Below, in pieces: positions 1-64,000 of a stretch of 64,000 bases of DNA (the first letter of the stretch is position 1; each line of letters begins with the position of its first letter). The stretch spans positions 3,720,001 to 3,784,000 of the forward strand of contig NZ_JAZIFX010000001.1 of the NCBI RefSeq assembly GCF_036634175.1, written 5' to 3'. The notes under the pieces are model-generated. The model saw only the letters and a program-made list of their open reading frames with translations. It made no database searches and was not told the DNA's origin. The position numbers and the translations under genes were made by a program. Source of the stretch: Streptomyces sp. P9-A2 (lineage in GTDB: Bacteria > Actinomycetota > Actinomycetes > Streptomycetales > Streptomycetaceae).

Positions 1-332
1 CGGGGCACGATGGTCTGCTTCCACGAGTCCTCGATGGCCACGTAGAAGACGGCGCGCGGGCGGCCGTGGAAGTTGCCGGGCAAGGCCCCGCGGGTGATCT
101 GCGCGGCCATCCACATGCCGAACGACGACTTGCCGGTGCCCTCGCGTCCAGCGGCGACGGACAGGGCGCCGGCGGGGATGCGGCCCTCGCCCTCGTCGAG
201 CCACGCCCACACCACAGGCTCCGGCTCGATGTCCGAGGCGCGGGTGATCCGCAGGGTTCGGGCAGGCTGCGGCTCGTCCAGCGTGATCCCCGCATTGCGC
301 AAGATCTCCTCGGCCTGGTCGTGCTCGTTCAA
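1..332 (-). CDS. RepA-like AAA ATPase (partial, cut by window edge)
   Basis: Only the first ~110 residues are present; the gene runs off the left edge. Around residue 60 is a Walker A motif (GREGTGKS) followed by a segment typical of hexameric RecA/RepA-type helicases (AAA_25 group). The start is TTG at 332, sharing a TTGA overlap with the stop of the upstream prim-pol gene, with a GGAGG sequence just before it. Coupled to a primase-polymerase, it most likely is the helicase or loader of an integrated element's replication module. The family assignment rests on the N-terminal part only. Confidence 0.75.
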   Translation of the reverse strand, partial: MNEHDQAEEILRNAGITLDEPQPARTLRITRASDIEPEPVVWAWLDEGEGRIPAGALSVAAGREGTGKSSFGMWMAAQITRGALPGNFHGRPRAVFYVAIEDSWKQTIVP

Positions 333-1186
333 AGGGTGCCTCCGGCCGATCGGTAGGCGGAGGCGATCGTCGTGCGCGCCTCCGCCTCAGTGAGTCCTGC
401 ATGGGTGGCCGCGTCGACCAGAGCACCGGCGACCGCGCGCACGTCGAGCTGCGCTTTACTGGCCTGCTCGAACGCGCGGCAGGCCGCCCAGTACAGGCAG
501 CTGTTGCGGTTGCCCTGACGGGCGTTGAGGACGGAGCGCACCAGGCCGACGAGGGCGCCGCCGCCCTCGCGGGGCGGGGCGCCGGCGGGCCGCGGTACGG
601 GCGGTGCGGCCGGTGCTTGTATGGCGGTGAGTAGCCAGGCGGGGGCGGGCACGGGCGGCTGCTCGGGGTCGACGAGTTCGTAAATCACGCCGGTGGCGTG
701 GACGGAGCCGGGGCCGATGACGTACCCGCGCGGGCCGCGCACGTCCCCATCGAACTTGCCGCGCAGTGCACCGAGCCCGTTGCCGAGCTGGAGACTGCCG
801 GGCGACCAGTAGTAGTCGTGGTGCCCCTTTGCCGTGGTGACGCGCATCGTCGGCGTGTGCCGGTAGCCGAAGGCGCCGGCGGCGTCCTCGAGGGCTCCCG
901 GCCGGTCGCTGTCGACGACCAGGAGTCGGGCGCCGTCCGGGCCGTCGACTCCGCCGATGGCCACGCCGACGTTGCGCAGCTGCTCGCCGAAGGTGCGGCG
1001 CACCTGGTCCTCGTCGAGGGTGTGCGCGCGGGTGAAGGGCACGCACGGGTGCTTGCCCCGGTCCGTGCAGACGGCGGGGTCGTGGCCCTGCCCGATGCCC
1101 GCGCACCGCTCAAGGCCGGGGTGGTCGGTGGAGAAGACGGCGAAGCCGTGGCGGACGAGCCACAGGGCGCCGTCGAGCGGGGTCAC
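329..1186 (-). CDS. bifunctional primase/polymerase (prim-pol) of an integrated element
   Basis: A 285-aa protein starting at GTG 1186, which overlaps the preceding stop by 4 bp (GTGA). The N-terminal two-thirds match the prim-pol fold: a LVVDSD metal-binding motif near residue 85, a zinc-type Cys/His segment (CAGIGQGHDPAVC...HPC) near residues 28-47, and the conserved block GPRGYVIGPGSVH near residue 140. The C-terminal helical part (NSCLYWAACRA) is typical of AICE and phage versions. It would synthesise primers and DNA during element replication, together with the downstream ATPase. An open frame extends further upstream but is non-coding in character, so the coupled GTG is preferred. Confidence 0.85.
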   Translation of the reverse strand: MTPLDGALWLVRHGFAVFSTDHPGLERCAGIGQGHDPAVCTDRGKHPCVPFTRAHTLDEDQVRRTFGEQLRNVGVAIGGVDGPDGARLLVVDSDRPGALEDAAGAFGYRHTPTMRVTTAKGHHDYYWSPGSLQLGNGLGALRGKFDGDVRGPRGYVIGPGSVHATGVIYELVDPEQPPVPAPAWLLTAIQAPAAPPVPRPAGAPPREGGGALVGLVRSVLNARQGNRNSCLYWAACRAFEQASKAQLDVRAVAGALVDAATHAGLTEAEARTTIASAYRSAGGTL

Positions 1187-1482
1187 CGGGTCTCCTCGGT
1201 GGGCTTCAGCCAGTAGCCGCCGCCGGGGGCGGTGGTGCAGTGGGAGGTGCGGTGCCCGTAGAACGGCTCGTCGCCGGATCCGCCGCCGTGGGTGTGCGAC
1301 CGCCGGCAGAACGGGCACCTGCGGATGACGAGCAGCCACACGTGTCCGCCGCCGATGGTGCGGGTCCTCTTGGGGCGGCACAGTGCGACGGGGTCCGGTA
1401 CGGTGTCGGAAGACCCGGTCATCAGCTGGTCTTCCTCGTTCGCCCCCGTTGCTGCGGGGGCGTTCGTCTTTTCGGTCGTCAT
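1183..1482 (-). CDS. small Cys-pair protein in element replication operon
   Basis: A 99-aa protein that I do not recognise as a named family. The middle has a CPFCRRSHTHGGGS segment, resembling a zinc knuckle or a one-sided zinc ribbon, followed by GHRTSHC, so Cys/His could bind a metal. The start at ATG 1482 overlaps the excisionase stop (ATGA) and its stop overlaps the prim-pol start (GTGA), so it is translationally coupled on both sides. Similar short Cys-containing proteins commonly sit between xis and rep genes in actinomycete integrative elements; a nucleic-acid-binding role is inference. Confidence 0.7.
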   Translation of the reverse strand: MTTEKTNAPAATGANEEDQLMTGSSDTVPDPVALCRPKRTRTIGGGHVWLLVIRRCPFCRRSHTHGGGSGDEPFYGHRTSHCTTAPGGGYWLKPTEETR

Positions 1483-1676
1483 GCCGCGGCCCCGCACTCC
1501 CGCGCCGTCAGCCACGCGTCGACGTCCGCGCGCCGGTAGCGGACGCGAGCGGTGCGCCCGTCCCCGAGCTTGGTGTAGCGGGGGCCCACCCCCGACCAAC
1601 GCCAGTTCGCCAGCGTCCGGGTGCTCACCCCCAGTTCCTCTGCCAGCTGTCGCGGCGACAGCCTCACTTCCGCCAT
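1479..1676 (-). CDS. excisionase / MerR-like HTH protein (Xis)
   Basis: A 65-aa winged-helix protein with the order typical of excisionases: a helix-turn-helix at residues 6-27 (SPRQLAEELGVSTRTLANWR) followed by a wing with YTKLGDGRTARVRYRRADVDAWL. It would act with the integrase at 2342-3544 to excise the element. The start ATG at 1676 is chosen because a GGGGTGGGC stretch precedes it and the family begins at this point. It is the first gene of the leftward operon xis, Cys-pair protein, prim-pol, ATPase. A palindrome at 1701-1719 lies immediately upstream and probably controls the operon. Confidence 0.85.
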   Translation of the reverse strand: MAEVRLSPRQLAEELGVSTRTLANWRWSGVGPRYTKLGDGRTARVRYRRADVDAWLTARECGAAA

Positions 1677-1700
1677 GCAAGCCCACCCCTTAGATGCACG

Positions 1701-1719
1701 ACGCATCATCATGATGCGT
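1701..1719. promoter_or_regulatory. palindromic operator 1 of element regulator
   Basis: A perfect inverted repeat with 9-bp arms (ACGCATCAT / ATGATGCGT) around one base, 24 bp upstream of the excisionase start. Its core can be written GCATCA-3 nt-TGATGC, matching operator 2 at 1776-1790. It likely lets the divergent HTH protein repress the xis/replication operon. Confidence 0.7.
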
Positions 1720-1775
1720 GAACGATCAAGAGTGACGATACATGTGTAACGCGAGACATCCAAGGGGTTGCGTTC

Positions 1776-1790
1776 ACATCATTTTGATGC
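1776..1790. promoter_or_regulatory. palindromic operator 2 of element regulator
   Basis: ACATCA-TTT-TGATGC, the same GCATCA-N3-TGATGC pattern as operator 1 with one mismatch. Centres are 73 bp apart, close to seven helical turns. It ends 13 bp before the GTG at 1804, favouring that start for the regulator and suggesting autoregulation. Confidence 0.6.
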
Positions 1791-1803
1791 GACGGTTTCT
1801 TTC

Positions 1804-2349
1804 GTGGCAGACGAACGAACAACATCGCTCGGCCCGACCGGGGAGCAGGTGCGCGCCAACGTGCAGCGACTCCGCGAGTCCGCCGGCCTGACGAAGAAGC
1901 AGCTCTCTGACCGCGTCGGCGAACTCGGACGTACCATCCCGCCCCTGGGTATCTCCAGGATCGAGATGGGCACGCGCCGGGTCGACGCCGACGACTTGGT
2001 GGCCTTGGCCGTCGCGCTGAACGCCCACCCCGCGGCGCTGCTGCTCCCGGAAAGCGTGCGCACCGGCGTAACCGCCGAGGTCACCGCCATGGGGGAGACC
2101 ACCTCTCGCCGCGCCTGGGAGTGGGCACACGGCATGCGGCCTCCGTTGCCCAGCGGAGACGACAGGGGCAAGGCGTGGATGGAGTGGCGCCTACGCTCGC
2201 TGCCCGACGGGTGGCGGCCGATGTCGCCGGAGGACTACGCCGCGTGGGACATGGAGCAGGCCAAGGCCGACTACGAGCACCTGGTCAAGCAGCTCACCCC
2301 GAAGGACGGTCCGGAAGAGCCCAGGCAGGAAGGAGGGACAGATGGCTAG
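1804..2349 (+). CDS. HTH (XRE-type) regulator of the integrated element
   Basis: A 181-aa protein with an N-terminal Cro/C1-type helix-turn-helix (about residues 17-70: LRESAGLTKKQLSDRVGEL followed by ISRIEMGTRRVDADDLVALA). The rest is charged and probably handles dimerisation or signalling. An in-frame TTG at 1768 is possible, but operator 2 would then lie inside the coding region, so GTG 1804 is preferred; no strong ribosome site is visible. It is transcribed divergently from xis and overlaps the integrase start by 8 bp, so it is cotranscribed with int. Likely role: maintenance repressor of the element. Sequence-level evidence for the HTH is good; the role is inferred from context. Confidence 0.8.
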   Translation: MADERTTSLGPTGEQVRANVQRLRESAGLTKKQLSDRVGELGRTIPPLGISRIEMGTRRVDADDLVALAVALNAHPAALLLPESVRTGVTAEVTAMGETTSRRAWEWAHGMRPPLPSGDDRGKAWMEWRLRSLPDGWRPMSPEDYAAWDMEQAKADYEHLVKQLTPKDGPEEPRQEGGTDG

Positions 2350-3544
2350 GGTCTGGATTGAAGACCGCGCGAACCACGCCGACTACCGCGAAGCGCTGGA
2401 GCGCTGGCAGGAGGCAAAGCGCGAAGGGTCAAAGCGACAGCAGCCGGGCCGCTGGCGGGTCCGCTGGTACGGCCCGGACGGGAAGCCGAAGGCGAAGACG
2501 TTCGGGAAGCTCCCCCAGGCCGAGGCGGAGAAGGCTGCGATCACGGCCCGTCTGGACAAGGGCTCGTACCGGGACCCGAAGTCAGGCAAGGCCGCGGTGA
2601 AGGTCGTCGCCGAAGAGTGGTTCGCGTCGAAGCGGAAGATCGGCCGGACCACGAAGCGGGACTACCGGGACCTGCTCGACAACTACGTGATCCCGAAGTG
2701 GGGCGACTGGCAGGTGGCCGCCGTCCAGTGGGAGGACGTCGACGCCTGGGTGACCGCCCTGGAGACGAAGCCGGGGAAGTCCGGCCGGCCGATCGGTCCG
2801 GCCCGCATCATCAAGGCGTACCGGGTGCTGGCCATGGTCATGAAGCACGCGGTGTTCTCGAAGCGCGTCTCTGTGAGCCCGTGCCACGACCACGAGTTGC
2901 CCCGGCCGGACGATGAGGACGAGCACGTCTACCTCACCTTCGAGCAGCTGGAGCAGCTGGCCGACGCGGCCGACGAATACCGGCTGCTGCTGCTCACCCT
3001 CGGGTACTGCGGCATCCGGTGGGCTGAGGCGTCCGCGGTGAAGGTCGGCCGGCTGTCCGTTGCTCAACGGCGCATCCGGGTCGTGCAGAACTACACCGAC
3101 GTGTCCGGCGTCCTGGCCCTGGGCCCGGTGAAGAACCACGAGAAGCGCTCAGTGCCCGTCCCCCGGTCGTTCGCCGACGAGCTGGGCACCCTCACCCGCG
3201 GGCGGAAGGCTGACGCGCTGCTGTTCACCGCGCCGGAGGGCGGCCCGCTCAGGTACGCCAACTTCCGCTCGAGGGTGTTTGACCCGGCGGTGAAGGCGGC
3301 GGGCCTCGAGGGCCTGGGCGTCACCCCGCACAAGCTGAGGCACACCGCGGCTTCGCTCGCCATCGCGGCCGGCGCGGACGTGAAGGTCGTGCAGACGATG
3401 CTGGGGCACAAGGACGCGGCCATGACGCTGAACGTCTACGGCCACTTGTTCCCGGACCGGCTGGACGAGGTGGCGGACCGGTTGGACGCCGGGCGAGCGC
3501 TCGCACTGTCCAAGCTGCGTGCGCCGGTCGCGGGGAAGGCGTAG
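2342..3544 (+). CDS. tyrosine-family site-specific integrase
   Basis: A 400-aa tyrosine recombinase with the expected architecture: an arm-type N-terminal domain (1-80, including RWRVRWYGPDGKPKAKTF), a SAM-like core-binding domain (about 85-180) and a C-terminal catalytic domain. The catalytic set is complete: R226 (CGIRWAE), a Lys in the 264-268 region, H330 and R333 (PHKLRHT), H356 (LGHKD) and nucleophile Y366 (NVYGHLF). It starts at ATG 2342 after an AGGAGGG ribosome site, overlapping the regulator. The gene ends 95 bp from tRNA-Thr and points at it, the usual arrangement for elements integrated into a tRNA 3' end. It should catalyse integration and, with Xis, excision. Confidence 0.95.
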   Translation: MARVWIEDRANHADYREALERWQEAKREGSKRQQPGRWRVRWYGPDGKPKAKTFGKLPQAEAEKAAITARLDKGSYRDPKSGKAAVKVVAEEWFASKRKIGRTTKRDYRDLLDNYVIPKWGDWQVAAVQWEDVDAWVTALETKPGKSGRPIGPARIIKAYRVLAMVMKHAVFSKRVSVSPCHDHELPRPDDEDEHVYLTFEQLEQLADAADEYRLLLLTLGYCGIRWAEASAVKVGRLSVAQRRIRVVQNYTDVSGVLALGPVKNHEKRSVPVPRSFADELGTLTRGRKADALLFTAPEGGPLRYANFRSRVFDPAVKAAGLEGLGVTPHKLRHTAASLAIAAGADVKVVQTMLGHKDAAMTLNVYGHLFPDRLDEVADRLDAGRALALSKLRAPVAGKA

Positions 3545-3570
3545 CCGAGATCATGTGTACAGAATGCGTA

Positions 3571-3602
3571 CTGCCCGCCCGGGGACCTCCCCGAACGGGC
3601 AG
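3571..3602 (+). terminator. terminator-like hairpin between int and tRNA-Thr
   Basis: CTGCCCG at 3571-3577 pairs with CGGGCAG at 3596-3602; inside, GGGG (3581-3584) can pair with CCCC (3589-3592). It follows the integrase stop and separates it from the convergent tRNA gene. No clear U-tract. Confidence 0.6.
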
Positions 3603-3639
3603 TGACTAAACGGCCTATGACCTGCCGTTTCACCTGAGA

Positions 3640-3685
3640 GCCCCCTGTCGGATTCGAACCGACGACCTACGCATTACAAGTGCGT
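3640..3685 (-). other. presumed chromosomal attachment site in tRNA-Thr 3' half
   Basis: The integrase gene abuts the 3' end of an intact tRNA gene, the classical attB location for actinomycete integrative elements. The 3' half from anticodon loop to acceptor is the probable shared core. The partner copy must lie left of the window, so the exact core cannot be seen. Confidence 0.4.
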
Positions 3686-3712
3686 TGCTCTGGCCATCTG
3701 AGCTAAGGAGGC
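3640..3712 (-). tRNA. tRNA-Thr (anticodon TGT)
   Basis: A 73-nt cloverleaf read on the minus strand. The acceptor arm GCCTCCT pairs with AGGGGGC with one G-T wobble. The D-arm TAGCTCAG, the anticodon loop CTTGTAA giving anticodon TGT, and the T-arm GTTCGAATC are all present. CCA is not encoded. It decodes ACA, a rare codon in high-GC genomes, and its intact 3' half appears to be the integration site of the element to the left. Confidence 0.95.
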
Positions 3713-3829
3713 ACCGCGTACGCGCGGAGCGCGCGAGGGCGGGTCCACTGTACACAGAGCCGGTTTCGCGGGGCCACGCGCTTTGGGGCCTGTCCGGCGG
3801 ATCACGCCGGAGACGCGAGGGCCGGCACA

Positions 3830-4128
3830 CCCTCCCCCAAGCTCTTCGAGCAGGGGGGACCCCCAGCCGCGTTGCCGTCGGTCACCGACTCCCCCAAGCT
3901 CGGCTGCTCCCCCACGCTCGGCTGCGCTCGAGCGGGAGGAACCCCCATGCGCGGGAGGGACCCCCATCGCGTCGACGCCCTCCTCCGCCTTGCAGCTGAA
4001 CGCTCCCCCAAGCTCTCGGCTCCTCCCCCAAGCTCTCGGCTCCTCCCCCAAGCTCTCGGCTCCTCCCCCAAGCTCTCGGCTCCTCCCCCAAGCTCTCGGC
4101 TCCGCTCGAACAGGGGGGACCCCCATGA
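3830..4128. repeat. cluster of Streptomyces palindromic repeats with 20-bp tandem array
   Basis: About 300 bp without a gene, built from variants of one repeat family: CTCCCCCAAGCTC..., then TCGAGC, then GGGGGGACCCCC. Full-length or partial copies sit near 3833-3862, 3890-3946 and 4003-4125. Within the last, the 20-bp unit TCCTCCCCCAAGCTCTCGGC is repeated perfectly four times (4021-4100), with a fifth slightly different copy at 4001-4020. Because the unit is not a multiple of three, all frames stay open and give spurious reading frames. A single related copy lies at 54261-54318. Confidence 0.85.
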
Positions 4129-4230
4129 ACAGGGAGGGCCCCCGCGACCCCGCTCACCCCAGCTGGACGGATACCGCCGATTGCCTCCGAATTGATCCGC
4201 CGGACGGACCCCAGAGGGCGCCCCCTCCGC

Positions 4231-4641
4231 TCAGCCCAGTTCGTACGCGAAGGTGTACGGCACCTTCGTCTCCCCGTGCCGGTAGGTGAACCCGCCGGTG
4301 CCGCGCAGCCCGGCCAGTTCCCCGGTGCCCGAGCCCTCGACGACCTCGAAGGAGCAGTGCACGGTCCCGTCGGGGTCGAAGCGCCCGCGCTCCTCGACGG
4401 CGAAGGTGCCCTCGCGCCCGTCGACCCGGCCGCGGACGAGTTCCATGCCCGCGAAGGAGCCGGTCGTGCCGGTCAGGTAGGAGATGGCGTAGTCGCAGGT
4501 CGTGGACTCGGCCTCGATGCCGCCGGTGAAGGCGTTGGTGACGGTGGCGTGGGCGAGCCGGGGGTGGGCGTCCTGCGGGCCCACGGGGACCTCCTTCCAG
4601 TCGGCGAAGGTGAAGTGGCCGGTGGTGCGGGTGGCGGGCAT
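4231..4641 (-). CDS. DUF3224 family protein
   Basis: A 136-aa protein with the compact beta-barrel pattern of DUF3224 (FTFADWKE..., TTCDYAISYLTG, GSFAGMELVRGRVDGREGTF, GTGELAGLRGTGGF). The biochemical function of this family is unknown to me. Start ATG 4641 follows an AAGGGGAA ribosome site; the longer open frame to 4743 would cross the operator at 4730-4760 and is rejected. It is divergent from the WYL regulator at 4774, and the palindrome between them suggests direct control by that regulator. Confidence 0.85.
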   Translation of the reverse strand: MPATRTTGHFTFADWKEVPVGPQDAHPRLAHATVTNAFTGGIEAESTTCDYAISYLTGTTGSFAGMELVRGRVDGREGTFAVEERGRFDPDGTVHCSFEVVEGSGTGELAGLRGTGGFTYRHGETKVPYTFAYELG

Positions 4642-4729
4642 GGGTGTTCCCCTTCGGTCGTGTCCGGTCGCGTCCGGTCGTGCTGCCGGCGAGGGAGGTC
4701 CGCGCCGGCCCGGCACGACCATCCTGGGA

Positions 4730-4760
4730 GCCGTACCTGACATCTCCTGTCAGGTACGGC
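4730..4760. promoter_or_regulatory. 31-bp perfect palindromic operator between DUF3224 and WYL genes
   Basis: Two 13-bp arms, GCCGTACCTGACA and its exact complement TGTCAGGTACGGC, separated by 5 bp. It lies 13 bp upstream of the WYL regulator start and 88 bp upstream of the DUF3224 start. The size and symmetry fit a homodimeric regulator site, most simply the WYL protein itself. Confidence 0.75.
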
Positions 4761-4773
4761 CGGGGCGGGCAGA

Positions 4774-5766
4774 ATGCGTTCCGTGCGTGCCGACCGGCTT
4801 CTCTCCCTGCTCCTGCTGCTGCAGAACCGCGGTCTGATGACCGCCCCCGAGCTCGCGGCGGAGCTGGAGGTCTCGGTGCGCACCGTGTACCGGGACGTCG
4901 AGGCGCTCGGCGCGTCCGGGGTGCCGGTCCGCGCCGCGCGCGGACCGGAGGGCGGCTACCGCCTGATGGACGGGTACCGCACCCGGCTGACCGGGCTGAC
5001 GGACGCGGAGGCCGGTTCGCTGTTCCTGGCCGGGCTGCCGGGACCGGCCCGGGACCTCGGCCTGGGTGCCGTGCTGGCGAGTGCCCAGTTGAAGGTGGAG
5101 GCCGCGCTGCCGGGTGAACTCGCGGATCAGGCACGGCGGGTGCGTGAGCGGTTCCACCTGGACGCGCCCGCCTGGTTCCGTGACGCGGACCCGGTGCCGC
5201 ACCTGGAACGGATCTCCGGGGCGGTGTGGGAACGGCGGGTGCTGTGGACCCACTACCGGCGCTGGCGGGGCGAGGTGCACCGGGAGGTGCGCCCCCTGGG
5301 GCTCGTGCTGAAGGGCGGCATCTGGTACCTCGTGGCGCTGTCCGAGGACGTCGTGCGCACTTATCGGGTGTCGCGTTTCCAGGAGGTGGAGGAGACGGGT
5401 GACCTGTTCGCCCGTCCCGCCGGGTTCGATCTCGCCGCGTACTGGGCGGAGTCCTCCCGGCGGATGGAGGCGGCGCTGCGGCAGGGCACCGCCCGGCTGC
5501 GGCTTTCGCCCCGCGGGCAGAAGCTGCTGCCGATGCAGTTCGGGGCGGCGGGCGTAAGGGCGCTGCGGGACGCGGGGCCGCCGGACGGTGAGGGCTGGGT
5601 CGAGGTGGAGCTGTCCGTCGAGTCGGAGGCGATCGCCATCGGCGATCTGCTCCGGCTCGGCACCGAGGCGGAGGCGCTCGGACCGCCGGGACTGCGGCAG
5701 GCGGTCGCGGGGGCCGTGACGGTCCTCGCCGAGCGCTACGCGGCCGGAGACGGTACGGGACGGTGA
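4774..5766 (+). CDS. YafY-type HTH/WYL-domain transcriptional regulator
   Basis: A 330-aa protein. Residues 1-60 form an HTH_11-type winged helix (LLSLLLLLQNRGLMTAPELAAELEVSVRTVYRDVEAL), and about 135-215 form a WYL domain (RVLWTHYRRW ... GIWYLVALSEDVVRTYRVSRF) followed by a WCX C-terminal extension to about 320. WYL domains bind small ligands or nucleic acid and control the HTH. A 31-bp palindrome 13 bp upstream and the divergent DUF3224 gene point to a local regulator-target pair. The start ATG is the first in frame and fits the family N-terminus. Confidence 0.9.
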   Translation: MRSVRADRLLSLLLLLQNRGLMTAPELAAELEVSVRTVYRDVEALGASGVPVRAARGPEGGYRLMDGYRTRLTGLTDAEAGSLFLAGLPGPARDLGLGAVLASAQLKVEAALPGELADQARRVRERFHLDAPAWFRDADPVPHLERISGAVWERRVLWTHYRRWRGEVHREVRPLGLVLKGGIWYLVALSEDVVRTYRVSRFQEVEETGDLFARPAGFDLAAYWAESSRRMEAALRQGTARLRLSPRGQKLLPMQFGAAGVRALRDAGPPDGEGWVEVELSVESEAIAIGDLLRLGTEAEALGPPGLRQAVAGAVTVLAERYAAGDGTGR

Positions 5767-5807
5767 GGGGCGGCGAGGTGCTGCGAGGGGCTGCGAGGAG
5801 CGGCCTT

Positions 5808-5818
5808 CGAAAGTTTCC
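5808..5818. promoter_or_regulatory. LacI-type operator-like motif upstream of msiK
   Basis: CGAAAGTTTCC differs by one base from the palindrome CGAAAGTTTCG, the kind of site bound by LacI-family sugar regulators such as xylan-utilisation repressors in Streptomyces. It lies about 180 bp upstream of the MsiK-like gene. It is a single short match, so tentative. Confidence 0.35.
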
Positions 5819-5995
5819 ACGAAGTTCACAGGGCCTCGGGTACTGACAGACCAGGTGAACGCCAGGTACCGTCCAGTGCCAGTTCACCCTCGTGGACTGC
5901 ACCACACGGAACCACAACGGAACATCCCGTCGTGGCACCACCTTCCTACTCGGATCGTCCGGCACGTTCCTGCCGGTAGAAGGGGGCCCTTCACC

Positions 5996-7084
<1,089 letters not shown>

Positions 7085-7140
7085 GCCGAGCGTCGTCACA
7101 TCCGAAACACGACGGCCCGGGTAATTCACCCGAGTTGATG

Positions 7141-7174
7141 AAGAGGGCCCCGCAGTTCGCTGCGGGGCCCTCTT
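7141..7174 (+). terminator. strong rho-independent-type terminator of msiK
   Basis: A perfect 15-bp stem (7141-7155 with 7160-7174) closed by a TTCG tetraloop, followed by CGTTGCGTTTT. It lies 57 bp after the msiK stop. Confidence 0.9.
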
Positions 7175-7324
7175 CGTTGCGTTTTCATTGTCGACAAACA
7201 CCCTGACATAAAGGTCATTTCGAGCACTGTGCGTCAATACGCCACCCTGGAATCGCCCCCGCCGCGTCACCCGAACCGGTGACTGCATGTCCCCATTCCA
7301 TTACCTGACGCTACTCTCACACGC

Positions 7325-7810
7325 GTGAAGCACTCCACTACCCCTCAGATGCGACGTGGCCGGGGCCCCGCCCGCCGGGTCGGCCGCACCCTCGCCTTCG
7401 TCCTGCCCGTCGTCCTGGTGTTCTCCGGAACCCTCGCGGTCGCCGGAGTCAACTGGTCGGGGATCCCTTCGAGTCCGGTCCTCGCCGCCGCCGACACCAC
7501 CGTGTCCGATGCGTCCTCGTCCGGCGCCTCCTCGTCCGGCACGTCCTCGCGTGCCGTCGAGCGGGTCCCGCACGAGGCCCTGCGGGACAGGCTCCTGGTC
7601 GAGTTGCACAAGGAGAACCCGGGCGTCGCCCTCACCCACCTCCAGCAGGCGGTGAACGACCGCCCCTCGCTGGCGCGGCACTGCATGTCGATCGCGCGTG
7701 AGCTCGGCAAGGCGGCGGTCCGGGTGTACGGCCCCACCAGGGCCCAGTCCTACGCCCGCCCGGTCTGCGACACCTCCTTCGCGTCGGGGGTGCTCACCGC
7801 CCACGGCTGA
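7325..7810 (+). CDS. secreted or membrane-anchored protein of unknown function
   Basis: A 161-aa protein starting at GTG 7325. A positively charged N-terminus (RRGRGPARRVGR) precedes one hydrophobic segment (about residues 22-42, TLAFVLPVVLVFSGTLAVAG), then a Ser-rich linker (about 58-75) and a conserved-looking soluble part with two Cys (C103 in ARHCMSIAREL, C149 in RPVCDTSF). That pattern fits a protein with an extracytoplasmic domain and possibly one disulfide. I do not recognise a family. It lies alone between msiK and the nucleotidyltransferase gene. Confidence 0.75.
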   Translation: MKHSTTPQMRRGRGPARRVGRTLAFVLPVVLVFSGTLAVAGVNWSGIPSSPVLAAADTTVSDASSSGASSSGTSSRAVERVPHEALRDRLLVELHKENPGVALTHLQQAVNDRPSLARHCMSIARELGKAAVRVYGPTRAQSYARPVCDTSFASGVLTAHG

Positions 7811-7983
7811 GCCTTCGCCCACCTCGCGGCCGGACCACGCGGCCGGAGCTTCAGCAGCACCTCTGCCGGACTCTCTGCCGGGCCCGCTGTCCGTCCCGCT
7901 GTCTGTCCCGCGGCCAAGCGGGGCATCCGTGGGGCCCCGGGGCCCCACGGTCCGGCCCTCAGGGCGCCACGTACAGTGCGCTC

Positions 7984-8715
7984 ATGACCCATCCGAGCGC
8001 CGCGTCGCGCCCCGTTCAAGCCGTCGTCCTGGCCGGCGGGCAAGGCACCCGGCTTCGTCCGTACACCGACGACCGGCCCAAGCCGATGGTCGAGATTCCC
8101 GGTACGGGAACCCCGATCATCGGCCATCAGCTCTCCTGGCTCGCCGAGGAGGGCGTGACGGACGTCGTCGTCTCCTGCGGTCATCTGGCCGAGGTACTGC
8201 AGGAGTGGCTGGAGGCCACCGATCTGCCGCTCTCCGTCACCACCGTCGTCGAGACGGAGCCGCTCGGCCGCGGCGGCGGTCTGCGGTACGCGGCCGCCCG
8301 CCTGCCGCACCCGGATCAGCCCTGGTACGCCACGAACGGTGACATCTGGACCCGTTTCTCGCTGCGCGACATGGCGGACTTCCACACCGAGCGGGACGCC
8401 GTCGCGACCCTCGCCCTGGCCCGCCCGCGCCTTCCCTGGGGTGCGGTGCAGACCGACGGGTTCGGTCACATCACCGACTTCATAGAGGCACCGCCGTCCC
8501 CGTTCGAGATCAACGCGGGGGTGTACGTCTTCTCCCCCGAGTTCGCCGGTCTGCTGCCGGAGCGCGGCGACCACGAACGCACCACGTTCCCGCGGCTGGC
8601 CCGGAAGAACCGGCTGGCCGGGTTCCCGATCCCCCAGGGCTCCTACTGGCGGGCGATCGACACCGCGAAGGACCTGACGGAGGCGGCGAAGGAACTGGCC
8701 TCCCAGAACCGCTGA
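7984..8715 (+). CDS. sugar-nucleotide pyrophosphorylase-like nucleotidyltransferase
   Basis: A 243-aa NTP_transferase-fold protein. The nucleotide-binding signature VVLAGGQGTRLRPYTDDRPKPMVEI is at residues 14-38 (glycine-rich loop plus catalytic Arg/Lys), the metal-binding Asp lies in YATNGDIW near 115-120, and the sugar-binding strand is FEINAGVYVF. It is short, lacking the left-handed helix domain of GlmU-type enzymes, like RmlA- or ManC-N-type proteins. It likely makes an activated sugar for cell-envelope glycans; the substrate cannot be read from sequence. The Rossmann core is complete. A very long terminator hairpin follows. Confidence 0.85.
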   Translation: MTHPSAASRPVQAVVLAGGQGTRLRPYTDDRPKPMVEIPGTGTPIIGHQLSWLAEEGVTDVVVSCGHLAEVLQEWLEATDLPLSVTTVVETEPLGRGGGLRYAAARLPHPDQPWYATNGDIWTRFSLRDMADFHTERDAVATLALARPRLPWGAVQTDGFGHITDFIEAPPSPFEINAGVYVFSPEFAGLLPERGDHERTTFPRLARKNRLAGFPIPQGSYWRAIDTAKDLTEAAKELASQNR

Positions 8716-8755
8716 GTCCCCGGCGCCGCCCTCCCCCGGCCACATCGTTCCCAGC

Positions 8756-8802
8756 ACGACGAAGGGGTCCCGCACACAGTGTGTGCGGGACCCCTTCGTC
8801 GT
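8756..8802. terminator. bidirectional terminator between convergent genes
   Basis: A perfect 22-bp stem (8756-8777 with 8781-8802) around a 3-nt loop AGT, between the end of the nucleotidyltransferase gene and the end of the convergent DoxX gene. Symmetry and position suggest it works for both. Confidence 0.9.
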
Positions 8803-8886
8803 CGCGACCGCGGCTTGACGGCCGGGCCACCAGGCCGCCGGATTCCCTGGCCGCCGGATTGCCTGGCCGCCGGGCCGCCCGGCTGT

Positions 8887-10701
8887 TTATCCCAGCAGCC
8901 CGCCCACGAGCCGACCGGGCTGCTCGGGCGCCGGGCCCTCGTCGCCGTCGCCCGCACCGTCGCTCGGGACGCCACTGTCGCCGCCACCGGTGGTGCCGCC
9001 GCCCGTGGTGGCACCGGCGCTGGTGCTCGGGGCCTGTTCCACCGGGGACGACTGCTGGGGCGGGGCTTCGCCGATGGTGCCCTGGGTCTGGCTGGGCGCG
9101 CCGGTGACACCACCGCCGGTGTCACGGGTCGCGTCGGGGACGGTGTCGCCCTCGGAGGGGCCTGCGCTGCCGGTTCCGGAAGTGGCTTCCCGGGTGGTGG
9201 GGGAGGTGGAGGCGGACGGGGTCCCCTTCCGGTCCTCGCCGGGCTCCTGCGGAAGCGGGGAGCCGGGGAGTTCGTTGCGCGGGGCCTCGCCGGGGCCGGG
9301 GACGATCACGCGGTCGGCGTCGCGCACAGCGCCGCCGAGCAGCGAGCCGACGAGCAGGGTGAGTCCGCAGACGACGACGGTGACGAGAGCACCGCGCCGC
9401 AGCACATAACGGCGCAGGTCCCAGAGGTCGGAGCGGGGTCCGAGGTGGCGCCAGGCGCGGGCGACGAGGCGGCCGTCGACGGAGTAGACGGGGGCGCCGG
9501 CGATGATCAGCGGGGACCAGGCGGCGAGGTAGATGATGTCGGGCGCGTCGTAGGCGGGAACGCTCTTCCAGCTGACGGTGACCAGCAGCGCGACGGAGAG
9601 CAGGGCACCGATGGCGGCGCCGACGCGCTGCCAGCAGCCGAGGACGGTGAGGACGCCGACGATCACCTGGAGGAAGGCGACGAGGAGTCCGGAGCCGATG
9701 GGGTGTTCGAGGGCGAACTGCTGGAGCGGCTGGGCGACTTCCCAGGGGTGCAGGGTCTTGAGCCACGTCACCATGGAGCCGCGCTCGCCGCCGTCGAAGT
9801 AGAGCGGGTCGCAGAGTTTGCCCATGCCGGCGTAGATGGAGATGAAGCCGAGGAAGAGCCGCAGCGGGAGCAGGACGACCCCGAGGTTCATCCGGCGGCC
9901 GGGGTAGTAGGCGTGCCGGGCCGGGTCGTCGCCGTGGCGCCTGGCGCGGCGGCCGCCGGTATTCGGGTCGGTGGCGGTCCGGTGGTCACCGATGTCCCCG
10001 AACTCGCCGCTGTCGTAACCCTGTTCGCCGTATCCCTGTTCGCCGTATCCCTGCCGGCCGTAATCCTGCTCGCCGTAACCCTGCCGGCCGTGACCCTGCT
10101 CGCCGTAGCCCTGGTCCCCGTAGCCCTGGTCCCCGTAGCCCTGGCCGCCGTACGCCGGTTCGTCGTAGGCGCTGCCCACGGTGCGCATGGGGGGCAGCAG
10201 GGGCTGCCGGCCGCCGTGGGTGCGCTGGGGGCCGATGACGGGCGTTTCGAGGGTCTGGGCGGCCGGGTCCTCGGCATAGCCGTAACCGTCGTCGGCGCCG
10301 GGGACGACCTGGGTGGCACCGGCGTCGGTGAGCGGTTCGTCGGAGTGGCGGACGCCTTCGTGCCGCATGGTCTGGAGAAGTCGGTGCGCGCCGGTGTCGT
10401 CGGGGGCCGAGCGGCCGCTCCAGACGACGGGGCGCCGACGGGCCGCGGTCCGGCCCGGGGCGCCGACGGTGGTGACGACGGGGATGCGGGCCGTGTCCTC
10501 GGCCGCGGTCACGTGCCGTGCGATCCGCTGGGATTGGACGCGTCGGTTCGAAACGCCCAGTTGCACGCGGAAACTGGCGTGATTGACGATGACCTGCGCC
10601 GGATCACTCGGCACCTTCACCATGCTCAGCGCGGGAGCGTCGTCGAGTGCCGACGAGGGGTCCCCCGGAGGAGTGCGGGGTGTTCTGGTGTCCACACTCA
10701 T
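8887..10701 (-). CDS. DoxX-family membrane protein with Gly-Tyr repeat and disordered tail
   Basis: A 604-aa protein in three parts. Residues 1-280 are disordered and include a GYGEQ/GYGDQ repeat run (about 200-250). Residues 285-470 are the DoxX/SURF4 four-helix membrane domain (LGVVLLPLRLFLGFISIYAGMGKL..., a lipid/quinone-associated family). The tail (480-604) is Ser/Thr/Pro/Gly-rich after a further membrane helix. DoxX proteins are linked to redox or thiol homeostasis at the membrane. The start ATG 10701 lacks an obvious strong ribosome site but is the first in the frame. The gene is convergent with the nucleotidyltransferase and follows rlmB after two hairpins. Confidence 0.85.
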   Translation of the reverse strand: MSVDTRTPRTPPGDPSSALDDAPALSMVKVPSDPAQVIVNHASFRVQLGVSNRRVQSQRIARHVTAAEDTARIPVVTTVGAPGRTAARRRPVVWSGRSAPDDTGAHRLLQTMRHEGVRHSDEPLTDAGATQVVPGADDGYGYAEDPAAQTLETPVIGPQRTHGGRQPLLPPMRTVGSAYDEPAYGGQGYGDQGYGDQGYGEQGHGRQGYGEQDYGRQGYGEQGYGEQGYDSGEFGDIGDHRTATDPNTGGRRARRHGDDPARHAYYPGRRMNLGVVLLPLRLFLGFISIYAGMGKLCDPLYFDGGERGSMVTWLKTLHPWEVAQPLQQFALEHPIGSGLLVAFLQVIVGVLTVLGCWQRVGAAIGALLSVALLVTVSWKSVPAYDAPDIIYLAAWSPLIIAGAPVYSVDGRLVARAWRHLGPRSDLWDLRRYVLRRGALVTVVVCGLTLLVGSLLGGAVRDADRVIVPGPGEAPRNELPGSPLPQEPGEDRKGTPSASTSPTTREATSGTGSAGPSEGDTVPDATRDTGGGVTGAPSQTQGTIGEAPPQQSSPVEQAPSTSAGATTGGGTTGGGDSGVPSDGAGDGDEGPAPEQPGRLVGGLLG

Positions 10702-10732
10702 CTAACCGAGTGACCCGACGTTAGGACACTGT

Positions 10733-10766
10733 CTTGACGCGCCGGATGTGTCCGGACCGCGTCAAG
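10733..10766 (-). terminator. hairpin between rlmB and DoxX gene
   Basis: CTTGACGC (10733-10740) pairs with GCGTCAAG (10759-10766), with a second inner stem CCGGA/TCCGG and loop TGTG. Either a back-up terminator or a regulatory structure just upstream of the DoxX gene. Confidence 0.5.
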
Positions 10767-10776
10767 CATGTCCCCC

Positions 10777-10811
10777 ACCCGTACGGAGCACCCGGAACAC
10801 CCCGTACGGGT
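10777..10811 (-). terminator. rlmB terminator hairpin
   Basis: A 10-bp stem ACCCGTACGG / CCGTACGGGT around a 15-nt loop, 20 bp after the rlmB stop codon. Confidence 0.7.
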
Positions 10812-10830
10812 GAAGGCGCCGAACGACCGT

Positions 10831-11772
10831 TCAGGCGCGGCGCCGTGCCGCCTCGTACAGCACGATTCCCGTGGCCACACCGGCGTTGAGGGACTCGGTG
10901 CCACCCGGCATCGGGATCCGCACCCGGAAGTCGCAGGTTTCGCCGACGAGTCGGGAAAGTCCCTTGCCCTCGCTGCCGACGACGATCACGACGGGGCCCG
11001 CCAGTGCCTGCAGTTCGCCGATCTCGGCCTCTCCGTCGGCGGCCAGCCCGACGATCGCGATCCCCGCCTTCTTGTACGCCTCCAGGGTGCGCGTCAGGTT
11101 GGTGGCCCGCGCGACGGGCGTACGGGCGGCGGCACCGGCGGACGTCTTCCAGGCGCCGGCGGTCATCCCGGCGGCACGCCGCTCGGGGACGACGACGCCG
11201 TGGCCGCCGAAGGCGGAGACGGAGCGGACGACGGCGCCGAGGTTGCGCGGGTCGGTGACACCGTCGAGGGCGACGATCAGCGGGTCCTGGCCGGCGTCGT
11301 GGGCGCCCGCGACGAGGTCCTCGGGGTGCGCGTACTCGTAGGGCGGGACCTGGAGGACCAGGCCCTGGTGGTTCAGGCCGTTGGTCATCCGGTCGAGTTC
11401 GGGGCGGGGCGCCTCCATGAGGTTGATGCCGCCGCGCTCGGCCGCGAGCTGGAGCGCCTCGCGCACCCGCTCGTCGTTGTCGATGAACTGCTGGACGTAC
11501 AAGGTGGAGGCGGGCACGCCCTCGCGCAGCGCCTCGACGACGGGGTTGCGCCCGACGACGAGTTCGGAGGTCGAACGTCCGCCGCCGCGCCGCTGCGGGG
11601 CGCGGCCGACGGTCCGGCGGGCCTTCGCCTGGGCGACGCGCTGCTTGGCGTGCCCCTTGCGCATCTCGGCGGGGGGCGTGGGCCCCTTGCCCTCGAGGCC
11701 CCGGCGCCGCTGGCCGCCACTGCCGACCTGCGCGCCCTTCTTGCCGGACATGCGGCGGTTGTTCGCGGCCAT
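10831..11772 (-). CDS. rlmB: 23S rRNA 2'-O-ribose methyltransferase RlmB (TrmH family)
   Basis: A 313-aa SpoU/TrmH-type methyltransferase. After a basic Gly/Arg-rich N-terminus (1-70) comes the substrate-binding domain ([12 protein letters not shown] ..., about 75-150), then the deep-trefoil-knot SPOUT domain with its three motifs: NLGAVVRS near 180, [10 protein letters not shown] near 260 and [22 protein letters not shown] near 285-306. It methylates G2251-type residues in the ribosomal peptidyl-transferase loop. The start ATG 11772 follows GGAGACGGGTACATC. It lies downstream of cysS in the conserved actinobacterial ispD-ispF-cysS-rlmB order. Confidence 0.92.
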
Positions 11773-12031
11773 GATGTACCCGTCTCCATGAAGTCGTGTG
11801 TGCGTACGGATCTGCGTACGCACATCGGTGTCGCGTCCGTCGCGTCGGCGACTCGGTGCTGCGTCCGTCGCGTCGGCGTGTCGGTGTATCGGCGTGTCGG
11901 TGTTGCGTCTGTGTCGGTGTTACGTCTATGCAGTGTGCCGCCCGGAGGCCCGGACGGCACACTCGATCTTGCGGCCGTGCCCCGGCCGTGCTCCGGCCGC
12001 GCTTCCGTCGTGCCGCGGCCGTGCGTCCGTG

Positions 12032-13438
12032 TCAGCGCGGGCCGAGGCTCCAGCGTGGACCCTGCGGACCGTCCTCGATGACCAGTCCGGACTGGCCGAG
12101 CTGGTCGCGGATGGCGTCCGCGGTGGGCCAGTCCTTGCGGGCGCGGGCGGCCTCGCGCTGGTCGAGGACCATGCGGACGAGGGTGTCGACGACGCCGTTC
12201 AGCTCGTCGCCGCGGTCGGTGTCGCCGGCCCAGTGGGCGTCGAGGGGGTCCAGGCCGAGGACGGCGAGCATGGCGCGCACCTCGGCGAGGCGGGCGACGG
12301 CCGCTTCCTTGTCGTCGGCGGCCAGCGCGCTGTTGCCCTGCCGGACGGTGGTGTGCACCACCGCCAGGGCCTGCGGTACGCCGAGGTCGTCGTCCATGGC
12401 CTCGGCGAAGGCGGGCGGCACCTCGGCTGCCGGTTCGACGGCGCCCGCGGTGCCGGTCAGCTCGCCGACCCGCTGGATGAAGCCCTCGATGCGCGCGAAC
12501 GCGGACTCCGCCTCACGCAGGGCCTCCTCGCTGTACTCGATCATCGAGCGGTAGTGCGGGGTGCCGAGGTAGTAGCGGAGCACGATGGGCCGCCACCGCT
12601 TGACCATCTCGCTGACGAGCACCGAGTTGCCGAGCGACTTCGACATCTTCTCGCCGCTCATGGTGACCCAGGCGTTGTGCACCCAGTACCGGGCGAACTC
12701 GTCGCCGTAGGCCTTGGCCTGGGCGATCTCGTTCTCGTGGTGCGGGAAGATCAGGTCGAGACCGCCGCCGTGGACGTCGAAGACGGTGCCGAGGTATTTG
12801 TGCGCCATCGCCGAGCACTCGAGGTGCCAGCCGGGGCGCCCGCGGCCCCACGGCGACTCCCAGCTCGGCTCGCCGGGCCTGGCCGTCTTCCACAGGGCGA
12901 AGTCGCGCGGGTCGCGCTTGCCGGTCTCGCCCTCGCCCGACGGCTGGAGCAGATTGTCGAGCTCCTGGTTGGACAGCGCCAGGTAGTCGGGGAACGAGGT
13001 GACGGCGAAGTAGACGTTGCCGTCGGCCTCGTAGGCGTGACCGCGCTCGATGAGGCCGCGCATCATCTCGACCATCTCGGTGATGTGGCCGGTGGCGCGC
13101 GGCTCGTAGGTCGGGGGGAGGCAGCCGAGGGCCTGGTAGCCGTCGGTGAAGGCGCGCTCGTTCTCGTAGCCGATGGACCACCAGGGGCGGTCCTGCTCCG
13201 CGGACTTCGTGATGATCTTGTCGTCGATGTCCGTGACGTTGCGGATGAACGTCGTGCGCAGACCGCGGTACTCGAACCAGCGGCGCATGATGTCGAAGTT
13301 CAGCCCCGAGCGGATGTGCCCGATGTGGGGTGCCGCCTGCACGGTGGCACCGCACAGGTAGATCGAGACACAACCCGGCTGGAGCGGGACGAAGTCACGA
13401 ATCTGCCGGGCGCTGGTGTCGTACAGGCGAATAGTCAC
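12032..13438 (-). CDS. cysS: cysteinyl-tRNA synthetase
   Basis: A 468-aa class I synthetase. It has the HIGH-type motif PHIGHIRSG (about 37-45), zinc ligands C28, the Cys of LECSAMAHK and the downstream HHENE, the KMSKS motif [11 protein letters not shown] near 268-278, and a DALR-type C-terminal helical domain. It charges tRNA-Cys. The GTG start at 13438 gives the expected N-terminus ([11 protein letters not shown]); the GGAGG is only about two bases from it, so spacing is unusually short. A longer open frame to 13963 is an artefact of GC bias. It neighbours ispF and rlmB. Confidence 0.96.
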
Positions 13439-13539
13439 CCCTCCAGGGTAGTCGGCCCAGGGCGGTGCCTCACGCCCCTTCGCGCCGTCCCCGACCCGTG
13501 TTTCGGTCGACCCCGGCCCCCGGTTCGCACGGCCGGCGG

Positions 13540-14193
13540 TCAGCCCCGGCCCGTGCGGACGACGAGGGCGGTGGCGACGGCCATGAGTCCTTCGCCGCGG
13601 CCCGGGAAGCCGAGTCCGTCGGTGGTGGCACCTGAGACCGACACGGGTGCCCCGGCGGCCTCGGAAAGGATCTTCTGGGCCTCGTCCCGGCGTTTGCCGA
13701 TCTTGGGCCGGTCCCCGACGACCTGCACCGCCACGTTGCCGATCCGGAATCCGGCCGCCCGGACGATCCGCGCGGCCTCGGTCAGCAGGGTCACGCCGGA
13801 GGCGCCGGACCACTCGGGCCGCCCGGTGCCGAAGTGCTGTCCCAGGTCGCCGAGGCCGGCTGCGGAGAACAAGGCGTTGCACGCGGCGTGCGCCACGACG
13901 TCGGCGTCGGAGTGCCCGGCGAGTCCGGGCCCCTGGCCCTCCCACTTCAGGCCGGCGCACCACAGTTCCCGGCCGTCCTCGAAGGCATGGATGTCGGTAC
14001 CGATGCCGACCTGCGGGAGGACGGGCTCGGGGCGGACGGGCTCCGCGCGTGTGGGCTCGGCGTGGAGGGTCTCCGCGGACACGGCCTCCGCGCGGACGGG
14101 CTCGGCATGAAGGGCCTCCGCGCGGACGGGCTCCGCGGGCACGGGCTCCGCGCGGACGGGCTCAACGGGCACGGCCTGCGGCTCAGAAACCAT
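13540..14193 (-). CDS. ispF: 2-C-methyl-D-erythritol 2,4-cyclodiphosphate synthase with repeat-bearing N-terminus
   Basis: A 217-aa protein; residues from about 60 match IspF, which is normally near 160 aa: GIGTDIHAF with the metal-binding Asp and His, [24 protein letters not shown], and [14 protein letters not shown] near the end. It makes the cyclic diphosphate in the MEP isoprenoid pathway. The first ~55 residues are a degenerate Pro/Ala/Glu repeat ([15 protein letters not shown]...), not part of the fold. The start ATG 14193 overlaps ispD by 11 bp, indicating coupling. An internal start near residue 57 would give a standard-length enzyme but has no clear initiation site. Confidence 0.93.
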
Positions 14194-14971
14194 CGTTGAG
14201 CCTCCTGCGGGCGAGGACCGCTTCGGCGAGAACGAGGTCGAGGGGACGGGTGACCTTGAACGCCTCTTCATGGCCGGGCACGGTGACGACTGCCAGACCC
14301 AGCTGCTCGATCATGCTCGCGTCGTCGGTGACGTCGTCGGTCACCGTCTCGTGCGCGCGCACCAGGGTGTCCCGGTCGAAGCCCTGCGGGGTCTGCACGG
14401 CGCGCAGCAGGGACCGGTCGGGGGTGGCGACCACGGGCTCCGGCTCGCCGGGGACGACGGCGGGCTCGACCTGCTTGACGGTGTCGGCGAGCGGCAGCGC
14501 CGGGACCACGGCGGGGGCGCCGTCGCGGACGGCCTCGACGACGGCGTCCACGGTGTCGACGGGGACCAGCGGGCGGGCCGCGTCGTGCACCAGAACGATG
14601 TCGAACCCGGGCGGCAGCGCGTCGAGACCGAGCTTCACGGACTCCTGACGGGTCTCCCCGCCGGGGACGACGACGAACTCGGTGCGGTCGGGCAGCGCGT
14701 GCGCGTCGAGCAGCGTCCTGACCTCCGCGGCATCCTCGGGCGGGGCCACGACGACGACCAGGGAGACGGCGCGGGAATCGGCCATCGCGCGGACGGCGTG
14801 GATGAGCATGGGTGTGCCGCCCAGGGTGCGGAGCGCCTTGGGCGCGCCCGGACCGAGGCGCACACCCCGGCCGGCGGCCGGGATCACGGCCGCCGTGCGG
14901 GCGGTCGTACGGCCGGGCACGGGCTGCGCCGACGGCTGCGGCTGCGGCTGCGGGAAGGGATCGTCAGACAT
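14183..14971 (-). CDS. ispD: 2-C-methyl-D-erythritol 4-phosphate cytidylyltransferase
   Basis: A 262-aa protein with the CTP-binding loop [21 protein letters not shown] (about 28-48), [13 protein letters not shown], the catalytic [11 protein letters not shown] near 130-140, and [17 protein letters not shown] with TDDASMIE near the end. It forms CDP-methylerythritol in the MEP pathway, directly before the IspF steps. A Pro/Gln-rich N-terminal stretch ([14 protein letters not shown]) precedes the fold. The start ATG 14971 fits. It overlaps ispF, and carD lies upstream on the same strand after a 366-bp gap. Confidence 0.95.
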
Positions 14972-15337
14972 CGGTTCCTGTCAGGTTTGTGTGCTGGACC
15001 CGAGTGGGTATGGCCTGGACGTACCCCTTGCTCCCGGAGCGGGGGAAGTGCCGGGCGTACCGTCTTGACCAGCCCCTTCCGTGACTCTGGTCGAGCCGGC
15101 CGCCCGGACCCGACAGGGTGCGGGAAGCGCGGCGGGTGCGAGGTGTACGGGCCGGGCGGCATACGGACGCGGCATACGAATGGTGTCCGGATACGAACAT
15201 GCCGCAGCGCCCGGCGACTTCACATACGTCATCGGGCACCGCGGCATTTCGATGTGCTGATCCTCGAGGTGCACTGGAATCAGGTGTGCACCGGGCGACG
15301 AAGCTCCGTGCATGCCCCGCCTGCTGCCTTTCCCGCC
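14972..15337. other. gene-free interval between carD and ispD
   Basis: 366 bp without a supported gene. Short frames on both strands have no recognisable product. A small GCCTCCTGAGGC hairpin spans the carD stop. The ispD promoter is presumably here, but I cannot place it. Confidence 0.5.
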
Positions 15338-15820
15338 TCAGGAGGCGAGAACCTCGTCGAGGAGCGCTTCGGCCTTGTCCTCGTTGGTCTTCTCCGCGAG
15401 GGCGAGCTCACTGACCAGGATCTGGCGCGCCTTGGCGAGCATGCGCTTCTCACCGGCGGAGAGTCCGCGCTCACGCTCACGACGCCACAGGTCACGCACG
15501 ACTTCCGCGACCTTGATGACATCGCCCGAGGCGAGCTTCTCCAGGTTTGCCTTGTACCGACGGGACCAGTTCGTGGGCTCCTCGGCATACGGTGCGCGCA
15601 GCACCTCGAAGACCCGGTCCAGCCCGTCCTGACCGACCACATCACGTACGCCGACGAACTCCGCATTGTCCGCTGGCACACGTACCGTCAGGTCGCCCTG
15701 GGCGACCTTCAGCACCAAGTAGGTCTTGTCCACGCCTTTGATCTGGCGAGTTTCGATAGCCTCGATCAGCGCGGCCCCGTGATGGGGATAGACCACGGTG
15801 TCGCCAACCTTGAACGTCAT
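15338..15820 (-). CDS. carD: CarD-family RNA-polymerase-binding transcription factor
   Basis: A 160-aa protein with the N-terminal Tudor-like CarD/TRCF domain ([25 protein letters not shown]..., residues 1-60) that contacts the RNA polymerase beta subunit, and the helical C-terminal domain ([32 protein letters not shown]..., 85-155) that binds DNA at the upstream edge of the transcription bubble. It stabilises open complexes at rRNA and many housekeeping promoters and is usually essential in actinobacteria. Start ATG 15820; a purine-rich GGAAGGGG lies 7-14 bp upstream. Confidence 0.95.
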
Positions 15821-16404
15821 GTGACAGGTACCCCTTCCGTGGCTATCCAGGGTAACACGGATACAGCGTGTTCTGAATGGCGTTTTCGCAGGTCAGGGCC
15901 ATTCTCGGGGCTTGACAACAGCATCGGGAACGTGCTTCGACCGTTGAGTGGAAGCAGGTATTCGCAGGTCGGAAGGGCTCTCCGGGGCAAGTGAAACGCG
16001 TACGCTACACGTATCCGGAGCTCCCGGGAGACGCCCATACATCCCCATATGTCTGCCTCCGAGTGCTCGACTTCCGCTACTCCGTTCGGTGCGTGCTGCC
16101 GGGTTCCGGTCGAATCCGGAATTGATCACGAGCCCTCCCGGGACACGCCGACGGTGATCCATTTCCGGACCGCCCGCCGCATTTTCCGGCCCGGTCCCGC
16201 ATTCCTTCACGGAATATGCGCCACGCCGAGGCGAGGACACCCCCGGCCGCACTTATGTGAATGCCGGATGAGTGTCCGGACGGAGTAACCCGCGAGTCAC
16301 TTGCGCGAGTCGGTGGCGGGCATCGCACCCTCGTACGGCGGGCATCACGTCCCCGCATGCGGGCTCACGCCCGGGCAGCACACTCCGGGACCGCACGCGA
16401 GCCG

Positions 16405-16480
16405 GGGCGTCCGCGGTTCACCCCCGCATTCACCCCGGGCGACGCCCGCGCGTGTCATCCGGGGTGAACCGTGGACGCCC
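16405..16480. repeat. 20-bp inverted repeat upstream of lipoprotein gene
   Basis: Arms 16405-16424 and 16461-16480 are complementary at 19 of 20 positions with a 36-nt loop. The arms contain GGTTCACCCC and its complement, so the structure duplicates a PHO-box half on both strands. It could also fold as a leader-RNA hairpin. Confidence 0.7.
16416..16437 (+). promoter_or_regulatory. candidate PHO box (PhoP-binding direct repeats)
   Basis: Two adjacent 11-nt direct repeats, GTTCACCCCCG and CATTCACCCCG, match the Streptomyces PHO-box unit (GKTCAYYYRSG-like). A third unit, GTTCACCCCGG, lies on the opposite strand at 16459-16469. They sit about 185 bp upstream of the lipoprotein gene, one gene away from phoP. 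Confidence 0.55.
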
Positions 16481-16620
16481 CAGGGAGGGTCGGGTGCGGA
16501 CACGCGGGACCGGCTCGATAACCTGAGACCGCTGGCAGACACCCACTGACAGCGACGACAGACACTCAGGGCGGCTGACCGGTCGCCACCGCTCGCACGA
16601 GTCAAGGAGTTGCCGCCGCC

Positions 16621-17283
16621 GTGAGCAGCAGCCTTCGACGCGGGGCCATCGCCGCCGCCGCCATCGCGTTCTCGATCGCCTCGCTCTCCGCGTGCGCGGC
16701 CGGCAACAACGCCCAGACCCTGCAGGTCCAGCCGGACAACGCCGCGACGACCGTCGGCGACATCAAGGTCCAGAACGCCATCGTCGTCACCCAGCCGGAC
16801 CTCGAGTCCACGGGCCCGGCCGTCGTCTCCGCGACCCTGTTCAACGAGGGCAGCACCGACCAGACGCTGGAGTCGGTCACCCTCCCCGGCACCGGCAAGA
16901 CCGCCGAGCTGACCCCCGCCGAGGGCGGCAGCCTGACCGTCCCGGCCGGCGGCCGGCTCATCCTCGGCGGCGAGGGCAACGCCTCGGCCGTGCTGTCCAG
17001 CAGCCGTGAGTCCGTCCAGGACGGCAACGCCCAGCCGGTCACCTTCACCTTCAGCGAGACCGGTGACGTGAGCCTGCGCGCGTTCGTCTACCCGGCCGAG
17101 GGCTTCTTCACCGGCTGGGGCCCGAGCGACATCCCGACCGCGCCGGAGGCCTCGACGGAGCCGTCGGCGGAAGCGTCCGCGACCGAGGGCGCCGAGGAGA
17201 CCGAGGGCGCCGCCGACGCGACCGGCGCTCCCGAGGGCACCCCGACCGACGCCGCCTCGGCCAGCCAGCCGGCCGGCAACTGA
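16621..17283 (+). CDS. predicted lipoprotein, copper-chaperone-like/DUF461 type
   Basis: A 220-aa exported protein. The signal peptide (residues 1-24, basic start then AAAAIAFSIASLSAC) ends in a lipobox LSAC with acceptor Cys25. The mature part is a beta-rich domain (about 35-170: VGDIKVQNAIVVTQP..., PAVVSATLFNEGSTDQTLESV..., LPVPAGGRLILGG-like segments) resembling PCu(A)C/DUF461 proteins but without the Met/His copper motif. The last 50 residues are a disordered Ala/Glu/Thr tail. GTG start after CAAGGAG. It is convergent with phoP, and a candidate PHO box upstream suggests phosphate control. Confidence 0.8.
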   Translation: MSSSLRRGAIAAAAIAFSIASLSACAAGNNAQTLQVQPDNAATTVGDIKVQNAIVVTQPDLESTGPAVVSATLFNEGSTDQTLESVTLPGTGKTAELTPAEGGSLTVPAGGRLILGGEGNASAVLSSSRESVQDGNAQPVTFTFSETGDVSLRAFVYPAEGFFTGWGPSDIPTAPEASTEPSAEASATEGAEETEGAADATGAPEGTPTDAASASQPAGN

Positions 17284-17725
17284 ACAACAGCCGCAGCACG
17301 CGTACGCGGCTACGCATACACACGTAGCCGCGTAGCCGCACTGAATACGACGGTGGGCGGGACCGTTCGGGGCTCCCCCCACTGCCTCAAGGGCGTGGGA
17401 GGTGCCCCCAGGTCTCCGGCGTGCTCGGCCCCGGGGCGGTGACACGCATCCGGTGCGTGGTCCGATCCCGGGAGGCCTCCGCGGCCGGAGGTCGCTGAAT
17501 GACACTGCCCCGCGCGACCCGGCCACACGAGTGCGGCCAAGGCGACGGGGAGGCCCCGAACCATCACTCCGGTGGAGCGGGGGCCCCGTTCACCGGCGCC
17601 GTACCCGGCGTCCGGATCGCACGATCACGCTGACCCGGACGGCCCACGACACCGCAAGCCGACCCTCACACGAACGAGTCACACCGCCGGGTGCCGGGCG
17701 ATGGCACCCGGCACCCGGGGTCCGC
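17284..17725. other. intergenic region downstream of phoP and lipoprotein genes
   Basis: 442 bp between convergent genes with no supported CDS. At 17375-17412 lies a repeat common in Streptomyces intergenic DNA (GGGGCTCCCCCCACTGC ... GTGGGAGGTGCCCCC), able to form a hairpin. A phoP terminator occupies 17689-17716. Confidence 0.6.
17689..17716 (-). terminator. phoP terminator hairpin
   Basis: A 10-bp perfect stem (GGGTGCCGGG / CCCGGCACCC) around CGATGGCA, 10 bp beyond the phoP stop. Confidence 0.75.
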
Positions 17726-18406
17726 CTACGGCTCGAACTTGTAGCCGAGCCCGCGGACCGTCACCAGGTAGCGCGGCGCGCCCGGGTCCGGCTCGATCTT
17801 GGCGCGCAGCCGCTTGACGTGGACGTCGAGGGTCTTGGTGTCGCCCACGTAGTCGGCGCCCCAGACCCGGTCGATGAGCTGCATCCGGGTCAGCACGCGC
17901 CCGGCGTTGCGCAGCAGCATCTCCAGCAGGTCGAACTCCTTGAGGGGCAGGTCGACCTTGGTGCCGCTCACGGTGACCACGTGCCGGTCGACGTCCATGC
18001 GGACGGGACCGGCCTCCAGGGCGGCGGGGGCGACCTCCTCCGGCTCGCCCCTGCGGCGCAGCACGGCGCGGATACGGGCGACCAGCTCGCGCGAGGAGAA
18101 CGGCTTGGTGACGTAGTCGTCGGCCCCTATCTCCAGGCCCACCACCTTGTCGATCTCGCTGTCCTTGGCGGTCACCATGATGACGGGGACGTTGGAGCGG
18201 CCGCGCAGCTGACGGCACACCTCGGTGCCCGGCAGGCCGGGCAGCATCAGGTCGAGGAGGACGAGGTCGGCGCCGTTGCGCTCGAACTCGTCGAGGCCGT
18301 CGGGCCCGGTGGCCGCGACGGCGACCTCGAAGCCTTCCTTGCGGAGCATGTACGACAGGGCGTCGGAGAAGGACTCCTCGTCCTCGACGACGAGCACTCG
18401 GGTCAC
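17726..18406 (-). CDS. phoP: phosphate-responsive response regulator PhoP
   Basis: A 226-aa OmpR-type regulator. The receiver domain (1-118) has the acidic pair E8/D9, phospho-acceptor D52 (LVLLDLMLPG), T79 and K101; the winged-helix DNA-binding domain (about 135-225) ends with the recognition helix TKTLDVHVKRLRAKIE and wing VRGLGYKFEP. In Streptomyces PhoP binds PHO boxes to activate phosphate scavenging and represses antibiotic pathways. The GTG start at 18406 overlaps the phoR stop (GTGA) after a GGAGG site, so it is coupled to phoR. Identity rests on phoR upstream and divergent phoU. Confidence 0.93.
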   Translation of the reverse strand: MTRVLVVEDEESFSDALSYMLRKEGFEVAVAATGPDGLDEFERNGADLVLLDLMLPGLPGTEVCRQLRGRSNVPVIMVTAKDSEIDKVVGLEIGADDYVTKPFSSRELVARIRAVLRRRGEPEEVAPAALEAGPVRMDVDRHVVTVSGTKVDLPLKEFDLLEMLLRNAGRVLTRMQLIDRVWGADYVGDTKTLDVHVKRLRAKIEPDPGAPRYLVTVRGLGYKFEP

Positions 18407-19764
18407 GGAAGGACCTCCGGGGAGGGAAGCGTTTCGTACGCGGACGGATCGGGGAAGTGGGGGGAGTCGGAGGAGCCGGCGGTCCGTCCGGCCTCGGCGT
18501 CGAGGCTTTCGGGTTCGTCCTGGTGGGACGGCCGGGGTGTGCGGTCGCGGGTGGGGGCCGCGGCGGCCTCGGGAAGCCGCAGGGTGAAGGTGGAACCCTG
18601 GCCTTCGGCGCTCCACACGGTGACTTCCCCGCCGTGCGAGGCTGCCACGTGCTTCACGATCGCCAGGCCGAGACCCGTACCGCCCGTGGCACGGGATCGG
18701 GCCGGGTCGACACGATAGAAGCGCTCGAAGACGCGCTCCTTCTCCTTCTCCGAGATGCCGATGCCCTGGTCGGTCACGGCGATCTCGATCATGTCCCCGC
18801 CCGGCCGGGCGACCTTGCGGGCCGCTATGCCGACGCGGGTGCGGGCGGGTGAGTAGTTGACGGCGTTCTCGACGAGGTTGCCGAGGGCGGCGGCGAGCTG
18901 GCCTCGGTTGCCCCAGATGCGGAGGTCGCCGTAGGTGGTCGATTCAGCCTTGTGTCCGGTGTCGCCCGGCTCCGCTCCTTCGGGTGTCCACACGTTGGAG
19001 GCCATGGTGATCTGTTTGGTGCCCGCCGCGTGCCGGCAGCGTCCGACGGCCTCGGCGACGAGTTCTTCCACGCGGACGGGTTCGGCGTCCTCGAGCGGGT
19101 CGTCGTTCTGGACCCGGGAGAGGTCGATGAGTTCCTGCACCAGGTTGGTGAGGCGGACGGCCTCGCCCTGCATGCGGCCGGCGAAGCGCTCCACGGCCTG
19201 GGGGTCGTCGGAGGCGTCCATGACGGCTTCGGAGAGCAGGGAGAGCGCGCCGACCGGCGTCTTCAGTTCATGGCTGACGTTGGCGACGAAGTCACGCCGT
19301 ACCGCTTCTATGCGGCGGGCCTCGGTGAGGTCCTCCACGAGCAGCAGGACGAGCCGGGAGCCGAGGGGTGCCACCCGGGCGGAGACGGCGAGGGCCTCGC
19401 CGCGTCCGGTGCCGCGGCGGGGCAGGTCCAGTTCGACCTGGCGTATCTCGCCGTCGCGCCGGGTGTCGCGGGCCATCTGCAGCATGGGTTCCACGGCGAG
19501 CTTGCCGCCGCGGACCAGCCCGAGGGCGTACGCGGCGGAACTGGCCTTGACCACGCCGTCCGCCTCGTCCAGGACGACGGCGGAGGAGCGCAGGACGGAC
19601 AGCACGGTGTCCACGCCCGGCGGAAGCACCGGTTCCGTGTGCAGTGAGGAACGCGTGGGGCGCCTCTGTTCGCGCTCACTGAAGCGGAACGCCAGCATGG
19701 CGATGACGCCGGTGAGTACTCCGGCGATCGCTGCCATTGCGGCGACCGCCGCGTTCACGTCCAT
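18403..19764 (-). CDS. phoR: phosphate sensor histidine kinase PhoR
   Basis: A 453-aa kinase. One N-terminal membrane segment (about 6-26) is followed by a PAS-like domain (50-150), HisKA with phospho-acceptor H165 (NVSHELKTPVGAL), and HATPase_c with N-box NLVENAVNYSP, G1 DQGIGI and G2 GGTGLGLAIVKH, plus a disordered ~50-aa C-terminus. Like other actinobacterial PhoR proteins it lacks a large extracellular sensor domain; sensing is thought to go through the Pst transporter and PhoU. It is cotranscribed with phoP (4-bp overlap) and divergent from phoU. Confidence 0.94.
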   Translation of the reverse strand: MDVNAAVAAMAAIAGVLTGVIAMLAFRFSEREQRRPTRSSLHTEPVLPPGVDTVLSVLRSSAVVLDEADGVVKASSAAYALGLVRGGKLAVEPMLQMARDTRRDGEIRQVELDLPRRGTGRGEALAVSARVAPLGSRLVLLLVEDLTEARRIEAVRRDFVANVSHELKTPVGALSLLSEAVMDASDDPQAVERFAGRMQGEAVRLTNLVQELIDLSRVQNDDPLEDAEPVRVEELVAEAVGRCRHAAGTKQITMASNVWTPEGAEPGDTGHKAESTTYGDLRIWGNRGQLAAALGNLVENAVNYSPARTRVGIAARKVARPGGDMIEIAVTDQGIGISEKEKERVFERFYRVDPARSRATGGTGLGLAIVKHVAASHGGEVTVWSAEGQGSTFTLRLPEAAAAPTRDRTPRPSHQDEPESLDAEAGRTAGSSDSPHFPDPSAYETLPSPEVLP

Positions 19765-19837
19765 GTGTCCAGGTTAGGCATGCGCCGGCCGGTGGCCACA
19801 GCCATGGGACGACAAGCTCGAACACTCGTCGCCCAGA

Positions 19838-19870
19838 GTTCACCTCGGAGCCAGGGATGATTCATGTAGG
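19838..19870 (+). promoter_or_regulatory. candidate PHO box in phoRP-phoU intergenic region
   Basis: GTTCACCTCGG (19838-19848), then an 11-nt spacer unit, then ATTCATGTAGG (19860-19870): two PHO-box-like units on an 11-nt phase, between divergent phoR and phoU. This matches the known location of PhoP autoregulation in Streptomyces. The middle unit is degenerate. Confidence 0.6.
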
Positions 19871-20032
19871 GGGCCGGATTCGGACGCGTGGAGAACGGAA
19901 CGTGGGACCGTGGGTTTCGCACCCTCGGTCGCGCGGGGTTCGCGCCGTCGGCTGCGTGGCGGGGTACCTGCCCCGGGAACCCACGGGGGCCCCGGCTCCC
20001 GAAACCCCTTCGAACGCATGAGAGGAACCCTG

Positions 20033-20731
20033 ATGCGGGACGCGTACCACGAGGAACTGGATTCGATCGGCGACGGTCTGGTGGAGATGGCCCGACTGGT
20101 CGGGTCGGCGATCGGGCGCGCCACGACCGCGATCCTCGACGCCGATCTGAAGCTGGCCGAGCACGTGATCGAGGGCGACCAGAAGGTCGACGAGCTCCAG
20201 CACGACCTGGAGGCCCTGGCCATAGCCCTGCTGGCGCGCCAGCAGCCGGTGGCGACCGATCTGCGGATCGTCGTCACGTCGCTGCGCATGTCGGCCGACC
20301 TGGAGCGCTCCGGCGACCTGGCGCAGCATGTGGCGAAGCTCGCGCGGCTGCGGTTTCCGGAGCGTGCCGTGCCGAGCGACCTGCACGCGACCATCCTGGA
20401 GATGGGCCAGCTCGCCCAGCGCCTGATGGCCAAGGCGGCCGAGGTGATCATCACCAAGGACGTCGACCTGGCACTCCAGCTGGAGCAGGACGACGACGAG
20501 ATGGACCTGCTGCACCGCACCCTCTTCCAGCACCTGATGGACGACCGCTGGAAGCACGGCATCGAGACTGCCGTCGACGTGACGCTGCTGGGCCGCTACT
20601 ACGAGCGGTACGCCGACCACGCGGTCTCGGTCGCCAAGCGGGTGGTCTACCTGGTCACGGGCGAGCACGCGGACGAGATCCAGCCGGACATCCAGCCCGA
20701 CATCCAGGCGGCGCCGGGGACGGACGCCTGA
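20033..20731 (+). CDS. phoU: phosphate signalling protein PhoU
   Basis: A 232-aa protein with two PhoU three-helix repeats (about 8-95 and 115-205), each with the acidic E/DxxxD metal-binding pattern (VDELQHDLEALAIALLA..., DDDEMDLLHRTLFQHL, YERYADHAVSVAKRV). PhoU links Pst phosphate uptake to PhoR activity, keeping the kinase off when phosphate is ample. Start ATG 20033 follows GAGAGGAACCC. It is divergent from phoR with a candidate PHO box between. A duplicated IQPDIQPD run ends the protein. Confidence 0.94.
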   Translation: MRDAYHEELDSIGDGLVEMARLVGSAIGRATTAILDADLKLAEHVIEGDQKVDELQHDLEALAIALLARQQPVATDLRIVVTSLRMSADLERSGDLAQHVAKLARLRFPERAVPSDLHATILEMGQLAQRLMAKAAEVIITKDVDLALQLEQDDDEMDLLHRTLFQHLMDDRWKHGIETAVDVTLLGRYYERYADHAVSVAKRVVYLVTGEHADEIQPDIQPDIQAAPGTDA

Positions 20732-20854
20732 CCGGAGCGGGCGGGGAATCGGCCAGGGGCACGCGCGCGTCCCAATGCGCCGTCGATGCGCCGTTGATGT
20801 GCCCGGTGGCGCGGGCATCCAATGGGCACAGGCACCAGTCTCGAGGAGGGACCC

Positions 20855-21028
20855 ATGGCCGATTCCCCCGGATCCACCGGATCCACCGGCACGACGCCCG
20901 ATCCCGCGCGGGAGCGCGAGACCGAGCAGCCGGCCGAGATCAGAAGCCTGCCCCTGATCGCCGCGTGCGGCTGCGGCTCGGGCTGCGGCTGCGGCTGCCA
21001 GTCGGGCAGCCCCTGCCAGTGCGGCTGA
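20855..21028 (+). CDS. 57-aa protein with Cys/Gly-rich C-terminus
   Basis: A tiny protein with a strong ribosome site (GAGGAGGGACCC) before ATG 20855. The first 30 residues are Ser/Thr/Pro/Glu-rich and hydrophilic; the last ~20 are CGCGSGCGCGCQSGSPCQCG, seven or eight cysteines in CxC/CxCxC spacing. That arrangement suits metal binding as in small metallothioneins, and it sits just before a nickel-binding-type protein gene. I do not recognise a named family. A terminator hairpin follows it. Confidence 0.75.
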   Translation: MADSPGSTGSTGTTPDPARERETEQPAEIRSLPLIAACGCGSGCGCGCQSGSPCQCG

Positions 21029-21062
21029 TTCCACCCGTACAGCCGTCCGACCCGCACGTGTC

Positions 21063-21134
21063 GAAGGCCCCGGCGGCCGTCGGGGCGACGGCATCGGCAT
21101 CCACTGCCGCCGTCGCCCGGCCACCGGGGCCTTC
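21063..21134 (+). terminator. terminator after Cys-rich protein gene
   Basis: GAAGGCCCCGG (21063-21073) pairs with CCGGGGCCTTC (21124-21134); inside, CGACGG and CCGTCG form a second stem. Located 35 bp after the stop. Confidence 0.75.
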
Positions 21135-21279
21135 GGCGTGCCTCATGGGCGGCGCAGGCGCAGTATGGAAAATGCCCAGACCCGAAGCAGACGCGTACGC
21201 CCGAGGGAAGGTCCGTACGGTTCGCACGACCGGACAAAGGTGCGTACGGCCGGCTGAAGCCGGAAGGAGGTGCGAGGCC

Positions 21280-21531
21280 ATGGCGCAGTACATGGATATC
21301 CACCACAACATGCGCGGCATCACGGCGGACCAGCTGGAACAGGCCCACGCGGCCGACCTCGCGATTCAGCAGGAAGAGGGCGTCCTCTTCCAGCACGCGT
21401 GGGCGGACCCGGAGTCCGGCACGGTCTACTGCCTCTCGGAGGCGCCCTCCGCCGAGGCGGTCCAGCGCATCCATGAACGCACCGGCCACCAGGCCGACGA
21501 GATCCACCCGGTGCCGTTGTCGGTGCGGTGA
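21280..21531 (+). CDS. SCO4226-type nickel-binding / DUF4242-like protein
   Basis: An 83-aa ferredoxin-like-fold protein (MAQYMDIHHNMRGITADQLEQAHAADLAIQ..., LFQHAWADPESGTVYCLSEAPSAEAVQRIHERTGH). It closely resembles the S. coelicolor SCO4226 nickel-binding protein, and its position near phoU agrees with that locus. Histidines at H8, H9, H23, H39, H65 and H70 are candidate metal ligands. Start ATG 21280 follows GGAAGGAGG. Next to a Cys-rich mini-protein, it suggests a small metal-handling neighbourhood; that link is inference. Confidence 0.85.
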   Translation: MAQYMDIHHNMRGITADQLEQAHAADLAIQQEEGVLFQHAWADPESGTVYCLSEAPSAEAVQRIHERTGHQADEIHPVPLSVR

Positions 21532-21562
21532 GCCTCAGGAGGCGCTGACCTCCGACCGCCCC

Positions 21563-22903
21563 TCACCCCCGCACCCCGGCCTTCTCCACGCTCGCGTCCA
21601 CTCCTGTGGCGACCACCGACGCCCCCTCGACGATGACGGGGGCGGCGCCGGCGGCAAGGACGGGAGCCGGAGGCGGGGCCGGGGCGGCGAGGGTGGAGGT
21701 CTCGGACGGCAGCCGCCGCATCAGCAGCGCGTACCCGAGTCCCGCCACCGTGCCGACGACGGCGCACATGCCCCACAGCCACTCCGCCCCGTACCGGTCG
21801 ATGACGAGTCCCGACATCAGCGGGGCGACGAGCGCGGCGACGGCCCACGACATGGTGTACATGCCCTGGTAGCGCCCGCGCCCGTGGGCCGGGGACAACT
21901 GGACGACGAGTCCGGTCTGGGTGGGCGCGTTGATGATCTCGGCGAGCGTCCACACGCAGACGGTGAGGGCGAAGACGCCCACCGACCCGGCGAAGGCGGT
22001 GAGGCCGAAGCCGTACCCGGCGAGCAGCGCGGAGGCCACCAGCAGGCGGCCGGGATCGCGGTGCTCGATGAACCGGGTGACCGGGATCTGCAGGACGACG
22101 ATGAGGACGCCGTTGACCGCGATGGCCATGCCGTACTCGGCCGGGGTGAACCCGGCCGCCCCCATCGCGACGGGCAGTCCGACGGCCCCCTGCTGGAAGA
22201 TCAGCGCGACGAGGAAGGACAGCCCGACGACGCCCATGAACCGCCCGTCGCGGAGTACGGTCCCGAGCCCGACGGAGTCCGCACGCTCCTCCCCCGCGGC
22301 CTGGACGGGCTTCGACTCGGGGAGCTTCACGAAGACGACGATCGCGCAGATCATCGTCATCACGGCCTCGAGGAGGAACCCGGCGGCGTAGCTGTGCTCG
22401 GCGATGAACCCGGCGGCCGTGGTCGAGACGGCGAACCCGAGGTTGATGGCCCAGTAGTTGAGGGAGAAGGCGCGGATGCGGTCCTCGGGCCGGACGATGT
22501 CGGCCATCATCGCCTGGACGGCGGGCCGGGAGGCGTTGGAGGCCATCCCGACGAGGAAGGCGACGACGGCGATGGCGACGGGGTCGCGCACGAAGCCGAG
22601 CAGGGCGACGGACACCGCGGTGGACGCCTGCGCGACCAGCAGCGTGGGGCGCCGTCCGAGCCGGTCGGTCATCACCCCTGCGCCCAGCGAGGACAGCACT
22701 CCGCCGAGGCCGTGCAGGGCGGCGATGAGACCGGCGTAGGTGGCGGAGTAGCCGCGGTCGAGGGTGAGGTAGAGCGCCATGAAGGTGGCGACGAAGCCGC
22801 CGAGCCGGTTGACGAGGGTGCTCGTCCACAGCCACCAGAAGGCAGATGGCAGCCCGGACACGGTCTCCCGCATCGCACGCCCGGTACGCCCGATGAACAC
22901 CAC
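21563..22903 (-). CDS. MFS transporter
   Basis: A major facilitator of about 446 aa with roughly 12 hydrophobic segments. The loop 2-3 signature GVMTDRLGRRPTLL (about residues 70-83) marks the family, and a central basic loop (KLPESKPVQAAGEERADS) divides the halves. A 45-residue Ala/Pro-rich tail is cytoplasmic. The substrate is unknown; the pattern resembles drug-efflux MFS proteins. Start placement is uncertain: GTG 22903 follows a G-run, and ATG 22873 (MRETVSGLP) is equally plausible. It is convergent with the nickel-binding protein gene. Confidence 0.85.
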   Translation of the reverse strand: MVFIGRTGRAMRETVSGLPSAFWWLWTSTLVNRLGGFVATFMALYLTLDRGYSATYAGLIAALHGLGGVLSSLGAGVMTDRLGRRPTLLVAQASTAVSVALLGFVRDPVAIAVVAFLVGMASNASRPAVQAMMADIVRPEDRIRAFSLNYWAINLGFAVSTTAAGFIAEHSYAAGFLLEAVMTMICAIVVFVKLPESKPVQAAGEERADSVGLGTVLRDGRFMGVVGLSFLVALIFQQGAVGLPVAMGAAGFTPAEYGMAIAVNGVLIVVLQIPVTRFIEHRDPGRLLVASALLAGYGFGLTAFAGSVGVFALTVCVWTLAEIINAPTQTGLVVQLSPAHGRGRYQGMYTMSWAVAALVAPLMSGLVIDRYGAEWLWGMCAVVGTVAGLGYALLMRRLPSETSTLAAPAPPPAPVLAAGAAPVIVEGASVVATGVDASVEKAGVRG

Positions 22904-23063
22904 GAAACCCCCGAATGTAAGCGCCTGAACCGGCAGGCACACATTACGAAGGTCGCCGGGGCGCCCACCACTCGATTAACAGATCCCGTCAACCCGCCGC
23001 CCCCGCCCTTCACCCACCGGACAGGGGCGCGGCCCGCGCGGGGCTTCGATTACGCTCGGAGCC

Positions 23064-23825
23064 ATGGCCGACGCACCGTACAAGTTGATCCTCCTCCGCC
23101 ACGGCGAGAGCGACTGGAACGCGAAGAACCTGTTCACCGGCTGGGTGGACGTCAACCTCACCGAGAAGGGCGAGAAGGAGGCAGTCCGCGGCGGTGAGCT
23201 GCTGAAGGACGCCGGCCTGCTGCCCGACGTACTGCACACGTCGCTCCAGAAGCGCGCCATCCGCACCGCCCAGCTCGCGCTGGAGTCCGCCGACCGCCTG
23301 TGGATCCCCGTGAACCGCAGCTGGCGCCTGAACGAGCGCCACTACGGCGCCCTCCAGGGCAAGGACAAGGCGCAGACCCTCGCGCAGTACGGCGAGGAGC
23401 AGTTCATGCTGTGGCGCCGCTCCTACGACACCCCGCCGCCCCCGCTGGACACCGACGACGAGTACTCCCAGTTCGACGACCCGCGCTACGCCACCCTCCC
23501 GCCGGAGCTGCGCCCGCGCACGGAGTGCCTGAAGGACGTCGTCGTCCGCATGCTCCCGTACTGGTTCGACTCGATCGTCCCCGACCTCCTGACCGGCCGC
23601 ACCGTCCTGGTCGCCGCCCACGGCAACAGCCTGCGCGCCCTGGTCAAGCACCTCGACGGCGTCTCCGACGCCGACATCGCCGGCCTGAACATCCCGACGG
23701 GCATCCCCCTGTCCTACGAACTCGACGCCGACTTCAAGCCCCTCAACCCGGGCGGCACCTACCTCGACCCGGACGCCGCGGCGTCGGCCATCGAAGCGGT
23801 CAAGAACCAGGGCAAGAAGAAGTAG
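23064..23825 (+). CDS. gpmA: 2,3-bisphosphoglycerate-dependent phosphoglycerate mutase
   Basis: A 253-aa glycolytic mutase. The phosphorylated His is in [10 protein letters not shown] (H13), the phosphate-binding Arg in [12 protein letters not shown], the catalytic acid in [12 protein letters not shown], and the second catalytic His in [16 protein letters not shown] near residue 190. The C-terminus ends in a Lys cluster (GKKK). Start ATG 23064. A terminator follows within 15 bp. The last codons plus terminator are repeated at 31934-32050, marking an island boundary. Confidence 0.96.
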
Positions 23826-23924
23826 TCCGACGCCAGTAAGCCCCCGACCTGCGGTTTCCCGTCAGGTCGGGGGCTTCTTGGTGGGGTGGAGCCGTCTCCG
23901 GGCCGTCAATTGCCCGGCCGAGCC
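23808..23924 (+). repeat. 117-bp direct repeat, copy 1 (gpmA 3' end)
   Basis: Covers the last six codons of gpmA, its terminator and about 50 bp beyond. Copy 2 at 31934-32050 has the same length with no gap and about 16 mismatches by eye (about 86% identity). The two enclose 8.0 kb of accessory genes. Confidence 0.85.
23838..23876 (+). terminator. gpmA terminator
   Basis: A 14-bp stem AAGCCCCCGACCTG / CAGGTCGGGGGCTT around an 11-nt loop, followed by CTTG. Begins 12 bp after the stop. Confidence 0.9.
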
Positions 23925-24001
23925 GTCGGACGCCGACGAGGTGCGAGCCCGGATTGCTTACGCGCCTCGCCGGCGTCCCCGCCGACTCGGCGGTGAGCGG
24001 C

Positions 24002-24880
24002 TCAGCGGACGGTCATCCGGTGCCAGACCTCTTCCGCCCGCTGCCGAAGGGCGGGAACGAGTTCCAGGTTGTCCCCGCGTTCGGCGCTCTGCAGGAGTTC
24101 GGTGATGACCACCAGTTCCGCGAAACGCCCGCCCTCACTGTCGAGAACGGTGGAAAGTTCCCGGCGGACGCGCTCGGCGGTCGCCGGCATCCCGACGCTG
24201 TAGGCGTGCAGCAAGGCGGCGTCGTAGCCGGCCGGGGCGGTGCCCCAGCCTTCCCAGTCCAGGATGCCGAGTTCGGGACCGGCGAGGTTGGCCCAGTGCA
24301 GGTCGCCGTGTGCGGTGGACCACGCGGGCGGCATCGTAGGGACGGGCCCGCCGAGGAAGGCGAGGTACTTCGGCATGGCGCGGTCCAGGTATGCCTGACG
24401 TACGGCCGTGCGGTCGGTGCGGACCGCCGAGAGACAGGCGAGGGTCGTGCGGAGGTCGCTCCACCAGGCTGTCGTCAGAGGGGGTGCAGCGGGGACGAGC
24501 GCGGGGGTGGGCGACACGGTTGTGCCGGCGACGTGGTCGTACAGCTCTGCCTTGTACGCGTTCTCTCCCTCCGTCCACTGCCGTGCGAGACGCAGACAAG
24601 GGCGCGGCACCTGCCGGGGCACCAGCCGTTCGGCATCCTCCGGCCCCGTCCACAGCTTGCCGCTTGCCTTGTCCACCGGGCTGTGGACAACACGCAGCCA
24701 TCCTTGCCCGTAAGGCCCGGTGACGGGTCGGCCCAGTGTGCGTCCCCTCCACCCCCACACCTCCTGCGCCCCTCCACCGGACGGCCGAGCGTCAGGGACA
24801 GTCCTGAGGAAGCCGCACGCCACGGTATGGGCCCTCCGCATGCGCGCGGCGACCTCGGGGTCGTCAGGTTCCGAGGACAT
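24002..24880 (-). CDS. aminoglycoside-phosphotransferase-fold kinase (last gene of peptide/JmjC unit)
   Basis: A 292-aa APH-type protein. The kinase C-lobe is clear: Brenner motif HGDLHWAN with catalytic D193 and N198 (about 191-198), then ILDWE with metal-binding D208. The N-lobe is weak: no obvious P-loop, only LWTGPEDAERLVPRQ before the C-lobe. It could phosphorylate a small molecule or a peptide side chain. Its ATG at 24880 overlaps the aldo/keto reductase stop by 17 bp, so it belongs to the same transcript as the 47-aa peptide and JmjC genes. APH-fold kinases do occur as tailoring enzymes; that role is inference. Confidence 0.8.
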   Translation of the reverse strand: MSSEPDDPEVAARMRRAHTVACGFLRTVPDARPSGGGAQEVWGWRGRTLGRPVTGPYGQGWLRVVHSPVDKASGKLWTGPEDAERLVPRQVPRPCLRLARQWTEGENAYKAELYDHVAGTTVSPTPALVPAAPPLTTAWWSDLRTTLACLSAVRTDRTAVRQAYLDRAMPKYLAFLGGPVPTMPPAWSTAHGDLHWANLAGPELGILDWEGWGTAPAGYDAALLHAYSVGMPATAERVRRELSTVLDSEGGRFAELVVITELLQSAERGDNLELVPALRQRAEEVWHRMTVR

Positions 24881-25760
24881 CGATGACCTTTCTCAGGTGA
24901 TCGGGCGGCAAGGGCTCGCAGGCCGCAGCGCCCAGAGCGTCAGCCCAGTGTGCCGGTGTGCTCGCCGACAACAGGACACGCGACACCCCGGGAGCCGACA
25001 GAGCAACCAAGAGCGCGGCCTGCGCCGGGGAGGCAGCGGAATCGATGATGCGCACCAGCTCATCCGTCATCGCGCCGAGCAGTTCACCGCCTCCGAGTGG
25101 GGCCGATGCGAAGACGTCGAGTCCCGCTTCCCGGGCTTCTGCCAGTGCTCCGCGCCCGTCGAGTGCGTCCGCCACCACGGCGAGTTGAATGAGTGAGACC
25201 GGGAACTGCACGGCTCGGAAGTGGTGGTGTGGCCCGCCCACGGTTTCCGCAAGTGCCGTGAGTTCAGGAACGGTGAACATGCCTCCCGACAGGCCCGCCC
25301 AGGTGGCGACGCCGTAGCCGCCGATCTTGTCGGCGTCCGCCGCACTCTCCAGTTCCTCGAATGCCTCAGTCAGCGTCCGTGACAGATCAGCCCGGCCTGT
25401 CCGGCCGTGTTCCGGATTGTGGACGAAAACCAGGTCCGGGACGCGGCCGAGGCGGGCGCGACTGCGGGCGAGCTGCCAAGCGATGTAGGGACGTGCCAGG
25501 CAGTGGCCTTGCTCCCGGTCGTACGGCGGCACGCCGGCATCCCGAGCAGCCTGCCGGTCGGAGTCGGGCACGAAGCCGACCTTGGTCGAGACACCTACCT
25601 GGGGACAAGCGTCGAGTACCGGACGCAGAGATGCCTCGGCCGTACCGGACGCGTAGTTCGGCGCCGTGTCGATCCATGTCACCCCGGCGTCCACAGCCGC
25701 GGCCACCGACTGCGACACGTCACGGCACCGGTACGTCCCGGCCGCGAACTGAGCGCTCAT
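24864..25760 (-). CDS. aldo/keto reductase in peptide/JmjC unit
   Basis: A 298-aa TIM-barrel oxidoreductase with the full AKR tetrad: D31 and Y36 (WIDTAPNYASGTAE), K60 (VSTKVG) and H114 (LVFVHNPE). The C-terminal half keeps the NADPH-binding pattern (VFASAPLGGGELLG, then SAPGVSRVLLSAST). It would reduce or oxidise carbonyl/alcohol groups using NADP(H). ATG 25760 overlaps the JmjC stop (ATGA) and the gene overlaps the kinase start, so it is translationally coupled on both sides. In this context it may act on a carbonyl formed on the peptide or on a product made by the JmjC oxygenase; the substrate is unknown. Confidence 0.88.
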   Translation of the reverse strand: MSAQFAAGTYRCRDVSQSVAAAVDAGVTWIDTAPNYASGTAEASLRPVLDACPQVGVSTKVGFVPDSDRQAARDAGVPPYDREQGHCLARPYIAWQLARSRARLGRVPDLVFVHNPEHGRTGRADLSRTLTEAFEELESAADADKIGGYGVATWAGLSGGMFTVPELTALAETVGGPHHHFRAVQFPVSLIQLAVVADALDGRGALAEAREAGLDVFASAPLGGGELLGAMTDELVRIIDSAASPAQAALLVALSAPGVSRVLLSASTPAHWADALGAAACEPLPPDHLRKVIDVLGT

Positions 25761-26941
25761 CCTGCCCGCCCCACGGCCGCGACCTCGCCGTCCACCAGTT
25801 CGCTCACGAGTTGCGCCACCTGCCCTACGCGAAGTCCGGCAGCTTGGGCGAGTGTGTCCAGGCGGTGATGGCCTCCGTCCATGAGGAGGGACAGCAGGGG
25901 CGCGGCCTGCGGGGAGAAGGTCCACTCCTCTCCCCCTGCTGCCAGTACCGCGTGACCCTCCGTGTCGCTGTGCAGCCGGGCGCGGGCGGTTACGAGGTGT
26001 ACGGCGAGAGCGGGGTCGGGCGGTACGCCCTCGACGTACGGCAGTGAGGGCACGAGGCGGGCCCGGTCGGTGGCGTCCCGCACGGTGAGGAAGCGGTCGA
26101 GCAGCGTCCCGTCCTCGAACTCCTTCATGACGAGGTCGCCCAGCGACCGCACGAAGTCCGCCTTCTCCTCCTCGGTCCCGAAGCGCGGCAGGTCGCTGCG
26201 CACGGTCGTTTCGCGGCGCAGGTCCTCGGAGAGCCACTGGAGGAGGTCGGCGCCGGTCGTCGTCTGCATGCCGCAGGTGAGGTGGAGGGAGTGGACGCCT
26301 TCGGAAGCGTCGACCGCGTGCCACCAGCCGCGTGGCAGGTACAGCATGTCTCCTGCATGCAGGACCAGTTCGACGAGCGGCTCGTTCGGCGGCGGTTCGG
26401 GTACGTCCGTGTCCCGGTGGAGCGGGGCCTGCCTCGTGGGGCCGTGGATGCGCCATCGTTTGGCGCCGTCGAGCTGGAGGACGAGCACGTCGTGGTCGTC
26501 CCAGTGGACTCCGAAGCCTTCCTCGGGGGTCCAGGAGGCGTAGGCGTTGACCTGGATGCCGGTGCGCAGGTGTCGTTCCAGCTCCTGGGCGAGGTGGCCG
26601 ACGGCCGGGTGCAGCTCGTCGATCGCATCCAGGACGAGGGTGGCGCCCTCGGCAAGGTGGTGGTGCAGTTCGGCGGGCTTGAGCCGGTGCCACACGGTGC
26701 TGCGACGGGTGGTGACCGGCGCCGAGTAGGCGTGCTGGGGCATCGCCTCGCCGCCCGCCGAGAGGCGCAGGCGGGGCGGTTCGAGCCGGTGGTGGGTGAG
26801 CAGGGCGTTCAGGTCGTCCCAGCCGAGCAGGTCGCCGAAGCGGCCCGGCTCGCCGGGAAAGTGGCGGTAGGTGTGGCCGTACACCTGGGCGAGGAAGTCC
26901 TCGCCCAGGCGCGCGACCACCTCGGGTACGTCGGTGGTCAT
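25757..26941 (-). CDS. ROX-type JmjC Fe(II)/2-oxoglutarate oxygenase (cupin)
   Basis: A 394-aa oxygenase of the NO66/MINA/YcfD type. The double-stranded beta-helix carries the iron facial triad H146-x-D148 (FGVHWDDHD) and distal H208 (LYLPRGWWHAV), with K161 and W163 as likely 2-oxoglutarate/fold residues. A C-terminal winged-helix-like part (about 300-390, LSLLMDGGHHRLDTLAQAAGLRVGQVAQLVSELV) matches the ROX architecture. Known ROX enzymes hydroxylate Arg or His in ribosomal proteins. Here it starts 15 bp after a 47-aa Arg-rich peptide gene, with GAAGGG as ribosome site, suggesting the peptide is a substrate. That link is inference. Confidence 0.88.
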   Translation of the reverse strand: MTTDVPEVVARLGEDFLAQVYGHTYRHFPGEPGRFGDLLGWDDLNALLTHHRLEPPRLRLSAGGEAMPQHAYSAPVTTRRSTVWHRLKPAELHHHLAEGATLVLDAIDELHPAVGHLAQELERHLRTGIQVNAYASWTPEEGFGVHWDDHDVLVLQLDGAKRWRIHGPTRQAPLHRDTDVPEPPPNEPLVELVLHAGDMLYLPRGWWHAVDASEGVHSLHLTCGMQTTTGADLLQWLSEDLRRETTVRSDLPRFGTEEEKADFVRSLGDLVMKEFEDGTLLDRFLTVRDATDRARLVPSLPYVEGVPPDPALAVHLVTARARLHSDTEGHAVLAAGGEEWTFSPQAAPLLSLLMDGGHHRLDTLAQAAGLRVGQVAQLVSELVDGEVAAVGRAG

Positions 26942-26956
26942 CGGTTACGGCCCTTC

Positions 26957-27100
26957 TCAGTCGTTGCCGTCGGAACGACCGGTGGAACCGCCGTCCGAGG
27001 GCTGCTCGGCCCGCGAACGGGCGGCGGCGATCCGGCGACGGGCGACCAGCAGACCGCGGCCCTCCTGACCACTGTTCGTGGTCACGTTCTGTTCGGGCAT
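26957..27100 (-). CDS. 47-aa Arg-rich peptide, candidate modified-peptide precursor
   Basis: A short open frame with an excellent ribosome site (GAAGGAGA, 8 bp spacing) and ATG 27100. It begins MPEQNVTTNSGQEGRG, has a central basic stretch LLVARRRIAAARSRA, and ends in a polar Gly/Ser/Asp tail; no Cys, Trp, Tyr or Phe. It is the first gene of a unit with the JmjC oxygenase (15-bp gap), aldo/keto reductase and kinase, all overlapping. Small size, first position and coupling to a protein-hydroxylase-type enzyme fit a RiPP precursor whose Arg residues are modified. Alternatives: a small regulatory protein or a substrate tag. No known precursor family recognised. Confidence 0.7.
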   Translation of the reverse strand: MPEQNVTTNSGQEGRGLLVARRRIAAARSRAEQPSDGGSTGRSDGND

Positions 27101-27266
27101 GACTGTGTCTCCTTCGGTGTGGGCGGAAGCGAGCCGGTTGTTCGCTCCCTGGTTTGTGGCGTCTCCAGCTGCCCCACCAGGCGGTGGCGGCCCGGCCGGA
27201 GGCGCCTGTACCCGACTTCGGGACTCGTGCATCCGAAGTCAGGTGGTCGGTGGTCAGGGGCAGTGA

Positions 27267-27806
27267 TCAGGTGGCAGTGACATGCGCACGGGAGCCGCTG
27301 AGCACGTCGCATCCCGGTTCGGCAACCGCCACCGGCCGCTGTGCACCCCCGAACGAGGGATCGCTTTCGCATGCGGCGGGAGACAGGCGGGACGGCGAGA
27401 GTGAGCAACCGTCGATCTCGAACCAGACCGCCTTTCCTTCTGGGGTAGGCCGGGAGCCCCACCTCTGAGCAAGACCGGCGACCAACTGCAGTCCGCGCCC
27501 GCTCTCCTCGTCCAAGTCGGCCGGCGCCCGCTGCGGGAGAAGACCGCCTTCCGTGTCCTCGGCCTCCAGCCGCACACGGGTCCCGTCCCAGCTCACCGTG
27601 ACCTGACAGCCCTCCCCGGTGTGCACCACGGCGTTCGCGATCACCTCGCCGGCCAGCAGCTCCAGCGTCTCGACCGTGTCCTCCGCGAGCGGCAAGTCCC
27701 AGTCACGGACGATCGCGACAACCCTGCGACGAGCGGAAGACACGGAGCCGACGTCGGACGGGACACGGAAGGACGAGGACTTCGGGGCGGGTGTTCGGAA
27801 CGTCAT
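27267..27806 (-). CDS. HATPase anti-sigma-factor-like ATP-binding protein
   Basis: A 179-aa protein with the RsbW/SpoIIAB-type GHKL fold: N-box ELLAGEVIANAVVHTG (about 48-63), G1-like EDTEGGLLP and G2 DEESGRGLQLVAGLAQRWG, then KAVWFEID closing the domain. The last 45 residues are unique. In Streptomyces such proteins abound and are thought to act as anti-sigma/serine kinases. Start ATG 27806, after GGAAGG. It is divergent from an XRE regulator, a pairing frequent in these genomes, and lies upstream of the peptide unit on the same strand with a 166-bp gap. Confidence 0.88.
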   Translation of the reverse strand: MTFRTPAPKSSSFRVPSDVGSVSSARRRVVAIVRDWDLPLAEDTVETLELLAGEVIANAVVHTGEGCQVTVSWDGTRVRLEAEDTEGGLLPQRAPADLDEESGRGLQLVAGLAQRWGSRPTPEGKAVWFEIDGCSLSPSRLSPAACESDPSFGGAQRPVAVAEPGCDVLSGSRAHVTAT

Positions 27807-27984
27807 GGAGGGCGAACCTTCCTGGCTGTGTGCGTCGGAGTTCCACACAACCGCCCACAGCCACCAACGCCCAGAGCACAATGGACGCACCAATGCGGCA
27901 TCCGTGCGTCACACCCACGCCTCACCTGGGGAATCACGCAGCCGCACGTCCCTGGCAGGGCAGGCGAAACGGGGAGACAGCGTC

Positions 27985-29154
27985 ATGGCGCACCACCGCA
28001 ACGGCCTCGCAGCGCGCCGCCGAACCGTGGGCCTCACCCAAGAGGCTCTCGCCGAGCACATGCAGGTGGACCGCTCCACCATCGCCCGCTGGGAATCAGG
28101 CCGCACCGCCCCGCAGCCCTGGATGCGTCCACGGCTGGCCCGCCTTCTGCGCGTCAATGCCGAGGGCCTCAATGACCTACTGACCGCACGGCTACCAAGT
28201 GGCACGCAGGATCAACAGGACGCCCTCGATTACGCGCTGCTTCACCCGGACCGCATCGATCTGCCCGCCGTCGCCACCCTTCGCACGCGCTTCGACGACT
28301 GCGCCGCTCGCTACGACCGTGTGCCTTCGGCCGGCCTCATCGCAGAAGCAGCGGCGCAGCTCAACCGCATCGACCAGCTTGCCGCCGGCTCCGCCCGCGG
28401 ACGCGTTCAAAGGGAACTCCACGCCCTGCACGCCGATGCGTGCACTCTCATGGGGCAGTTGGTCTGGGACGCCTCCCAGCGCCGCGACCACACCACCGCG
28501 AAGACGTACTACGAGCAGAGTGCCGACCTCGCTCGGCACCTACGGGACACCACTCTCGAAGCCCACGCCTTACTGCGCACCTGCTACGTCGCGCTGTACG
28601 GCGCCCGCGACGCGCAGGCCGGGCTCGCGCTCGCGGAGCAAGCAGCCGAAACCGCCGAGCGCACGAGTCCCGCCCTGGCCGGGTTGGCGCTCCTGCACGT
28701 CGCCGAGGCACACGCCATACTGCGGTCGGCCTCGGACTGCGAACGTGCTCTCTCCGGCGCAGAACGCCAACTCGCCCACGTGGACGGCAGCGACGCCGCC
28801 GCCGACCTGGTGTCACCCACCCAGTTCGGGCGCCTCGCAGGATCCTGCTACCTCTCCCTCGGAGACCACCGACGGGCCGAAACCCTGCTGGCCGGCACGG
28901 CGGAGAAGCTACGGGACAGACGAAAGTCACGCGCGATCGTGCTGGGGAACCTTACGCTCGCCCGTATCCGTCAACACGATGTCGAGGCGGGGGTGGCCAG
29001 CCTCACCGAAGCCATCGCCGAGCTGGAGACCACACGCGGAGGCGGAGGCATGAACATCGTCTTCGGAGCCGCCCGCGAACTGCGCCCCTGGCGACAGGAG
29101 CCCCTCGTCGCAGAGGTCCACGACAGACTGCTCGGCTTGATGACGGCAGCGTAG
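27985..29154 (+). CDS. XRE-family regulator with TPR-like C-terminal region
   Basis: A 389-aa regulator. The N-terminal HTH (about 8-62: LAARRRTVGLTQEALAEHMQVDRSTIARWESGRTAPQP) is Cro/C1-type; the rest (90-385) is Ala/Leu-rich helical hairpins in TPR style (ALHADACTLMGQLVWDAS..., ALLRTCYVALYGARDAQAGL...). TPR-XRE regulators often respond to small signals or partner proteins. Start ATG 27985 follows GGGGAGACAG. The intergenic 178 bp toward the HATPase gene has GACGCA (27884) and TGCGTC (27905), a weak inverted pair. It could control the peptide/JmjC unit; this is contextual. Confidence 0.85.
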   Translation: MAHHRNGLAARRRTVGLTQEALAEHMQVDRSTIARWESGRTAPQPWMRPRLARLLRVNAEGLNDLLTARLPSGTQDQQDALDYALLHPDRIDLPAVATLRTRFDDCAARYDRVPSAGLIAEAAAQLNRIDQLAAGSARGRVQRELHALHADACTLMGQLVWDASQRRDHTTAKTYYEQSADLARHLRDTTLEAHALLRTCYVALYGARDAQAGLALAEQAAETAERTSPALAGLALLHVAEAHAILRSASDCERALSGAERQLAHVDGSDAAADLVSPTQFGRLAGSCYLSLGDHRRAETLLAGTAEKLRDRRKSRAIVLGNLTLARIRQHDVEAGVASLTEAIAELETTRGGGGMNIVFGAARELRPWRQEPLVAEVHDRLLGLMTAA

Positions 29155-29173
29155 AAGAGAGAAGGAGACACCG

Positions 29174-29899
29174 GTGGCAGCCAACTTCCTGGACCACGCC
29201 AAGCAGGCGGTACGCACGCAGGTCTGGGACGCCCTGACCGCCGCGGACGCCGCCCACGACCTCTCCGTCCACGGCCGCATCCCCCACTTCAAGGGCGCCG
29301 AGGAAGCCGCGGCCCGACTCGTGGGGCTCCCGGCCTGGCAGCGCGCGAGCGTCGTCAAAGCCGTACCGGACAAGGCCCAACTCCCGGTCCGCGCAAGGGC
29401 CCTGGAGGAGGGAAAAACCGTCTACATGGCGGTCCCGAAGCTGGCCACCCTCAAGCCCTTCTACCTCCTCGACCCGGCCACCCTCACCGTCCCACCCACC
29501 GAGGCCGCAGCCAGCCGCACCGCTGCCGCCATCGCCCCCACCGTCGAGGTGGACGCCCTCCGTCCACTGGACCTGATCGTTCTCGGCAGCGTCGCCGTCA
29601 ACCGCGACGGCGCCCGTATCGGCAAGGGCGCCGGCTACTCCGACATCGAGTTCGCCCTGCTCACCGAGGCCGGCCTGGTGACGCCGGAGACCCTCGTCGT
29701 CACCACCGTCCACGCACTCCAGGTGACCGAGACCCCGATCCCCACCACGGAGCATGACGTCGGCGTCGACCTGATCGTGACTCCCGACGAGACCATCACC
29801 TGCCCGAACCCCCACCGCCCGTCAGGAGTCGACTGGTCGGCCCTCACGGCGGAGAAGATCGCCCAGATCCCGGCGCTCATGGCTCGACAGGGCACCTGA
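29174..29899 (+). CDS. 5-formyltetrahydrofolate cyclo-ligase family protein
   Basis: A 241-aa MTHFS-fold protein. It has KAVRTQVWDAL at the N-terminus, a strand-helix core (ASVVKAVPDKAQLPVRARALEEGKTVYMAVP), the phosphate-binding GSVAVNRDGARIGKGAGYSDIEFALL near 140-165, and EHDVGVDLIVTPDETI near the C-terminus. It may convert 5-formyl-THF to methenyl-THF, though island-borne paralogues may act elsewhere. GTG start 29174 after GAAGGAGA, 19 bp from the XRE stop, so the two are cotranscribed. The same XRE/HATPase/cyclo-ligase set recurs in Streptomyces accessory regions, as I recall. Confidence 0.85.
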   Translation: MAANFLDHAKQAVRTQVWDALTAADAAHDLSVHGRIPHFKGAEEAAARLVGLPAWQRASVVKAVPDKAQLPVRARALEEGKTVYMAVPKLATLKPFYLLDPATLTVPPTEAAASRTAAAIAPTVEVDALRPLDLIVLGSVAVNRDGARIGKGAGYSDIEFALLTEAGLVTPETLVVTTVHALQVTETPIPTTEHDVGVDLIVTPDETITCPNPHRPSGVDWSALTAEKIAQIPALMARQGT

Positions 29900-30234
29900 C
29901 GACCGAAGCGGGAAGTATCCGCTCCCCACAAGCCCCACACCACAGACTGAGTTACAACCTTCTCTACTGGTTCAAGGCGGCTCGCTCCGCTCCCCGCGCG
30001 CGGCCCGGCCCCCGGCCGGGCCTGCGCTCCTGCCTCCGCCCCGCTCCAGCCCGGCCGGCGCCCGAGCCGCGCGCACAGCAATCAACCGCCGACACCAGAG
30101 CAGAGGCCCGCCCGTACTGGGGTGGAGCACACTCCGGAGCCTGCCTCAACCCCCGCTGCAGCGGCTAGAATTCTCGCCTTGCTACGCGATGACAACCCGC
30201 CTTGTGTACGACAACCGACTCTACGGGGGAACTG
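29900..30234. other. gene-free interval in island
   Basis: 335 bp without a supported gene. GC-rich up to about 30160, then a sharp drop in GC beginning with the leader of the AlbA-like gene, suggesting a junction of differently derived DNA near 30165-30180. Confidence 0.5.
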
Positions 30235-31641
30235 ATGGAAGAGCGGAACATCCCACTTTCGGAAGCTACGAAGATCATCTCGAGGCAAGAGTCGCATTTC
30301 TGGGACTTTAAAAGCGCCGAGTCTGACGGTAAGAAGATTCAAGAGATTGCGACGGCGCTCGCAAATGCCGAGGGTGGAGAATTCATCGTCGGCATCGAGG
30401 ACGAAAAGCGAGTGTCCGGAATCTACCGCTGGCAAGGTTTCAAAAATATCGAAGCCACAAATTTCATTCATCAGAACTTGGTTAATGAGACACAGCCGCC
30501 GATCCCGTACGACATGGAATACCTTTGGGTTAAGGGGGCGTCAGAGCGTGGAGTGTGCTGCCTTGTCACAGTGCAGAAGAGTGCAGACGTCCACAAAACC
30601 TCTAGGGGAGAGGTACATCAGAGGCGAGGAGCCCAAACCCTCAAGCTGACCGGTCATCGGATTGCAGACCTTGCGCTTTCCAAAGGGGCGAGGTCATACG
30701 AAGACCAACTCCTTGAGGACTATGAGCTGGACGAAATCAAGGAAGAGGATGAGCTAGCCTACTTCCTTTCAAACTATAGCCCCGCGACCTCGGCGGACAA
30801 ATTCTTGACTCGCCAAAGGCTCGTATCGAAGAAAGATCGTAAGGCTACAGTATCCGCCGCAATTCTCTACTCCGAGGAACCAGCAGCCGTTGTGCCCAAG
30901 CGGTGCTCGGTGAAGATCGCTCGATATGAGAGTAATGAAGGACCAGATCGCAAGTTCCTCAAGGGTACGCCACTAACCATCGATGGACCTGCGCGAGCCC
31001 TGATCGAACGCACGCTCGATGCAGTGGCGGAGATCATCGAGGCTGTCCCAATTTTGGGGACCGACGGCCAGATGTCGCCAGTGAAGTATCCGCCAGAAGC
31101 CCTCAAGGAAATTATCGTCAACGCCGTCATCCATAGGGATTATAACGTTTCCGACGACATCTTGATCTCAATCTTCGACAACAGAGTCGAGGTGAGGAGT
31201 CCTGGCCGACTCCCCGGTCACATGACGACCGAGAATATTTTGACCGATCGATTCGCTCGCAACCCTAGTATTGTCCGAATGTTGAACAAGTACCCCGACC
31301 CGCCGAATAAAGACATCGGCGAGGGGCTCGATACCGTAATGAGCGCAATGAAAGCGGCAAAACTGAAGGAACCTCAGTTTGTCGTTGAGGACAACGCTTT
31401 CGTTGTTATTCTCGCACACACGCCGCTTGCGCGACCCGAAGAGCTAATTCTTGAGTACCTGCGCAATAATGCCGAGATTTCCAACAAGGTTGCGCGATCA
31501 CTCACCGGGATCGCCTCTGAAAACCGCGTAAAGCAAGTATTTTACAAACTGAAGAAAGCGGGCATGATCGAGCCTGTTCCTGACAGGATTCGATCGCAGT
31601 ATGCCTGGCGATTGACAGAAAAGGGGAAGCGTGGAAAGTAG
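30235..31641 (+). CDS. AlbA_2/Schlafen-type ATP-binding protein (AT-richer, acquired)
   Basis: A 468-aa protein. The AlbA_2 (Schlafen-core) domain covers about 12-125: ESHFWDFKSAESDGKKIQEIATALANAEGGEFIVGIEDEKRVSGIYRW. An HATPase_c_4-like domain covers about 280-400, with KEIIVNAVIHRDYNVSDDILISIFDNRVEVRSPGRLPG and NKDIGEGL. A winged helix ends the protein (SNKVARSLTGIASENRVKQVFYKLKKAG). Usually called transcriptional regulators, some Schlafen-like proteins act in phage defence. Codon use is clearly less GC-biased than its neighbours (many A/T third positions), so it was acquired from another source. Start ATG 30235 after GGGGGA. Confidence 0.85.
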   Translation: MEERNIPLSEATKIISRQESHFWDFKSAESDGKKIQEIATALANAEGGEFIVGIEDEKRVSGIYRWQGFKNIEATNFIHQNLVNETQPPIPYDMEYLWVKGASERGVCCLVTVQKSADVHKTSRGEVHQRRGAQTLKLTGHRIADLALSKGARSYEDQLLEDYELDEIKEEDELAYFLSNYSPATSADKFLTRQRLVSKKDRKATVSAAILYSEEPAAVVPKRCSVKIARYESNEGPDRKFLKGTPLTIDGPARALIERTLDAVAEIIEAVPILGTDGQMSPVKYPPEALKEIIVNAVIHRDYNVSDDILISIFDNRVEVRSPGRLPGHMTTENILTDRFARNPSIVRMLNKYPDPPNKDIGEGLDTVMSAMKAAKLKEPQFVVEDNAFVVILAHTPLARPEELILEYLRNNAEISNKVARSLTGIASENRVKQVFYKLKKAGMIEPVPDRIRSQYAWRLTEKGKRGK

Positions 31642-32185
31642 CCTTTGATGTGATGAGAGCACCATCCGCGGACCCCGCCCTTCGCAGGCTGGCGCTTTCG
31701 TCCCGGCCATCGCAGCTTGCTCTGGTCGACGGCCATGGCAGCGTGGCTGAGGCCGGTGGGGGTGCGGCGAAGCACACGCGCGCCCCGTCGATCGGCCGAC
31801 CCGCCATCGTGGCTGACTGTCGTCGGCTGAGGCTCAAGCGGGGCGCATCGAAGGTGCCGGCCGTCAGCCAAGCGCACGAATCCACCGCCTCTGACCAGCA
31901 AAAACCCAGCTCACCAAGATCCCCGGCAAGACTCAGGGCAAGAAGAAGTAGCCCGACGCCAGTAAACCCCCGGCCTGCGGTTTTCTGACAGGTCTGGGGC
32001 TTCTTGCTGGGGTAGCGCCGCCCCTGAGCCGCCAGTTGCCCGGCCGAGCCCACCCGGGTGTGCCAGAGGAGTGCCGGGTCCAGCAGAGAATCCTGGGGAG
32101 GGGACACCGGGTCCAGGCCGCGCGAGAGCACCCTGGAGGGGGTGGGCATCACCGGATGTCAGTGCCGCTTGGCACGATTGCGATC
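31642..32185. other. junction region with second gpmA-end copy
   Basis: 544 bp with no supported gene. 31642-31933 holds frames without recognisable product; 31934-32050 is copy 2 of the gpmA-end repeat; the rest is leader for the DUF7691 gene. Confidence 0.6.
31934..32050 (+). repeat. 117-bp direct repeat, copy 2 (gpmA-like 3' end)
   Basis: Includes codons QGKKK-stop as in gpmA, the same terminator layout (left arm with two changes, right arm with one) and the flanking TTGCCCGGCCGAGCC. Not preceded by mutase coding sequence. Probably the distal boundary of the island inserted after gpmA. Confidence 0.85.
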
Positions 32186-32836
32186 ATGAGCCACAACATC
32201 GCGTACTCCACCGCGGACAAGGCCGACGTCCTGGCCTACCTCGGCGGCAACGGCAACCTGACCGCAGACCGACGACGCCGCCTCATCGGAATACGCAAGG
32301 ACGCCCGGGCCCACCAGGACGACCTCGATCACCAGCGCGTCGACTGGGGCTTGTCCATCCCCGACGCCCTCGATGACCTCATCGCCGGGCGCACCGACTC
32401 GGACGCGGAGCACGCGGGCAACGCCTACAACTCCGCTTTGCAGCACATCATCGACCACAACGCATCCGACCCGGCCGACCTGGGCACCTACTCGAAGCCC
32501 TCGACGTTCTTCGGCCTGGTCGACGACGAGATGCGACGCCTCGGCGTGCCCGCCGACCTCCTGCCCCACGGCTACCTCTACGGCGGGCCGCCCGACGACT
32601 TCCCGTTCGTACCGCACTCGATGGACGGCTACCCCGCCATCGGCCATCTGCCGCTTGCCAAGACCAAGCCCGCCGCCGACGCCTATCGCGCCGTCCTGGA
32701 CCGGATGGCCCCCGACTTCAGGTACGACGTCCAAGAGCTGATCGAAAAGCTTGAGTGCGAGCACAACGAGTGGGAGTACGCCACGAAGAATATCGGCTGG
32801 TACACCCAGGACACGCTCTTCTTCAAGCTCACCTGA
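32186..32836 (+). CDS. DUF7691-family hypothetical protein
   Basis: A 216-aa soluble protein beginning MSHNIAYSTADKADVLAYLG, with RVDWGLSIPDALDDLIAGR, KPSTFFGLVDDEMRRLGVPADLLPH and a C-terminal NIGWYTQDTLFFKLT. I recognise this as the DUF7691 family, common in Streptomyces, function unknown. Start ATG 32186 is chosen because family members begin here; an upstream in-frame extension crosses the repeat copy. No operon partner: the next gene is convergent. Confidence 0.8.
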   Translation: MSHNIAYSTADKADVLAYLGGNGNLTADRRRRLIGIRKDARAHQDDLDHQRVDWGLSIPDALDDLIAGRTDSDAEHAGNAYNSALQHIIDHNASDPADLGTYSKPSTFFGLVDDEMRRLGVPADLLPHGYLYGGPPDDFPFVPHSMDGYPAIGHLPLAKTKPAADAYRAVLDRMAPDFRYDVQELIEKLECEHNEWEYATKNIGWYTQDTLFFKLT

Positions 32837-32869
32837 TCATCCTGCGGGGCTGCCGGCGGCCGTTTCGCG

Positions 32870-33493
32870 TCACGCTCCGCGCGGGGTGCTGTCCATCTCG
32901 TGACCATCGAGCCCGGCCGGGACCGGGGCCTCCCGTCGAGGCGGACACCTACCGCCCGAAACCCGCGGACAAAGCCGCACAGGCCAAGCCCGGAGACGGC
33001 GGCTCAGCCAGACATACGCGGCCAGGGCCAACGAGCCGCGTGCCATGAAGTCGGCCCACAGGGGAAGGGCCTGGGCGACACTGCCGGCCCCCAGGACTCC
33101 CCACAGCAGAACGATCGTCAGGACACCCGCCACCGCCAGGACGCCCACATAGCAGACGCCGGCAGTGCGGTTCCGGCCGAGCCAGGTACCCAGCAGCCCC
33201 GAGGGGATCTGCACCACCACGTGAAAACTCACACCGCTGAACATGACCACAAGGAAGATCACGAACGGCGGCACGTCCGCAGAAAGATCATGGTCCGGGA
33301 CTGCCCCGTAAGCGTCCAGAGCCCAGGCCGGCGGCACAAGGAAGGTGAGCAGGAGCAGCACTCCGCTCAGATGCATGGCGGCGAGGTGTGCTGCCGCGCT
33401 GCGGAGCACAGTCCTCGTACGACTGCTTGCAGACGTCGTCTCGCGATTGCTTGTCCTCACGGTCCCCTCGGCCCCTCGCGTATCACGCCTCAT
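32870..33493 (-). CDS. small integral membrane protein of unknown function
   Basis: A 207-aa protein with four hydrophobic segments (about 40-62, 75-98, 112-135, 140-165), then a basic Arg/Pro-rich tail (RRLRAWPVRLCPRVSGGRCPPRREAP). The N-terminus is Ser/Thr/Arg-rich and cytoplasmic. No recognised family. An internal ATG (M40, MHLSGVLLLL) is an alternative start that would remove the polar leader. Confidence 0.6.
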   Translation of the reverse strand: MRRDTRGAEGTVRTSNRETTSASSRTRTVLRSAAAHLAAMHLSGVLLLLTFLVPPAWALDAYGAVPDHDLSADVPPFVIFLVVMFSGVSFHVVVQIPSGLLGTWLGRNRTAGVCYVGVLAVAGVLTIVLLWGVLGAGSVAQALPLWADFMARGSLALAAYVWLSRRLRAWPVRLCPRVSGGRCPPRREAPVPAGLDGHEMDSTPRGA

Positions 33494-33593
33494 CGCGGCA
33501 ACCGCGGCACGGTAGGCCCCACCGTTCCTGCCACCCCCAGCATCTCAGTTCCCTTCTCGGCCAGTCTCGTTCACGGCCGTTCAGAGGGGGCCA

Positions 33594-33944
33594 CTACGCC
33601 GCCGCACTGCCGTGATCGCTGCCGGCCGGCATCCGCAGCGTGTGATCACCGAAGTCCGCAACCAGGTCCAGCCGGCCGCCGAGCGCTTCCACGTAGCGGG
33701 CGATGACGTCCAGCGTGGCCCCCTCGCCGTGCTCGATCTGGGAGACCCTGGCGATGCTGACTCCCATCCGGGCCGCCACTTCCCGCTGGGCGAGACCGGA
33801 CTGCTTGCGCGCCTCGGCGAGCTGATGGCCGCGCGCTTCGGCGAGGATCCGACGAGACCCTGCCTCCACCTCGGCCGGCTCCACGCCCGCCGCGTACAGC
33901 TCCCGCTCCAGAACCTCTCAGTCCTGCGCAGCCTTCTTGGGCAT
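33594..33944 (-). pseudogene. HigA-like XRE antitoxin with premature stop
   Basis: Read from ATG 33944 the product is MPKKAAQD, then TGA at codon 9 (33918-33920), then continuing in frame with EVLERELYAAGVEPAEVEAG and a complete XRE HTH (QLAEARKQSGLAQREVAARMGVSIARVSQIEHGEGATLDVIARYVEAL). The reading resumes without frameshift, so a single nonsense change is likely; an internal GTG at 33884 could still make an HTH protein. The upstream toxin remnant is 2 bp away, the usual toxin-then-antitoxin order of higBA. Confidence 0.7.
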
Positions 33945-33946
33945 GG

Positions 33947-34105
33947 CTACTCCTCATCCTCGTCGCTGGTGTACTCGTGGTGGAGCTGCTCGGCCAGAGG
34001 GATGTGGTCGCGATACCAGCGCTCCCAGTTTCCGGCCTTGTCACCGCCGAGAAGCAGCAAGGCCGCGCGAGTCGGATCGAAGTGGAAGCCGACGAAGCCG
34101 AAGCC
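33947..34105 (-). pseudogene. HigB/Gp49-type toxin fragment
   Basis: Only the C-terminal ~52 residues remain: FHFDPTRAALLLLGGDKAGNWERWYRDHIPLAEQLHHEYTS. This is the strand-and-helix end of RelE-like HigB toxins (mRNA interferases acting at the ribosome). The N-terminal half, including the KELR region expected upstream, is absent: preceding codons read as unrelated sequence. With the interrupted antitoxin it forms a dead toxin-antitoxin pair. Confidence 0.6.
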
Positions 34106-34403
34106 GAGGGGCCCCGGCCTCGACGGCGGACTGTCGCACGAGGACCTGCGATTCACCCACCACTGGGCCTGAACCGACGTCATCACCAGCGCGACCGAGT
34201 GACTCGACGCCCTCCCGAACCCCGGTCGACCAGCAGATCCATCTGCCCCGACGAGCCTGACCCACCCACCGGAAGCAGGGAACCCGGCGCCCGCCCAAGG
34301 CGACCATCGGGCCGGCGGCCTGCCCACACGCCCCAACGGACGAAAGAGCCCGCCAGCGAACTGACGGGCTCCCGCGAAAGACCGAGGCTAACCTGCCATC
34401 AGG

Positions 34404-35003
34404 TCAGATCGTCGGCGTCTCGTCGACGACCTCTTTGTGCGGTTCGACAATGAACTTCCAGCCATCGCTGGGCTCCATGAATCGCACTCGGGTCGGGTAG
34501 ATGTCCAGGGCGCGGCGGTCGCGGTTCTGGCCGCTCGCGTTCTTCCGCCCCCGGGCCGGCTCCTCGAACAGGTCGACCTTGACGTCTGGCACCGTGACGA
34601 CTTCCTCGCTCCAGCGCTGAACGATCCCCGCACCGAAGGCGTCCCGGGCGGCGGAGTAGAGCGACTCCAGGGATTCCTTGTTCCCGTTGGGCACGAAGAG
34701 GGCGAGATTCAGGAGGACGCCGGCGTTCTGAAGAACCTCGATTTCTTCCCCCGCCTTGTCGGCAACCCAGATCCCGGGCTCTTCGACATTGTCCGGGAGG
34801 ACGCGGACTTCCTGACCGAATATCGTCCTCGCGGTGAAGGACCCTCCCTCAAAACTCTTACCCGGCTCCGTAAGGGAAGCCGGAGCATAGCAGTCGAGAG
34901 GAAGGCCATCCATCTCTGCCGAGACGAAGATTCCATCCTGGAGACTCAGCTCCGAAACCTCTTCGGCCGTAAGACGTCGAGCCGTGACCTTCTCGGTGTT
35001 CAC
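34404..35003 (-). CDS. hypothetical protein in accessory region
   Basis: A 199-aa protein starting at GTG 35003 after AAAGGGGAATGGC. It is acidic, soluble, without signal or membrane segment: NTEKVTARRLTAEEVSELSLQDGIFVSAEMDGLPLD, then PGIWVADKAGEEIEVLQNAGVLLNLALFVPNG, and a C-terminal YPTRVRFMEPSDGWKFIVEPH. I do not recognise it. Base composition is lower in GC than core neighbours. Flanked by the toxin remnant and the reverse-transcriptase relic, it may be cargo of a former element. Confidence 0.6.
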   Translation of the reverse strand: MNTEKVTARRLTAEEVSELSLQDGIFVSAEMDGLPLDCYAPASLTEPGKSFEGGSFTARTIFGQEVRVLPDNVEEPGIWVADKAGEEIEVLQNAGVLLNLALFVPNGNKESLESLYSAARDAFGAGIVQRWSEEVVTVPDVKVDLFEEPARGRKNASGQNRDRRALDIYPTRVRFMEPSDGWKFIVEPHKEVVDETPTI

Positions 35004-35229
35004 GCCATTCCCCTTTTTTCGCGGCGTCCTGTGAATTCATTGAAACTCTACCACGAAAACGATCACTCAACCCCCGTCCAATTCCCCTGGAGGAACAGTA
35101 GAAGAGTCCCCCCATCCCATCGGCGAAGCACGGCAAGCGTAGGGAAATGATGCGAGATTCGAGAGGTTACCCACCCGCTCCAACGGCACTCTCGGCAACC
35201 AAGTCAACCGTCAAGTGAAACAATGAGCA

Positions 35230-35865
35230 AACCCGGCGGAATGGGAAAAAGCAGACAGACGGCGCCTTGCTGCTCGGCATTGCGCTGCGCTTGTGCGTTC
35301 CCATCGCCATCTCCTTCAGGGCGTCCTTGCCGACCGCCGGTTCGAAGGAGACGGGAACAGGTTCCCGTGTCGGCTCCGGTTCTCCCCCTGGCGTGGAACG
35401 CGTAGTGCGGGAACAGGTTTGCCGGGACGGGAGACACCGAAGCCCTTTGCGGGGTTCCGCGCTCCCGCTTCGACAAGGAGCCGCCGGGCAGGGCGAGCGG
35501 GGCAGCGTGCCACCGCCGCACACCACTTCACCCAGACGGCGTCGGTGTGCGTTTCCACCGCCTTGACCAGCAGATCCCAGGGCACGCTGTCGAAGAACTC
35601 GGTGATGTCGAACTCGACCACCCAGTCTCTTTTCCGACAACGATCCCGGCGCTTCCCATCGCGTCCAAAGTGGACCGTCCGGGCCGGCATCCAAAGCTGT
35701 CCGAACGGGAAAGGAACTCCATCTTTCGCATCAGATACCGGGGCACTACAGTCCGTGCCGCCCGATCCGAGACAGCGGGAGTTCCGAGCACTCTCGCGCC
35801 TTCGCCGTGCGACTCAGAAATCACCACCGCGCGCACCGGGGGCGGAAAGTACGGGCCCTACGGCA
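35230..35865 (-). pseudogene. group II intron reverse transcriptase (LtrA-like) relic
   Basis: Three blocks of one RT lie in different frames on the minus strand. PYFPPPVRAVVISESHGEGARVLGTPAVSDR...FGCRPGRSTLDAMG lies near 35860-35650, then RDWVVEFDITEFFDSVPWDLLVKAVETHTDAVWVK near 35640-35530, then SKRERGTPQRASVSPVPANLFPHYAF near 35480-35400. At least two frameshifts separate them, and the catalytic YADD block and maturase domains are missing. No intron RNA domains V/VI are visible to me. This is a dead fragment. Confidence 0.75.
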
Positions 35866-35993
35866 TCCGGTTCCAGACCCTGCAGAGATTACCCTTCACT
35901 CCCTTCTCGAAGTCGATGGCGCTCTGCCCGTCCCCACCCGATACGCCTTTATTCACCCTGCCTTCCTCCCACGCCCCCTTGACTTCCCACTTC

Positions 35994-36444
35994 GAGCTCG
36001 TAATACGATCATGAGCGGGCCTTCTTGAGGCGTCGGTAGCAGATAAGACTGCAGGCGAGGGAGATGAAGGCGTCGTGGAGTTCGGTGCGGCGTTCCCAGC
36101 GGACCACGAGTCGTTTGAAGTGGTGGAGCAGGGCGAAGGTCTGCTCCACGACGTAGCGGAGCCTGCCCAAACCCTTGATGTTCGGGCGGCCTTTATGGGA
36201 GATGACGGGCAGGATCCGGCGCTTGCGGAGCTCTTCACGGTTCGGGTGGGAGTCGTAGCCCTTGTCGCCGAGCAGGGCTTCGAGGCGTCGGCGGGGCCGG
36301 CCAGGGCGGCAGCAACGGCTCGATCAGCGCCCACAACTCATCGTCCACGATCCACGGTCGAGTACCCACACCATCACGAACGGCCGAATCGGCACACCGG
36401 TCACGCTCAACCAGCACACTTCAGCAAGATCGTGTTACGAGCTC
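35994..36444. mobile_element. 451-bp IS5-type internal deletion derivative with both terminal repeats
   Basis: Left end GAGCTCGTAATACGATC (35994-36010) and right end GATCGTGTTACGAGCTC (36428-36444) are inverted repeats matching at 16 of 17 positions. Between them are only the two extremities of an IS5-family transposase. Full elements of this type are near 850-900 bp, so about half is lost. TC flanks both outer ends, too short to call a target duplication. Confidence 0.8.
36009..36417 (-). pseudogene. IS5-family transposase, N- and C-terminal parts fused by deletion
   Basis: From GTG 36417 the reading gives the N-terminal DUF4096-like part (GTRPWIVDDELWALIEPLLPPWPA), then near 36295 a junction out of frame with the C-terminal catalytic part: RRLEALLGDKGYDSHPNREELRKRRILP...GLGRLRYVVEQTFALLHHFKRLVVRWERRTELHDAF...CYRRLKKARS, ending TGA at 36009. 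The DDE Glu-containing C-terminal half is intact but the first Asp region is deleted. It cannot encode a working transposase. Confidence 0.8.
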
Positions 36445-36781
36445 TCAGGCCGAGGAGGGCGTCAATGATCACGCCTGAGGGAGCTTGGCTCGGCATGGAG
36501 ACTCCGCCGATCCTGCCGGACGCACCCCACCGTCCACCTATCGAACAAATCATCTGATGATCGGACCCCGGGCGAGCCTTACCGTTCCCATCGTGGATGC
36601 CGCAACTCCACACACCTCGCATTTTGTGACCATGCGTTAGATCACTCTTACGCACCGTTACTTCACTGCGTGCCGAGGGGAGACCTACATCACAGTGGCC
36701 CAAAGCGAAAGCCCACCGATCGCCGCGCAGGCTTCCTGACAGGAGCGGCGATCCGCGGGCGGGCACCCAGGAGGTACTGCC
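36445..36781. other. gene-free interval
   Basis: 337 bp between the IS derivative and the small membrane protein gene. No supported CDS; a locally AT-richer stretch at 36590-36665 may hold the promoter for the downstream gene. Confidence 0.45.
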
Positions 36782-36985
36782 ATGAGTGTGACCTCAGCGA
36801 ACCCACCTTCGATCCCCCGACTGCGAGACCGGGCGGCCGTCCTCGTCGTCATCGTGGTCGTCTACATCCCCGTCGCACAGATCCAGGACATTCTGACCAG
36901 CTTGATCGCGCTGTCAGCAGTCCTGGTCTGCGGTTCCGCGGTGAGCGCGGTATCAACCCGACGGCCGCAGCAGACGACGGTGTGA
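36782..36985 (+). CDS. 67-aa membrane protein
   Basis: A short protein with a near-ideal ribosome site (AGGAGG, 7 bp before ATG 36782). Two hydrophobic segments, about residues 18-34 (AAVLVVIVVVYIPVAQI) and 38-55 (LTSLIALSAVLVCGSAV), joined by a short polar turn; N- and C-termini are basic. No family recognised. Initiation signals support it as a real gene despite its size. Confidence 0.65.
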   Translation: MSVTSANPPSIPRLRDRAAVLVVIVVVYIPVAQIQDILTSLIALSAVLVCGSAVSAVSTRRPQQTTV

Positions 36986-37258
36986 CCGTCGGCTAGGCCC
37001 TGCGAATCCCTCCCGGCCTCCCCCTCCCCGGGAAGCCGGGAGAAAGCCGCCCGTGCCCCTGGCGTGCCCGATCCAGCAGGAACAGACGGGGGAGCGACCG
37101 GGAACATCGGCCGACGAATCGAATCAGCCCAGGACGGCATCTCACCAGGTCGGGCAAGGTCCGGTTGCGCAATCTTCCCGACTGGTGACATGGCCGCACG
37201 GGGAGTGGGGTCCGGGTTCTCCCTCTGCGTACCGGCGTGCGTCCGGCGCGCGTCCTGT

Positions 37259-38047
37259 CTACGCGTTGCCTCTGTGCCCGGCATGTCGTCCCTGACTGGT
37301 GGGCACAGGCGCCACCGGACGGACCGCGGTGAAGTTCTGGAACTCGTCGCGGGTGGCGGAGAGCAACAGCAGCCACTCGTCGCAGCCCTGCCACGGATGG
37401 AGGTCGCCGGCGCCCCCGCGCACCACCCGCGGTCCGTCCCCGGTACGGGGGCGTGCGTCCACCGGCGCGTCCGTGAAGTGCGGGATCCACACGTCGGCGC
37501 AGACTTCGTTCGCCGAGCCCATCGCCGCCAGCCCGAAGGCGTTCTCGGCCGCGGCGGTGCGCTCCTCGTCGGCGAAGTCGTCGAGCACCTGCCCCTCGTC
37601 CGGCCTCCCGTCCCCGCGGAAGGTCAGGGTGGTCGTGCCCGCCCGGGCCGCGTACTCCCACTCCGCCTCGCTCGGCAGCCGGAAGGGCACCATCCCCAGC
37701 AGGTCGTCCAGGTCGTCCTCGAACCGGGCCGTGCCCGAAGCCGAGTCGGCGAAGCTGTCCTCGTACTCGGGCAGCCAGTGCCGTACTTGCGCCACCGTGA
37801 GCGGATGCCGGGCGATCAGGAACGGCTCGACCCGCACCTCTCGCACCGGCCGGGCCCGGACGGCACCGGTGAAGAACGCTTCGAGGTCGTCGTCGGCGCC
37901 GTCGGCCCGTTCGATGGCACGGACGGCGTCCAGTTCCGCGTCGGACAGGCCCATCCGGAACGTCCCACCGGGAACAGCCCGGAAGACCACCCCGGAGGGG
38001 GTGTGCCGCCATGCCGGTCGGCCGGCCACGATCTCTTGAGCCCACAT
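37259..38047 (-). CDS. formylglycine-generating-enzyme (SUMF1)-like protein
   Basis: A 262-aa FGE-sulfatase-fold protein: VVFRAVPGGTFRMGLSDAELDA near the N-terminus, PLTVAQVRHWLPEYEDS, FRLPSEAEWEYAARAGTTTLTFRGDGR near 125-150, and GGAGDLHPWQGCDEWLLLLSATRDEFQNFTAVRPVAPV at the end. The two-cysteine copper site of true FGE is not preserved (NEVCADVW has one Cys), so it is probably not a sulfatase activator; family members also act as C-type-lectin-like or SAV-type enzymes. Start ATG 38047. The TnpB element lies immediately upstream. Confidence 0.8.
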   Translation of the reverse strand: MWAQEIVAGRPAWRHTPSGVVFRAVPGGTFRMGLSDAELDAVRAIERADGADDDLEAFFTGAVRARPVREVRVEPFLIARHPLTVAQVRHWLPEYEDSFADSASGTARFEDDLDDLLGMVPFRLPSEAEWEYAARAGTTTLTFRGDGRPDEGQVLDDFADEERTAAAENAFGLAAMGSANEVCADVWIPHFTDAPVDARPRTGDGPRVVRGGAGDLHPWQGCDEWLLLLSATRDEFQNFTAVRPVAPVPTSQGRHAGHRGNA

Positions 38048-38084
38048 GGCGCCGGACGCTAGCAGCCGGGCATCCCGGTTGGCT

Positions 38085-38260
38085 TCCTCCCCCTCGTGAA
38101 CGGGGGGATTCCTACGGCTCGCGCCGTGGGGGTTTCTGCTTCGCCGCCGACCGCCCGCCCGGAGAACTCCGTTGAGGTCTTACACCGGCTCCACAGACAG
38201 ACACGGCCAGCCCGGCCGCCAGAAGGTTCTTCGCCGCGTTCACGTCCCGGTCGTGGACCG
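38085..38260 (-). ncRNA. probable omega RNA overlapping tnpB 3' end
   Basis: In IS605 elements the guide RNA covers the tnpB 3' end and the right-end hairpins. Here two hairpins, ACGGC-TCGC-GCCGT (38114-38127) and the C-run/G-run stem (38085-38110), overlap or follow the tnpB stop on the same strand. The 5' limit is a guess. The guide would be read from just below 38083. Confidence 0.4.
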
Positions 38261-39317
38261 TGCCGCAGCCCTCGCACGTCCAGGTACGGACGCTGAGCGG
38301 CATCTTCTTCTGCAAGGTGCCGCAGGCGGAGCACAGCCTGGAGGAGGGGAAGAAGCGGTCGACCGCGATCACTTCCCGCCCGTACCAGGTGGCCTTGTAC
38401 TCCAGCATGGAGCGGAACTCGCTCCAGCCCGCATCCGAGATGGCCCGGGCGAGCGTGTGATTTTTGACCATGTTGCGCACGGTCAGATCCTCGATCACGA
38501 TCGTTTGGTTCTCACGAACGAGCCGAGTGGTCAGCTTGTGCAGGCCGTCTCGCCTGCGGTCGGTGATCCGGGCGTAGATCTTCGCGACCCTGATCCGGGC
38601 CTTGCGCCGGTTGGCTCCGTCACCCCTGGCCTTCTTCGCCAGAGCCCGCTGGGCCTTGGCAAGACGGATACGGTCGCGGCGCTCGTGCCTCGGGTTGGCG
38701 ATCTTCTCACCGGTGGAGAGAGTCAGCAGGTGCTCGAGGCCCACGTCGACGCCGACCGCCGTATCCGCGGCGGGCAGCGGTTTCACGGTCGGGTCCTCGC
38801 ACAGCAGCGACACGAACCAGCGCCCGGCCGCGTCCTGCGACACGGTCACCGTGGACGGCGTCGCCCCCTCGGGGAGCGGACGGGACCACACCAGGTCCAG
38901 CGGCTCGGCCATTTTCGCCAGCGTCAGCTTCCCCTCGCGGAAGCGGAAACCACTGGTGGTGTACTCGGCGGACCTGCGCGACTTCTTCCGGCTCTTGAAG
39001 CGCGGGTACTTGCACCGCTTGCCGAAGAAATGGGTGAACGCCGTCTGCAAGTGACGCAGCGTCTGCTGCAACGGCACGGAGGACACGTCGTTGAGGTAGG
39101 CGAGTTCCTCGGTCTTCTTCCACGCGGTCAGCATCGCCGAGGTGGCGTTGTAGTTGACCCGCTCCTGCCGCGCCCACGCCTCGGTACGGGCGGCCAGGGC
39201 CAGGTTGTAGACCTTGCGCACGCAGCCGAACGTGCGCGACAGCTCCGCCGCCTGCGCATCGGTCGGATGGAAGCGGTACTTGAACGCCCGCTTCACACAC
39301 GTCGCGGTCACGCTCAC
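38112..39317 (-). CDS. tnpB: RNA-guided endonuclease TnpB (OrfB)
   Basis: A 401-aa TnpB with complete catalytic centre: RuvC Asp D191 (GVDVGLEHLL), Glu E276 (IVIEDLTVRNM) and Asp D358 (VHDRDVNAAKN), plus the zinc ribbon C329/C332/C348/C351. The N-terminal OrfB_IS605 domain starts KRAFKYRFHPTDAQAAELSRTFG. TnpB proteins cut DNA specified by an omega RNA made from the element's right end. The start ATG 39317 matches family length. There is no tnpA beside it, so its spread would depend on a transposase in trans. Confidence 0.92.
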   Translation of the reverse strand: MSVTATCVKRAFKYRFHPTDAQAAELSRTFGCVRKVYNLALAARTEAWARQERVNYNATSAMLTAWKKTEELAYLNDVSSVPLQQTLRHLQTAFTHFFGKRCKYPRFKSRKKSRRSAEYTTSGFRFREGKLTLAKMAEPLDLVWSRPLPEGATPSTVTVSQDAAGRWFVSLLCEDPTVKPLPAADTAVGVDVGLEHLLTLSTGEKIANPRHERRDRIRLAKAQRALAKKARGDGANRRKARIRVAKIYARITDRRRDGLHKLTTRLVRENQTIVIEDLTVRNMVKNHTLARAISDAGWSEFRSMLEYKATWYGREVIAVDRFFPSSRLCSACGTLQKKMPLSVRTWTCEGCGTVHDRDVNAAKNLLAAGLAVSVCGAGVRPQRSSPGGRSAAKQKPPRREP

Positions 39318-39513
39318 AAACTAGTGGTATTGCGACTTAAGCCCAAATCCGCGGGTCAGAACACTGCGATCCACCCTGACCGCGCATCACAGCCCGTCGC
39401 CCTGCTCCGCGGGAACTTCATTTCCTCCCCCGGCTGAAGCCGGGGGTATCCACGAAGGAGGCCACATGAGCGCGGCTCCTCGGACGGTGTGAACGACCAC
39501 TACGGCCGACGGT

Positions 39514-39996
39514 TCAAGGGAGTGGCGGGCCGCTCGGGGGTGGACCGAAGGCCGGGGAGGTCTGGGTCCGTTGTTCGACCCATTGGCGGAGTTCCTCGTC
39601 GCCCACCCGCTCGACCGCCGCGAGGAGTTCCTGCCGGGCTCTCTCGTCGCGGTCGGCCGCGGGAAGCAGGCGGTAGCGGTTGACAGCTCGACGGAGCGCC
39701 TCGTGCGACTGCGCCGCCAGGACGTAGCGGGGGCCGTGTCCGAACACCTGCCGGAAACCGGTTAAGAAGAGGGCCCCGCCGGCGATGAGGGCCGTGAGCC
39801 ACGCCGGGGCGCTGAGCCCTGCCGCCACCACGGTGGAGGAGGCGGTGGCGAGAGCACCCAGCTCGGTCAGGCGGTACCACCGCCGGGACGCGTTCCGCAC
39901 CTGCTCGTAGAAGGCCAATTCGTCCTGGGCCAGGGCCAGCACGGGGTCCGGGGCGTCCAGCCAGTCGGCATCGGGTATCCGTCGGCGCATGAGCAC
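39514..39996 (-). CDS. DUF4231-type membrane protein
   Basis: A 160-aa protein with two adjacent hydrophobic segments (about 50-68 and 70-85: LATASSTVVAAGLSAPAWLTALIAGGALFLTGFRQVF) flanked by helices (LAQDELAFYEQVRNASRRWYRLTELG, HEALRRAVNRYRLL), the pattern of DUF4231/SLATT-like proteins associated with nucleotide-signalling conflict systems. GTG start 39996 after GAGGACACCAT. Disordered Pro-rich tail. It sits just above the wHTH/membrane pair with no overlap. Function unknown. Confidence 0.7.
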   Translation of the reverse strand: MLMRRRIPDADWLDAPDPVLALAQDELAFYEQVRNASRRWYRLTELGALATASSTVVAAGLSAPAWLTALIAGGALFLTGFRQVFGHGPRYVLAAQSHEALRRAVNRYRLLPAADRDERARQELLAAVERVGDEELRQWVEQRTQTSPAFGPPPSGPPLP

Positions 39997-40044
39997 ATGG
40001 TGTCCTCAGAAGGTCGCGCGCGGAACACGTTGTGATCGAACGGT

Positions 40045-40416
40045 TCATGTGTCGGGTGGGCCGGGCGCGGGGCGGGGGCTTTCCAGACGGAGGACGAGTG
40101 CGCGCAGGGCGCGGAGCTCGGCGTCCAGCGCCTGCGCGCCTTCGCGGGTGAGGGCGATCCATGTCCGGGGGCGCCGGCCGACGTAGCCCTTCTCCACGGT
40201 GATCAGATCCGAGTCCTCGAGCACCTTCAGGTGCCGGGAGAGGTTTCCGTCCGTGGCGGCCAGCTGCTTCTTCAGGAAGCCGAACTCCACCCGGTCGGCC
40301 TCTCGGGCGATGGTGAGGATACCGAGCCGCACACGCTGGTGGACGGTGTCGTCCAGCGACTGGGTCGGATGGATCTCTTCCTGGTCGTCCCACGCAGCGG
40401 CCGCACCGACACTCAT
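40045..40416 (-). CDS. winged-helix transcriptional regulator
   Basis: A 123-aa ArsR/MarR-like wHTH: LDDTVHQRVRLGILTIAREADRVEFGFLKKQLAATDGNLSRHLKVLEDSDLITVEKGYVGRRPRTWIALTREG, with recognition helix at TDGNLSRHLKVLE and wing at VEKGYVGRRPRTW. It overlaps the upstream membrane-protein gene by 4 bp (ATGA). The palindrome TACTTTG-N5-CAAAGTA at 41320-41338 upstream of that gene is the probable operator, giving autorepression of the two-gene operon. Regulators of this type commonly pair with a membrane protein of similar design in actinobacteria. Confidence 0.85.
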   Translation of the reverse strand: MSVGAAAAWDDQEEIHPTQSLDDTVHQRVRLGILTIAREADRVEFGFLKKQLAATDGNLSRHLKVLEDSDLITVEKGYVGRRPRTWIALTREGAQALDAELRALRALVLRLESPRPAPGPPDT

Positions 40417-41255
40417 GGGGCAACCGTACTCGCGCCGGCGTCACCGAACGCGGCTCGGCGACGTGCCACCGCCCGCTCGGCCAGGCCGGCGAGAAGCAGG
40501 ACGGCGGCGAGCAGGAGCGCCTTGGTCTGCGGTCCGTCGGCCCAGCCGGGGTGGGAGGGACGCCACCAGGGAAGCCATCCACTGCCCCAGGAGGCACCGA
40601 GGTAGCCGGTGAGCAACAGGGCATGAGCGGCGCCGGCGGCTGCCGCGATCCAGCTGCGTTCGATCATCCCGAGGGCGACGAGCCCGATACCGACCAGGTA
40701 CCACGGGGTGGCGTAGCTGTTCTCCAGCACCTCGAACTCCCATGACGGGTTCCCGCTGAACAGCAACGCCAGCAGGGTGGCCGTGATCACCGCGGCGGCC
40801 ACCGCGGCGGCCACCGCGGTCGCGCGGATCCACACGCTGCGGCGGGGGACGATGCCCCGGGCCTCGCCACGCAGGCGGTACCAGCGAGCGAAGGCGAACC
40901 ATGCCAGAGGAAGGAGCACGAACCACACGCCCCAGGCCACGAAGCGCAGGACGGCGCCGTCGAACTCGCCCTCCAGGCAAGGGGTTCCCGTTTCATGGAC
41001 GACGCACAGTCCGGTCACCTCGGCATAGGCGAAGGCCGGATAGGACATGACGTTGCGGCCGTGGGCGCCGAAATTGAAGGCGTACCGGGCAACCGGGGCA
41101 GCCGCCAGCGTGAGAAGGCCGAAGCCGAGGAGAGCGACCCATGAGCCGTTCGTCTGCGCACGGGTCCTGGTCCGCAGACCTTCCGTGGCCGCCAACAAAG
41201 CGGTCACGCGCGCCCCCGGTTCGGATTCCGCGCTGCTCAGTGACGGTGTTCCCAC
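40413..41255 (-). CDS. six-to-seven-helix membrane protein coupled to wHTH regulator
   Basis: A 280-aa integral membrane protein with hydrophobic segments near 40-58, 95-125, 145-168, 185-205, 208-228 and 250-268. An extracytoplasmic loop holds a Cys pair (LCVVHETGTPCLEG). Unrecognised family. Start ATG 41255, about 65 bp downstream of a palindromic operator. Its stop overlaps the regulator start, so the two are coupled; the regulator may sense a condition that this protein alleviates. Confidence 0.7.
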   Translation of the reverse strand: MGTPSLSSAESEPGARVTALLAATEGLRTRTRAQTNGSWVALLGFGLLTLAAAPVARYAFNFGAHGRNVMSYPAFAYAEVTGLCVVHETGTPCLEGEFDGAVLRFVAWGVWFVLLPLAWFAFARWYRLRGEARGIVPRRSVWIRATAVAAAVAAAVITATLLALLFSGNPSWEFEVLENSYATPWYLVGIGLVALGMIERSWIAAAAGAAHALLLTGYLGASWGSGWLPWWRPSHPGWADGPQTKALLLAAVLLLAGLAERAVARRRAAFGDAGASTVAP

Positions 41256-41319
41256 GGTATCCCCCTTGTGGTCGCGCTTCGGCAGCGCAGGGAAGTGGAC
41301 GATCGGCCGCCCACCGAAC

Positions 41320-41338
41320 TACTTTGCATTACAAAGTA
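41320..41338. promoter_or_regulatory. palindromic operator of membrane protein/wHTH operon
   Basis: TACTTTG-CATTA-CAAAGTA: perfect 7-bp arms, 5-bp spacer, AT-rich in a GC-rich setting, 65 bp upstream of the first gene. Strong candidate for the wHTH binding site. Confidence 0.7.
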
Positions 41339-41716
41339 CACTGCGTTCAAGAGTTATTGGTCGGACCGCCCCGCACTGGTACGGGGAGTCACCTGCGCGC
41401 TGCAGCCGGAGGCTGGAGACACCACGGGCTGCTCCACTGGCGCGAAGTCCTCCGGCAAGCCGGGTACACCCACAGGGGTGAGGCTCGGGCTCGGCGTGCG
41501 GGCGCCGGTCGGCTGCCGAGTGATCGCCTCAGGGCCACCCCGAACCCCGGGCCACCGGGCCACTCGGCAGCGACCGGCAGCGACCGGCAGCGACCGGCGG
41601 CGAGATTCAGCGGCAGGTCGGCTCCCGGCGAGATCGGCGGGCGGCCGGATCGCCTCACTGACGAGCGAGTCACTCGGGCCCGGTGGAGCCGACGCGGTCG
41701 TCGAAGGACCGCTCCC
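41339..41716. other. gene-free interval with 10-bp tandem repeat
   Basis: 378 bp with no supported gene. Contains three tandem copies of CGACCGGCAG (41571-41600, last copy with one change) preceded by a partial copy. Ends at the caspase gene stop. Confidence 0.6.
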
Positions 41717-42868
41717 TCACGCCGACGTCTCCTCCGGACGGAGTCGCGCTCCCGCGTGTCCACCGGGGGAGAGCTCTCGGCTCCAGTGGGCCAGGGCACG
41801 TTCCGTTCCGGGGAGGGCGCGGTGGTCGGCCGACTTCGTGCGGAGGGCGTCGGCCAGAGCGGACAGCAGGGCCGCGGCCTGCTCGGGGGATCCGGCGGCA
41901 CCGGTCATGACGGCGTGGTTGCGGCGGACGGTGATGCTGAAGTCGTCCAGCGGGCCCAGGATTTCGGTCGCGTCCCGGGCCAGGTCGGCCAGGAGGTCGA
42001 CCAGTTGCCGCAGTCTCGCCGGATCGGGCACGGGGGTGTCGGGCGACGGCTCGGTGAGTTCCTTGAGCCGCTGGGCGAAGTCGCCCCGGTCGCGCAGTCC
42101 CGCCGGTGTCCGATGGGTGTCGTGGGCCGGGTTGACCGCCAGCGCGATGTGGCCCGAGCCGTCGACGGTCTGCTGGTGGGGCACGGGGTATCCGGTGGGG
42201 AAGATACCCGTCCGTGGCGCCGGGGTGGTCGGCAGGACCACCGCCAGCCGGTCGTAGAGGGCGGAGAGGCCGAGATGGCGAGGCCCGTCGGGTATGCCCT
42301 TGTCGAGGATCCTGAGCAGTTCCCCGGTGAAGCCGGTCAGTGTTCCCTCGGGCGGGAACAAGGCCTTCTGGGTGCGGCCGCACGCGGTGAGCAGGTGGAT
42401 GCCGTGGCCGTCCGGGCCGAGGGCGTGGCCGGAGAAGCAGCAGTCGAGAATCGCGACCTTGTGCCTCGCCGACGACTCCCGCATCAGACGGGCGACTTCG
42501 GTGAACGGCAGGGACGGGCTCGGGTCGCCCCCGCCGCCGTACTGGCTGGAAGGGGTGAGCGCCAGGCAGAGGCGGTCGCCCCGGCCGAGCAGTCCGTGGC
42601 CGCAGTAGAAGAAGAGCAGCAGGTCGACGTCCTTTTCCTGGACCATGCGGCGCAGGGGGTCCAGTACCTGGCGGGTGTCGGCGGGCTCCGGGACCACCGT
42701 GGTGCGCCGTACGTCGAACACTCCCCGGTCGCCGCTGAGAGCGGCCCCGAGGGCCCGGGCCCCGGTCACGGCCTGGGGAATGGGGGACAGGGAGCTGGGG
42801 TGGACGTGCCGGCCGGTGCCGACGAGCAGTGCGTACGCGGCGGCGGGGCGCCGCACGGCCCAGGTCAT
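41717..42868 (-). CDS. caspase-like peptidase, EACC1-associated type
   Basis: A 383-aa peptidase C14 protein. The caspase fold covers about 10-230, with the catalytic His in LLLFFYCGHGLLG (H91) and the catalytic Cys in VAILDCCFSGHA (C144). A C-terminal helical part (about 265-383: FAQRLKELTEP..., LRQLVDLLADLARDATEILG, EQAAALLSALADALR) is separate. Its start overlaps the EACC1 gene stop by 4 bp. In actinobacterial conflict systems, EACC1 proteins accompany effectors such as caspases, and activation is thought to kill or arrest infected or damaged cells. The activation trigger is not visible here. Confidence 0.9.
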   Translation of the reverse strand: MTWAVRRPAAAYALLVGTGRHVHPSSLSPIPQAVTGARALGAALSGDRGVFDVRRTTVVPEPADTRQVLDPLRRMVQEKDVDLLLFFYCGHGLLGRGDRLCLALTPSSQYGGGGDPSPSLPFTEVARLMRESSARHKVAILDCCFSGHALGPDGHGIHLLTACGRTQKALFPPEGTLTGFTGELLRILDKGIPDGPRHLGLSALYDRLAVVLPTTPAPRTGIFPTGYPVPHQQTVDGSGHIALAVNPAHDTHRTPAGLRDRGDFAQRLKELTEPSPDTPVPDPARLRQLVDLLADLARDATEILGPLDDFSITVRRNHAVMTGAAGSPEQAAALLSALADALRTKSADHRALPGTERALAHWSRELSPGGHAGARLRPEETSA

Positions 42869-43356
42869 TCGTCCGTGTCGGGCGGGGTGACGGCGAACCC
42901 GGCCAGTTGGGTCATGACCGCGGGCAGTTGGCCCTCGTCGTCGACCGCGCCGCTGATCCGGGTGCCGTCGGGCCGCACCACCTCGAACTCGATCCGCCGG
43001 TAGGCCGGCCGCCGTTGCTGCAGCCAGAGGAAGAACGTGTTGGTGACCGCGGCGATCATCGCCGCGGAGGCGTTGATGATGTCCACGGCGACGGCGACGT
43101 CACCTTGTTCACCGGGGGCGGGTGGCGCGGTGCGCAGGCTCGCCCTGCCGCCCAGCTGGTCCGTGGCGTTGACCCACTCCGCGAAGTCTCGGTTCAGAGC
43201 GTTGGCTTGAGTCTGCGACCCCGGGAAGGTGAAGGTCAGAGCGTTCTCCGGCGCCTGGGACGCGGGTGCTTCGGTCATGTCCGGTGGCTCCTGTTCGTCG
43301 GTCGGATCGTTGCGGAAGCGGAAGCGGGAGCCGGGTTCGGCGGTCGGGTCAGACAC
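42865..43356 (-). CDS. effector-associated constant component EACC1
   Basis: A 163-aa protein with the EACC1 pattern: ALTFTFPGSQTQANALNRDFAEWVNATDQLGGRASLRTAPPAPGEQGD, then VDIINASAAMIAAVTNTFFLWLQQRRPAYRRIEFEVVRPDGTRISG. The central amphipathic/hydrophobic helix (about 92-118) may contact membranes or partners. EACC1 was named from its steady presence beside diverse effector genes in multicellular bacteria. It overlaps both its upstream neighbour (8 bp) and the caspase (4 bp), so stoichiometric expression is likely. An internal ATG near residue 27 would give a shorter form. Confidence 0.82.
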   Translation of the reverse strand: MSDPTAEPGSRFRFRNDPTDEQEPPDMTEAPASQAPENALTFTFPGSQTQANALNRDFAEWVNATDQLGGRASLRTAPPAPGEQGDVAVAVDIINASAAMIAAVTNTFFLWLQQRRPAYRRIEFEVVRPDGTRISGAVDDEGQLPAVMTQLAGFAVTPPDTDE

Positions 43357-44581
43357 CGGGGCCGAAGTCGGTCCAGCCGTCGGTGCCGCCGGCGGTGCCG
43401 ACGGCGGGTGCTCCGTGGCGGGGGATGTCCGGCGCTCGTCGCTTCAGCGCGAAGAGTTCGGGTTCGCCGGGCTCCTCGTGGGGCAGGCGGAAGACGGCGG
43501 CCGCCTCGTCGGCGTCCACGAGATCGGCGAGGGCCGCCACCGTCCCCGGATCGCTCAGCCACAGTTGCCCCGCGGACGGTGTCCGCAGGAACACGGGCAC
43601 CTCCTGCCAGCAGGCCTCGCCCTGCCAGTCCCGGTTGACGCCCAGCAGGTTGCCGCAGGCCACTTGGTGTTCCTCCCAGCTCTGCGGACGGACGACGACC
43701 GCCCCGGAACTCGTCGGCGCCACGGTGTGACCGAGGAGACCGGGCAGGATGTCGGACACCGGGGCCTCGCCCTCGACGGCGACCGAGACGCGCGCCCGGT
43801 GCAGCCGCCCGTTGTAACGTCGCGAGGCTGCTTCGTACAGACCGTGCGCCTGCTGCGCGAAGGGGTCGCCCGGCACGGGGTTCCCGTACAAGGGGTCGGG
43901 TGGTCCCGGCACCGCGAGTGTCCCGAACACCTGCGCTCTCATCGTCAGACCCTCGGCGAGTCCGGGCGGAGCGGCGCACGGTTCGAGGCACACGCTGACC
44001 ACCGTCCGCCTTTGCTCCGCGGCCAGTTGGGTCCAGATCCGGTTCCAGGAAGGGTCATGGGCGTCGAACCGGGAGACCGCGGTCGCGATGCGTTCCGCTC
44101 CCCACGAGCGGGTCAGTGTCCGGCAGGTGATGCGTTTGCGGATCTCGGCGATCGCGCCCCATCCCGGTACGAACGGGGCGAGCAGACGCTCGATCTCCGC
44201 GGTGTCCTCGATCCGGGTCCCCGTCACATGCGCGGGGAACCGCGCCAGGGTGGGGAGCACGTCCCGCACGGCCCGGACCGCGGCCGCCGGGTCGGTGCCG
44301 TACAACTGGGCGATGACGACGGCTTCGACCCGTCCGCTCACCGGATCGCCGATGAACCGCAGATCCCAGCGGGCGGTGGTGCGATCCGTCCAGAGCGCCG
44401 CGAGCCAAGCCCGCTCGGCGGCGACCCGGTCGGCTCTGCGCGGGGCTTCGGAGAACTCCGGATAGTGGCCCCCGGGCAGCGGGACGGGACTCAGTGAGAA
44501 GGCGACGTGGGCCCAGGTCTCCCCGCCAGGATCACCGCGCAGCAGAATGCCCTGCGCGCCCTCCGGAGCGGCTTCGGCCAT
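43349..44581 (-). CDS. uncharacterised 410-aa protein of the caspase-EACC1 operon
   Basis: A soluble Arg/Ala/Pro-rich protein with no recognised domain. Segments that look structured: ARWDLRFIGDPVSGRVEAVVIAQLYGTDPAAAVRAVRDVLPTLARFPAHV (about 70-120), EIRKRITCRTLTRSW, MRAQVFGTLAVPGPPDPLYGNP, and HTVAPTSSGAVVVRPQSWEEHQVACGNLLGVNRDW. The run of alternating strands and helices suggests one or two alpha/beta domains. It overlaps EACC1 by 8 bp and lies downstream of the membrane protein, so it is part of the same transcription unit. It could be the sensor or adaptor of the system; inference only. Confidence 0.8.
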   Translation of the reverse strand: MAEAAPEGAQGILLRGDPGGETWAHVAFSLSPVPLPGGHYPEFSEAPRRADRVAAERAWLAALWTDRTTARWDLRFIGDPVSGRVEAVVIAQLYGTDPAAAVRAVRDVLPTLARFPAHVTGTRIEDTAEIERLLAPFVPGWGAIAEIRKRITCRTLTRSWGAERIATAVSRFDAHDPSWNRIWTQLAAEQRRTVVSVCLEPCAAPPGLAEGLTMRAQVFGTLAVPGPPDPLYGNPVPGDPFAQQAHGLYEAASRRYNGRLHRARVSVAVEGEAPVSDILPGLLGHTVAPTSSGAVVVRPQSWEEHQVACGNLLGVNRDWQGEACWQEVPVFLRTPSAGQLWLSDPGTVAALADLVDADEAAAVFRLPHEEPGEPELFALKRRAPDIPRHGAPAVGTAGGTDGWTDFGPGV

Positions 44582-44707
44582 CTGCTCTTCCCTTCCCGGT
44601 CCCGCCGGTCTTCCCGGTCCCGCCGGTCCCGTCGATCCTTCCGTTCCCTCCCTGACCGGCCGCCGGCTCGCACCGCACGCGGCGGAGCGATCCGGCGGCC
44701 GGGCGCT

Positions 44708-45589
44708 TCAGGTCCAAGGCTGCGCACCGCTCGTCGGGGTGCCGCCCGCGGGCGGGCCCCAGGCGCCCGTGGGGTTGAGGCCCGGCGTCGGCGCGGACCT
44801 CGCGTGGTCGGCCCGCACCGGAGGCAGCCCCTGCGGGAAGGCGTAGGCGACGGGCACCACGAGCTGGTCCACCGCCGTGGCCAGACCCTCCCGGCACGCC
44901 GCGTGCACCGCCTCCCGCATGGCCCTCACGCCCTCGGTGCGCATCATGATCCGCTCAGGGCTCAGCCGGCCCATGATGGACGCGAGCAGGTCCGACACGA
45001 ACCCCCCGATCAGGGCGTACCCGCGGCGCGAACGCCACATCTGCCACCCCAGGTAGAGGCTCGTACCGTACGAGAAGACCGAGATGTAGACCTGGCACTT
45101 GCCCTCCGAGAGCACCAGGCGACTGCGGACCTGATCCCGGCCCAGTCCGGTGGCGATGACCCGTTCAGCACGCTCGACGGGGATGGAGCGATGCGCGAGC
45201 GTGCCCGCGATGGAGACGTACGCCGAGTCGAGAGATCCGCTCCGGTCCGCCAGCAGCACCCGCCATTCGGCAATCGGTTCGACCAGACGCATCCAGAGCA
45301 GCGTCACCCAGAAGGCGACGCCCGAGGCGATGTACGCCAGCATGATCATGACGGCGAATCCCTCGCCACTGCCTCCGACGAGGAGGATGAGCCCGAAGAA
45401 GAGGAGCGGCAGGAACGCCAGGAACGAGGCGAGGACGGCATAGACGAACAGCTGGAGCAACTGCTGCCAGCGGACCGAGTCGTCGAGGTAGGTCTCCACC
45501 GGCATGTGCAGCAGGTTCTTGTCGAGATACGCGGCGTTGGCGTCGCCGCCTCTCCATCCCGGCAGGCTCGTATATCCGTTCTCGTTCAT
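44708..45589 (-). CDS. membrane protein at head of caspase-EACC1 operon
   Basis: A 293-aa protein with two or three clustered membrane helices (about 45-72 LLQLFVYAVLASFLAFLPLLFFGLILL, 78-105 FAVMIMLAYIASGVAFWVTLLW) and a long cytoplasmic region with IPVERAERVIATGLGRDQVRSRLVLSEGKCQVYISVFSYGTSLYLGWQMW, then a Pro-rich tail. No family recognised. It starts at ATG 45589 and is followed after 126 bp (Pro/Gly-type repeat DNA, 44589-44640) by the 410-aa gene. Being membrane-bound, it could place the caspase system at the membrane. Confidence 0.78.
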   Translation of the reverse strand: MNENGYTSLPGWRGGDANAAYLDKNLLHMPVETYLDDSVRWQQLLQLFVYAVLASFLAFLPLLFFGLILLVGGSGEGFAVMIMLAYIASGVAFWVTLLWMRLVEPIAEWRVLLADRSGSLDSAYVSIAGTLAHRSIPVERAERVIATGLGRDQVRSRLVLSEGKCQVYISVFSYGTSLYLGWQMWRSRRGYALIGGFVSDLLASIMGRLSPERIMMRTEGVRAMREAVHAACREGLATAVDQLVVPVAYAFPQGLPPVRADHARSAPTPGLNPTGAWGPPAGGTPTSGAQPWT

Positions 45590-45649
45590 CTGTCCCCCTG
45601 GCTGTTCACGTATCCGGGATAGCGAGGATTACCCACTGTCAATGTAGGC

Positions 45650-46795
45650 TCACGCGTCTCCGACGGTCTCGGAATCGCGACAATCCAACTCCATGGAACG
45701 AGCGCGGATTTGAGCGGAAGCGTTGAAGTACCTCGTCGACGACCCGGCTCGGGAGGCCCGGAGCCGCCTCCGCCGGCGGACGGTCCCGTACCGAGCGGTG
45801 GGTGGCGAACTCCCGTCCGCGCAACGTGGTCTCGCGTACGCCCCACGGCTCCGCAGTGGTACGTAGGCGCGGGCGCGGAGGCGTAGGAAATCAGCGTAGG
45901 CACGGGTGAGCTCCGGGGCCGGCCGACCCGATTCCTCGCTGTCCGCCGTCTCCCACACCGTCCTGGTCACGCCCGCGGTGTGGACGGCGACGTAGTCGAG
46001 CACGTCCACCGCGTCGGTGTACGCCTCGCCGGGCGGGGAGGGAGCCCGCTTGCGACGCCCGAGCGGGTTGACCCGCATACTCTCCCGGCTCCAGCCGAGC
46101 GCCGACCGCGCCTGGTCGACCAGGCGGCCCAGACGCAGCGCCCGCACATGCCAGTCCCCGGCCGCGTGGGCGTCCCACTCACCGGTGGCCAGCCCCTCGG
46201 CCACCGCGCCCAGGAGCTCGTACGCCTCCTGGGCGGTGTCCTCCAGCGCGGCGCGGGCGTCCCGCAGGTACACCGGAGGCCGGATCAGCACGTTGACCGT
46301 CACGCCGACCGCCGCGCCGAAGACCGCCTCCAGGACACGGGCGGCCGATCCGGCGACGGTGACCTCGCCACCGGTCAGCACGAAAAGCGCACCGGTGGCG
46401 GCGTAGACGCCTTGGCTCCCCAGGCGCTGCCACTGGCCGAGGAGCAGCACCACCGGAAGCACCAGGGCCATCGCGGCCATCGTGCTGTCCAGCAGCAGCG
46501 CCACCGCTGTCGCCAGCACCGTACCCACCCCGATCGCCGCGAGCTGCTGCAGCCCGTGCGCGACCGACCGGTACACCGTCGACTCCACCAGCACCACCGC
46601 GACCCACGGCGCCACGAACGCCATCGGCGCCTGGAGCCACCAGCCCATCACCGCCCACGCGGCCAGCGCCCCCTTGCCCGCCTGCACCGCCAGATCCCGC
46701 TCACGGCCCGGACCTTCCCATGCCCGCCGAACGGCCGTGACGGCCGTTCCGGCCCAGCGCCGGGCGGCCCGGTGCGCCCCATGCATCCACTCCAT
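45650..46795 (-). CDS. FUSC-family membrane protein with atypical C-terminus
   Basis: A 381-aa FUSC/aromatic-acid-exporter-like protein. Six hydrophobic segments lie between 35 and 165 (ALAAWAVMGWWLQAPMAFVAPWVAVVLVESTVYRSVAHGLQQLAAIGVGTVLATAVALLL...), then a cytoplasmic helical domain (AALEDTAQEAYELLGAVAEGLATGEW). From about residue 315 (RAYADFLRLRARAYVPLRS...) the sequence becomes a low-complexity Arg/Ser-rich tail unlike the family, so a frameshift near 45870 is possible. Start ATG 46795 is the best match to family length. Confidence 0.75.
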   Translation of the reverse strand: MEWMHGAHRAARRWAGTAVTAVRRAWEGPGRERDLAVQAGKGALAAWAVMGWWLQAPMAFVAPWVAVVLVESTVYRSVAHGLQQLAAIGVGTVLATAVALLLDSTMAAMALVLPVVLLLGQWQRLGSQGVYAATGALFVLTGGEVTVAGSAARVLEAVFGAAVGVTVNVLIRPPVYLRDARAALEDTAQEAYELLGAVAEGLATGEWDAHAAGDWHVRALRLGRLVDQARSALGWSRESMRVNPLGRRKRAPSPPGEAYTDAVDVLDYVAVHTAGVTRTVWETADSEESGRPAPELTRAYADFLRLRARAYVPLRSRGAYARPRCADGSSPPTARYGTVRRRRRLRASRAGSSTRYFNASAQIRARSMELDCRDSETVGDA

Positions 46796-46904
46796 GGGAC
46801 AGCAAGTGCCACACCAGGGACGAGACGCACCTACGGTTCCCGGAATCGAAGCCGGCTGGTGGTGCGGTCCGGCCCACGGCACCACCGGCGCGGAAGGCCG
46901 AGGA

Positions 46905-46946
46905 CACAGGAGGGAGCACAGGAGGGGGCACAGGAGGGAGCACCGG
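46905..46946 (+). repeat. short tandem repeat before yihY-like gene
   Basis: A 14-bp unit built on CACAGGAGGGAG is repeated three times with small changes, 25 bp upstream of the YihY gene. Its AGGAGG cores resemble ribosome-binding sites. Confidence 0.55.
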
Positions 46947-46968
46947 AGCGGAGTCCGAAAGGATTGAC

Positions 46969-48225
46969 ATGTCTCGCTTCATGCATGAGTGGCGGTGGGC
47001 CGGATACCCGCAGAGCATGGCGCGGACAGTGGGATGGCACGGAAAGCACGGCGGGCAGACCTCTGCCGAGAACCGCGAGGACGAGGGCCGTCTGGACGAA
47101 AGCCGCCAGGCCACGGACCGTCAGGCCGAGGACCGCCGAGCTGCGGACCATCAGGCCGAGACCGGGCGGGCCGAGACCGGGCGGAATCCTGACGCCGGGC
47201 GGAATCCCGACGCCGGGCGGAATCCCGACGCCGGGCGGGATCCCGACGCCGGGCCCGGCGAACAGGTGGCGGAGCGGGCGCCGGACAGCCTCACCGACCT
47301 GCCCAAACGCTCCTGGGGTGCAGTCCTGAAAGGCACCCTGAAGGAGTTCCGGAAGGACGAGCTGACCGACCGGGCCGCAGCGCTGACCTACTACTCGATC
47401 CTGGCGCTGTTCCCCGCGCTGTTGGCGCTGGTGTCGCTGCTGGGGGTCGTCGGGCAGTCGGCCACGCAGTCGGTCCTGGACAACATCCAGAAGCTCGCGC
47501 CGGGCCCGGCTCAGGACGTGCTGCGCACCGCGGTGCAGCAGATGCAGGGCCAGAGCGGGATCGGCTCGATCGTGGCGATCGTGGGTCTGGTGCTGGCGGT
47601 GTGGTCGGCGTCGGGCTACGTCGCCGCGTTCATCCGCAGCGCCAACGCGGTCTACGACGTCCCCGAGGGCCGTCCGGTGTGGAAGGTGCTGCCGGTGCGG
47701 GTCGGCGTGACCGTGCTGCTGATGGTGATGGCGGTGATCAGTTCGCTGATCGTGGTCTTCACCGGTGGCCTGGCCCGGCAGGCCGGCGATGCGCTCGGGG
47801 TCGGTGACGAGGCACTGACCGTGTGGTCGATCGCGAAGTGGCCGGTGCTGGTTCTCCTGGTCATGATGATGATCGCGGTCCTGTACTGGGCCACCCCGAA
47901 CGCGAAGGTCCGCGGCTTCCGCTGGATCACGCTGGGCAGCTTCCTCGCCCTGGTGATCTGGATGATCGCCTCGGCGGGGTTCGCGCTGTACGTGGCGAAC
48001 TTCGGCTCGTACAACAAGACCTACGGGACCTTCGCCGGTGTGATCATTTTCCTGGTGTGGCTGTGGATCACCAACCTGGCCATCCTGCTCGGTCTGGAGT
48101 TCGACGCGGAGCTGGCCCGCCAGCGAGCCGTCGCCGGGGGCCATCCGCCCCACGAGGAGCCCTACGTGGAGCCGCGCGACACCCGGAAGTGGGACGACGA
48201 GGACCGCCGCCGCCTCGATTCCTGA
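46969..48225 (+). CDS. YihY/BrkB-family inner-membrane protein
   Basis: A 418-aa protein. Residues 1-110 are disordered and include five tandem NPDAGR-type hexapeptides (about 72-95; 18-bp DNA repeats). The YihY domain (about 120-385) has six helices: DRAAALTYYSILALFPALLALVSLLGVVG, then VAIVGLVLAVWSASGYVAAFIRSANAVYDV and, near the end, GTFAGVIIFLVWLWITNLAILLGLEFDAELAR. A charged tail follows. The function is uncertain despite older names (ribonuclease BN, virulence factor BrkB). Start ATG 46969 lacks a strong ribosome site; M17 is an alternative. Confidence 0.88.
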   Translation: MSRFMHEWRWAGYPQSMARTVGWHGKHGGQTSAENREDEGRLDESRQATDRQAEDRRAADHQAETGRAETGRNPDAGRNPDAGRNPDAGRDPDAGPGEQVAERAPDSLTDLPKRSWGAVLKGTLKEFRKDELTDRAAALTYYSILALFPALLALVSLLGVVGQSATQSVLDNIQKLAPGPAQDVLRTAVQQMQGQSGIGSIVAIVGLVLAVWSASGYVAAFIRSANAVYDVPEGRPVWKVLPVRVGVTVLLMVMAVISSLIVVFTGGLARQAGDALGVGDEALTVWSIAKWPVLVLLVMMMIAVLYWATPNAKVRGFRWITLGSFLALVIWMIASAGFALYVANFGSYNKTYGTFAGVIIFLVWLWITNLAILLGLEFDAELARQRAVAGGHPPHEEPYVEPRDTRKWDDEDRRRLDS

Positions 48226-48786
48226 CGGCCCGCCCTCCCGGAGGGGGGCACCGCCAAGTCCACGGCGGCGCCCGACCGATCCCGTCCGTCACGACGGCTC
48301 ACGGGCGCCACGGCCCACAGGCGTCACCGCACTACTGGTGGGGCTCGGTCGGCACCTCCGCCCACACCGCCCTGCCCACCGGATCACGTGGCGTCCAGCC
48401 CCAGCGCGTTGCCAGGACGTCCACGAGGGGCAAGCCGTGGCCGACTCGCTGCCGGAGTGCGCCAGAGTCGGGTGGTGGGCGGCCATCTCTCGCCGACACC
48501 GGCGCTGGCGCCGGCGCCGGCGTCGACCTCGCTCCGGACCAGGCCGGCCCGACAGCCTCGTCGAGGCCGCGCCGGAGACGGATGTCGCGTCCCGGCACGC
48601 GGCCGTGCCGTACCGCGTCCGCGGTGGATTCCCCGCCGGGGTCCCCGTCCATGACAGCAAGGTCCCGTACGGCCCCGCCCTGTTCTTCGGTACGGGGGTA
48701 CGGGCTCCTGGGCCGCGTTCACAGGAGAGTTGGAGACCCGCTGACAACGGCCGTATTCGGTCGATCAGTTGCTCTATTCTTCTGGT
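48226..48786. other. interval holding a degraded HATPase gene
   Basis: 561 bp without an intact gene; it contains the 3' part of an anti-sigma HATPase-type gene on the minus strand (48332-48650). Confidence 0.5.
48332..48650 (-). pseudogene. HATPase (anti-sigma-type) C-terminal remnant
   Basis: In one minus-strand frame the end of an RsbW-like protein is legible: SARDGRPPPDSGALRQRVGHGLPLVDVLATRWGWTPRDPVGRAVWAEVPTEPHQ, matching the G2-box region and closing strand of Streptomyces HATPases (compare SGRGLQLVAGLAQRWG at 27267-27806). The N-box part is not found upstream in any frame, and the preceding sequence is low-complexity Pro/Ala/Arg. Probably a truncated gene. Confidence 0.5.
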
Positions 48787-49515
48787 GTGAAGAAACGGTG
48801 GAGGTCGCTGAGGGACGCCTATTGGGCTCTGGATCGGTTCCTGGGCGGGCAGCAGCGGCCGACCCGGTCCCAGCGGTGGGTGGCCCGCCACCCGGTCAAG
48901 GCCGGTCTCTGCTTGGGCGTTCCCTTCGCGTTGTTCTTCTGGACGGTGACGCCCGAAGAGGAACCCGACGGCTTCCTGTTCGCTGTGCTCGGCGGACTGC
49001 TCATGAGCTCTTGTTTCGGCCTCTTCGCCTTCGTGGAGCGGCTTCGGCAGCGTCGGCTCAGGCGGCTGGGGATATGGGACGGGTCTGGAGCGGGTGGTGA
49101 TCCGTACGAGGTGAGGAAGCGGTCGGCGCCGCCGGGTGAGGAACGCGGAGCGGCGGGGACGGACCGGCGCGTCTCCTGGACCGAGGCCCTGCTCGTGGCC
49201 TCGGTCTGCTGGGTGGTCAACTGCCTGGGGTATGCCGTGCTCGCCGCCCTGGACGAGCCGGGCATCGCGGTCGCGCCTCTCCTGTGCATAGGCCTCGCCC
49301 AGTGGTTCTGGACGCGCCACCGTGTCTGGCCGGCCGCGGTCGCCGCGGGCCTCGCGGGGATCGCCGTCCTGTTCGGGACCCTCGATCTCCTCCGACCGGA
49401 CCTGGGCCGGTACGCCGGTGACGCACTGGCCACCGGGCTCGCTGTGACGGCGGCCCTGGGCGCCTTCGCCCTGACCTGCCGCGTCCGCACGCGGGCCGGT
49501 GGCCGAAACCACTGA
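48787..49515 (+). CDS. membrane protein of unknown function
   Basis: A 242-aa protein starting at GTG 48787. Basic N-terminus (KKRWRSLRDAYWALDRFLGG), then hydrophobic segments near 43-60 and 65-85, a charged loop (RRLRRLGIWDGSGAGGDPYEVRKRSAPPGEERG), and four more (about 135-155, 160-178, 183-203, 208-230). No recognised family. It stands alone with about 600 bp of apparently gene-free DNA on each side. Confidence 0.6.
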   Translation: MKKRWRSLRDAYWALDRFLGGQQRPTRSQRWVARHPVKAGLCLGVPFALFFWTVTPEEEPDGFLFAVLGGLLMSSCFGLFAFVERLRQRRLRRLGIWDGSGAGGDPYEVRKRSAPPGEERGAAGTDRRVSWTEALLVASVCWVVNCLGYAVLAALDEPGIAVAPLLCIGLAQWFWTRHRVWPAAVAAGLAGIAVLFGTLDLLRPDLGRYAGDALATGLAVTAALGAFALTCRVRTRAGGRNH

Positions 49516-50133
49516 GCCGGAGGGGAGGAGGGTACGGCGCAGCCGAGCTGAGCGATCCGGAGGAAGGCACGCTCGACGGCCGGGTCCGGGAGCGGTCCGA
49601 GCTCCTCGCATGAGGTCTGCGCCGTGGGCCGTCTCGGTTTCCGTCTCGTTCAGCGCCGCTCACGCCCGTTCAGGCGAGACCCGGAACCGTTCCCGCGCCA
49701 GTGGCCGGCCACACATGAACACAGGTGAACGCCTCCGCGCGAGGACGGCGTCCCGAGGGCGCCGAGCGGCTGCTGCGGCAACCACCCGGCGCAACGGGCG
49801 GATGCCCTGCTGAAAAGCGTGAGCAGTCGGCGGGTGAATGGCATAGGAGCGCTCAAACGAGCGGCATGCGGACAGTGGCAGCCGAAGTGCTCACGCCGTT
49901 GGGCAGGTGCAGGTAGGTCACACCCGGGGGCGAGGGCGGCCGTCTCGATGGTGCGGGCAGACCGCCAGAACGCTCCCGAGGCTCGCGGATCGCCTCATCC
50001 AGGTTTGCGCCCGGCCCTCCCGACGTCCAGGTGGATCATGGCCCGGACAGCGGGCCGAGCGGACGCCGGTCGGTGGACCCGTCGGGGCCGAAGAGATCAG
50101 CGGGCGTCGGCGCCCGCTGCCGACCGCCGCCGG
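49516..50133. other. gene-free interval
   Basis: 618 bp with no frame I can support on either strand; no hairpin or repeat stands out. It may be eroded coding sequence. Confidence 0.4.
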
Positions 50134-50487
50134 TCAGCCCTTCTTCACGACGCCGGACTTGAGCTGCATCGCCCCGAAGCCCTCGACCTTGCAGTCGATG
50201 TCATGACCGTCGACACCGTCGACCAGCCGGATGTTGCGCACCTTGGTACCGGCCTTGATGCCTGACGGGCTCCCCTTGACCTTGAGCGTCTTGACGACGA
50301 CCACGGTGTCGCCGTCCTGCAGCACATTGCCGACGGCGTCCTTCACGACACGCTCCCCCGCCGCGTCCCCGCCCTCCGAGCCGCTCTCGGGGTTCCATTC
50401 ATGGGCGCACTCCGGGCACACCATCAGAGAATTCATCTCATAGGTGTACTCACCGGCACACTTCGGGCAGGGCGGAAGGTTCTCCAT
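50134..50487 (-). CDS. PhnA/YjdM-type zinc-ribbon protein
   Basis: A 117-aa protein: N-terminal zinc ribbon [32 protein letters not shown] (Cys7, 10, 24, 27 approximately) followed by the PhnA beta domain ([69 protein letters not shown]). The name alkylphosphonate-utilisation protein is historical; the function is not established. The start ATG 50487 matches the E. coli homologue's N-terminus; an ATG 24 bp upstream is also in frame. Confidence 0.9.
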
Positions 50488-50688
50488 CATCTCGCGAGCG
50501 TATCCGGACATCAGTGCGCTCGGCGAACAGCCCGCGGGAGCCCCATCGCGGACGCCTGCGGGCTCCCCTCAAGAAGAAGCAGGTTTCGTGACCGTGCCCC
50601 TTGCCCGCGTTTTCGTCGCGGGGAAGGGGTGGCGGGCCGGGCGGCACGGGGCGGCGCCTCACGGGTACTCACCGCTTCTCGCGGGTTC

Positions 50689-51105
50689 TCACGGGTGCAT
50701 GCGGGCTCCCTTGAGGACTTTGTCGACCGCGTTCCTCGGGCCGTGCACGGCCAGGCCGACCAGGTCCAGGTCCGCCGTCGGGACCGCCCGTACCGCCGCG
50801 CGGTTGGCGTCGTCGTGGCCCGTGGCGAACAGGTCGCCGGTGAACAGCGCACGCGGCAGGGCACGGGACAGCGCACGCGTGTGGGCCGCCGTCATGATTT
50901 CCTTGGTGCCTTCGAAGACCAGGACCGGCTGGCGGAACATCGGCAGGTAGGGCACGTCGTCCGCGTCCTGGTAGGGCTCGCCGATCAGTTCGGGGACCTG
51001 GCTGCCCAGGCCGCTGACCAGGAACGCGGTGACGTTGAGGCGCTGCCAGGTTTCCAGGTCCTCGCGCAGCAGGACGGCGATCTTCGTGTCGAAGCGAGTG
51101 CTCAT
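50689..51105 (-). CDS. DUF2000 family protein
   Basis: A 138-aa protein: TRFDTKIAVLLREDLETWQRLNVTAFLVSGLGSQVPELIGEPYQDADDVPYLPMFRQPVLVFEGTKEIMTAAHTRALSR, then FATGHDDANRAAVRAVPTADLDLVGLAVHGPRNAVDKVLKGA. This is the peptidyl-tRNA-hydrolase-II-like DUF2000 fold, function unknown. Divergent from an AraC regulator, with start codons only 49 bp apart, a pairing frequent for this family, implying that the AraC protein controls it. Confidence 0.88.
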   Translation of the reverse strand: MSTRFDTKIAVLLREDLETWQRLNVTAFLVSGLGSQVPELIGEPYQDADDVPYLPMFRQPVLVFEGTKEIMTAAHTRALSRALPRALFTGDLFATGHDDANRAAVRAVPTADLDLVGLAVHGPRNAVDKVLKGARMHP

Positions 51106-51154
51106 GCTCTGAGACTGCCGATCGGCGTACGTCCCCGTCTTGTACGTTGTTTGC

Positions 51155-52000
51155 ATGCCCGCAGCGCGCGCGGAACGCCCCGAGCGGAACGTTTCCGCCT
51201 GGCGGCCCCGGGTCCCGGGCGTCGTCGAGGTGTTCCACGCCTCCTTCACCGAGTACGCCTATCCGATGCACGTCCACGACGCCTGGACGCTGCTCCTCGT
51301 CGACGACGGCGCCGTACGGTACGACCTCGACCGGCACGAGCACGGCACCCCGCACGACACCGTGTCCCTGCTCCCGCCGCACATTCCGCACAACGGCGCC
51401 TCCGCCACCCCGGACGGCTTCCGCAAGCGGGTGCTGTACCTCGACGGGACGCACCTCGGGGACGAGCTGATCGGGTCCGCCGTCGACCGGCCCGACCTGC
51501 GCGATCCGCTGCTGCGGCGGCGTGTCGGGCAGGTGCACGCGGCGCTCGTGGGGCCCGGCGACGAGTTCGAGGCGGAGAGCAGGCTGACGCTCGTCGGGGA
51601 GCGGCTGCGGGCCCATCTGCGGTCGCGGGGCACCGCGCGGGAGCCCCGGCGTGATGATCCCGTCCTCGCGCGGCGGCTGCGGGAGTTGCTCGACGAGCGG
51701 GTCGTGGAGGGGCTGGCCCTGGCGGAGGCCGCGGGGCTGCTGTCCGCGCATCCCGCCCATCTCGTACGGGCGTTCAGCGGCGCCTACGGCATCGCCCCGC
51801 ACCAGTACCTGATGTCCCGCCGGGTGGGGCGGGCCCGTCGGCTGCTGCTCGAGGGCCGGCCGCCGATCGAGGTCGCGGTGGCCACCGGCTTCTACGACCA
51901 GGCCCATCTCACGCGGCACTTCAGGAAGCTGGTCGGCGTCACACCGGGCCGTTACCGGACCACGTCCGACACCGTGCCCCCAGGGGCGGGGCTGCCGTGA
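51155..52000 (+). CDS. AraC-family regulator divergent from DUF2000 gene
   Basis: A 281-aa regulator: N-terminal cupin (about 15-95: VVEVFHASFTEYAYPMHVHDAWTLLLVDDGAVRYDLDRHEHGTPHDTVSLLPPHIPHNG) and C-terminal double HTH (about 170-270: LAEAAGLLSAHPAHLVRAFSGAYGIAPHQYLMSRRVGRARRLLLEGRPPIEVAVATGFYDQAHLTRHFRKLVGVTPGRY). The cupin binds a ligand. Start ATG 51155 lies shortly after a TTGTACGTTGTTTG promoter-like stretch, so translation may be leaderless or nearly so. Confidence 0.92.
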   Translation: MPAARAERPERNVSAWRPRVPGVVEVFHASFTEYAYPMHVHDAWTLLLVDDGAVRYDLDRHEHGTPHDTVSLLPPHIPHNGASATPDGFRKRVLYLDGTHLGDELIGSAVDRPDLRDPLLRRRVGQVHAALVGPGDEFEAESRLTLVGERLRAHLRSRGTAREPRRDDPVLARRLRELLDERVVEGLALAEAAGLLSAHPAHLVRAFSGAYGIAPHQYLMSRRVGRARRLLLEGRPPIEVAVATGFYDQAHLTRHFRKLVGVTPGRYRTTSDTVPPGAGLP

Positions 52001-52102
52001 GCACTCCCGTGAGTCCTGCCGTGAGTCCTGCCGTGAGGACGGGTCCGCCCGTGCGCCTGCACGTCCTCTTCGCGCGGGGGTCCTGCGGCGACTGTGCTGT
52101 GC

Positions 52103-52630
52103 CTACTCGCCCGCGGGCCGCTCGATCAGGCGCGCGAACGCGTCCAGGTTCCGGGTCGACTCGCCGCGCGACACCCGCCAGGCGTGCTCCTTGCGGATCG
52201 CGGTGGCGAACCCGAGCTCCAGAAGGGTGTTGAAACTTCCGTCGGCGGCCTCCAGGACCTGGCCGAGCAGCCGGTCGACCTCGTCGGGGGTGACGGCGGC
52301 CAGCGGGAAACGGCCGGTGACGTAGATGTCGCCGAGCGGGTCCACGGCGTAACCCACGCCGTACAGCTTGAGGTTGCGCTCGAGGAGCCAGCGGTGGACG
52401 GCGGCCTCGTTCTCGTCGGGGTGGCGGACGACGAAGGCGTTGAGGGAGAGCGAGTGACGGCCGACGATGAGGGAGACCGTCGTGGACAGCTTGCGGGTGC
52501 CGGGCAGCTTCACCACGTACGTGCCGGGGGCCGGAGTCTCCCACTCGAGCTCGGCGTCCTTCAGTACGCCCTCGACGACGCGTGCCGCCCGCTGCTCCGC
52601 TCCCGCCGCTCCCGCCGTCCTGTCAGCCAT
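52103..52630 (-). CDS. YbjN-domain protein
   Basis: A 175-aa YbjN protein ([126 protein letters not shown]). The fold resembles type III secretion chaperones; the function in actinobacteria is unknown. ATG 52630 overlaps the mshA stop by 8 bp, and this mshA-ybjN order is conserved in Streptomyces, as I recall, suggesting joint regulation. Confidence 0.88.
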
Positions 52631-53960
52631 GGTGGGAGCGTACGTGACGGCGGTGCGCCTGCGTCGCGGCCGTGTAGACGTCGGCCGTGGCGGCGGCCGC
52701 CCTGTCCCAGCCGAAGGACCGGGCGTGCAGGGCGGCGGCCTCGCCCATCCGGTCCACGAGGTGCGGCGCGTCGGCGAGATCACGCAGCACGCGCGCGTAC
52801 GCGCGCGGGTCGTGGCCCTGGACGAGGAAACCGGTGTCCCCGTCCCGTACGGCCACCGGCAGTCCGCCGACCGAGGCCGCGAGCACCGGGGTACCGGCCG
52901 CCTGCGCCTCTATGGCGACCAGCCCGAAGGACTCGCTGTAGGACGGCATGACGAGGACGGACGCGGCCCGGAACCAGTCCGCGAGCTGTTCCTGCCCGAC
53001 CGGCGGACAGAACCGTACGACGTCGGCGACGCCCAGGCGGGCGGCCAGCTTCTGCAGCCCCTCGGGCTTGGCGAGGCCGCTTCCGCTGGGACCGCCGACC
53101 ACGGGGACGCAGATCCGCGAGCGCAGCTCGGGGCGCTCGCCGAGCAGGACGGCGACCGCGCGGAGCAGCACGTCCGGAGCCTTGAGGGGCTGGATGCGGC
53201 CCGCGAAGAGCGGGATCAGGGCGTCCTGGGGCAGGCCGAGGCGGGCGCGGGCGGCGGCCCTTCCATCGGCTGGACGGAAGCGGGACAGGTTGACGCCGGG
53301 GTGGACGACGGCGACCTTGTCCTGCTCGGCCTCGTAGTGCCGGACGAGTTCGCCCGCCTCGTCGGCGGTGTTGGCGATCAGCCGGTCCGCGGCGGCGACG
53401 ATCTGGGTCTCGCCGATGACGCGGGCCGCCGGTTCGGGGGTGTCGCCGTCGGCGAGGCTGGCGTTCTTGACCTTGGCCATGGTGTGCATGGCGTGCACCA
53501 GGGGGACGCCCCAGCGCTGGGCGGCCAGCCAGCCGACGTGACCGGAGAGCCAGTAGTGGGAGTGGACCAGGTCGTAGTACCCGGGCCGGTGACCGGCCCA
53601 GGCCTGCATCACACCGTGGGTGAAGGCGCACAGCTGGGCCGGCAGCTCCTCCTTGGCGAGGCCCTCGTAGGGGCCCGCGTCGACGTGCCGGACGAGGACA
53701 CCGGGCGCCAGGTCGACGGTGGGCGGGAGGGCGGCGGCGGTCGCGCGCGTGAAGATCTCGACCTCGATGTTGATCGCGGCGAGGCACTGGGCGAGTTCCA
53801 CGATGTAGACGTTCATGCCGCCGGCGTCGCCGGTGCCCGGCTGGTGGAGCGGGGAGGTGTGCACGGAGAGCATCGCCACGCGGCGGGGCCTGCGGTGCAG
53901 TCGCAGCCGTGGAGGTGCGGCGGGAGAGCGCCGCCCGAGCCTGGCGATGTACTGGCTCAC
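52623..53960 (-). CDS. mshA: D-inositol-3-phosphate glycosyltransferase (mycothiol pathway)
   Basis: A 445-aa GT-B glycosyltransferase. N-terminal acceptor domain: [32 protein letters not shown] (loop with the Msh[11 protein letters not shown] signature) and [17 protein letters not shown]-terminal nucleotide domain: [17 protein letters not shown], the EX7E block in [23 protein letters not shown]. It transfers GlcNAc from UDP-GlcNAc to inositol-3-phosphate, the first step of mycothiol synthesis. GTG start at 53960 after GAGGAGGACCGG. The open frame continuing upstream to 55124 is an artefact. Confidence 0.95.
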
Positions 53961-54239
53961 GTGCCGGTCCTCCTCGCTGCGGGCATGACTGTGGGGGCAT
54001 GACTGTGGGGGGCATGCGATGCGCCCGCCAGTTCCCCAACACCGGAGGGACACGTTCCAATTTCCGGACGACCTCCACGGATCGCGTCTTTGCCGAATCA
54101 TTACCGGATATCGCTCAACCGTTCGAGCGCGGAATGAGTGGGGTGCGCGGGAGGCGCGGGAGGCACGGCACCGGCCGACACAGCACCGGCGCACCGGCCG
54201 ACGCGGCCCCGCTCCGGGGGCCCGCATACCCTCGTACGC

Positions 54240-55112
54240 ATGACCGCCCGCGCCGTCGCCCTCCCCCACGCTCGACCTCTCCCCCACACTCGACTCCGCT
54301 CGAGCGGGGGGACCCCCGTCGTGGGCGCGGTGACGCGCGGTACCACCAACCCGAACCGCCTGCGCCGCATGGATCGCTGGATCGCGGCCACGCACGGCGC
54401 CGAACTGCGCCGCACCGAGCACCCCGTCGCCGTCGACCTCGGCTACGGCGCCGCTCCCTGGACGGCGGTCGAACTGCTGCACCGTCTCCGTGCCGTGGCT
54501 CCGCGCGCGTGCGTGGCGGGCGTCGAGATCGAACCGGCCCGGGTCGCGGCGGCCCGCCCGTACGAGCGTGAGGGGCTGTCCTTCCGGCACGGCGGCTTCG
54601 AGATCCCGCTCCCCGGCCGGCCGGCACTGGTCCGCGCGGCGAACGTCCTGCGCCAGTACGACGAGGCCGAGGTCGCCGCCGTATGGCAGCGGCTGTGCGC
54701 ACGGCTCGCACCGGCCGCCCCGGAACGGGGCTCGCGCGGAGGGCTGCTGGTCGAGGGGACCTGCGACGAGATCGGACGGCGGCACGTCTGGGTCGCCCTC
54801 GGCCCCGAAGGACCGCGCACGGTCACGTTCGCGACCCGCCTCGGCTCTCTGGAGCGCCCCTCGGACCTGGCGGAACGCCTGCCGAAGGCGCTCATCCACC
54901 GCAATGTCCCCGGCGAGCCGGTGCACGCCTTCCTGCGCGACTTCGACCGCGCCTGGGCGGCGGCGGCGCCCTACGCCTCGTACGGGGCCCGCCAGCGCTG
55001 GATCCGTACGGTGCGGGACCTCGCGGCCGACTGGCCGGTGACGGACGGCCCGGCGCGGTGGCGGCAGGGCGAAGTCACGGTGCGGTGGGAGGCCCTGGCA
55101 CCCCGGGGGTGA
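54240..55112 (+). CDS. SAM-dependent methyltransferase-like protein
   Basis: A 290-aa protein from ATG 54240. The Rossmann SAM motif is [23 protein letters not shown] (about 62-85), with [17 protein letters not shown] as motif II and [31 protein letters not shown] as the central part. The substrate is unknown. The repeat at 54261-54318 lies inside the first 27 codons of this reading, adding residues such as [20 protein letters not shown] 54321, right after the repeat, would give a 263-aa protein with a more typical N-terminus ([20 protein letters not shown]), so either start is possible. Confidence 0.8.
54261..54318. repeat. single copy of Streptomyces palindromic repeat at methyltransferase 5' end
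   Basis: Same family as the 3830-4128 cluster: two CTCCCCCAC-CTCGAC units, then CTCCGCTCGAGCGGGGGGACCCCC. It can form a hairpin around GCTCGAGC. Falls within or just upstream of the methyltransferase coding region depending on start. Confidence 0.8.
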
Positions 55113-55167
55113 GTCGTTCGTCACATCGACGGGGCGATCGCCATGACGGGGAGGGGGAGGTGGGAAG

Positions 55168-55187
55168 GGTCACCTCTGGTCACTTCA
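55168..55187 (+). repeat. 10-nt direct repeat upstream of NlpC/P60 gene
   Basis: GGTCACCTCT followed directly by GGTCACTTCA, 71 bp upstream of the start. Period ten suggests same-face protein binding. PHO-box-like in wording but not in its 11-nt spacing. Confidence 0.45.
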
Positions 55188-55212
55188 CAGGTCGGCATGG
55201 CAACATCCCCCG

Positions 55213-55229
55213 AGTAACAGGATGTTACT
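55213..55229. promoter_or_regulatory. palindrome upstream of NlpC/P60 gene
   Basis: AGTAACA-GGA-TGTTACT, perfect 7-bp arms with 3-bp centre, 28 bp before ATG 55258. AT-rich relative to surroundings, so either an operator or a leader hairpin. Confidence 0.55.
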
Positions 55230-55257
55230 GACGGTTCATCAGCTTGGGGGCGGGGTC

Positions 55258-56430
55258 ATGAAGGCGGGCAGGCGCACTCTGACGGCGACGGCGGTGGCCG
55301 TGGTCTGCGCGATCACCGTGCTGGCGGCACCGGGCGCGGCGTTCGCCGCCCCCACCCCCCGGCCCTCCCCGGGCACCACGACGGGCGCCGGCGCGCATCC
55401 CGGCACGGACCCCGAGGTCGCACCGTCCAAGGACCTCGAAGCCGTCCGCAAGAAGCTCGAGAAGTTCTACCGCGCGGCGGCCGTCGCCACCGAGGAGTAC
55501 AACGCCGCCGAGGAGAGGACGAAGCAGCAGTCGGCCGAGATCGTCGAGCTGACCGGGAAGATCGTCGAGGGCCAGGAGAAGCTGGACGACCTGAAGGACC
55601 GCGCGGGCGCCGCGGCCGCCTCCCAGTACCGCGGCGGCGGGCTGCCGCCCGAGGCCCATCTGATGCTGAGCGACACCCCCCAGGACTTCCTCGTCGACGC
55701 GGGCCGGATACGTCAGGGCCAGCACGCGGCCAAGGGCCTGCTCGGTGAGATGAAGCGCGCCCAGGAGGACTTGGAGCGGTACGCGGAGGACGCCGAAGCC
55801 CAGTGGCGGAAGCTGGAGACGGGCCGCAGGGCCAAGGCCAAAGCACAGCGGAAGGTCGAGAAGAAGATCGCGGAGGCCGAGAAGGTCGAGTCCGAGCTGG
55901 AGCAGGAGGAGAAGGAACGCCTGGCCGAACTGGAGCGGCAGGCCGCCCGGAAGGCCCAGGCCGCCTGGCTGAAATCCGGCGCCCTCGAAGGCACCGCGGC
56001 CGCGGCGACCGGGCAGGGCAGGAAAGCCGTCGCGTACGCCACCGCCCAGATCGGCAAACCGTATGTGTGGGGCGCCGAGGGCCCGAAGGCGTACGACTGC
56101 TCGGGGCTGACCTCACAGGCGTGGATATCGGCCGGGCAGGCCATCCCGCGCACCTCGCAGGAGCAGTGGAGACAACTGCCGCGCGTCGCCGTCAAGGACA
56201 TGCGGCCGGGCGACCTCATCATCTACTGGGACGACGCCAGCCACGTCGGCATGTACACCGGCGACGGCTCCATGGTGCACGCCCCGCGCCCGGGCCGGAC
56301 GGTGACGACCGCCGGTGCCGGTTCGATGCCCATCCTCGGGGTGGTACGCCCGGGCGGGACCGCCGACGAAAGCGGAGACGACACCGGAGGCGGAAGCAAG
56401 AACAAGAGCGGGCGCGGCAACGGGAGCTGA
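55258..56430 (+). CDS. secreted NlpC/P60 endopeptidase with coiled coil
   Basis: A 390-aa exported cell-wall hydrolase. Signal peptide at 1-33 (basic start, then TATAVAVVCAITVLAAPGAAFAA). Long coiled coil (about 60-235: LEAVRKKLEKFYRAAAVATEEYNAAEERTKQQ..., RAKAKAQRKVEKKIAEAEKVESELEQEEKERLAELERQ). C-terminal NlpC/P60 domain (about 245-370) with catalytic Cys in KAYDCSGLTSQAW, His in DASHVGMYTGDG and third residue His in GSMVHAPRPG. It cuts peptide stems of peptidoglycan (RipA/Cwl type). Start ATG 55258 with GGGGGCGGGG before it; the GTG-run upstream at 55222 crosses the palindrome. Confidence 0.92.
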   Translation: MKAGRRTLTATAVAVVCAITVLAAPGAAFAAPTPRPSPGTTTGAGAHPGTDPEVAPSKDLEAVRKKLEKFYRAAAVATEEYNAAEERTKQQSAEIVELTGKIVEGQEKLDDLKDRAGAAAASQYRGGGLPPEAHLMLSDTPQDFLVDAGRIRQGQHAAKGLLGEMKRAQEDLERYAEDAEAQWRKLETGRRAKAKAQRKVEKKIAEAEKVESELEQEEKERLAELERQAARKAQAAWLKSGALEGTAAAATGQGRKAVAYATAQIGKPYVWGAEGPKAYDCSGLTSQAWISAGQAIPRTSQEQWRQLPRVAVKDMRPGDLIIYWDDASHVGMYTGDGSMVHAPRPGRTVTTAGAGSMPILGVVRPGGTADESGDDTGGGSKNKSGRGNGS

Positions 56431-56890
56431 AACAGGAGCGGGAACGGGAACGCGAACGCGGCATCGCACACGACCGAGGACGCGGTCACAGTCACGGTCA
56501 CGGCGGCAGCCTCGGACACGGGCACGGCCGCGAACTGAGTGACCCGGATCTCGCGCCCTTCCACCCCGCTCGGCCCACCCCGCTCGACCTACCCGTGACC
56601 TGCACCACGTGATCCGATCCACGCAATGGGTGTTGTCAAACCCCCGTGGACGTGACGTTCGTCATTCCGGCTGCATCTCCGATGCCTGTCCAACTGGTGC
56701 CCATTACGCGGCATATGACACTGATTGATGGCCGGGCGACGTGCTCCACGCCATTCCGCTGCGGTGCCGACACCCGCTATCGTCCCCGCTGGAAAGGGCA
56801 CCCCTGCTCGCACGGAGTCGGTGAGCACGGGACGGGCCGAGAGCCCACGCCCCCACCACGCCCTCGGGGGGAGGGAAGGAACCCGGAACA
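56431..56890. other. gene-free interval before phosphatase gene
   Basis: 460 bp with no supported gene. 56431-56540 is a low-complexity tail of AGCGGGAACGGGAACG-type repeats; 56600-56760 is locally less GC-rich and probably carries the promoter of the phosphatase gene. Confidence 0.5.
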
Positions 56891-58417
56891 ATGCCCGCAC
56901 CCGTACCGCGGCAGAGAACGCTCCCGGCCGCGGAAAGCGGTCAGGCGCACGCCGCATCCATGAGCAGCGGTCCCGCCAAGGGCGCCCCGGAGACGGGGAC
57001 AACGGCCCCGCACACGGCGGAACACCCCGCGATCAGCACCATCGGCAGCACCGCGAACGGCAGCGCCGAAGGCGACACCCGCACCGAAACCGACATCGAC
57101 ACCGCGCACCACACGGGGAAGGCCAGGACCAGGATCACGCCGGACAGCGCCGAGGCGGCCTCGACCGCCCCCACCAACCTCACCCTGCTGCTGATCGAGG
57201 ACGACCCGGCAGGCTCGCCGATCGTGCCCGAGCTGCTCGACCGGGGCGGCAGGCCGATCCGCGTCCGCACCGCCCGCAACCTCACCGAGGCCGAGCGGCT
57301 ACTGACCGACGACGTCCACTGCATCCTCCTGGACCTCGCCCTGCCCGCACCCGGCAGCCGGCCGGCAAACGGCGGAAACGGGTCGAGTGGCGCGAACGGC
57401 AGCGGTGGTAACGGCGGTAGCGGCGGCGATGAGGGCGACGACGAGCTCGCCGTGCTCAAGCACGTGCTGGAGCTCGCGCCCCGGCACGCCGTCCTCGCAC
57501 TGACCGCGTCCGGTGACGCCGAGCGGGGCGCCGAAGCGGTGCGCGTGGGCGCCCAGGACTATCTCTTCCGTGACGAGCTGGACAGCAGGCTGCTGAGCAG
57601 GGCCATCCGGTACGCGGTGGAGCGCAAGCGGTCCGACTCGGCCGAGCGCCGGCTCGCCGAGGGCAGACTGCACGCCCGGGAGAACCGCCGGCTGGAACGC
57701 GGGCTGCTGCCGACGCCGCTCCTGGACGGCTCCCCGCTCCACTTCGCCGCCCGCTACCGTCCGGGCCGCTCGCGCGCCCTGCTCGGCGGTGACTTCTACG
57801 ACGTCGTCCGCACCCCGGACGGCACCGTGCACGCCATGATCGGCGACGTCTGCGGCCACGGCCCGGACGAGGCCGCCCTCGGCGTGGAGCTGCGGATCGC
57901 CTGGCGGGCGCTGACCCTGGCGGGCCTGTCCGGGGACGAGCTGCTGGGCACGCTGCAGCAGGTGCTGGAACACGAGCGCGCGGACGACGAGATCTTCGCG
58001 ACCCTCTGCACGGTGGACATCTCCCCTGACGGCCGGGATGCGGGCCTGTGCCTGGCCGGCCATCCGTCACCCCTGCTCGCCCGCCCGGGGCACCCCGCGC
58101 GGCTGCTGCCGTACGACGACAACGGCCCCGCGCTCGGACTGCTGTCCGACGCCCGCTGGCCGCGTACACAGGTGGAGCTGGGCACCGAGTGGAGCCTGAT
58201 GCTCTACACCGACGGCCTGATAGAGGGCCGCGTCGGCGACAGCGGGGAACGGCTCGGCCAGGACGGCATGGTCGGTATGGTCCGCCGCCAGCTCACCGAC
58301 GGCCTGCGCGGCGAGGAACTGCTCCGAGCGGCGGTCAACGAGGTCCGCGCCCTCAACGGCGGCGAGCTGGCCGACGACGTGGCGGTACTCCTCCTGGACC
58401 GGGTGCCACAGCCGTAA
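56891..58417 (+). CDS. receiver-domain/PP2C (SpoIIE-type) phosphatase
   Basis: A 508-aa protein. Residues 1-95 are disordered. A receiver domain (about 96-235: LTLLLIEDDPAGSPIVPELLDRGG..., IHCILLDLALPAPG-like with phospho-acceptor Asp near 145, LALTASGD, AQDYLFRDEL) contains an inserted Gly/Asn/Ser-rich loop (about 155-180). A linker coiled coil (SAERRLAEGRLHARENRRLERGLLP) leads to the SpoIIE/RsbU phosphatase (about 280-505) with metal-binding GGDFYDVV, IGDVCGHG, YTDGLIEGR and ADDVAVLLL. It likely dephosphorylates an anti-anti-sigma factor. Start after GGGAGGGAAGG. Confidence 0.9.
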   Translation: MPAPVPRQRTLPAAESGQAHAASMSSGPAKGAPETGTTAPHTAEHPAISTIGSTANGSAEGDTRTETDIDTAHHTGKARTRITPDSAEAASTAPTNLTLLLIEDDPAGSPIVPELLDRGGRPIRVRTARNLTEAERLLTDDVHCILLDLALPAPGSRPANGGNGSSGANGSGGNGGSGGDEGDDELAVLKHVLELAPRHAVLALTASGDAERGAEAVRVGAQDYLFRDELDSRLLSRAIRYAVERKRSDSAERRLAEGRLHARENRRLERGLLPTPLLDGSPLHFAARYRPGRSRALLGGDFYDVVRTPDGTVHAMIGDVCGHGPDEAALGVELRIAWRALTLAGLSGDELLGTLQQVLEHERADDEIFATLCTVDISPDGRDAGLCLAGHPSPLLARPGHPARLLPYDDNGPALGLLSDARWPRTQVELGTEWSLMLYTDGLIEGRVGDSGERLGQDGMVGMVRRQLTDGLRGEELLRAAVNEVRALNGGELADDVAVLLLDRVPQP

Positions 58418-58483
58418 CCGTGGCCGTGGCCGGTCCAGCCCGATCCGGTCCGGTCCGGTCGCCCCGGCTCCGGTCCGGTGCCT

Positions 58484-58834
58484 TTACCGGCCTCCGTTGT
58501 ACGGGCCGTAGGGGCCGTCGCTGCTGGAGCCCCGGTGGCTGCGCCCGCCGCCGGAGAGGCCACGCAGGGCGGGACGGACGTCGACCATGTAGACGATGGT
58601 CGCGATGAGCCCGATGATCGGCAGGAACGACATGATGTCGAAGATCAGGTTCACCACGAAGGCGAGCCCCAGGATGATCAGCCAGAACGGCTTGGTCTTC
58701 TTGTCCGCCGCGCGGTAGGCGTCCTCGCGACGGGTGGCCGCGTCGATCAACGCGAAGCCGCTGAAAACGATCAGGGCCACGCTCAGCAGCCACATGAACC
58801 CAGCGAAGCCCTGCATCAGCACAACGTCCACCAC
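58484..58834 (-). CDS. DUF2516 family membrane protein
   Basis: A 116-aa protein with three hydrophobic segments (about 5-28 MQGFAGFMWLLSVALIVFSGFALI, 48-66 PFWLIILGLAFVVNLIFDIM, 68-86 FLPIIGLIATIVYMVDV) and a Gly/Ser-rich tail ending GPYGPYNGG. This is the DUF2516 family, restricted to actinobacteria, function unknown. Start at the first of two GTG codons (58834). It precedes the gene order HBHA-like/XRE, conserved in Streptomyces as I recall. Confidence 0.85.
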   Translation of the reverse strand: MVDVVLMQGFAGFMWLLSVALIVFSGFALIDAATRREDAYRAADKKTKPFWLIILGLAFVVNLIFDIMSFLPIIGLIATIVYMVDVRPALRGLSGGGRSHRGSSSDGPYGPYNGGR

Positions 58835-58974
58835 CCGACTCGGCTCGTCCTTACGCGGTCACCGTACCCGCAACCGCCGGCCGGCTGTCCGTAGAACGGG
58901 CCGGACACCACAAGAGTGCCCAGCCCGTTCAGTTCCACCCACTGCTCACCGCTGCCGCTCCGCTCTGCTCGCGG

Positions 58975-59607
58975 CTACTTGGTGGGCGGCGTCGTCTTCT
59001 TGGCCGTGGTCTTGCGCACCGGAGTCTTCTTGGCCTCCGACCCCTTCGCCTCGTCGGAGGCGGAGGCGGTCGGAGCGGCCTTGCCGCCCTTGACGGCCTC
59101 GTCCTCCTTGACCTCGACAGCCTCGACGACCTCGAGCTTCGGCTTGGGCTCGGCCTTCGGCTCGACGGCGACGGCGATGTCCTCGATGCCCTCGGCGGCC
59201 TCACCGCGCCAGGTCTTCACGGTCTGCTCGCCGTGCTCGGCGACCTTCTCGTACGTCTCACGGGCCTTGACGGCGTACTCGGCGGCGACGCCGACGCCCC
59301 GCAGCGCGAGGTCCTGGGCGGTCTCCCCGAACTTCTTGAGGTCGGTGTCGAGCGAACCGAAGAACTCGCCGACCTTGGCCTGGACGGTCTCCTGCGTCTC
59401 CTTGGCCCTGGTGGTCGCCCTCTCCTGGACGGCCTTCGGGTCGGTGTGCCGCACGGCCTCGATGCGCGAAGGAGCCTCGGCGCGGATCTGCTCCACCAGC
59501 CCCGGCACCTTCTTGGCCTGCTGCAGAGCGAGGTCGGCGGTGCCGGCGGCGAAGTAGAGGGGGGTCGGGTTGCTGAAGGTCTTGCGCAGGTCGTCGGTGA
59601 TGGCCAT
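58975..59607 (-). CDS. heparin-binding-hemagglutinin-like helical protein
   Basis: A 210-aa protein: a helical N-terminal part (about 1-150: MAITDDLRKTFSNPTPLYFAAGTADLALQQAKKVPGLVEQIRAEAPSRIEAV..., QERATTRAKETQETVQAKVGEFFGSLDTDLKKFGETAQDLALRGVGVAAEYAVKARETYEKVAEHG) and a Lys/Ala/Glu/Pro-rich tail ending KKTPVRKTTAKKTTPPTK. This resembles mycobacterial HBHA, whose lysine tail binds sulfated glycans; in Streptomyces it may act in membrane or DNA association. Start ATG 59607 after GAGGACCCTC. Next to the XRE regulator on the same strand. Confidence 0.82.
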   Translation of the reverse strand: MAITDDLRKTFSNPTPLYFAAGTADLALQQAKKVPGLVEQIRAEAPSRIEAVRHTDPKAVQERATTRAKETQETVQAKVGEFFGSLDTDLKKFGETAQDLALRGVGVAAEYAVKARETYEKVAEHGEQTVKTWRGEAAEGIEDIAVAVEPKAEPKPKLEVVEAVEVKEDEAVKGGKAAPTASASDEAKGSEAKKTPVRKTTAKKTTPPTK

Positions 59608-59713
59608 GGTGAGGGTCCTCCCGGATCCGTTTTCGGCTTGTTTTTCGTCTTTGTCTTCGTCTTCGCCTGAGGGTCTGTGTGATCCGCGGCGGCGGCCGGT
59701 GCCCTGGTCCGGC

Positions 59714-60370
59714 TCAGTCGGCCGTCTGCTGCGGATCGCTGTCGGTGCCGTCGGCCGCACGGGGGCGGCGCCTGGCGGACGTACCACTCTTGCCGAGGGA
59801 GGGCGCCCGGCGCTTGGCCGGCGCACCGCCACCGCCCTGACGTCCCCTCCGTTTCCCGGCACCGTCCCCGGAGCCGTCCGTGGCGTCCGAAACCTCCGCG
59901 ACGTCCGCAACCTCGTCTCCCTGAGCGGCACCGGCACCGCCGACGACACCCACGACATCGACAGCACCGACGGCGTCCACACCCCCGGCGCTCCCCGTCG
60001 TCTCACCGTCCTCGGGACCCACAAACCCGTTTTCCTTGCGGAAGGACTCGTAGATCTGGAGCAGTACCTGCTTCTGACGCTCGGTCAGGGTGAGATCGGC
60101 GAGGATGACCGCCCGTGTCTCGATGTCGTCGCGGTCCCGCTCGGCGTCGAGGATGCCAGCACGCACGTACAGCGTCTCGGCGGAGATCCGCAGCGCCTTG
60201 GCGACCTGCTGCAACACCTCCGCGCTCGGCTTGCGCAGCCCGCGCTCGATCTGGCTCAGGTACGGATTGGACACCCCGGCGGCATCGGCGAGCTGCCGCA
60301 GCGACAACTGCGCGTTGCGCCGCTGTTCCCGCAGATAGTCACCGAGATTGCCGACGTTGAGTGATGCCAT
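59714..60370 (-). CDS. XRE-family regulator (autoregulated via palindrome)
   Basis: A 218-aa regulator. HTH at about 8-62 (LGDYLREQRRNAQLSLRQLADAAGVSNPYLSQIERGLRKPSAEVLQQVAKAL); residues 65-115 form a helical extension (SAETLYVRAGILDAERDRDDIETRAVILADLTLTERQKQVLLQIYESFRKEN); the rest is disordered with a basic Arg/Gly tail. Start ATG 60370, because a 28-bp palindrome lies 25 bp upstream (60396-60423) and the longer frame to 60430 would cover it. Close homologues are widespread in Streptomyces directly upstream of the HBHA-like gene. Confidence 0.88.
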   Translation of the reverse strand: MASLNVGNLGDYLREQRRNAQLSLRQLADAAGVSNPYLSQIERGLRKPSAEVLQQVAKALRISAETLYVRAGILDAERDRDDIETRAVILADLTLTERQKQVLLQIYESFRKENGFVGPEDGETTGSAGGVDAVGAVDVVGVVGGAGAAQGDEVADVAEVSDATDGSGDGAGKRRGRQGGGGAPAKRRAPSLGKSGTSARRRPRAADGTDSDPQQTAD

Positions 60371-60395
60371 GCCTCCACCCTGCCGCACACCGCTA

Positions 60396-60423
60396 ACTAT
60401 TGCAAGCACCTGCTTGCAATAGT
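60396..60423. promoter_or_regulatory. 28-bp perfect palindrome, operator of XRE gene
   Basis: ACTATTGCAAGCA-CC-TGCTTGCAATAGT: 13-bp arms, 2-bp centre. AT-richer than surroundings and overlapping the likely promoter, so strongly suggestive of autoregulation by the HTH protein. Confidence 0.8.
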
Positions 60424-60472
60424 GCGCCACGCCATGCGGGGCCGGAGCGTGACCGAGTACGGCAGGTGTCCC

Positions 60473-60574
60473 GTCTCCGTGCAGTTGAGGCAGTCCCGGT
60501 CTTTGTGAGGCATCCGGTCACACGTCTCGCTCAATCTCGGGCATTCGGTGCGGTGTCTCGGTCAACCTGAGGCA
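60473..60574 (+). repeat. Tn7-like transposon end with TnsB-type repeats
   Basis: Four related ~20-bp units ending in (T)GAGGCA or CGGGCA: 60473-60492, about 60493-60512, 60524-60543 (GTCTCGCTCAATCTCGGGCA) and 60555-60574 (GTCTCGGTCAACCTGAGGCA). Ends are spaced 20, 31 and 31 bp. TGTC at 60467 may be the terminal trinucleotide TGT. The unit array just upstream of tnsA is what a left transposon end looks like. Confidence 0.65.
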
Positions 60575-60635
60575 GCGGTTCGCTCTGCCTTCTACGGTCG
60601 TTACGGCTGGTCAGCACGCCGAGTGGGGGTGGCTG

Positions 60636-61402
60636 GTGGAGGCAGGGGACTTCTGGCTGGAGTACGTCGACAGCCGGGGCGAGTCACATGGTGGGCCGCT
60701 GGAGGTGGTGTGGCCTGTGTGCTTCGAGGCGGTCGGGCAGGTTCGGGGGTTTCCGTCGTACCGGGGGCAGCGCAATTTCCCCGGCTGGTACTGGGCTGCG
60801 ACCAGCGCCGAATTGGTGGGTTACGAGTCGTGGGTGGAGCTCAGCCATCTGCTGCGGCTGGATGCCGACCCGGAGGTGATCGGGGTGGCTTCCCAGCCGT
60901 TTCGGCTGTCGTGGCGGTACCCCGGCGTGCGTCGGCGGATCAGGCACACGCCGGACTATTTCGTACGTCGTCGGGACGGCAGGGCGATGGTGCTGGACGT
61001 GCGTCCGGACGAGTTGGTCGAGGCGGAGGACGCGGCGAAGTTCGCGGCCACGACCGTGGCCTGCGTCCGGGTCGGCTGCGGGTCGGGTTGATCGATCCGG
61101 TACTGGCGGCGAATCTGCGCTGGCTGTCGGGCTACCGGCATCCGAGGGTGCGGCGTGAGCCGGTCGCGGAGTGTCTGCGGGCGGTGTTCGCCCAGTCACA
61201 GGGCTTGCTTGCCGGGGTCCGGGCGGTCGGAGATCCGATCGCCGTGCTGCCGGTGCTCTTCCATCTGCTCTGGCGACGGGAGCTGGCCGTGGATCTGGTG
61301 GGCGAGCGGTTGTCTGCGGCGACGCTGGTGCATCCGGCACCCGTCGCGGTGAGGGAGGTGGAGAGCGGTGCCGGCGCGTCCGCGGCTTCTGTCGCTGGGT
61401 GA
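60636..61402 (+). pseudogene. tnsA: TnsA-like transposase endonuclease subunit, frameshifted
   Basis: From ATG 60636: DFWLEYVDSRGESHGGPLEVVWPVCFEAVGQVRGFPSYRGQRNFPGWYWAATSAELVGYESWVELSHLLRLD, then HTPDYFVRRRDGRAMVLDVRPDE (nuclease core), up to VACVRVG, where the frame runs into TGA at 61089. The family continues in another frame: GLIDPVLAANLRWLSGYRHPRVRREPVAECLRAVFAQ to 61402. So one frameshift lies between about 61055 and 61085. TnsA cuts the 5' ends of Tn7-like elements. The downstream half overlaps tnsB by 35 bp. Programmed frameshifting is possible but no slippery site is evident. Confidence 0.78.
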
Positions 61403-62897
61403 CCGGGTCCGCTACGAGGGGCGCGAGCACAGCGTTGTGGCCTTGCATGGAACGGCGGTGAGGCTGGTCGACGATGCCCAGGCGGCGAGCGTGGTGCTGC
61501 TGGGTCATCTGCTGGCCTCCGAGGGGTTCGCCGTGCTCGGCACAGGTCCGTCCCGCCCGCCGTTGCCACAGGAGGGGGTGCTGGATGGCCTGCCTGCGGA
61601 GGAGGCCGAGCGGGTCCGGTGGTGGCATCGGCACCTGACCGAGCTGATGACGGGCCGTCCGGATGCCGATCACGGCACGCCGGTGAGGGCCGAGTACGAC
61701 CCGGACGTGCGCTCGGTGCGTCAGCGGGAGCTGGCCAAAGTCGCCGAACTCCGGGAGGCCGGCGAGGAGGTGGCCTTGAGCACGCTCCAGCGGCTGCGCG
61801 CCCGTTTCGAGCGCGAGGGGGTGGCGGGGCTGGTGGACCGGCGGCTGGTCAAGCCCTCCACGGGGACGGGCCGGGCCGATCCGCGGGTGGTGGCGGCGAT
61901 CGAGAAGGTCGTCAGCAGCCGGACCGATGAGGCGACCGTGTCCGCGCAGGTGCTGCGGCGCCAGGTCGAGCGCCTGCTGGCGGACGAGCACGGCGTCGGG
62001 ACGGTGGCGATGCCGTCGCGGGCCGCGTTCTACCGGCTGCTTCAGGCGGTCTCGACGGGACGGCATCTGCTGGGCTCGGCCCGCACCCGCCGCTCGCTGG
62101 GCAAGCAGCCGAAGCGGATGTTCGGGCAGCTGGCGGCAGTGCGGCCGGGCGAGGTGATGGAGATCGACTCCACGCCGCTGGACGTGCTGGTCGTCCACGA
62201 CGACGGGACGGTGGACCGCTGCGAACTGACCGGGCTGGTGGACCTGGCGACGAGAACCCTGGCGGCAGTGGTGCTGCGGCCGTCGACGAAGGCGGTCGAC
62301 GCCGCGCTGCTGCTGGCACGGGCGATGACACCGGAACCGGTCCGGCCCGGCTGGTCGGACGCGCTGCGCATGTCCCGGTCGGTGCTGCCCTACGCCTCGC
62401 TGCTGCCGCTGGACGAGCGGCTGGCCAAGGCTGCCGCGAAGCCGGTGATCGTCCCGGAGACGGTGGTGAGCGACCGGGGGAAGGCGTATATCTCGAACAA
62501 CTTCCGCAATGCCTGTCGTCACTTGGGGATCTCGTTCCAGCCCGCACATCCCGACACCCCGACCGACAAACCGCACATCGAGCGGATGCTGGGCTCGGTC
62601 GCGACGATGTTCGCCCAGTACGTGGCCGGCTACACCGGCCGCAGCGCCGAGATGCGCGGCAAGGACCCGGCCGCGCAGGCGGCCTGGTCCATCCACGAAC
62701 TCCAGGAACTCTTACAGGAGTGGGCCGTCGCCGTCTGGCAGACGAGACCGCACGACGGTCTGCGGGACCCGCTGATGCCGGACCGTCCGCTGAGCCCGAA
62801 CGAGAAGTACGCCGCGCTGGTGTCGGCGGCCGGATCCGATCGCAGCGCTTCCACCGAGCCGCCAACTTCCCCCAGACCGCCAGGTTCACGAAACTGA
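61368..62897 (+). CDS. tnsB: TnsB/TniA-type DDE transposase, probably C-terminally truncated
   Basis: A 509-aa reading with HTH-type DNA-binding N-terminal region (about 115-160, SVRQRELAKVAELREAGEEVALSTLQRLRARFEREG), and an intact rve catalytic core: D267 (EVMEIDSTPLDVLVV), D369 (VVSDRGKAYIS), E405 (KPHIERMLGSVATMF). The Mu-type beta-barrel that should follow is cut: from about residue 485 (62832) the sequence turns to Ser/Pro-rich codons unlike the family. TnsC and TniQ genes are absent downstream. GTG start 61368 inside the tnsA 3' end indicates coupling. Confidence 0.8.
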   Translation: MPARPRLLSLGDRVRYEGREHSVVALHGTAVRLVDDAQAASVVLLGHLLASEGFAVLGTGPSRPPLPQEGVLDGLPAEEAERVRWWHRHLTELMTGRPDADHGTPVRAEYDPDVRSVRQRELAKVAELREAGEEVALSTLQRLRARFEREGVAGLVDRRLVKPSTGTGRADPRVVAAIEKVVSSRTDEATVSAQVLRRQVERLLADEHGVGTVAMPSRAAFYRLLQAVSTGRHLLGSARTRRSLGKQPKRMFGQLAAVRPGEVMEIDSTPLDVLVVHDDGTVDRCELTGLVDLATRTLAAVVLRPSTKAVDAALLLARAMTPEPVRPGWSDALRMSRSVLPYASLLPLDERLAKAAAKPVIVPETVVSDRGKAYISNNFRNACRHLGISFQPAHPDTPTDKPHIERMLGSVATMFAQYVAGYTGRSAEMRGKDPAAQAAWSIHELQELLQEWAVAVWQTRPHDGLRDPLMPDRPLSPNEKYAALVSAAGSDRSASTEPPTSPRPPGSRN

Positions 62898-63103
62898 TCA
62901 TCTCCCTGGCGCAGCGGCCGGAGACCGAACGCAGAGTCGCGCACCTCACCGGCTTCACTCAGATCGAGTTCGAGCAAGCCTTCCGCCTGGACCACCGCCC
63001 CCGAGGCATCACGCTCCCCTGGCTCCGCAACGGCCTTGTCGGCTTGGTGGAAGCCGTCGCAGATCTGACTCACGACGGTGAACCCGAAGACGCCTCATCC
63101 TGA
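62832..63103 (+). other. 3' fragment of unidentified gene fused at tnsB breakpoint
   Basis: A second plus-strand frame takes over after the tnsB breakpoint: RSQRFHRAANFPQTARFTKLIISLAQRPETERRVAHLTGFTQIEFEQAFRLD..., ending DGEPEDASS and a stop at 63103. It reads like genuine protein with no start of its own. I do not recognise it. Probably the tail of the gene into which the element inserted or deleted. Confidence 0.4.
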
Positions 63104-63110
63104 CTGACCA

Positions 63111-63740
63111 TCACGAAGCATCCGCATCGTGATCGAGGAGAGACATCCCGGATGCCAGAGCGCGGGCAGTGTCGGCGAAGTACTGCTCGTCGGCACCAGA
63201 CGCAAGGCCGAGGGGAACGCCCTGGCTAAGGCCTACGAACAGTGCCCTGAGGGCGGTGGTCAGGCGTTGTGCCTGTTGTGACGTCACAACACTTCCGTTG
63301 TGCGACCTTCCGGTGAACAGCGCGATCAGATGGTCCTCCTGCGACCGGATGGACATGGCGAGCTGGGACCCCAGCTCTGGGTCATGCAGAGCCATGTCCA
63401 GCAAGGTGATCTGGAGCGAGAGGCGAGACAGCGCGTCCGGGGCGTCACAACTGCGCCGGTAGTACCGGGCAAAAGCGTCGACAGCTTCCAGCAGATCAAG
63501 CCCAGCGGGAGCCACCTGCTCGATCTCCTCGTAGTACGGCCGCAGGTAGTCGGCGACCAAAGCGACCACCAGGCCGTTCTTGCTCCCGAACAGTGAATAG
63601 ATGGCGCCGGTGGTCAGGTCGGCGCGTTCGGCGATCTCATCAAGCTTGGCCCGGTACCCGTCCCGGGAAACGACCTGGAACGCAGCGTCCAGCAAGGCTC
63701 GGCGGTTGCGTTCCTTGGCCTCCGCTCTCGTCATTCTCAT
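63111..63740 (-). CDS. TetR-family regulator
   Basis: A 209-aa TetR: HTH at about 10-55 (NRRALLDAAFQVVSRDGYRAKLDEIAERADLTTGAIYSLFGSKNGLVVALVADYL) and a helical ligand-binding domain. Start ATG 63740 (MRMTRAEAKERN). Its divergent neighbour at 63804 is a membrane protein, so the 63-bp intergenic region (AT-rich ATTATTGCCGTAAT) likely carries a shared operator. Confidence 0.88.
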   Translation of the reverse strand: MRMTRAEAKERNRRALLDAAFQVVSRDGYRAKLDEIAERADLTTGAIYSLFGSKNGLVVALVADYLRPYYEEIEQVAPAGLDLLEAVDAFARYYRRSCDAPDALSRLSLQITLLDMALHDPELGSQLAMSIRSQEDHLIALFTGRSHNGSVVTSQQAQRLTTALRALFVGLSQGVPLGLASGADEQYFADTARALASGMSLLDHDADAS

Positions 63741-63803
63741 AGTTTGATTATTGCCGTAATCTCGTTATGAAACCAATCGGGACAAGCTTCAAGGAGGACG
63801 CTC

Positions 63804-64000
63804 ATGACCCAGGTTGTGGCATCGCGGGTGACCCGCCAGACCGTGGGGGCCATCGCCGATGGCACCTTCAAGGTGTTGCTCGCCGCTGTCTACATCGCCG
63901 GCGCTGCCCCGCTCGGCCGGTTACTCGGCACGCCGGCCTGGCTGATGGTCGCCTCAGGCGTGGCCCTGCTGATCGGCGGCGGCATCGAGATCAGATACAC
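63804..64000 (+). CDS. membrane protein, N-terminal part only (cut by window edge)
   Basis: Sixty-five residues are visible: MTQVVASRVTRQTVGAIADG, then hydrophobic helices FKVLLAAVYIAGAAPLGRLLG and AWLMVASGVALLIGGGIEI. Ribosome site AAGGAGGACG before ATG 63804 is excellent. Divergent from the TetR gene and probably its target. The family cannot be decided from this part. Confidence 0.75.
   Translation, partial: MTQVVASRVTRQTVGAIADGTFKVLLAAVYIAGAAPLGRLLGTPAWLMVASGVALLIGGGIEIRY

What the first reader, a model, noticed from the sequence alone, without database searches (positions are those of the whole stretch)
24002..27100. Four-gene operon: 47-aa Arg-rich peptide, ROX-type JmjC oxygenase, aldo/keto reductase, APH-fold kinase
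The sequence shows a 47-aa peptide with a strong ribosome site, a 15-bp gap to a JmjC oxygenase with intact H146/D148/H208 triad, then a 4-bp overlap to an AKR with complete D31/Y36/K60/H114 tetrad and a 17-bp overlap to an APH-fold kinase with HGDLHWAN and ILDWE. Known ROX enzymes hydroxylate Arg or His of proteins; the peptide's centre carries an ARRRIAAARSRA stretch. Inference: a RiPP-like pathway in which Arg side chains are hydroxylated, oxidised/reduced and possibly phosphorylated. No known RiPP class with this exact set comes to mind.
Basis: partly seen in the sequence, partly recalled or inferred. Interest (0 to 1): 0.85.

Follow-up and report, generated by a model that had tools for sequence, protein, structure and literature searches.

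The report
Asp-core peptide with JmjC oxygenase operon
A four-gene Streptomyces operon pairs a tiny conserved protein with an oxygenase, a reductase and a kinase-like enzyme, and comparison with related actinobacteria suggests an undescribed family of ribosomal peptides modified on an aspartate-rich tail.

Summary
The operon is real and on the minus strand, as described. The 47-aa peptide is a conserved gene: 68 of 75 JmjC loci from genome contigs carry it just upstream (L050 holds a variant seen). AKR and APH are each found in 65 of those 75 loci.
The Arg-rich centre is a leader-like helix that reads AVEKI or AVEDI in other genera. The near-invariant part is the C-terminal SDGG-S/G-T-G-x-S/T-D-x-N-D.
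A second precursor family (122 homologues) beside related JmjC genes keeps the leader (LVVAVE..L..VQDR) and changes the core, but keeps at least three Asp (75 of 75 and 120 of 120 listed peptides). Twenty more distant JmjC loci had no such peptide (0 of 20). The C-terminal domain of the JmjC resembles ROX winged helices and, less closely, RiPP recognition elements.
Best reading: an undescribed RiPP-like class in which the JmjC hydroxylates core Asp/Asn residues, followed by AKR and APH tailoring. The chemistry is inferred, not shown. The literature searches made found no description.

The parts
26957..27100 (-). 47-aa precursor-like peptide MPEQNVTTNSGQEGRGLLVARRRIAAARSRAEQPSDGGSTGRSDGND
   Evidence: 75 homologues; upstream of JmjC in 68 of 75 loci; no Pfam or NCBIfam match
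27109..27115 (-). ribosome-binding site GAAGGAG, 8 nt before the ATG
   Evidence: read from sequence, (one search lists similar sites in relatives, but it chose starts by such sites)
27011..27055 (-). leader-like stretch, residues 16-30 GLLVARRRIAAARSR
   Evidence: alignments; profile match to the second precursor family
26960..26998 (-). conserved C-terminal core, residues 35-47 SDGGSTGRSDGND, with Asp36, Asp44, Asp47 and Asn46
   Evidence: 75 of 75 phmmer homologues hold D-x(3-5)-G-x-x-D-x-N-D; three Asp in 74, four in 1, no Cys in 75
25757..26941 (-). JmjC (ROX-like) 2-oxoglutarate/Fe(II) oxygenase, 394 aa, H146/D148/H208
   Evidence: PF08007; NO66, MINA53, YcfD among nearest in PDB; catalytic residues 70 of 70
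25760..26032 (-). C-terminal winged-helix / RRE-like domain of the JmjC (residues 304-394)
   Evidence: AlphaFold2 pLDDT 94, strands then three helices; ROX winged helices and RREs such as PqqD
24864..25760 (-). aldo/keto reductase, 298 aa, tetrad D31/Y36/K60/H114
   Evidence: PF00248; tetrad conserved; in 65 of 75 loci
24002..24880 (-). APH-fold phosphotransferase, 292 aa, HGDLHWAN and ILDWE
   Evidence: PF01636; motifs conserved; in 65 of 75 loci
27979..29154 (+). divergent XRE-type HTH regulator of the NsdA family, likely regulator (association only; start chosen by eye)
   Evidence: PF13560, NF053720; XRE-type genes upstream in 31 of 44 loci
27267..27893 (-). histidine-kinase-like ATPase (HATPase_c_2) upstream of the peptide, same strand; a neighbour mainly in close Streptomyces and Kitasatospora relatives
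   Evidence: PF13581

Best explanation
The operon is a RiPP-like pathway. The peptide is the precursor. Its residues about 16-30 form a leader helix, probably bound by the RRE-like C-terminal domain of the JmjC. Its last 13 residues (SDGGSTGRSDGND) are the core. The JmjC most likely hydroxylates core Asp (Asp36, Asp44, Asp47) and/or Asn46, probably on the beta-carbon. The AKR and the APH-fold enzyme then act on the same peptide, for example by redox change and by phosphorylation of a hydroxyl. An upstream XRE-type regulator probably controls the operon.
Shown here: gene conservation, linkage, leader/core split, intact active sites, RRE-like fold.
Inferred: leader binding, site and type of hydroxylation, the AKR and APH steps, regulation, the biological role.
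For: Peptide upstream of the JmjC in 68 of 75 loci. AKR and APH each in 65 of 75. In 296 class genomes, 10 have a peptide at E < 1e-12, each with a >500-bit JmjC directly downstream; 11 genomes have such a JmjC.
Related JmjC genes (213-258 bits) carry a second precursor family with a matching leader and other cores. Profile match: hhalign E 6.5e-6, probability 85. P0122, P0140 and P0145 join that leader to an SDGGSTG[RK]SDG core.
Control: 0 of 20 more distant JmjC loci have such a peptide. At least three Asp in 195 of 195 cores (75 plus 120 listed of 122).
RRE-like domain. JmjC nearest to NO66, MINA53 and YcfD-type enzymes, recalled to be beta-carbon hydroxylases of His and Arg. JmjC in a RiPP has precedent: BipG hydroxylates Orn in its precursor (PMC12707348, passages).
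Confidence: 0.62

Rival explanations
1. Arg hydroxylation: the JmjC hydroxylates Arg side chains in the basic centre or Arg42, like YcfD on ribosomal protein L16.
For: YcfD-like Arg hydroxylases are among the nearest structures; R28 and R30 are invariant in 32 close homologues and near-invariant in the 36-row set.
Against: The basic run reads AVEKI or AVEDI in other genera; R42 is K or V in several; the second family has no fixed core Arg. R28 and R30 lie in the leader-like helix.
Confidence: 0.1
2. The peptide is not a substrate but a small partner (activator, chaperone or regulator) of the JmjC, whose real substrate lies elsewhere.
For: The core is nearly invariant across the first clade; no protease or exporter was widely shared in crude gene clusters; linkage to the JmjC is tight.
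Against: The partner model does not predict a kept leader with changed cores, as seen between the two families, nor two more conserved tailoring-type enzymes in one operon.
Confidence: 0.15
3. The product is an intracellular or secreted peptide signal read by the neighbouring XRE-type (sometimes TPR-bearing) regulator, in the manner of RRNPP systems; the enzymes mature the signal. This concerns the role and can hold together with the best explanation.
For: XRE-type HTH genes lie upstream in 31 of 44 loci, in 14 sequence clusters, against 1 of 63 downstream proteins; own genome has 91 HTH_31 matches per 8.39 Mb; TPR_12 in 5 of 80 upstream proteins. A fixed core suits a signal.
Against: XRE genes are common regulators; the sensor parts differ (DUF5753, SLOG); no exporter or importer was widely shared. 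The seed profile came partly from the same loci. RRNPP features are recalled, not tested.
Confidence: 0.2
4. The JmjC does something other than simple hydroxylation, such as a crosslink, backbone cleavage or N-dealkylation at Gly-rich positions.
For: 2-oxoglutarate enzymes in RiPPs are reported to form a Cys-Tyr crosslink and to cleave the backbone oxidatively (PMC12636437, introduction and passages); the cores are Gly-rich.
Against: No Cys in 193 of 195 cores and no Tyr in the 75 phmmer cores; nothing here points to cleavage.
Confidence: 0.12

Closest known systems
Biphenomycin pathway JmjC, BipG / BpmG (PMC12707348, PMC12257519; passages seen)
   Same: JmjC-domain 2-oxoglutarate enzyme that hydroxylates a residue of a ribosomal precursor peptide
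   Different: That cluster has MNIO, B12-radical SAM, arginase and TldD-type protease and an FRF core; none of these is among the ten window proteins scanned, the core here is Asp/Gly/Ser-rich, and AKR and APH are present
ROX oxygenases NO66, MINA53, YcfD
   Same: Nearest solved structures; same triad, JmjC_2 domain and C-terminal winged helix
   Different: Those act on ribosomal proteins (PDB titles); here the gene is coupled to its own short peptide, AKR and APH
RRE-JmjC fusions of PF08007 (PMC12710340; abstract, outline, section 6, passages and parts 1-2 of the reference list seen)
   Same: Reports RRE-like folds fused to JmjC domains in fish and algae and says that the closest bacterial homologues lie in RiPP-like contexts
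   Different: The parts read name no precursor, core, AKR, APH or product; whether this operon family is among those homologues could not be seen
Class V lanthipeptide kinase and APH-family hydroxylysine kinase (recalled, no call)
   Same: APH-fold enzymes acting on a peptide residue or on a hydroxylated amino acid
   Different: No Cys in the first-clade cores, so no lanthionine there; the operon holds only the four genes

Membership tests
RiPP pathway (general) | short genetically encoded precursor beside its modifying enzyme, conserved together | tested here: met
   68 of 75 loci; 10 of 10 class genomes with a strong peptide match; control 0 of 20
RiPP pathway (general) | leader kept while the core varies | tested here: met
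   between the two families; within the first clade alone the core is nearly fixed
RiPP pathway (general) | leader-binding domain (RRE fold) | tested here: inconclusive
   fold and element order fit, but ROX winged helices score higher, no Foldseek match reaches E 0.001, and binding was not tested
RiPP pathway (general) | post-translational modification and release of the core | not testable with these tools
   needs mass spectrometry; no protease was widely shared in crude gene clusters
ROX-type JmjC oxygenase | HxD...H iron triad in a JmjC_2 domain | tested here: met
   PF08007; 70 of 70 rows
ROX-type JmjC oxygenase | C-terminal winged-helix domain | tested here: met
ROX-type JmjC oxygenase | hydroxylates a ribosomal protein | not testable with these tools
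   needs an assay
Class V lanthipeptide | Ser/Thr plus Cys in the core for lanthionine (feature recalled) | tested here: not met
   no Cys in 75 of 75 first-clade phmmer cores
Biphenomycin-type RiPP | aromatic FRF-type core | tested here: not met
   no Phe, Tyr or Trp in the 75 phmmer cores (composition); some Nocardiopsis-type tails have F, H or Y after the motif, without FRF
RRNPP-type peptide signalling | XRE HTH plus TPR regulator next to the peptide gene (feature recalled) | tested here: inconclusive
   XRE-type gene upstream in 31 of 44 loci but TPR_12 in only 5 of 80 upstream proteins

The most novel reading that the evidence does not exclude
A widespread actinobacterial class of ribosomal peptides in which three or more obligatory core Asp residues become beta-hydroxyaspartates, giving a gene-encoded metal ligand (three bidentate sites would suit Fe(III)). 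Hints: never fewer than three Asp in 195 of 195 cores; a FhuF_C-type protein beside second-clade JmjC genes (L144 scanned, where the NCBI FhuF model scores below its cut-off; relatives in four of five loci); and a Suc_Fer-like (PF06999) protein in the third-clade loci without APH. Against: no sequence like the recalled DmdR/IdeR iron box in the window, no transporter in the operon, and the AKR and APH are unexplained.
Probability: 0.12. Interest if true: 0.9.

Novelty: new variant of a known kind. Interest (0 to 1): 0.72.

Why it matters
If true, a JmjC oxygenase is the founding enzyme of a sizeable RiPP-like family. It would be defined by a short leader, an Asp-rich core and, usually, AKR plus APH partners, and be spread over several actinobacterial families, its precursors called hypothetical proteins wherever the sources name them. 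It gives small, genetically simple substrates for ROX-type oxygenases outside the ribosome, a ready test of the RRE-like domain of ROX proteins as a leader reader, and an AKR and an APH for which the searches made found no described role on peptides of this kind.

Tried and rejected
Arg-centred core: rejected from the alignments.

Selection test: pN/pS and codon-position counts gave no clean signal. GC-rich third positions depress synonymous change, and the 66 sequences were chosen by a protein motif, so the counts are not used as support.

Link between APH presence and Asn or Thr in the core: looked for by eye; no clean rule.

Conserved fifth operon gene: crude ORF clustering (first 22 clusters, first 14) showed no other family in more than 10 first-clade loci, apart from a 17-locus set of ORFs that lie antisense inside the AKR region. 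MFS (21563-22876) and phosphoglycerate mutase (23064-23825) were not labelled near the JmjC in other loci. XRE genes recur but differ by clade.

Weak peptide matches: one search lists 18 of 296 genomes at E <= 0.01; the 8 genomes with best E between 1.2e-4 and 9.3e-3 were not followed up and are taken as chance.

Iron box: pattern recalled, no match with up to 3 mismatches. Promoter scan: none. Solved-structure sequence relatives: none for AKR (E <= 1e-3) or APH (E <= 0.1).

Peptides not found: L050 holds a variant missed by the pattern (seen). L051, L068, L069, L073, L074 and L075 gave none by the pattern; in L074 a motif match lies 2.2 kb upstream. In L046 the core is in frame but the leader reads in another frame. 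Among related JmjC genes L108/L139, L109/L142, L114/L145, L115/L128 and L120 (upstream DNA cut short) gave none.

AKR misses: L017, L035, L045, L050, L067, L068, L069, L071, L073, L075. APH misses: L030, L045, L050, L067, L068, L069, L071, L073, L074, L075; L019 has its APH 5.9 kb from the JmjC start.

The second-clade peptides (MDPIEVEVEDLAEVTSRD...) are linked to the third clade only weakly (hhalign E 1.5e-4, probability 52).
Full report
Observation. The gap of 15 bp and the overlaps of 4 and 17 bp are right, and GAAGGAG stands 8 nt before the peptide ATG. Pfam gives JmjC_2, Aldo_ket_red and APH; the peptide has no Pfam or NCBIfam match, and none of the three enzymes has an NCBIfam match. 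The catalytic residues are kept in relatives.

The peptide is a real gene. phmmer found 75 homologues of 42 to 78 aa; those with a named organism are Streptomyces and Kitasatospora. A scan of genome contigs with the JmjC gave 75 loci. Of these, 68 carry a matching peptide just upstream, one of them (L046) with its leader in another frame; L050 holds a variant that the pattern missed. The hosts include Actinomadura, Spirillospora, Actinocorallia, Nocardiopsis and Marinitenerispora. AKR was found in 65 of 75 and APH in 65 of 75. Of the ten AKR misses, L017 and L035 pass straight from JmjC to APH; L045, L050 and L069 have partial JmjC matches; L067 and L071 end at the contig end; L068, L073 and L075 have a JmjC without the other genes. 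The own genome has one copy. In 296 genomes of the class, 10 have a peptide at E < 1e-12, all with a >500-bit JmjC directly downstream, and 11 have such a JmjC. The eleventh, G143, gave no peptide and no AKR, but an APH. Eight more genomes have weak peptide matches (1.2e-4 to 9.3e-3) that were not followed up. Within the window's genus the peptide-JmjC pair is in 5 of 28 genomes, own included, so the operon is patchy.

What is conserved. In 32 of the 75 homologues, aligned, the invariant columns are M1, G16, L17, R28, R30, D36, G41, D44, N46 and D47. In a wider set of 36 they are M1, L17, D36, G41, D44, N46 and D47 (part of that set was found through the motif itself). All 75 phmmer homologues, which were not chosen by motif, hold D-x(3-5)-G-x-x-D-x-N-D. 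The Arg-rich centre is replaceable: GLVVAVEKIVAARGRA in Actinomadura-type and LVLAVEDIAAVRSRA in Nocardiopsis-type peptides. So the basic stretch looks like a leader helix and the acidic tail like the core.

A further group, JmjC genes of 300 to 340 bits ('second clade'; 11 of 12 fetched loci from family f17, Nocardiopsis-type judged from shared genera), has a peptide MDPIEVEVEDLAEVTSRDITAGGDNDGTDSSSDFI or close in 8 of 12 loci (six of the eight built the profile). In L144 the neighbours are an S9 prolyl oligopeptidase, a FhuF_C-type protein and a phosphopantetheinyl transferase; relatives of these lie in five, four and four of L142 to L146. Its link to the other peptides is weak.

Control. 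Twenty more distant JmjC genes (105 to 129 bits by tblastn; 'ordinary ROX-like' is my label) from the same class sample were searched for the same peptides in the 600 bases upstream: none of 20 matched below E 0.5.

The Asp rule. All 195 peptides (75, and 120 listed of 122) have at least three Asp from the core start on; 74 of 75 first-clade cores have exactly three and one has four. None of the 75 and two of the 120 have a Cys. Core starts were set by pattern, which itself needs one Asp; in a few long entries the pattern begins too early and inflates the count.

Mechanism. ROX enzymes are recalled to hydroxylate the beta-carbon of Arg or His; BipG hydroxylates the gamma-carbon of Orn. The invariant candidates here are Asp (and Asn46), so hydroxylation of core Asp/Asn, probably on the beta-carbon, is the favoured first step. 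The AKR and APH are intact and co-conserved, so later redox and phosphoryl steps on the peptide are likely, but their nature is inference. No protease or exporter was widely shared in crude gene clusters.

Regulation. XRE-type regulators lie upstream in 31 of 44 thinned loci, in 14 sequence clusters, against 1 of 63 downstream proteins (six of the eight profile seeds came from these loci). Pfam counts HTH_31 in 24 of 80 upstream proteins. Downstream, HTH_3 has 2 of 63, and HTH_31 is not among the 25 families shown of 90. The own genome has 91 HTH_31 matches in 8.39 Mb. The 44 loci were chosen by hand to drop near-duplicates; related clades still share descent.

Known or not. JmjC with RiPP, precursor peptide and Streptomyces gave 2 papers. 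JmjC with aldo-keto reductase and RiPP gave none. Core strings gave none. RiPP with aldo-keto reductase, phosphotransferase and precursor peptide gave none. JmjC with RiPP gave 93 papers, 25 listed; judged by the listing, the relevant ones are the two biphenomycin papers and the RRE survey. A cupin and hydroxylase search gave one of the same papers. Most subscription papers are outside that library, so an unseen description is possible. Xia et al. 2025 (2-oxoglutarate enzyme crosslink in RiPPs) was not held and is known here only from a citing paper.

Verdict. It is a candidate undescribed RiPP class with unproven chemistry.

Noticed in passing
window 27979-29154 (+), and upstream of many related loci: XRE-type HTH regulators (some with TPR, DUF5753 or SLOG parts) recur upstream of the operon in 31 of 44 loci, in 14 sequence clusters.
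   Followed up: partly
L142-L146: A second JmjC operon with an S9 oligopeptidase, a FhuF_C-type protein and a phosphopantetheinyl transferase (annotated in L144; relatives in the others); a peptide like MDPIEVEVEDLAEVTSRDITAGGDNDGTDSSSDFI was found in 3 of these 5 loci.
   Followed up: partly
L130-L133, L135, L137: In third-clade loci without APH a Suc_Fer-like (PF06999) protein lies near the JmjC instead.
   Followed up: partly
L038, L043, L044, L049, L071, L072: Actinomadura-type operons have an upstream pair: a RibD_C protein and a protein with HTH and SLOG/LDcluster4 similarity (L038 scanned; counts; clusters).
   Followed up: no
L045, L046, L050, L069, L074: Several JmjC copies give only partial or split matches, which suggests decay of the operon in some Streptomyces.
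   Followed up: no
window 30202-31641 (+): Protein with Schlafen AlbA_2 and RecG-C-like domains.
   Followed up: no
window 23064-23825 (+): Phosphoglycerate mutase is the convergent neighbour here but was not found near the JmjC in the other 75 loci, so the place of the operon differs between species.
   Followed up: no
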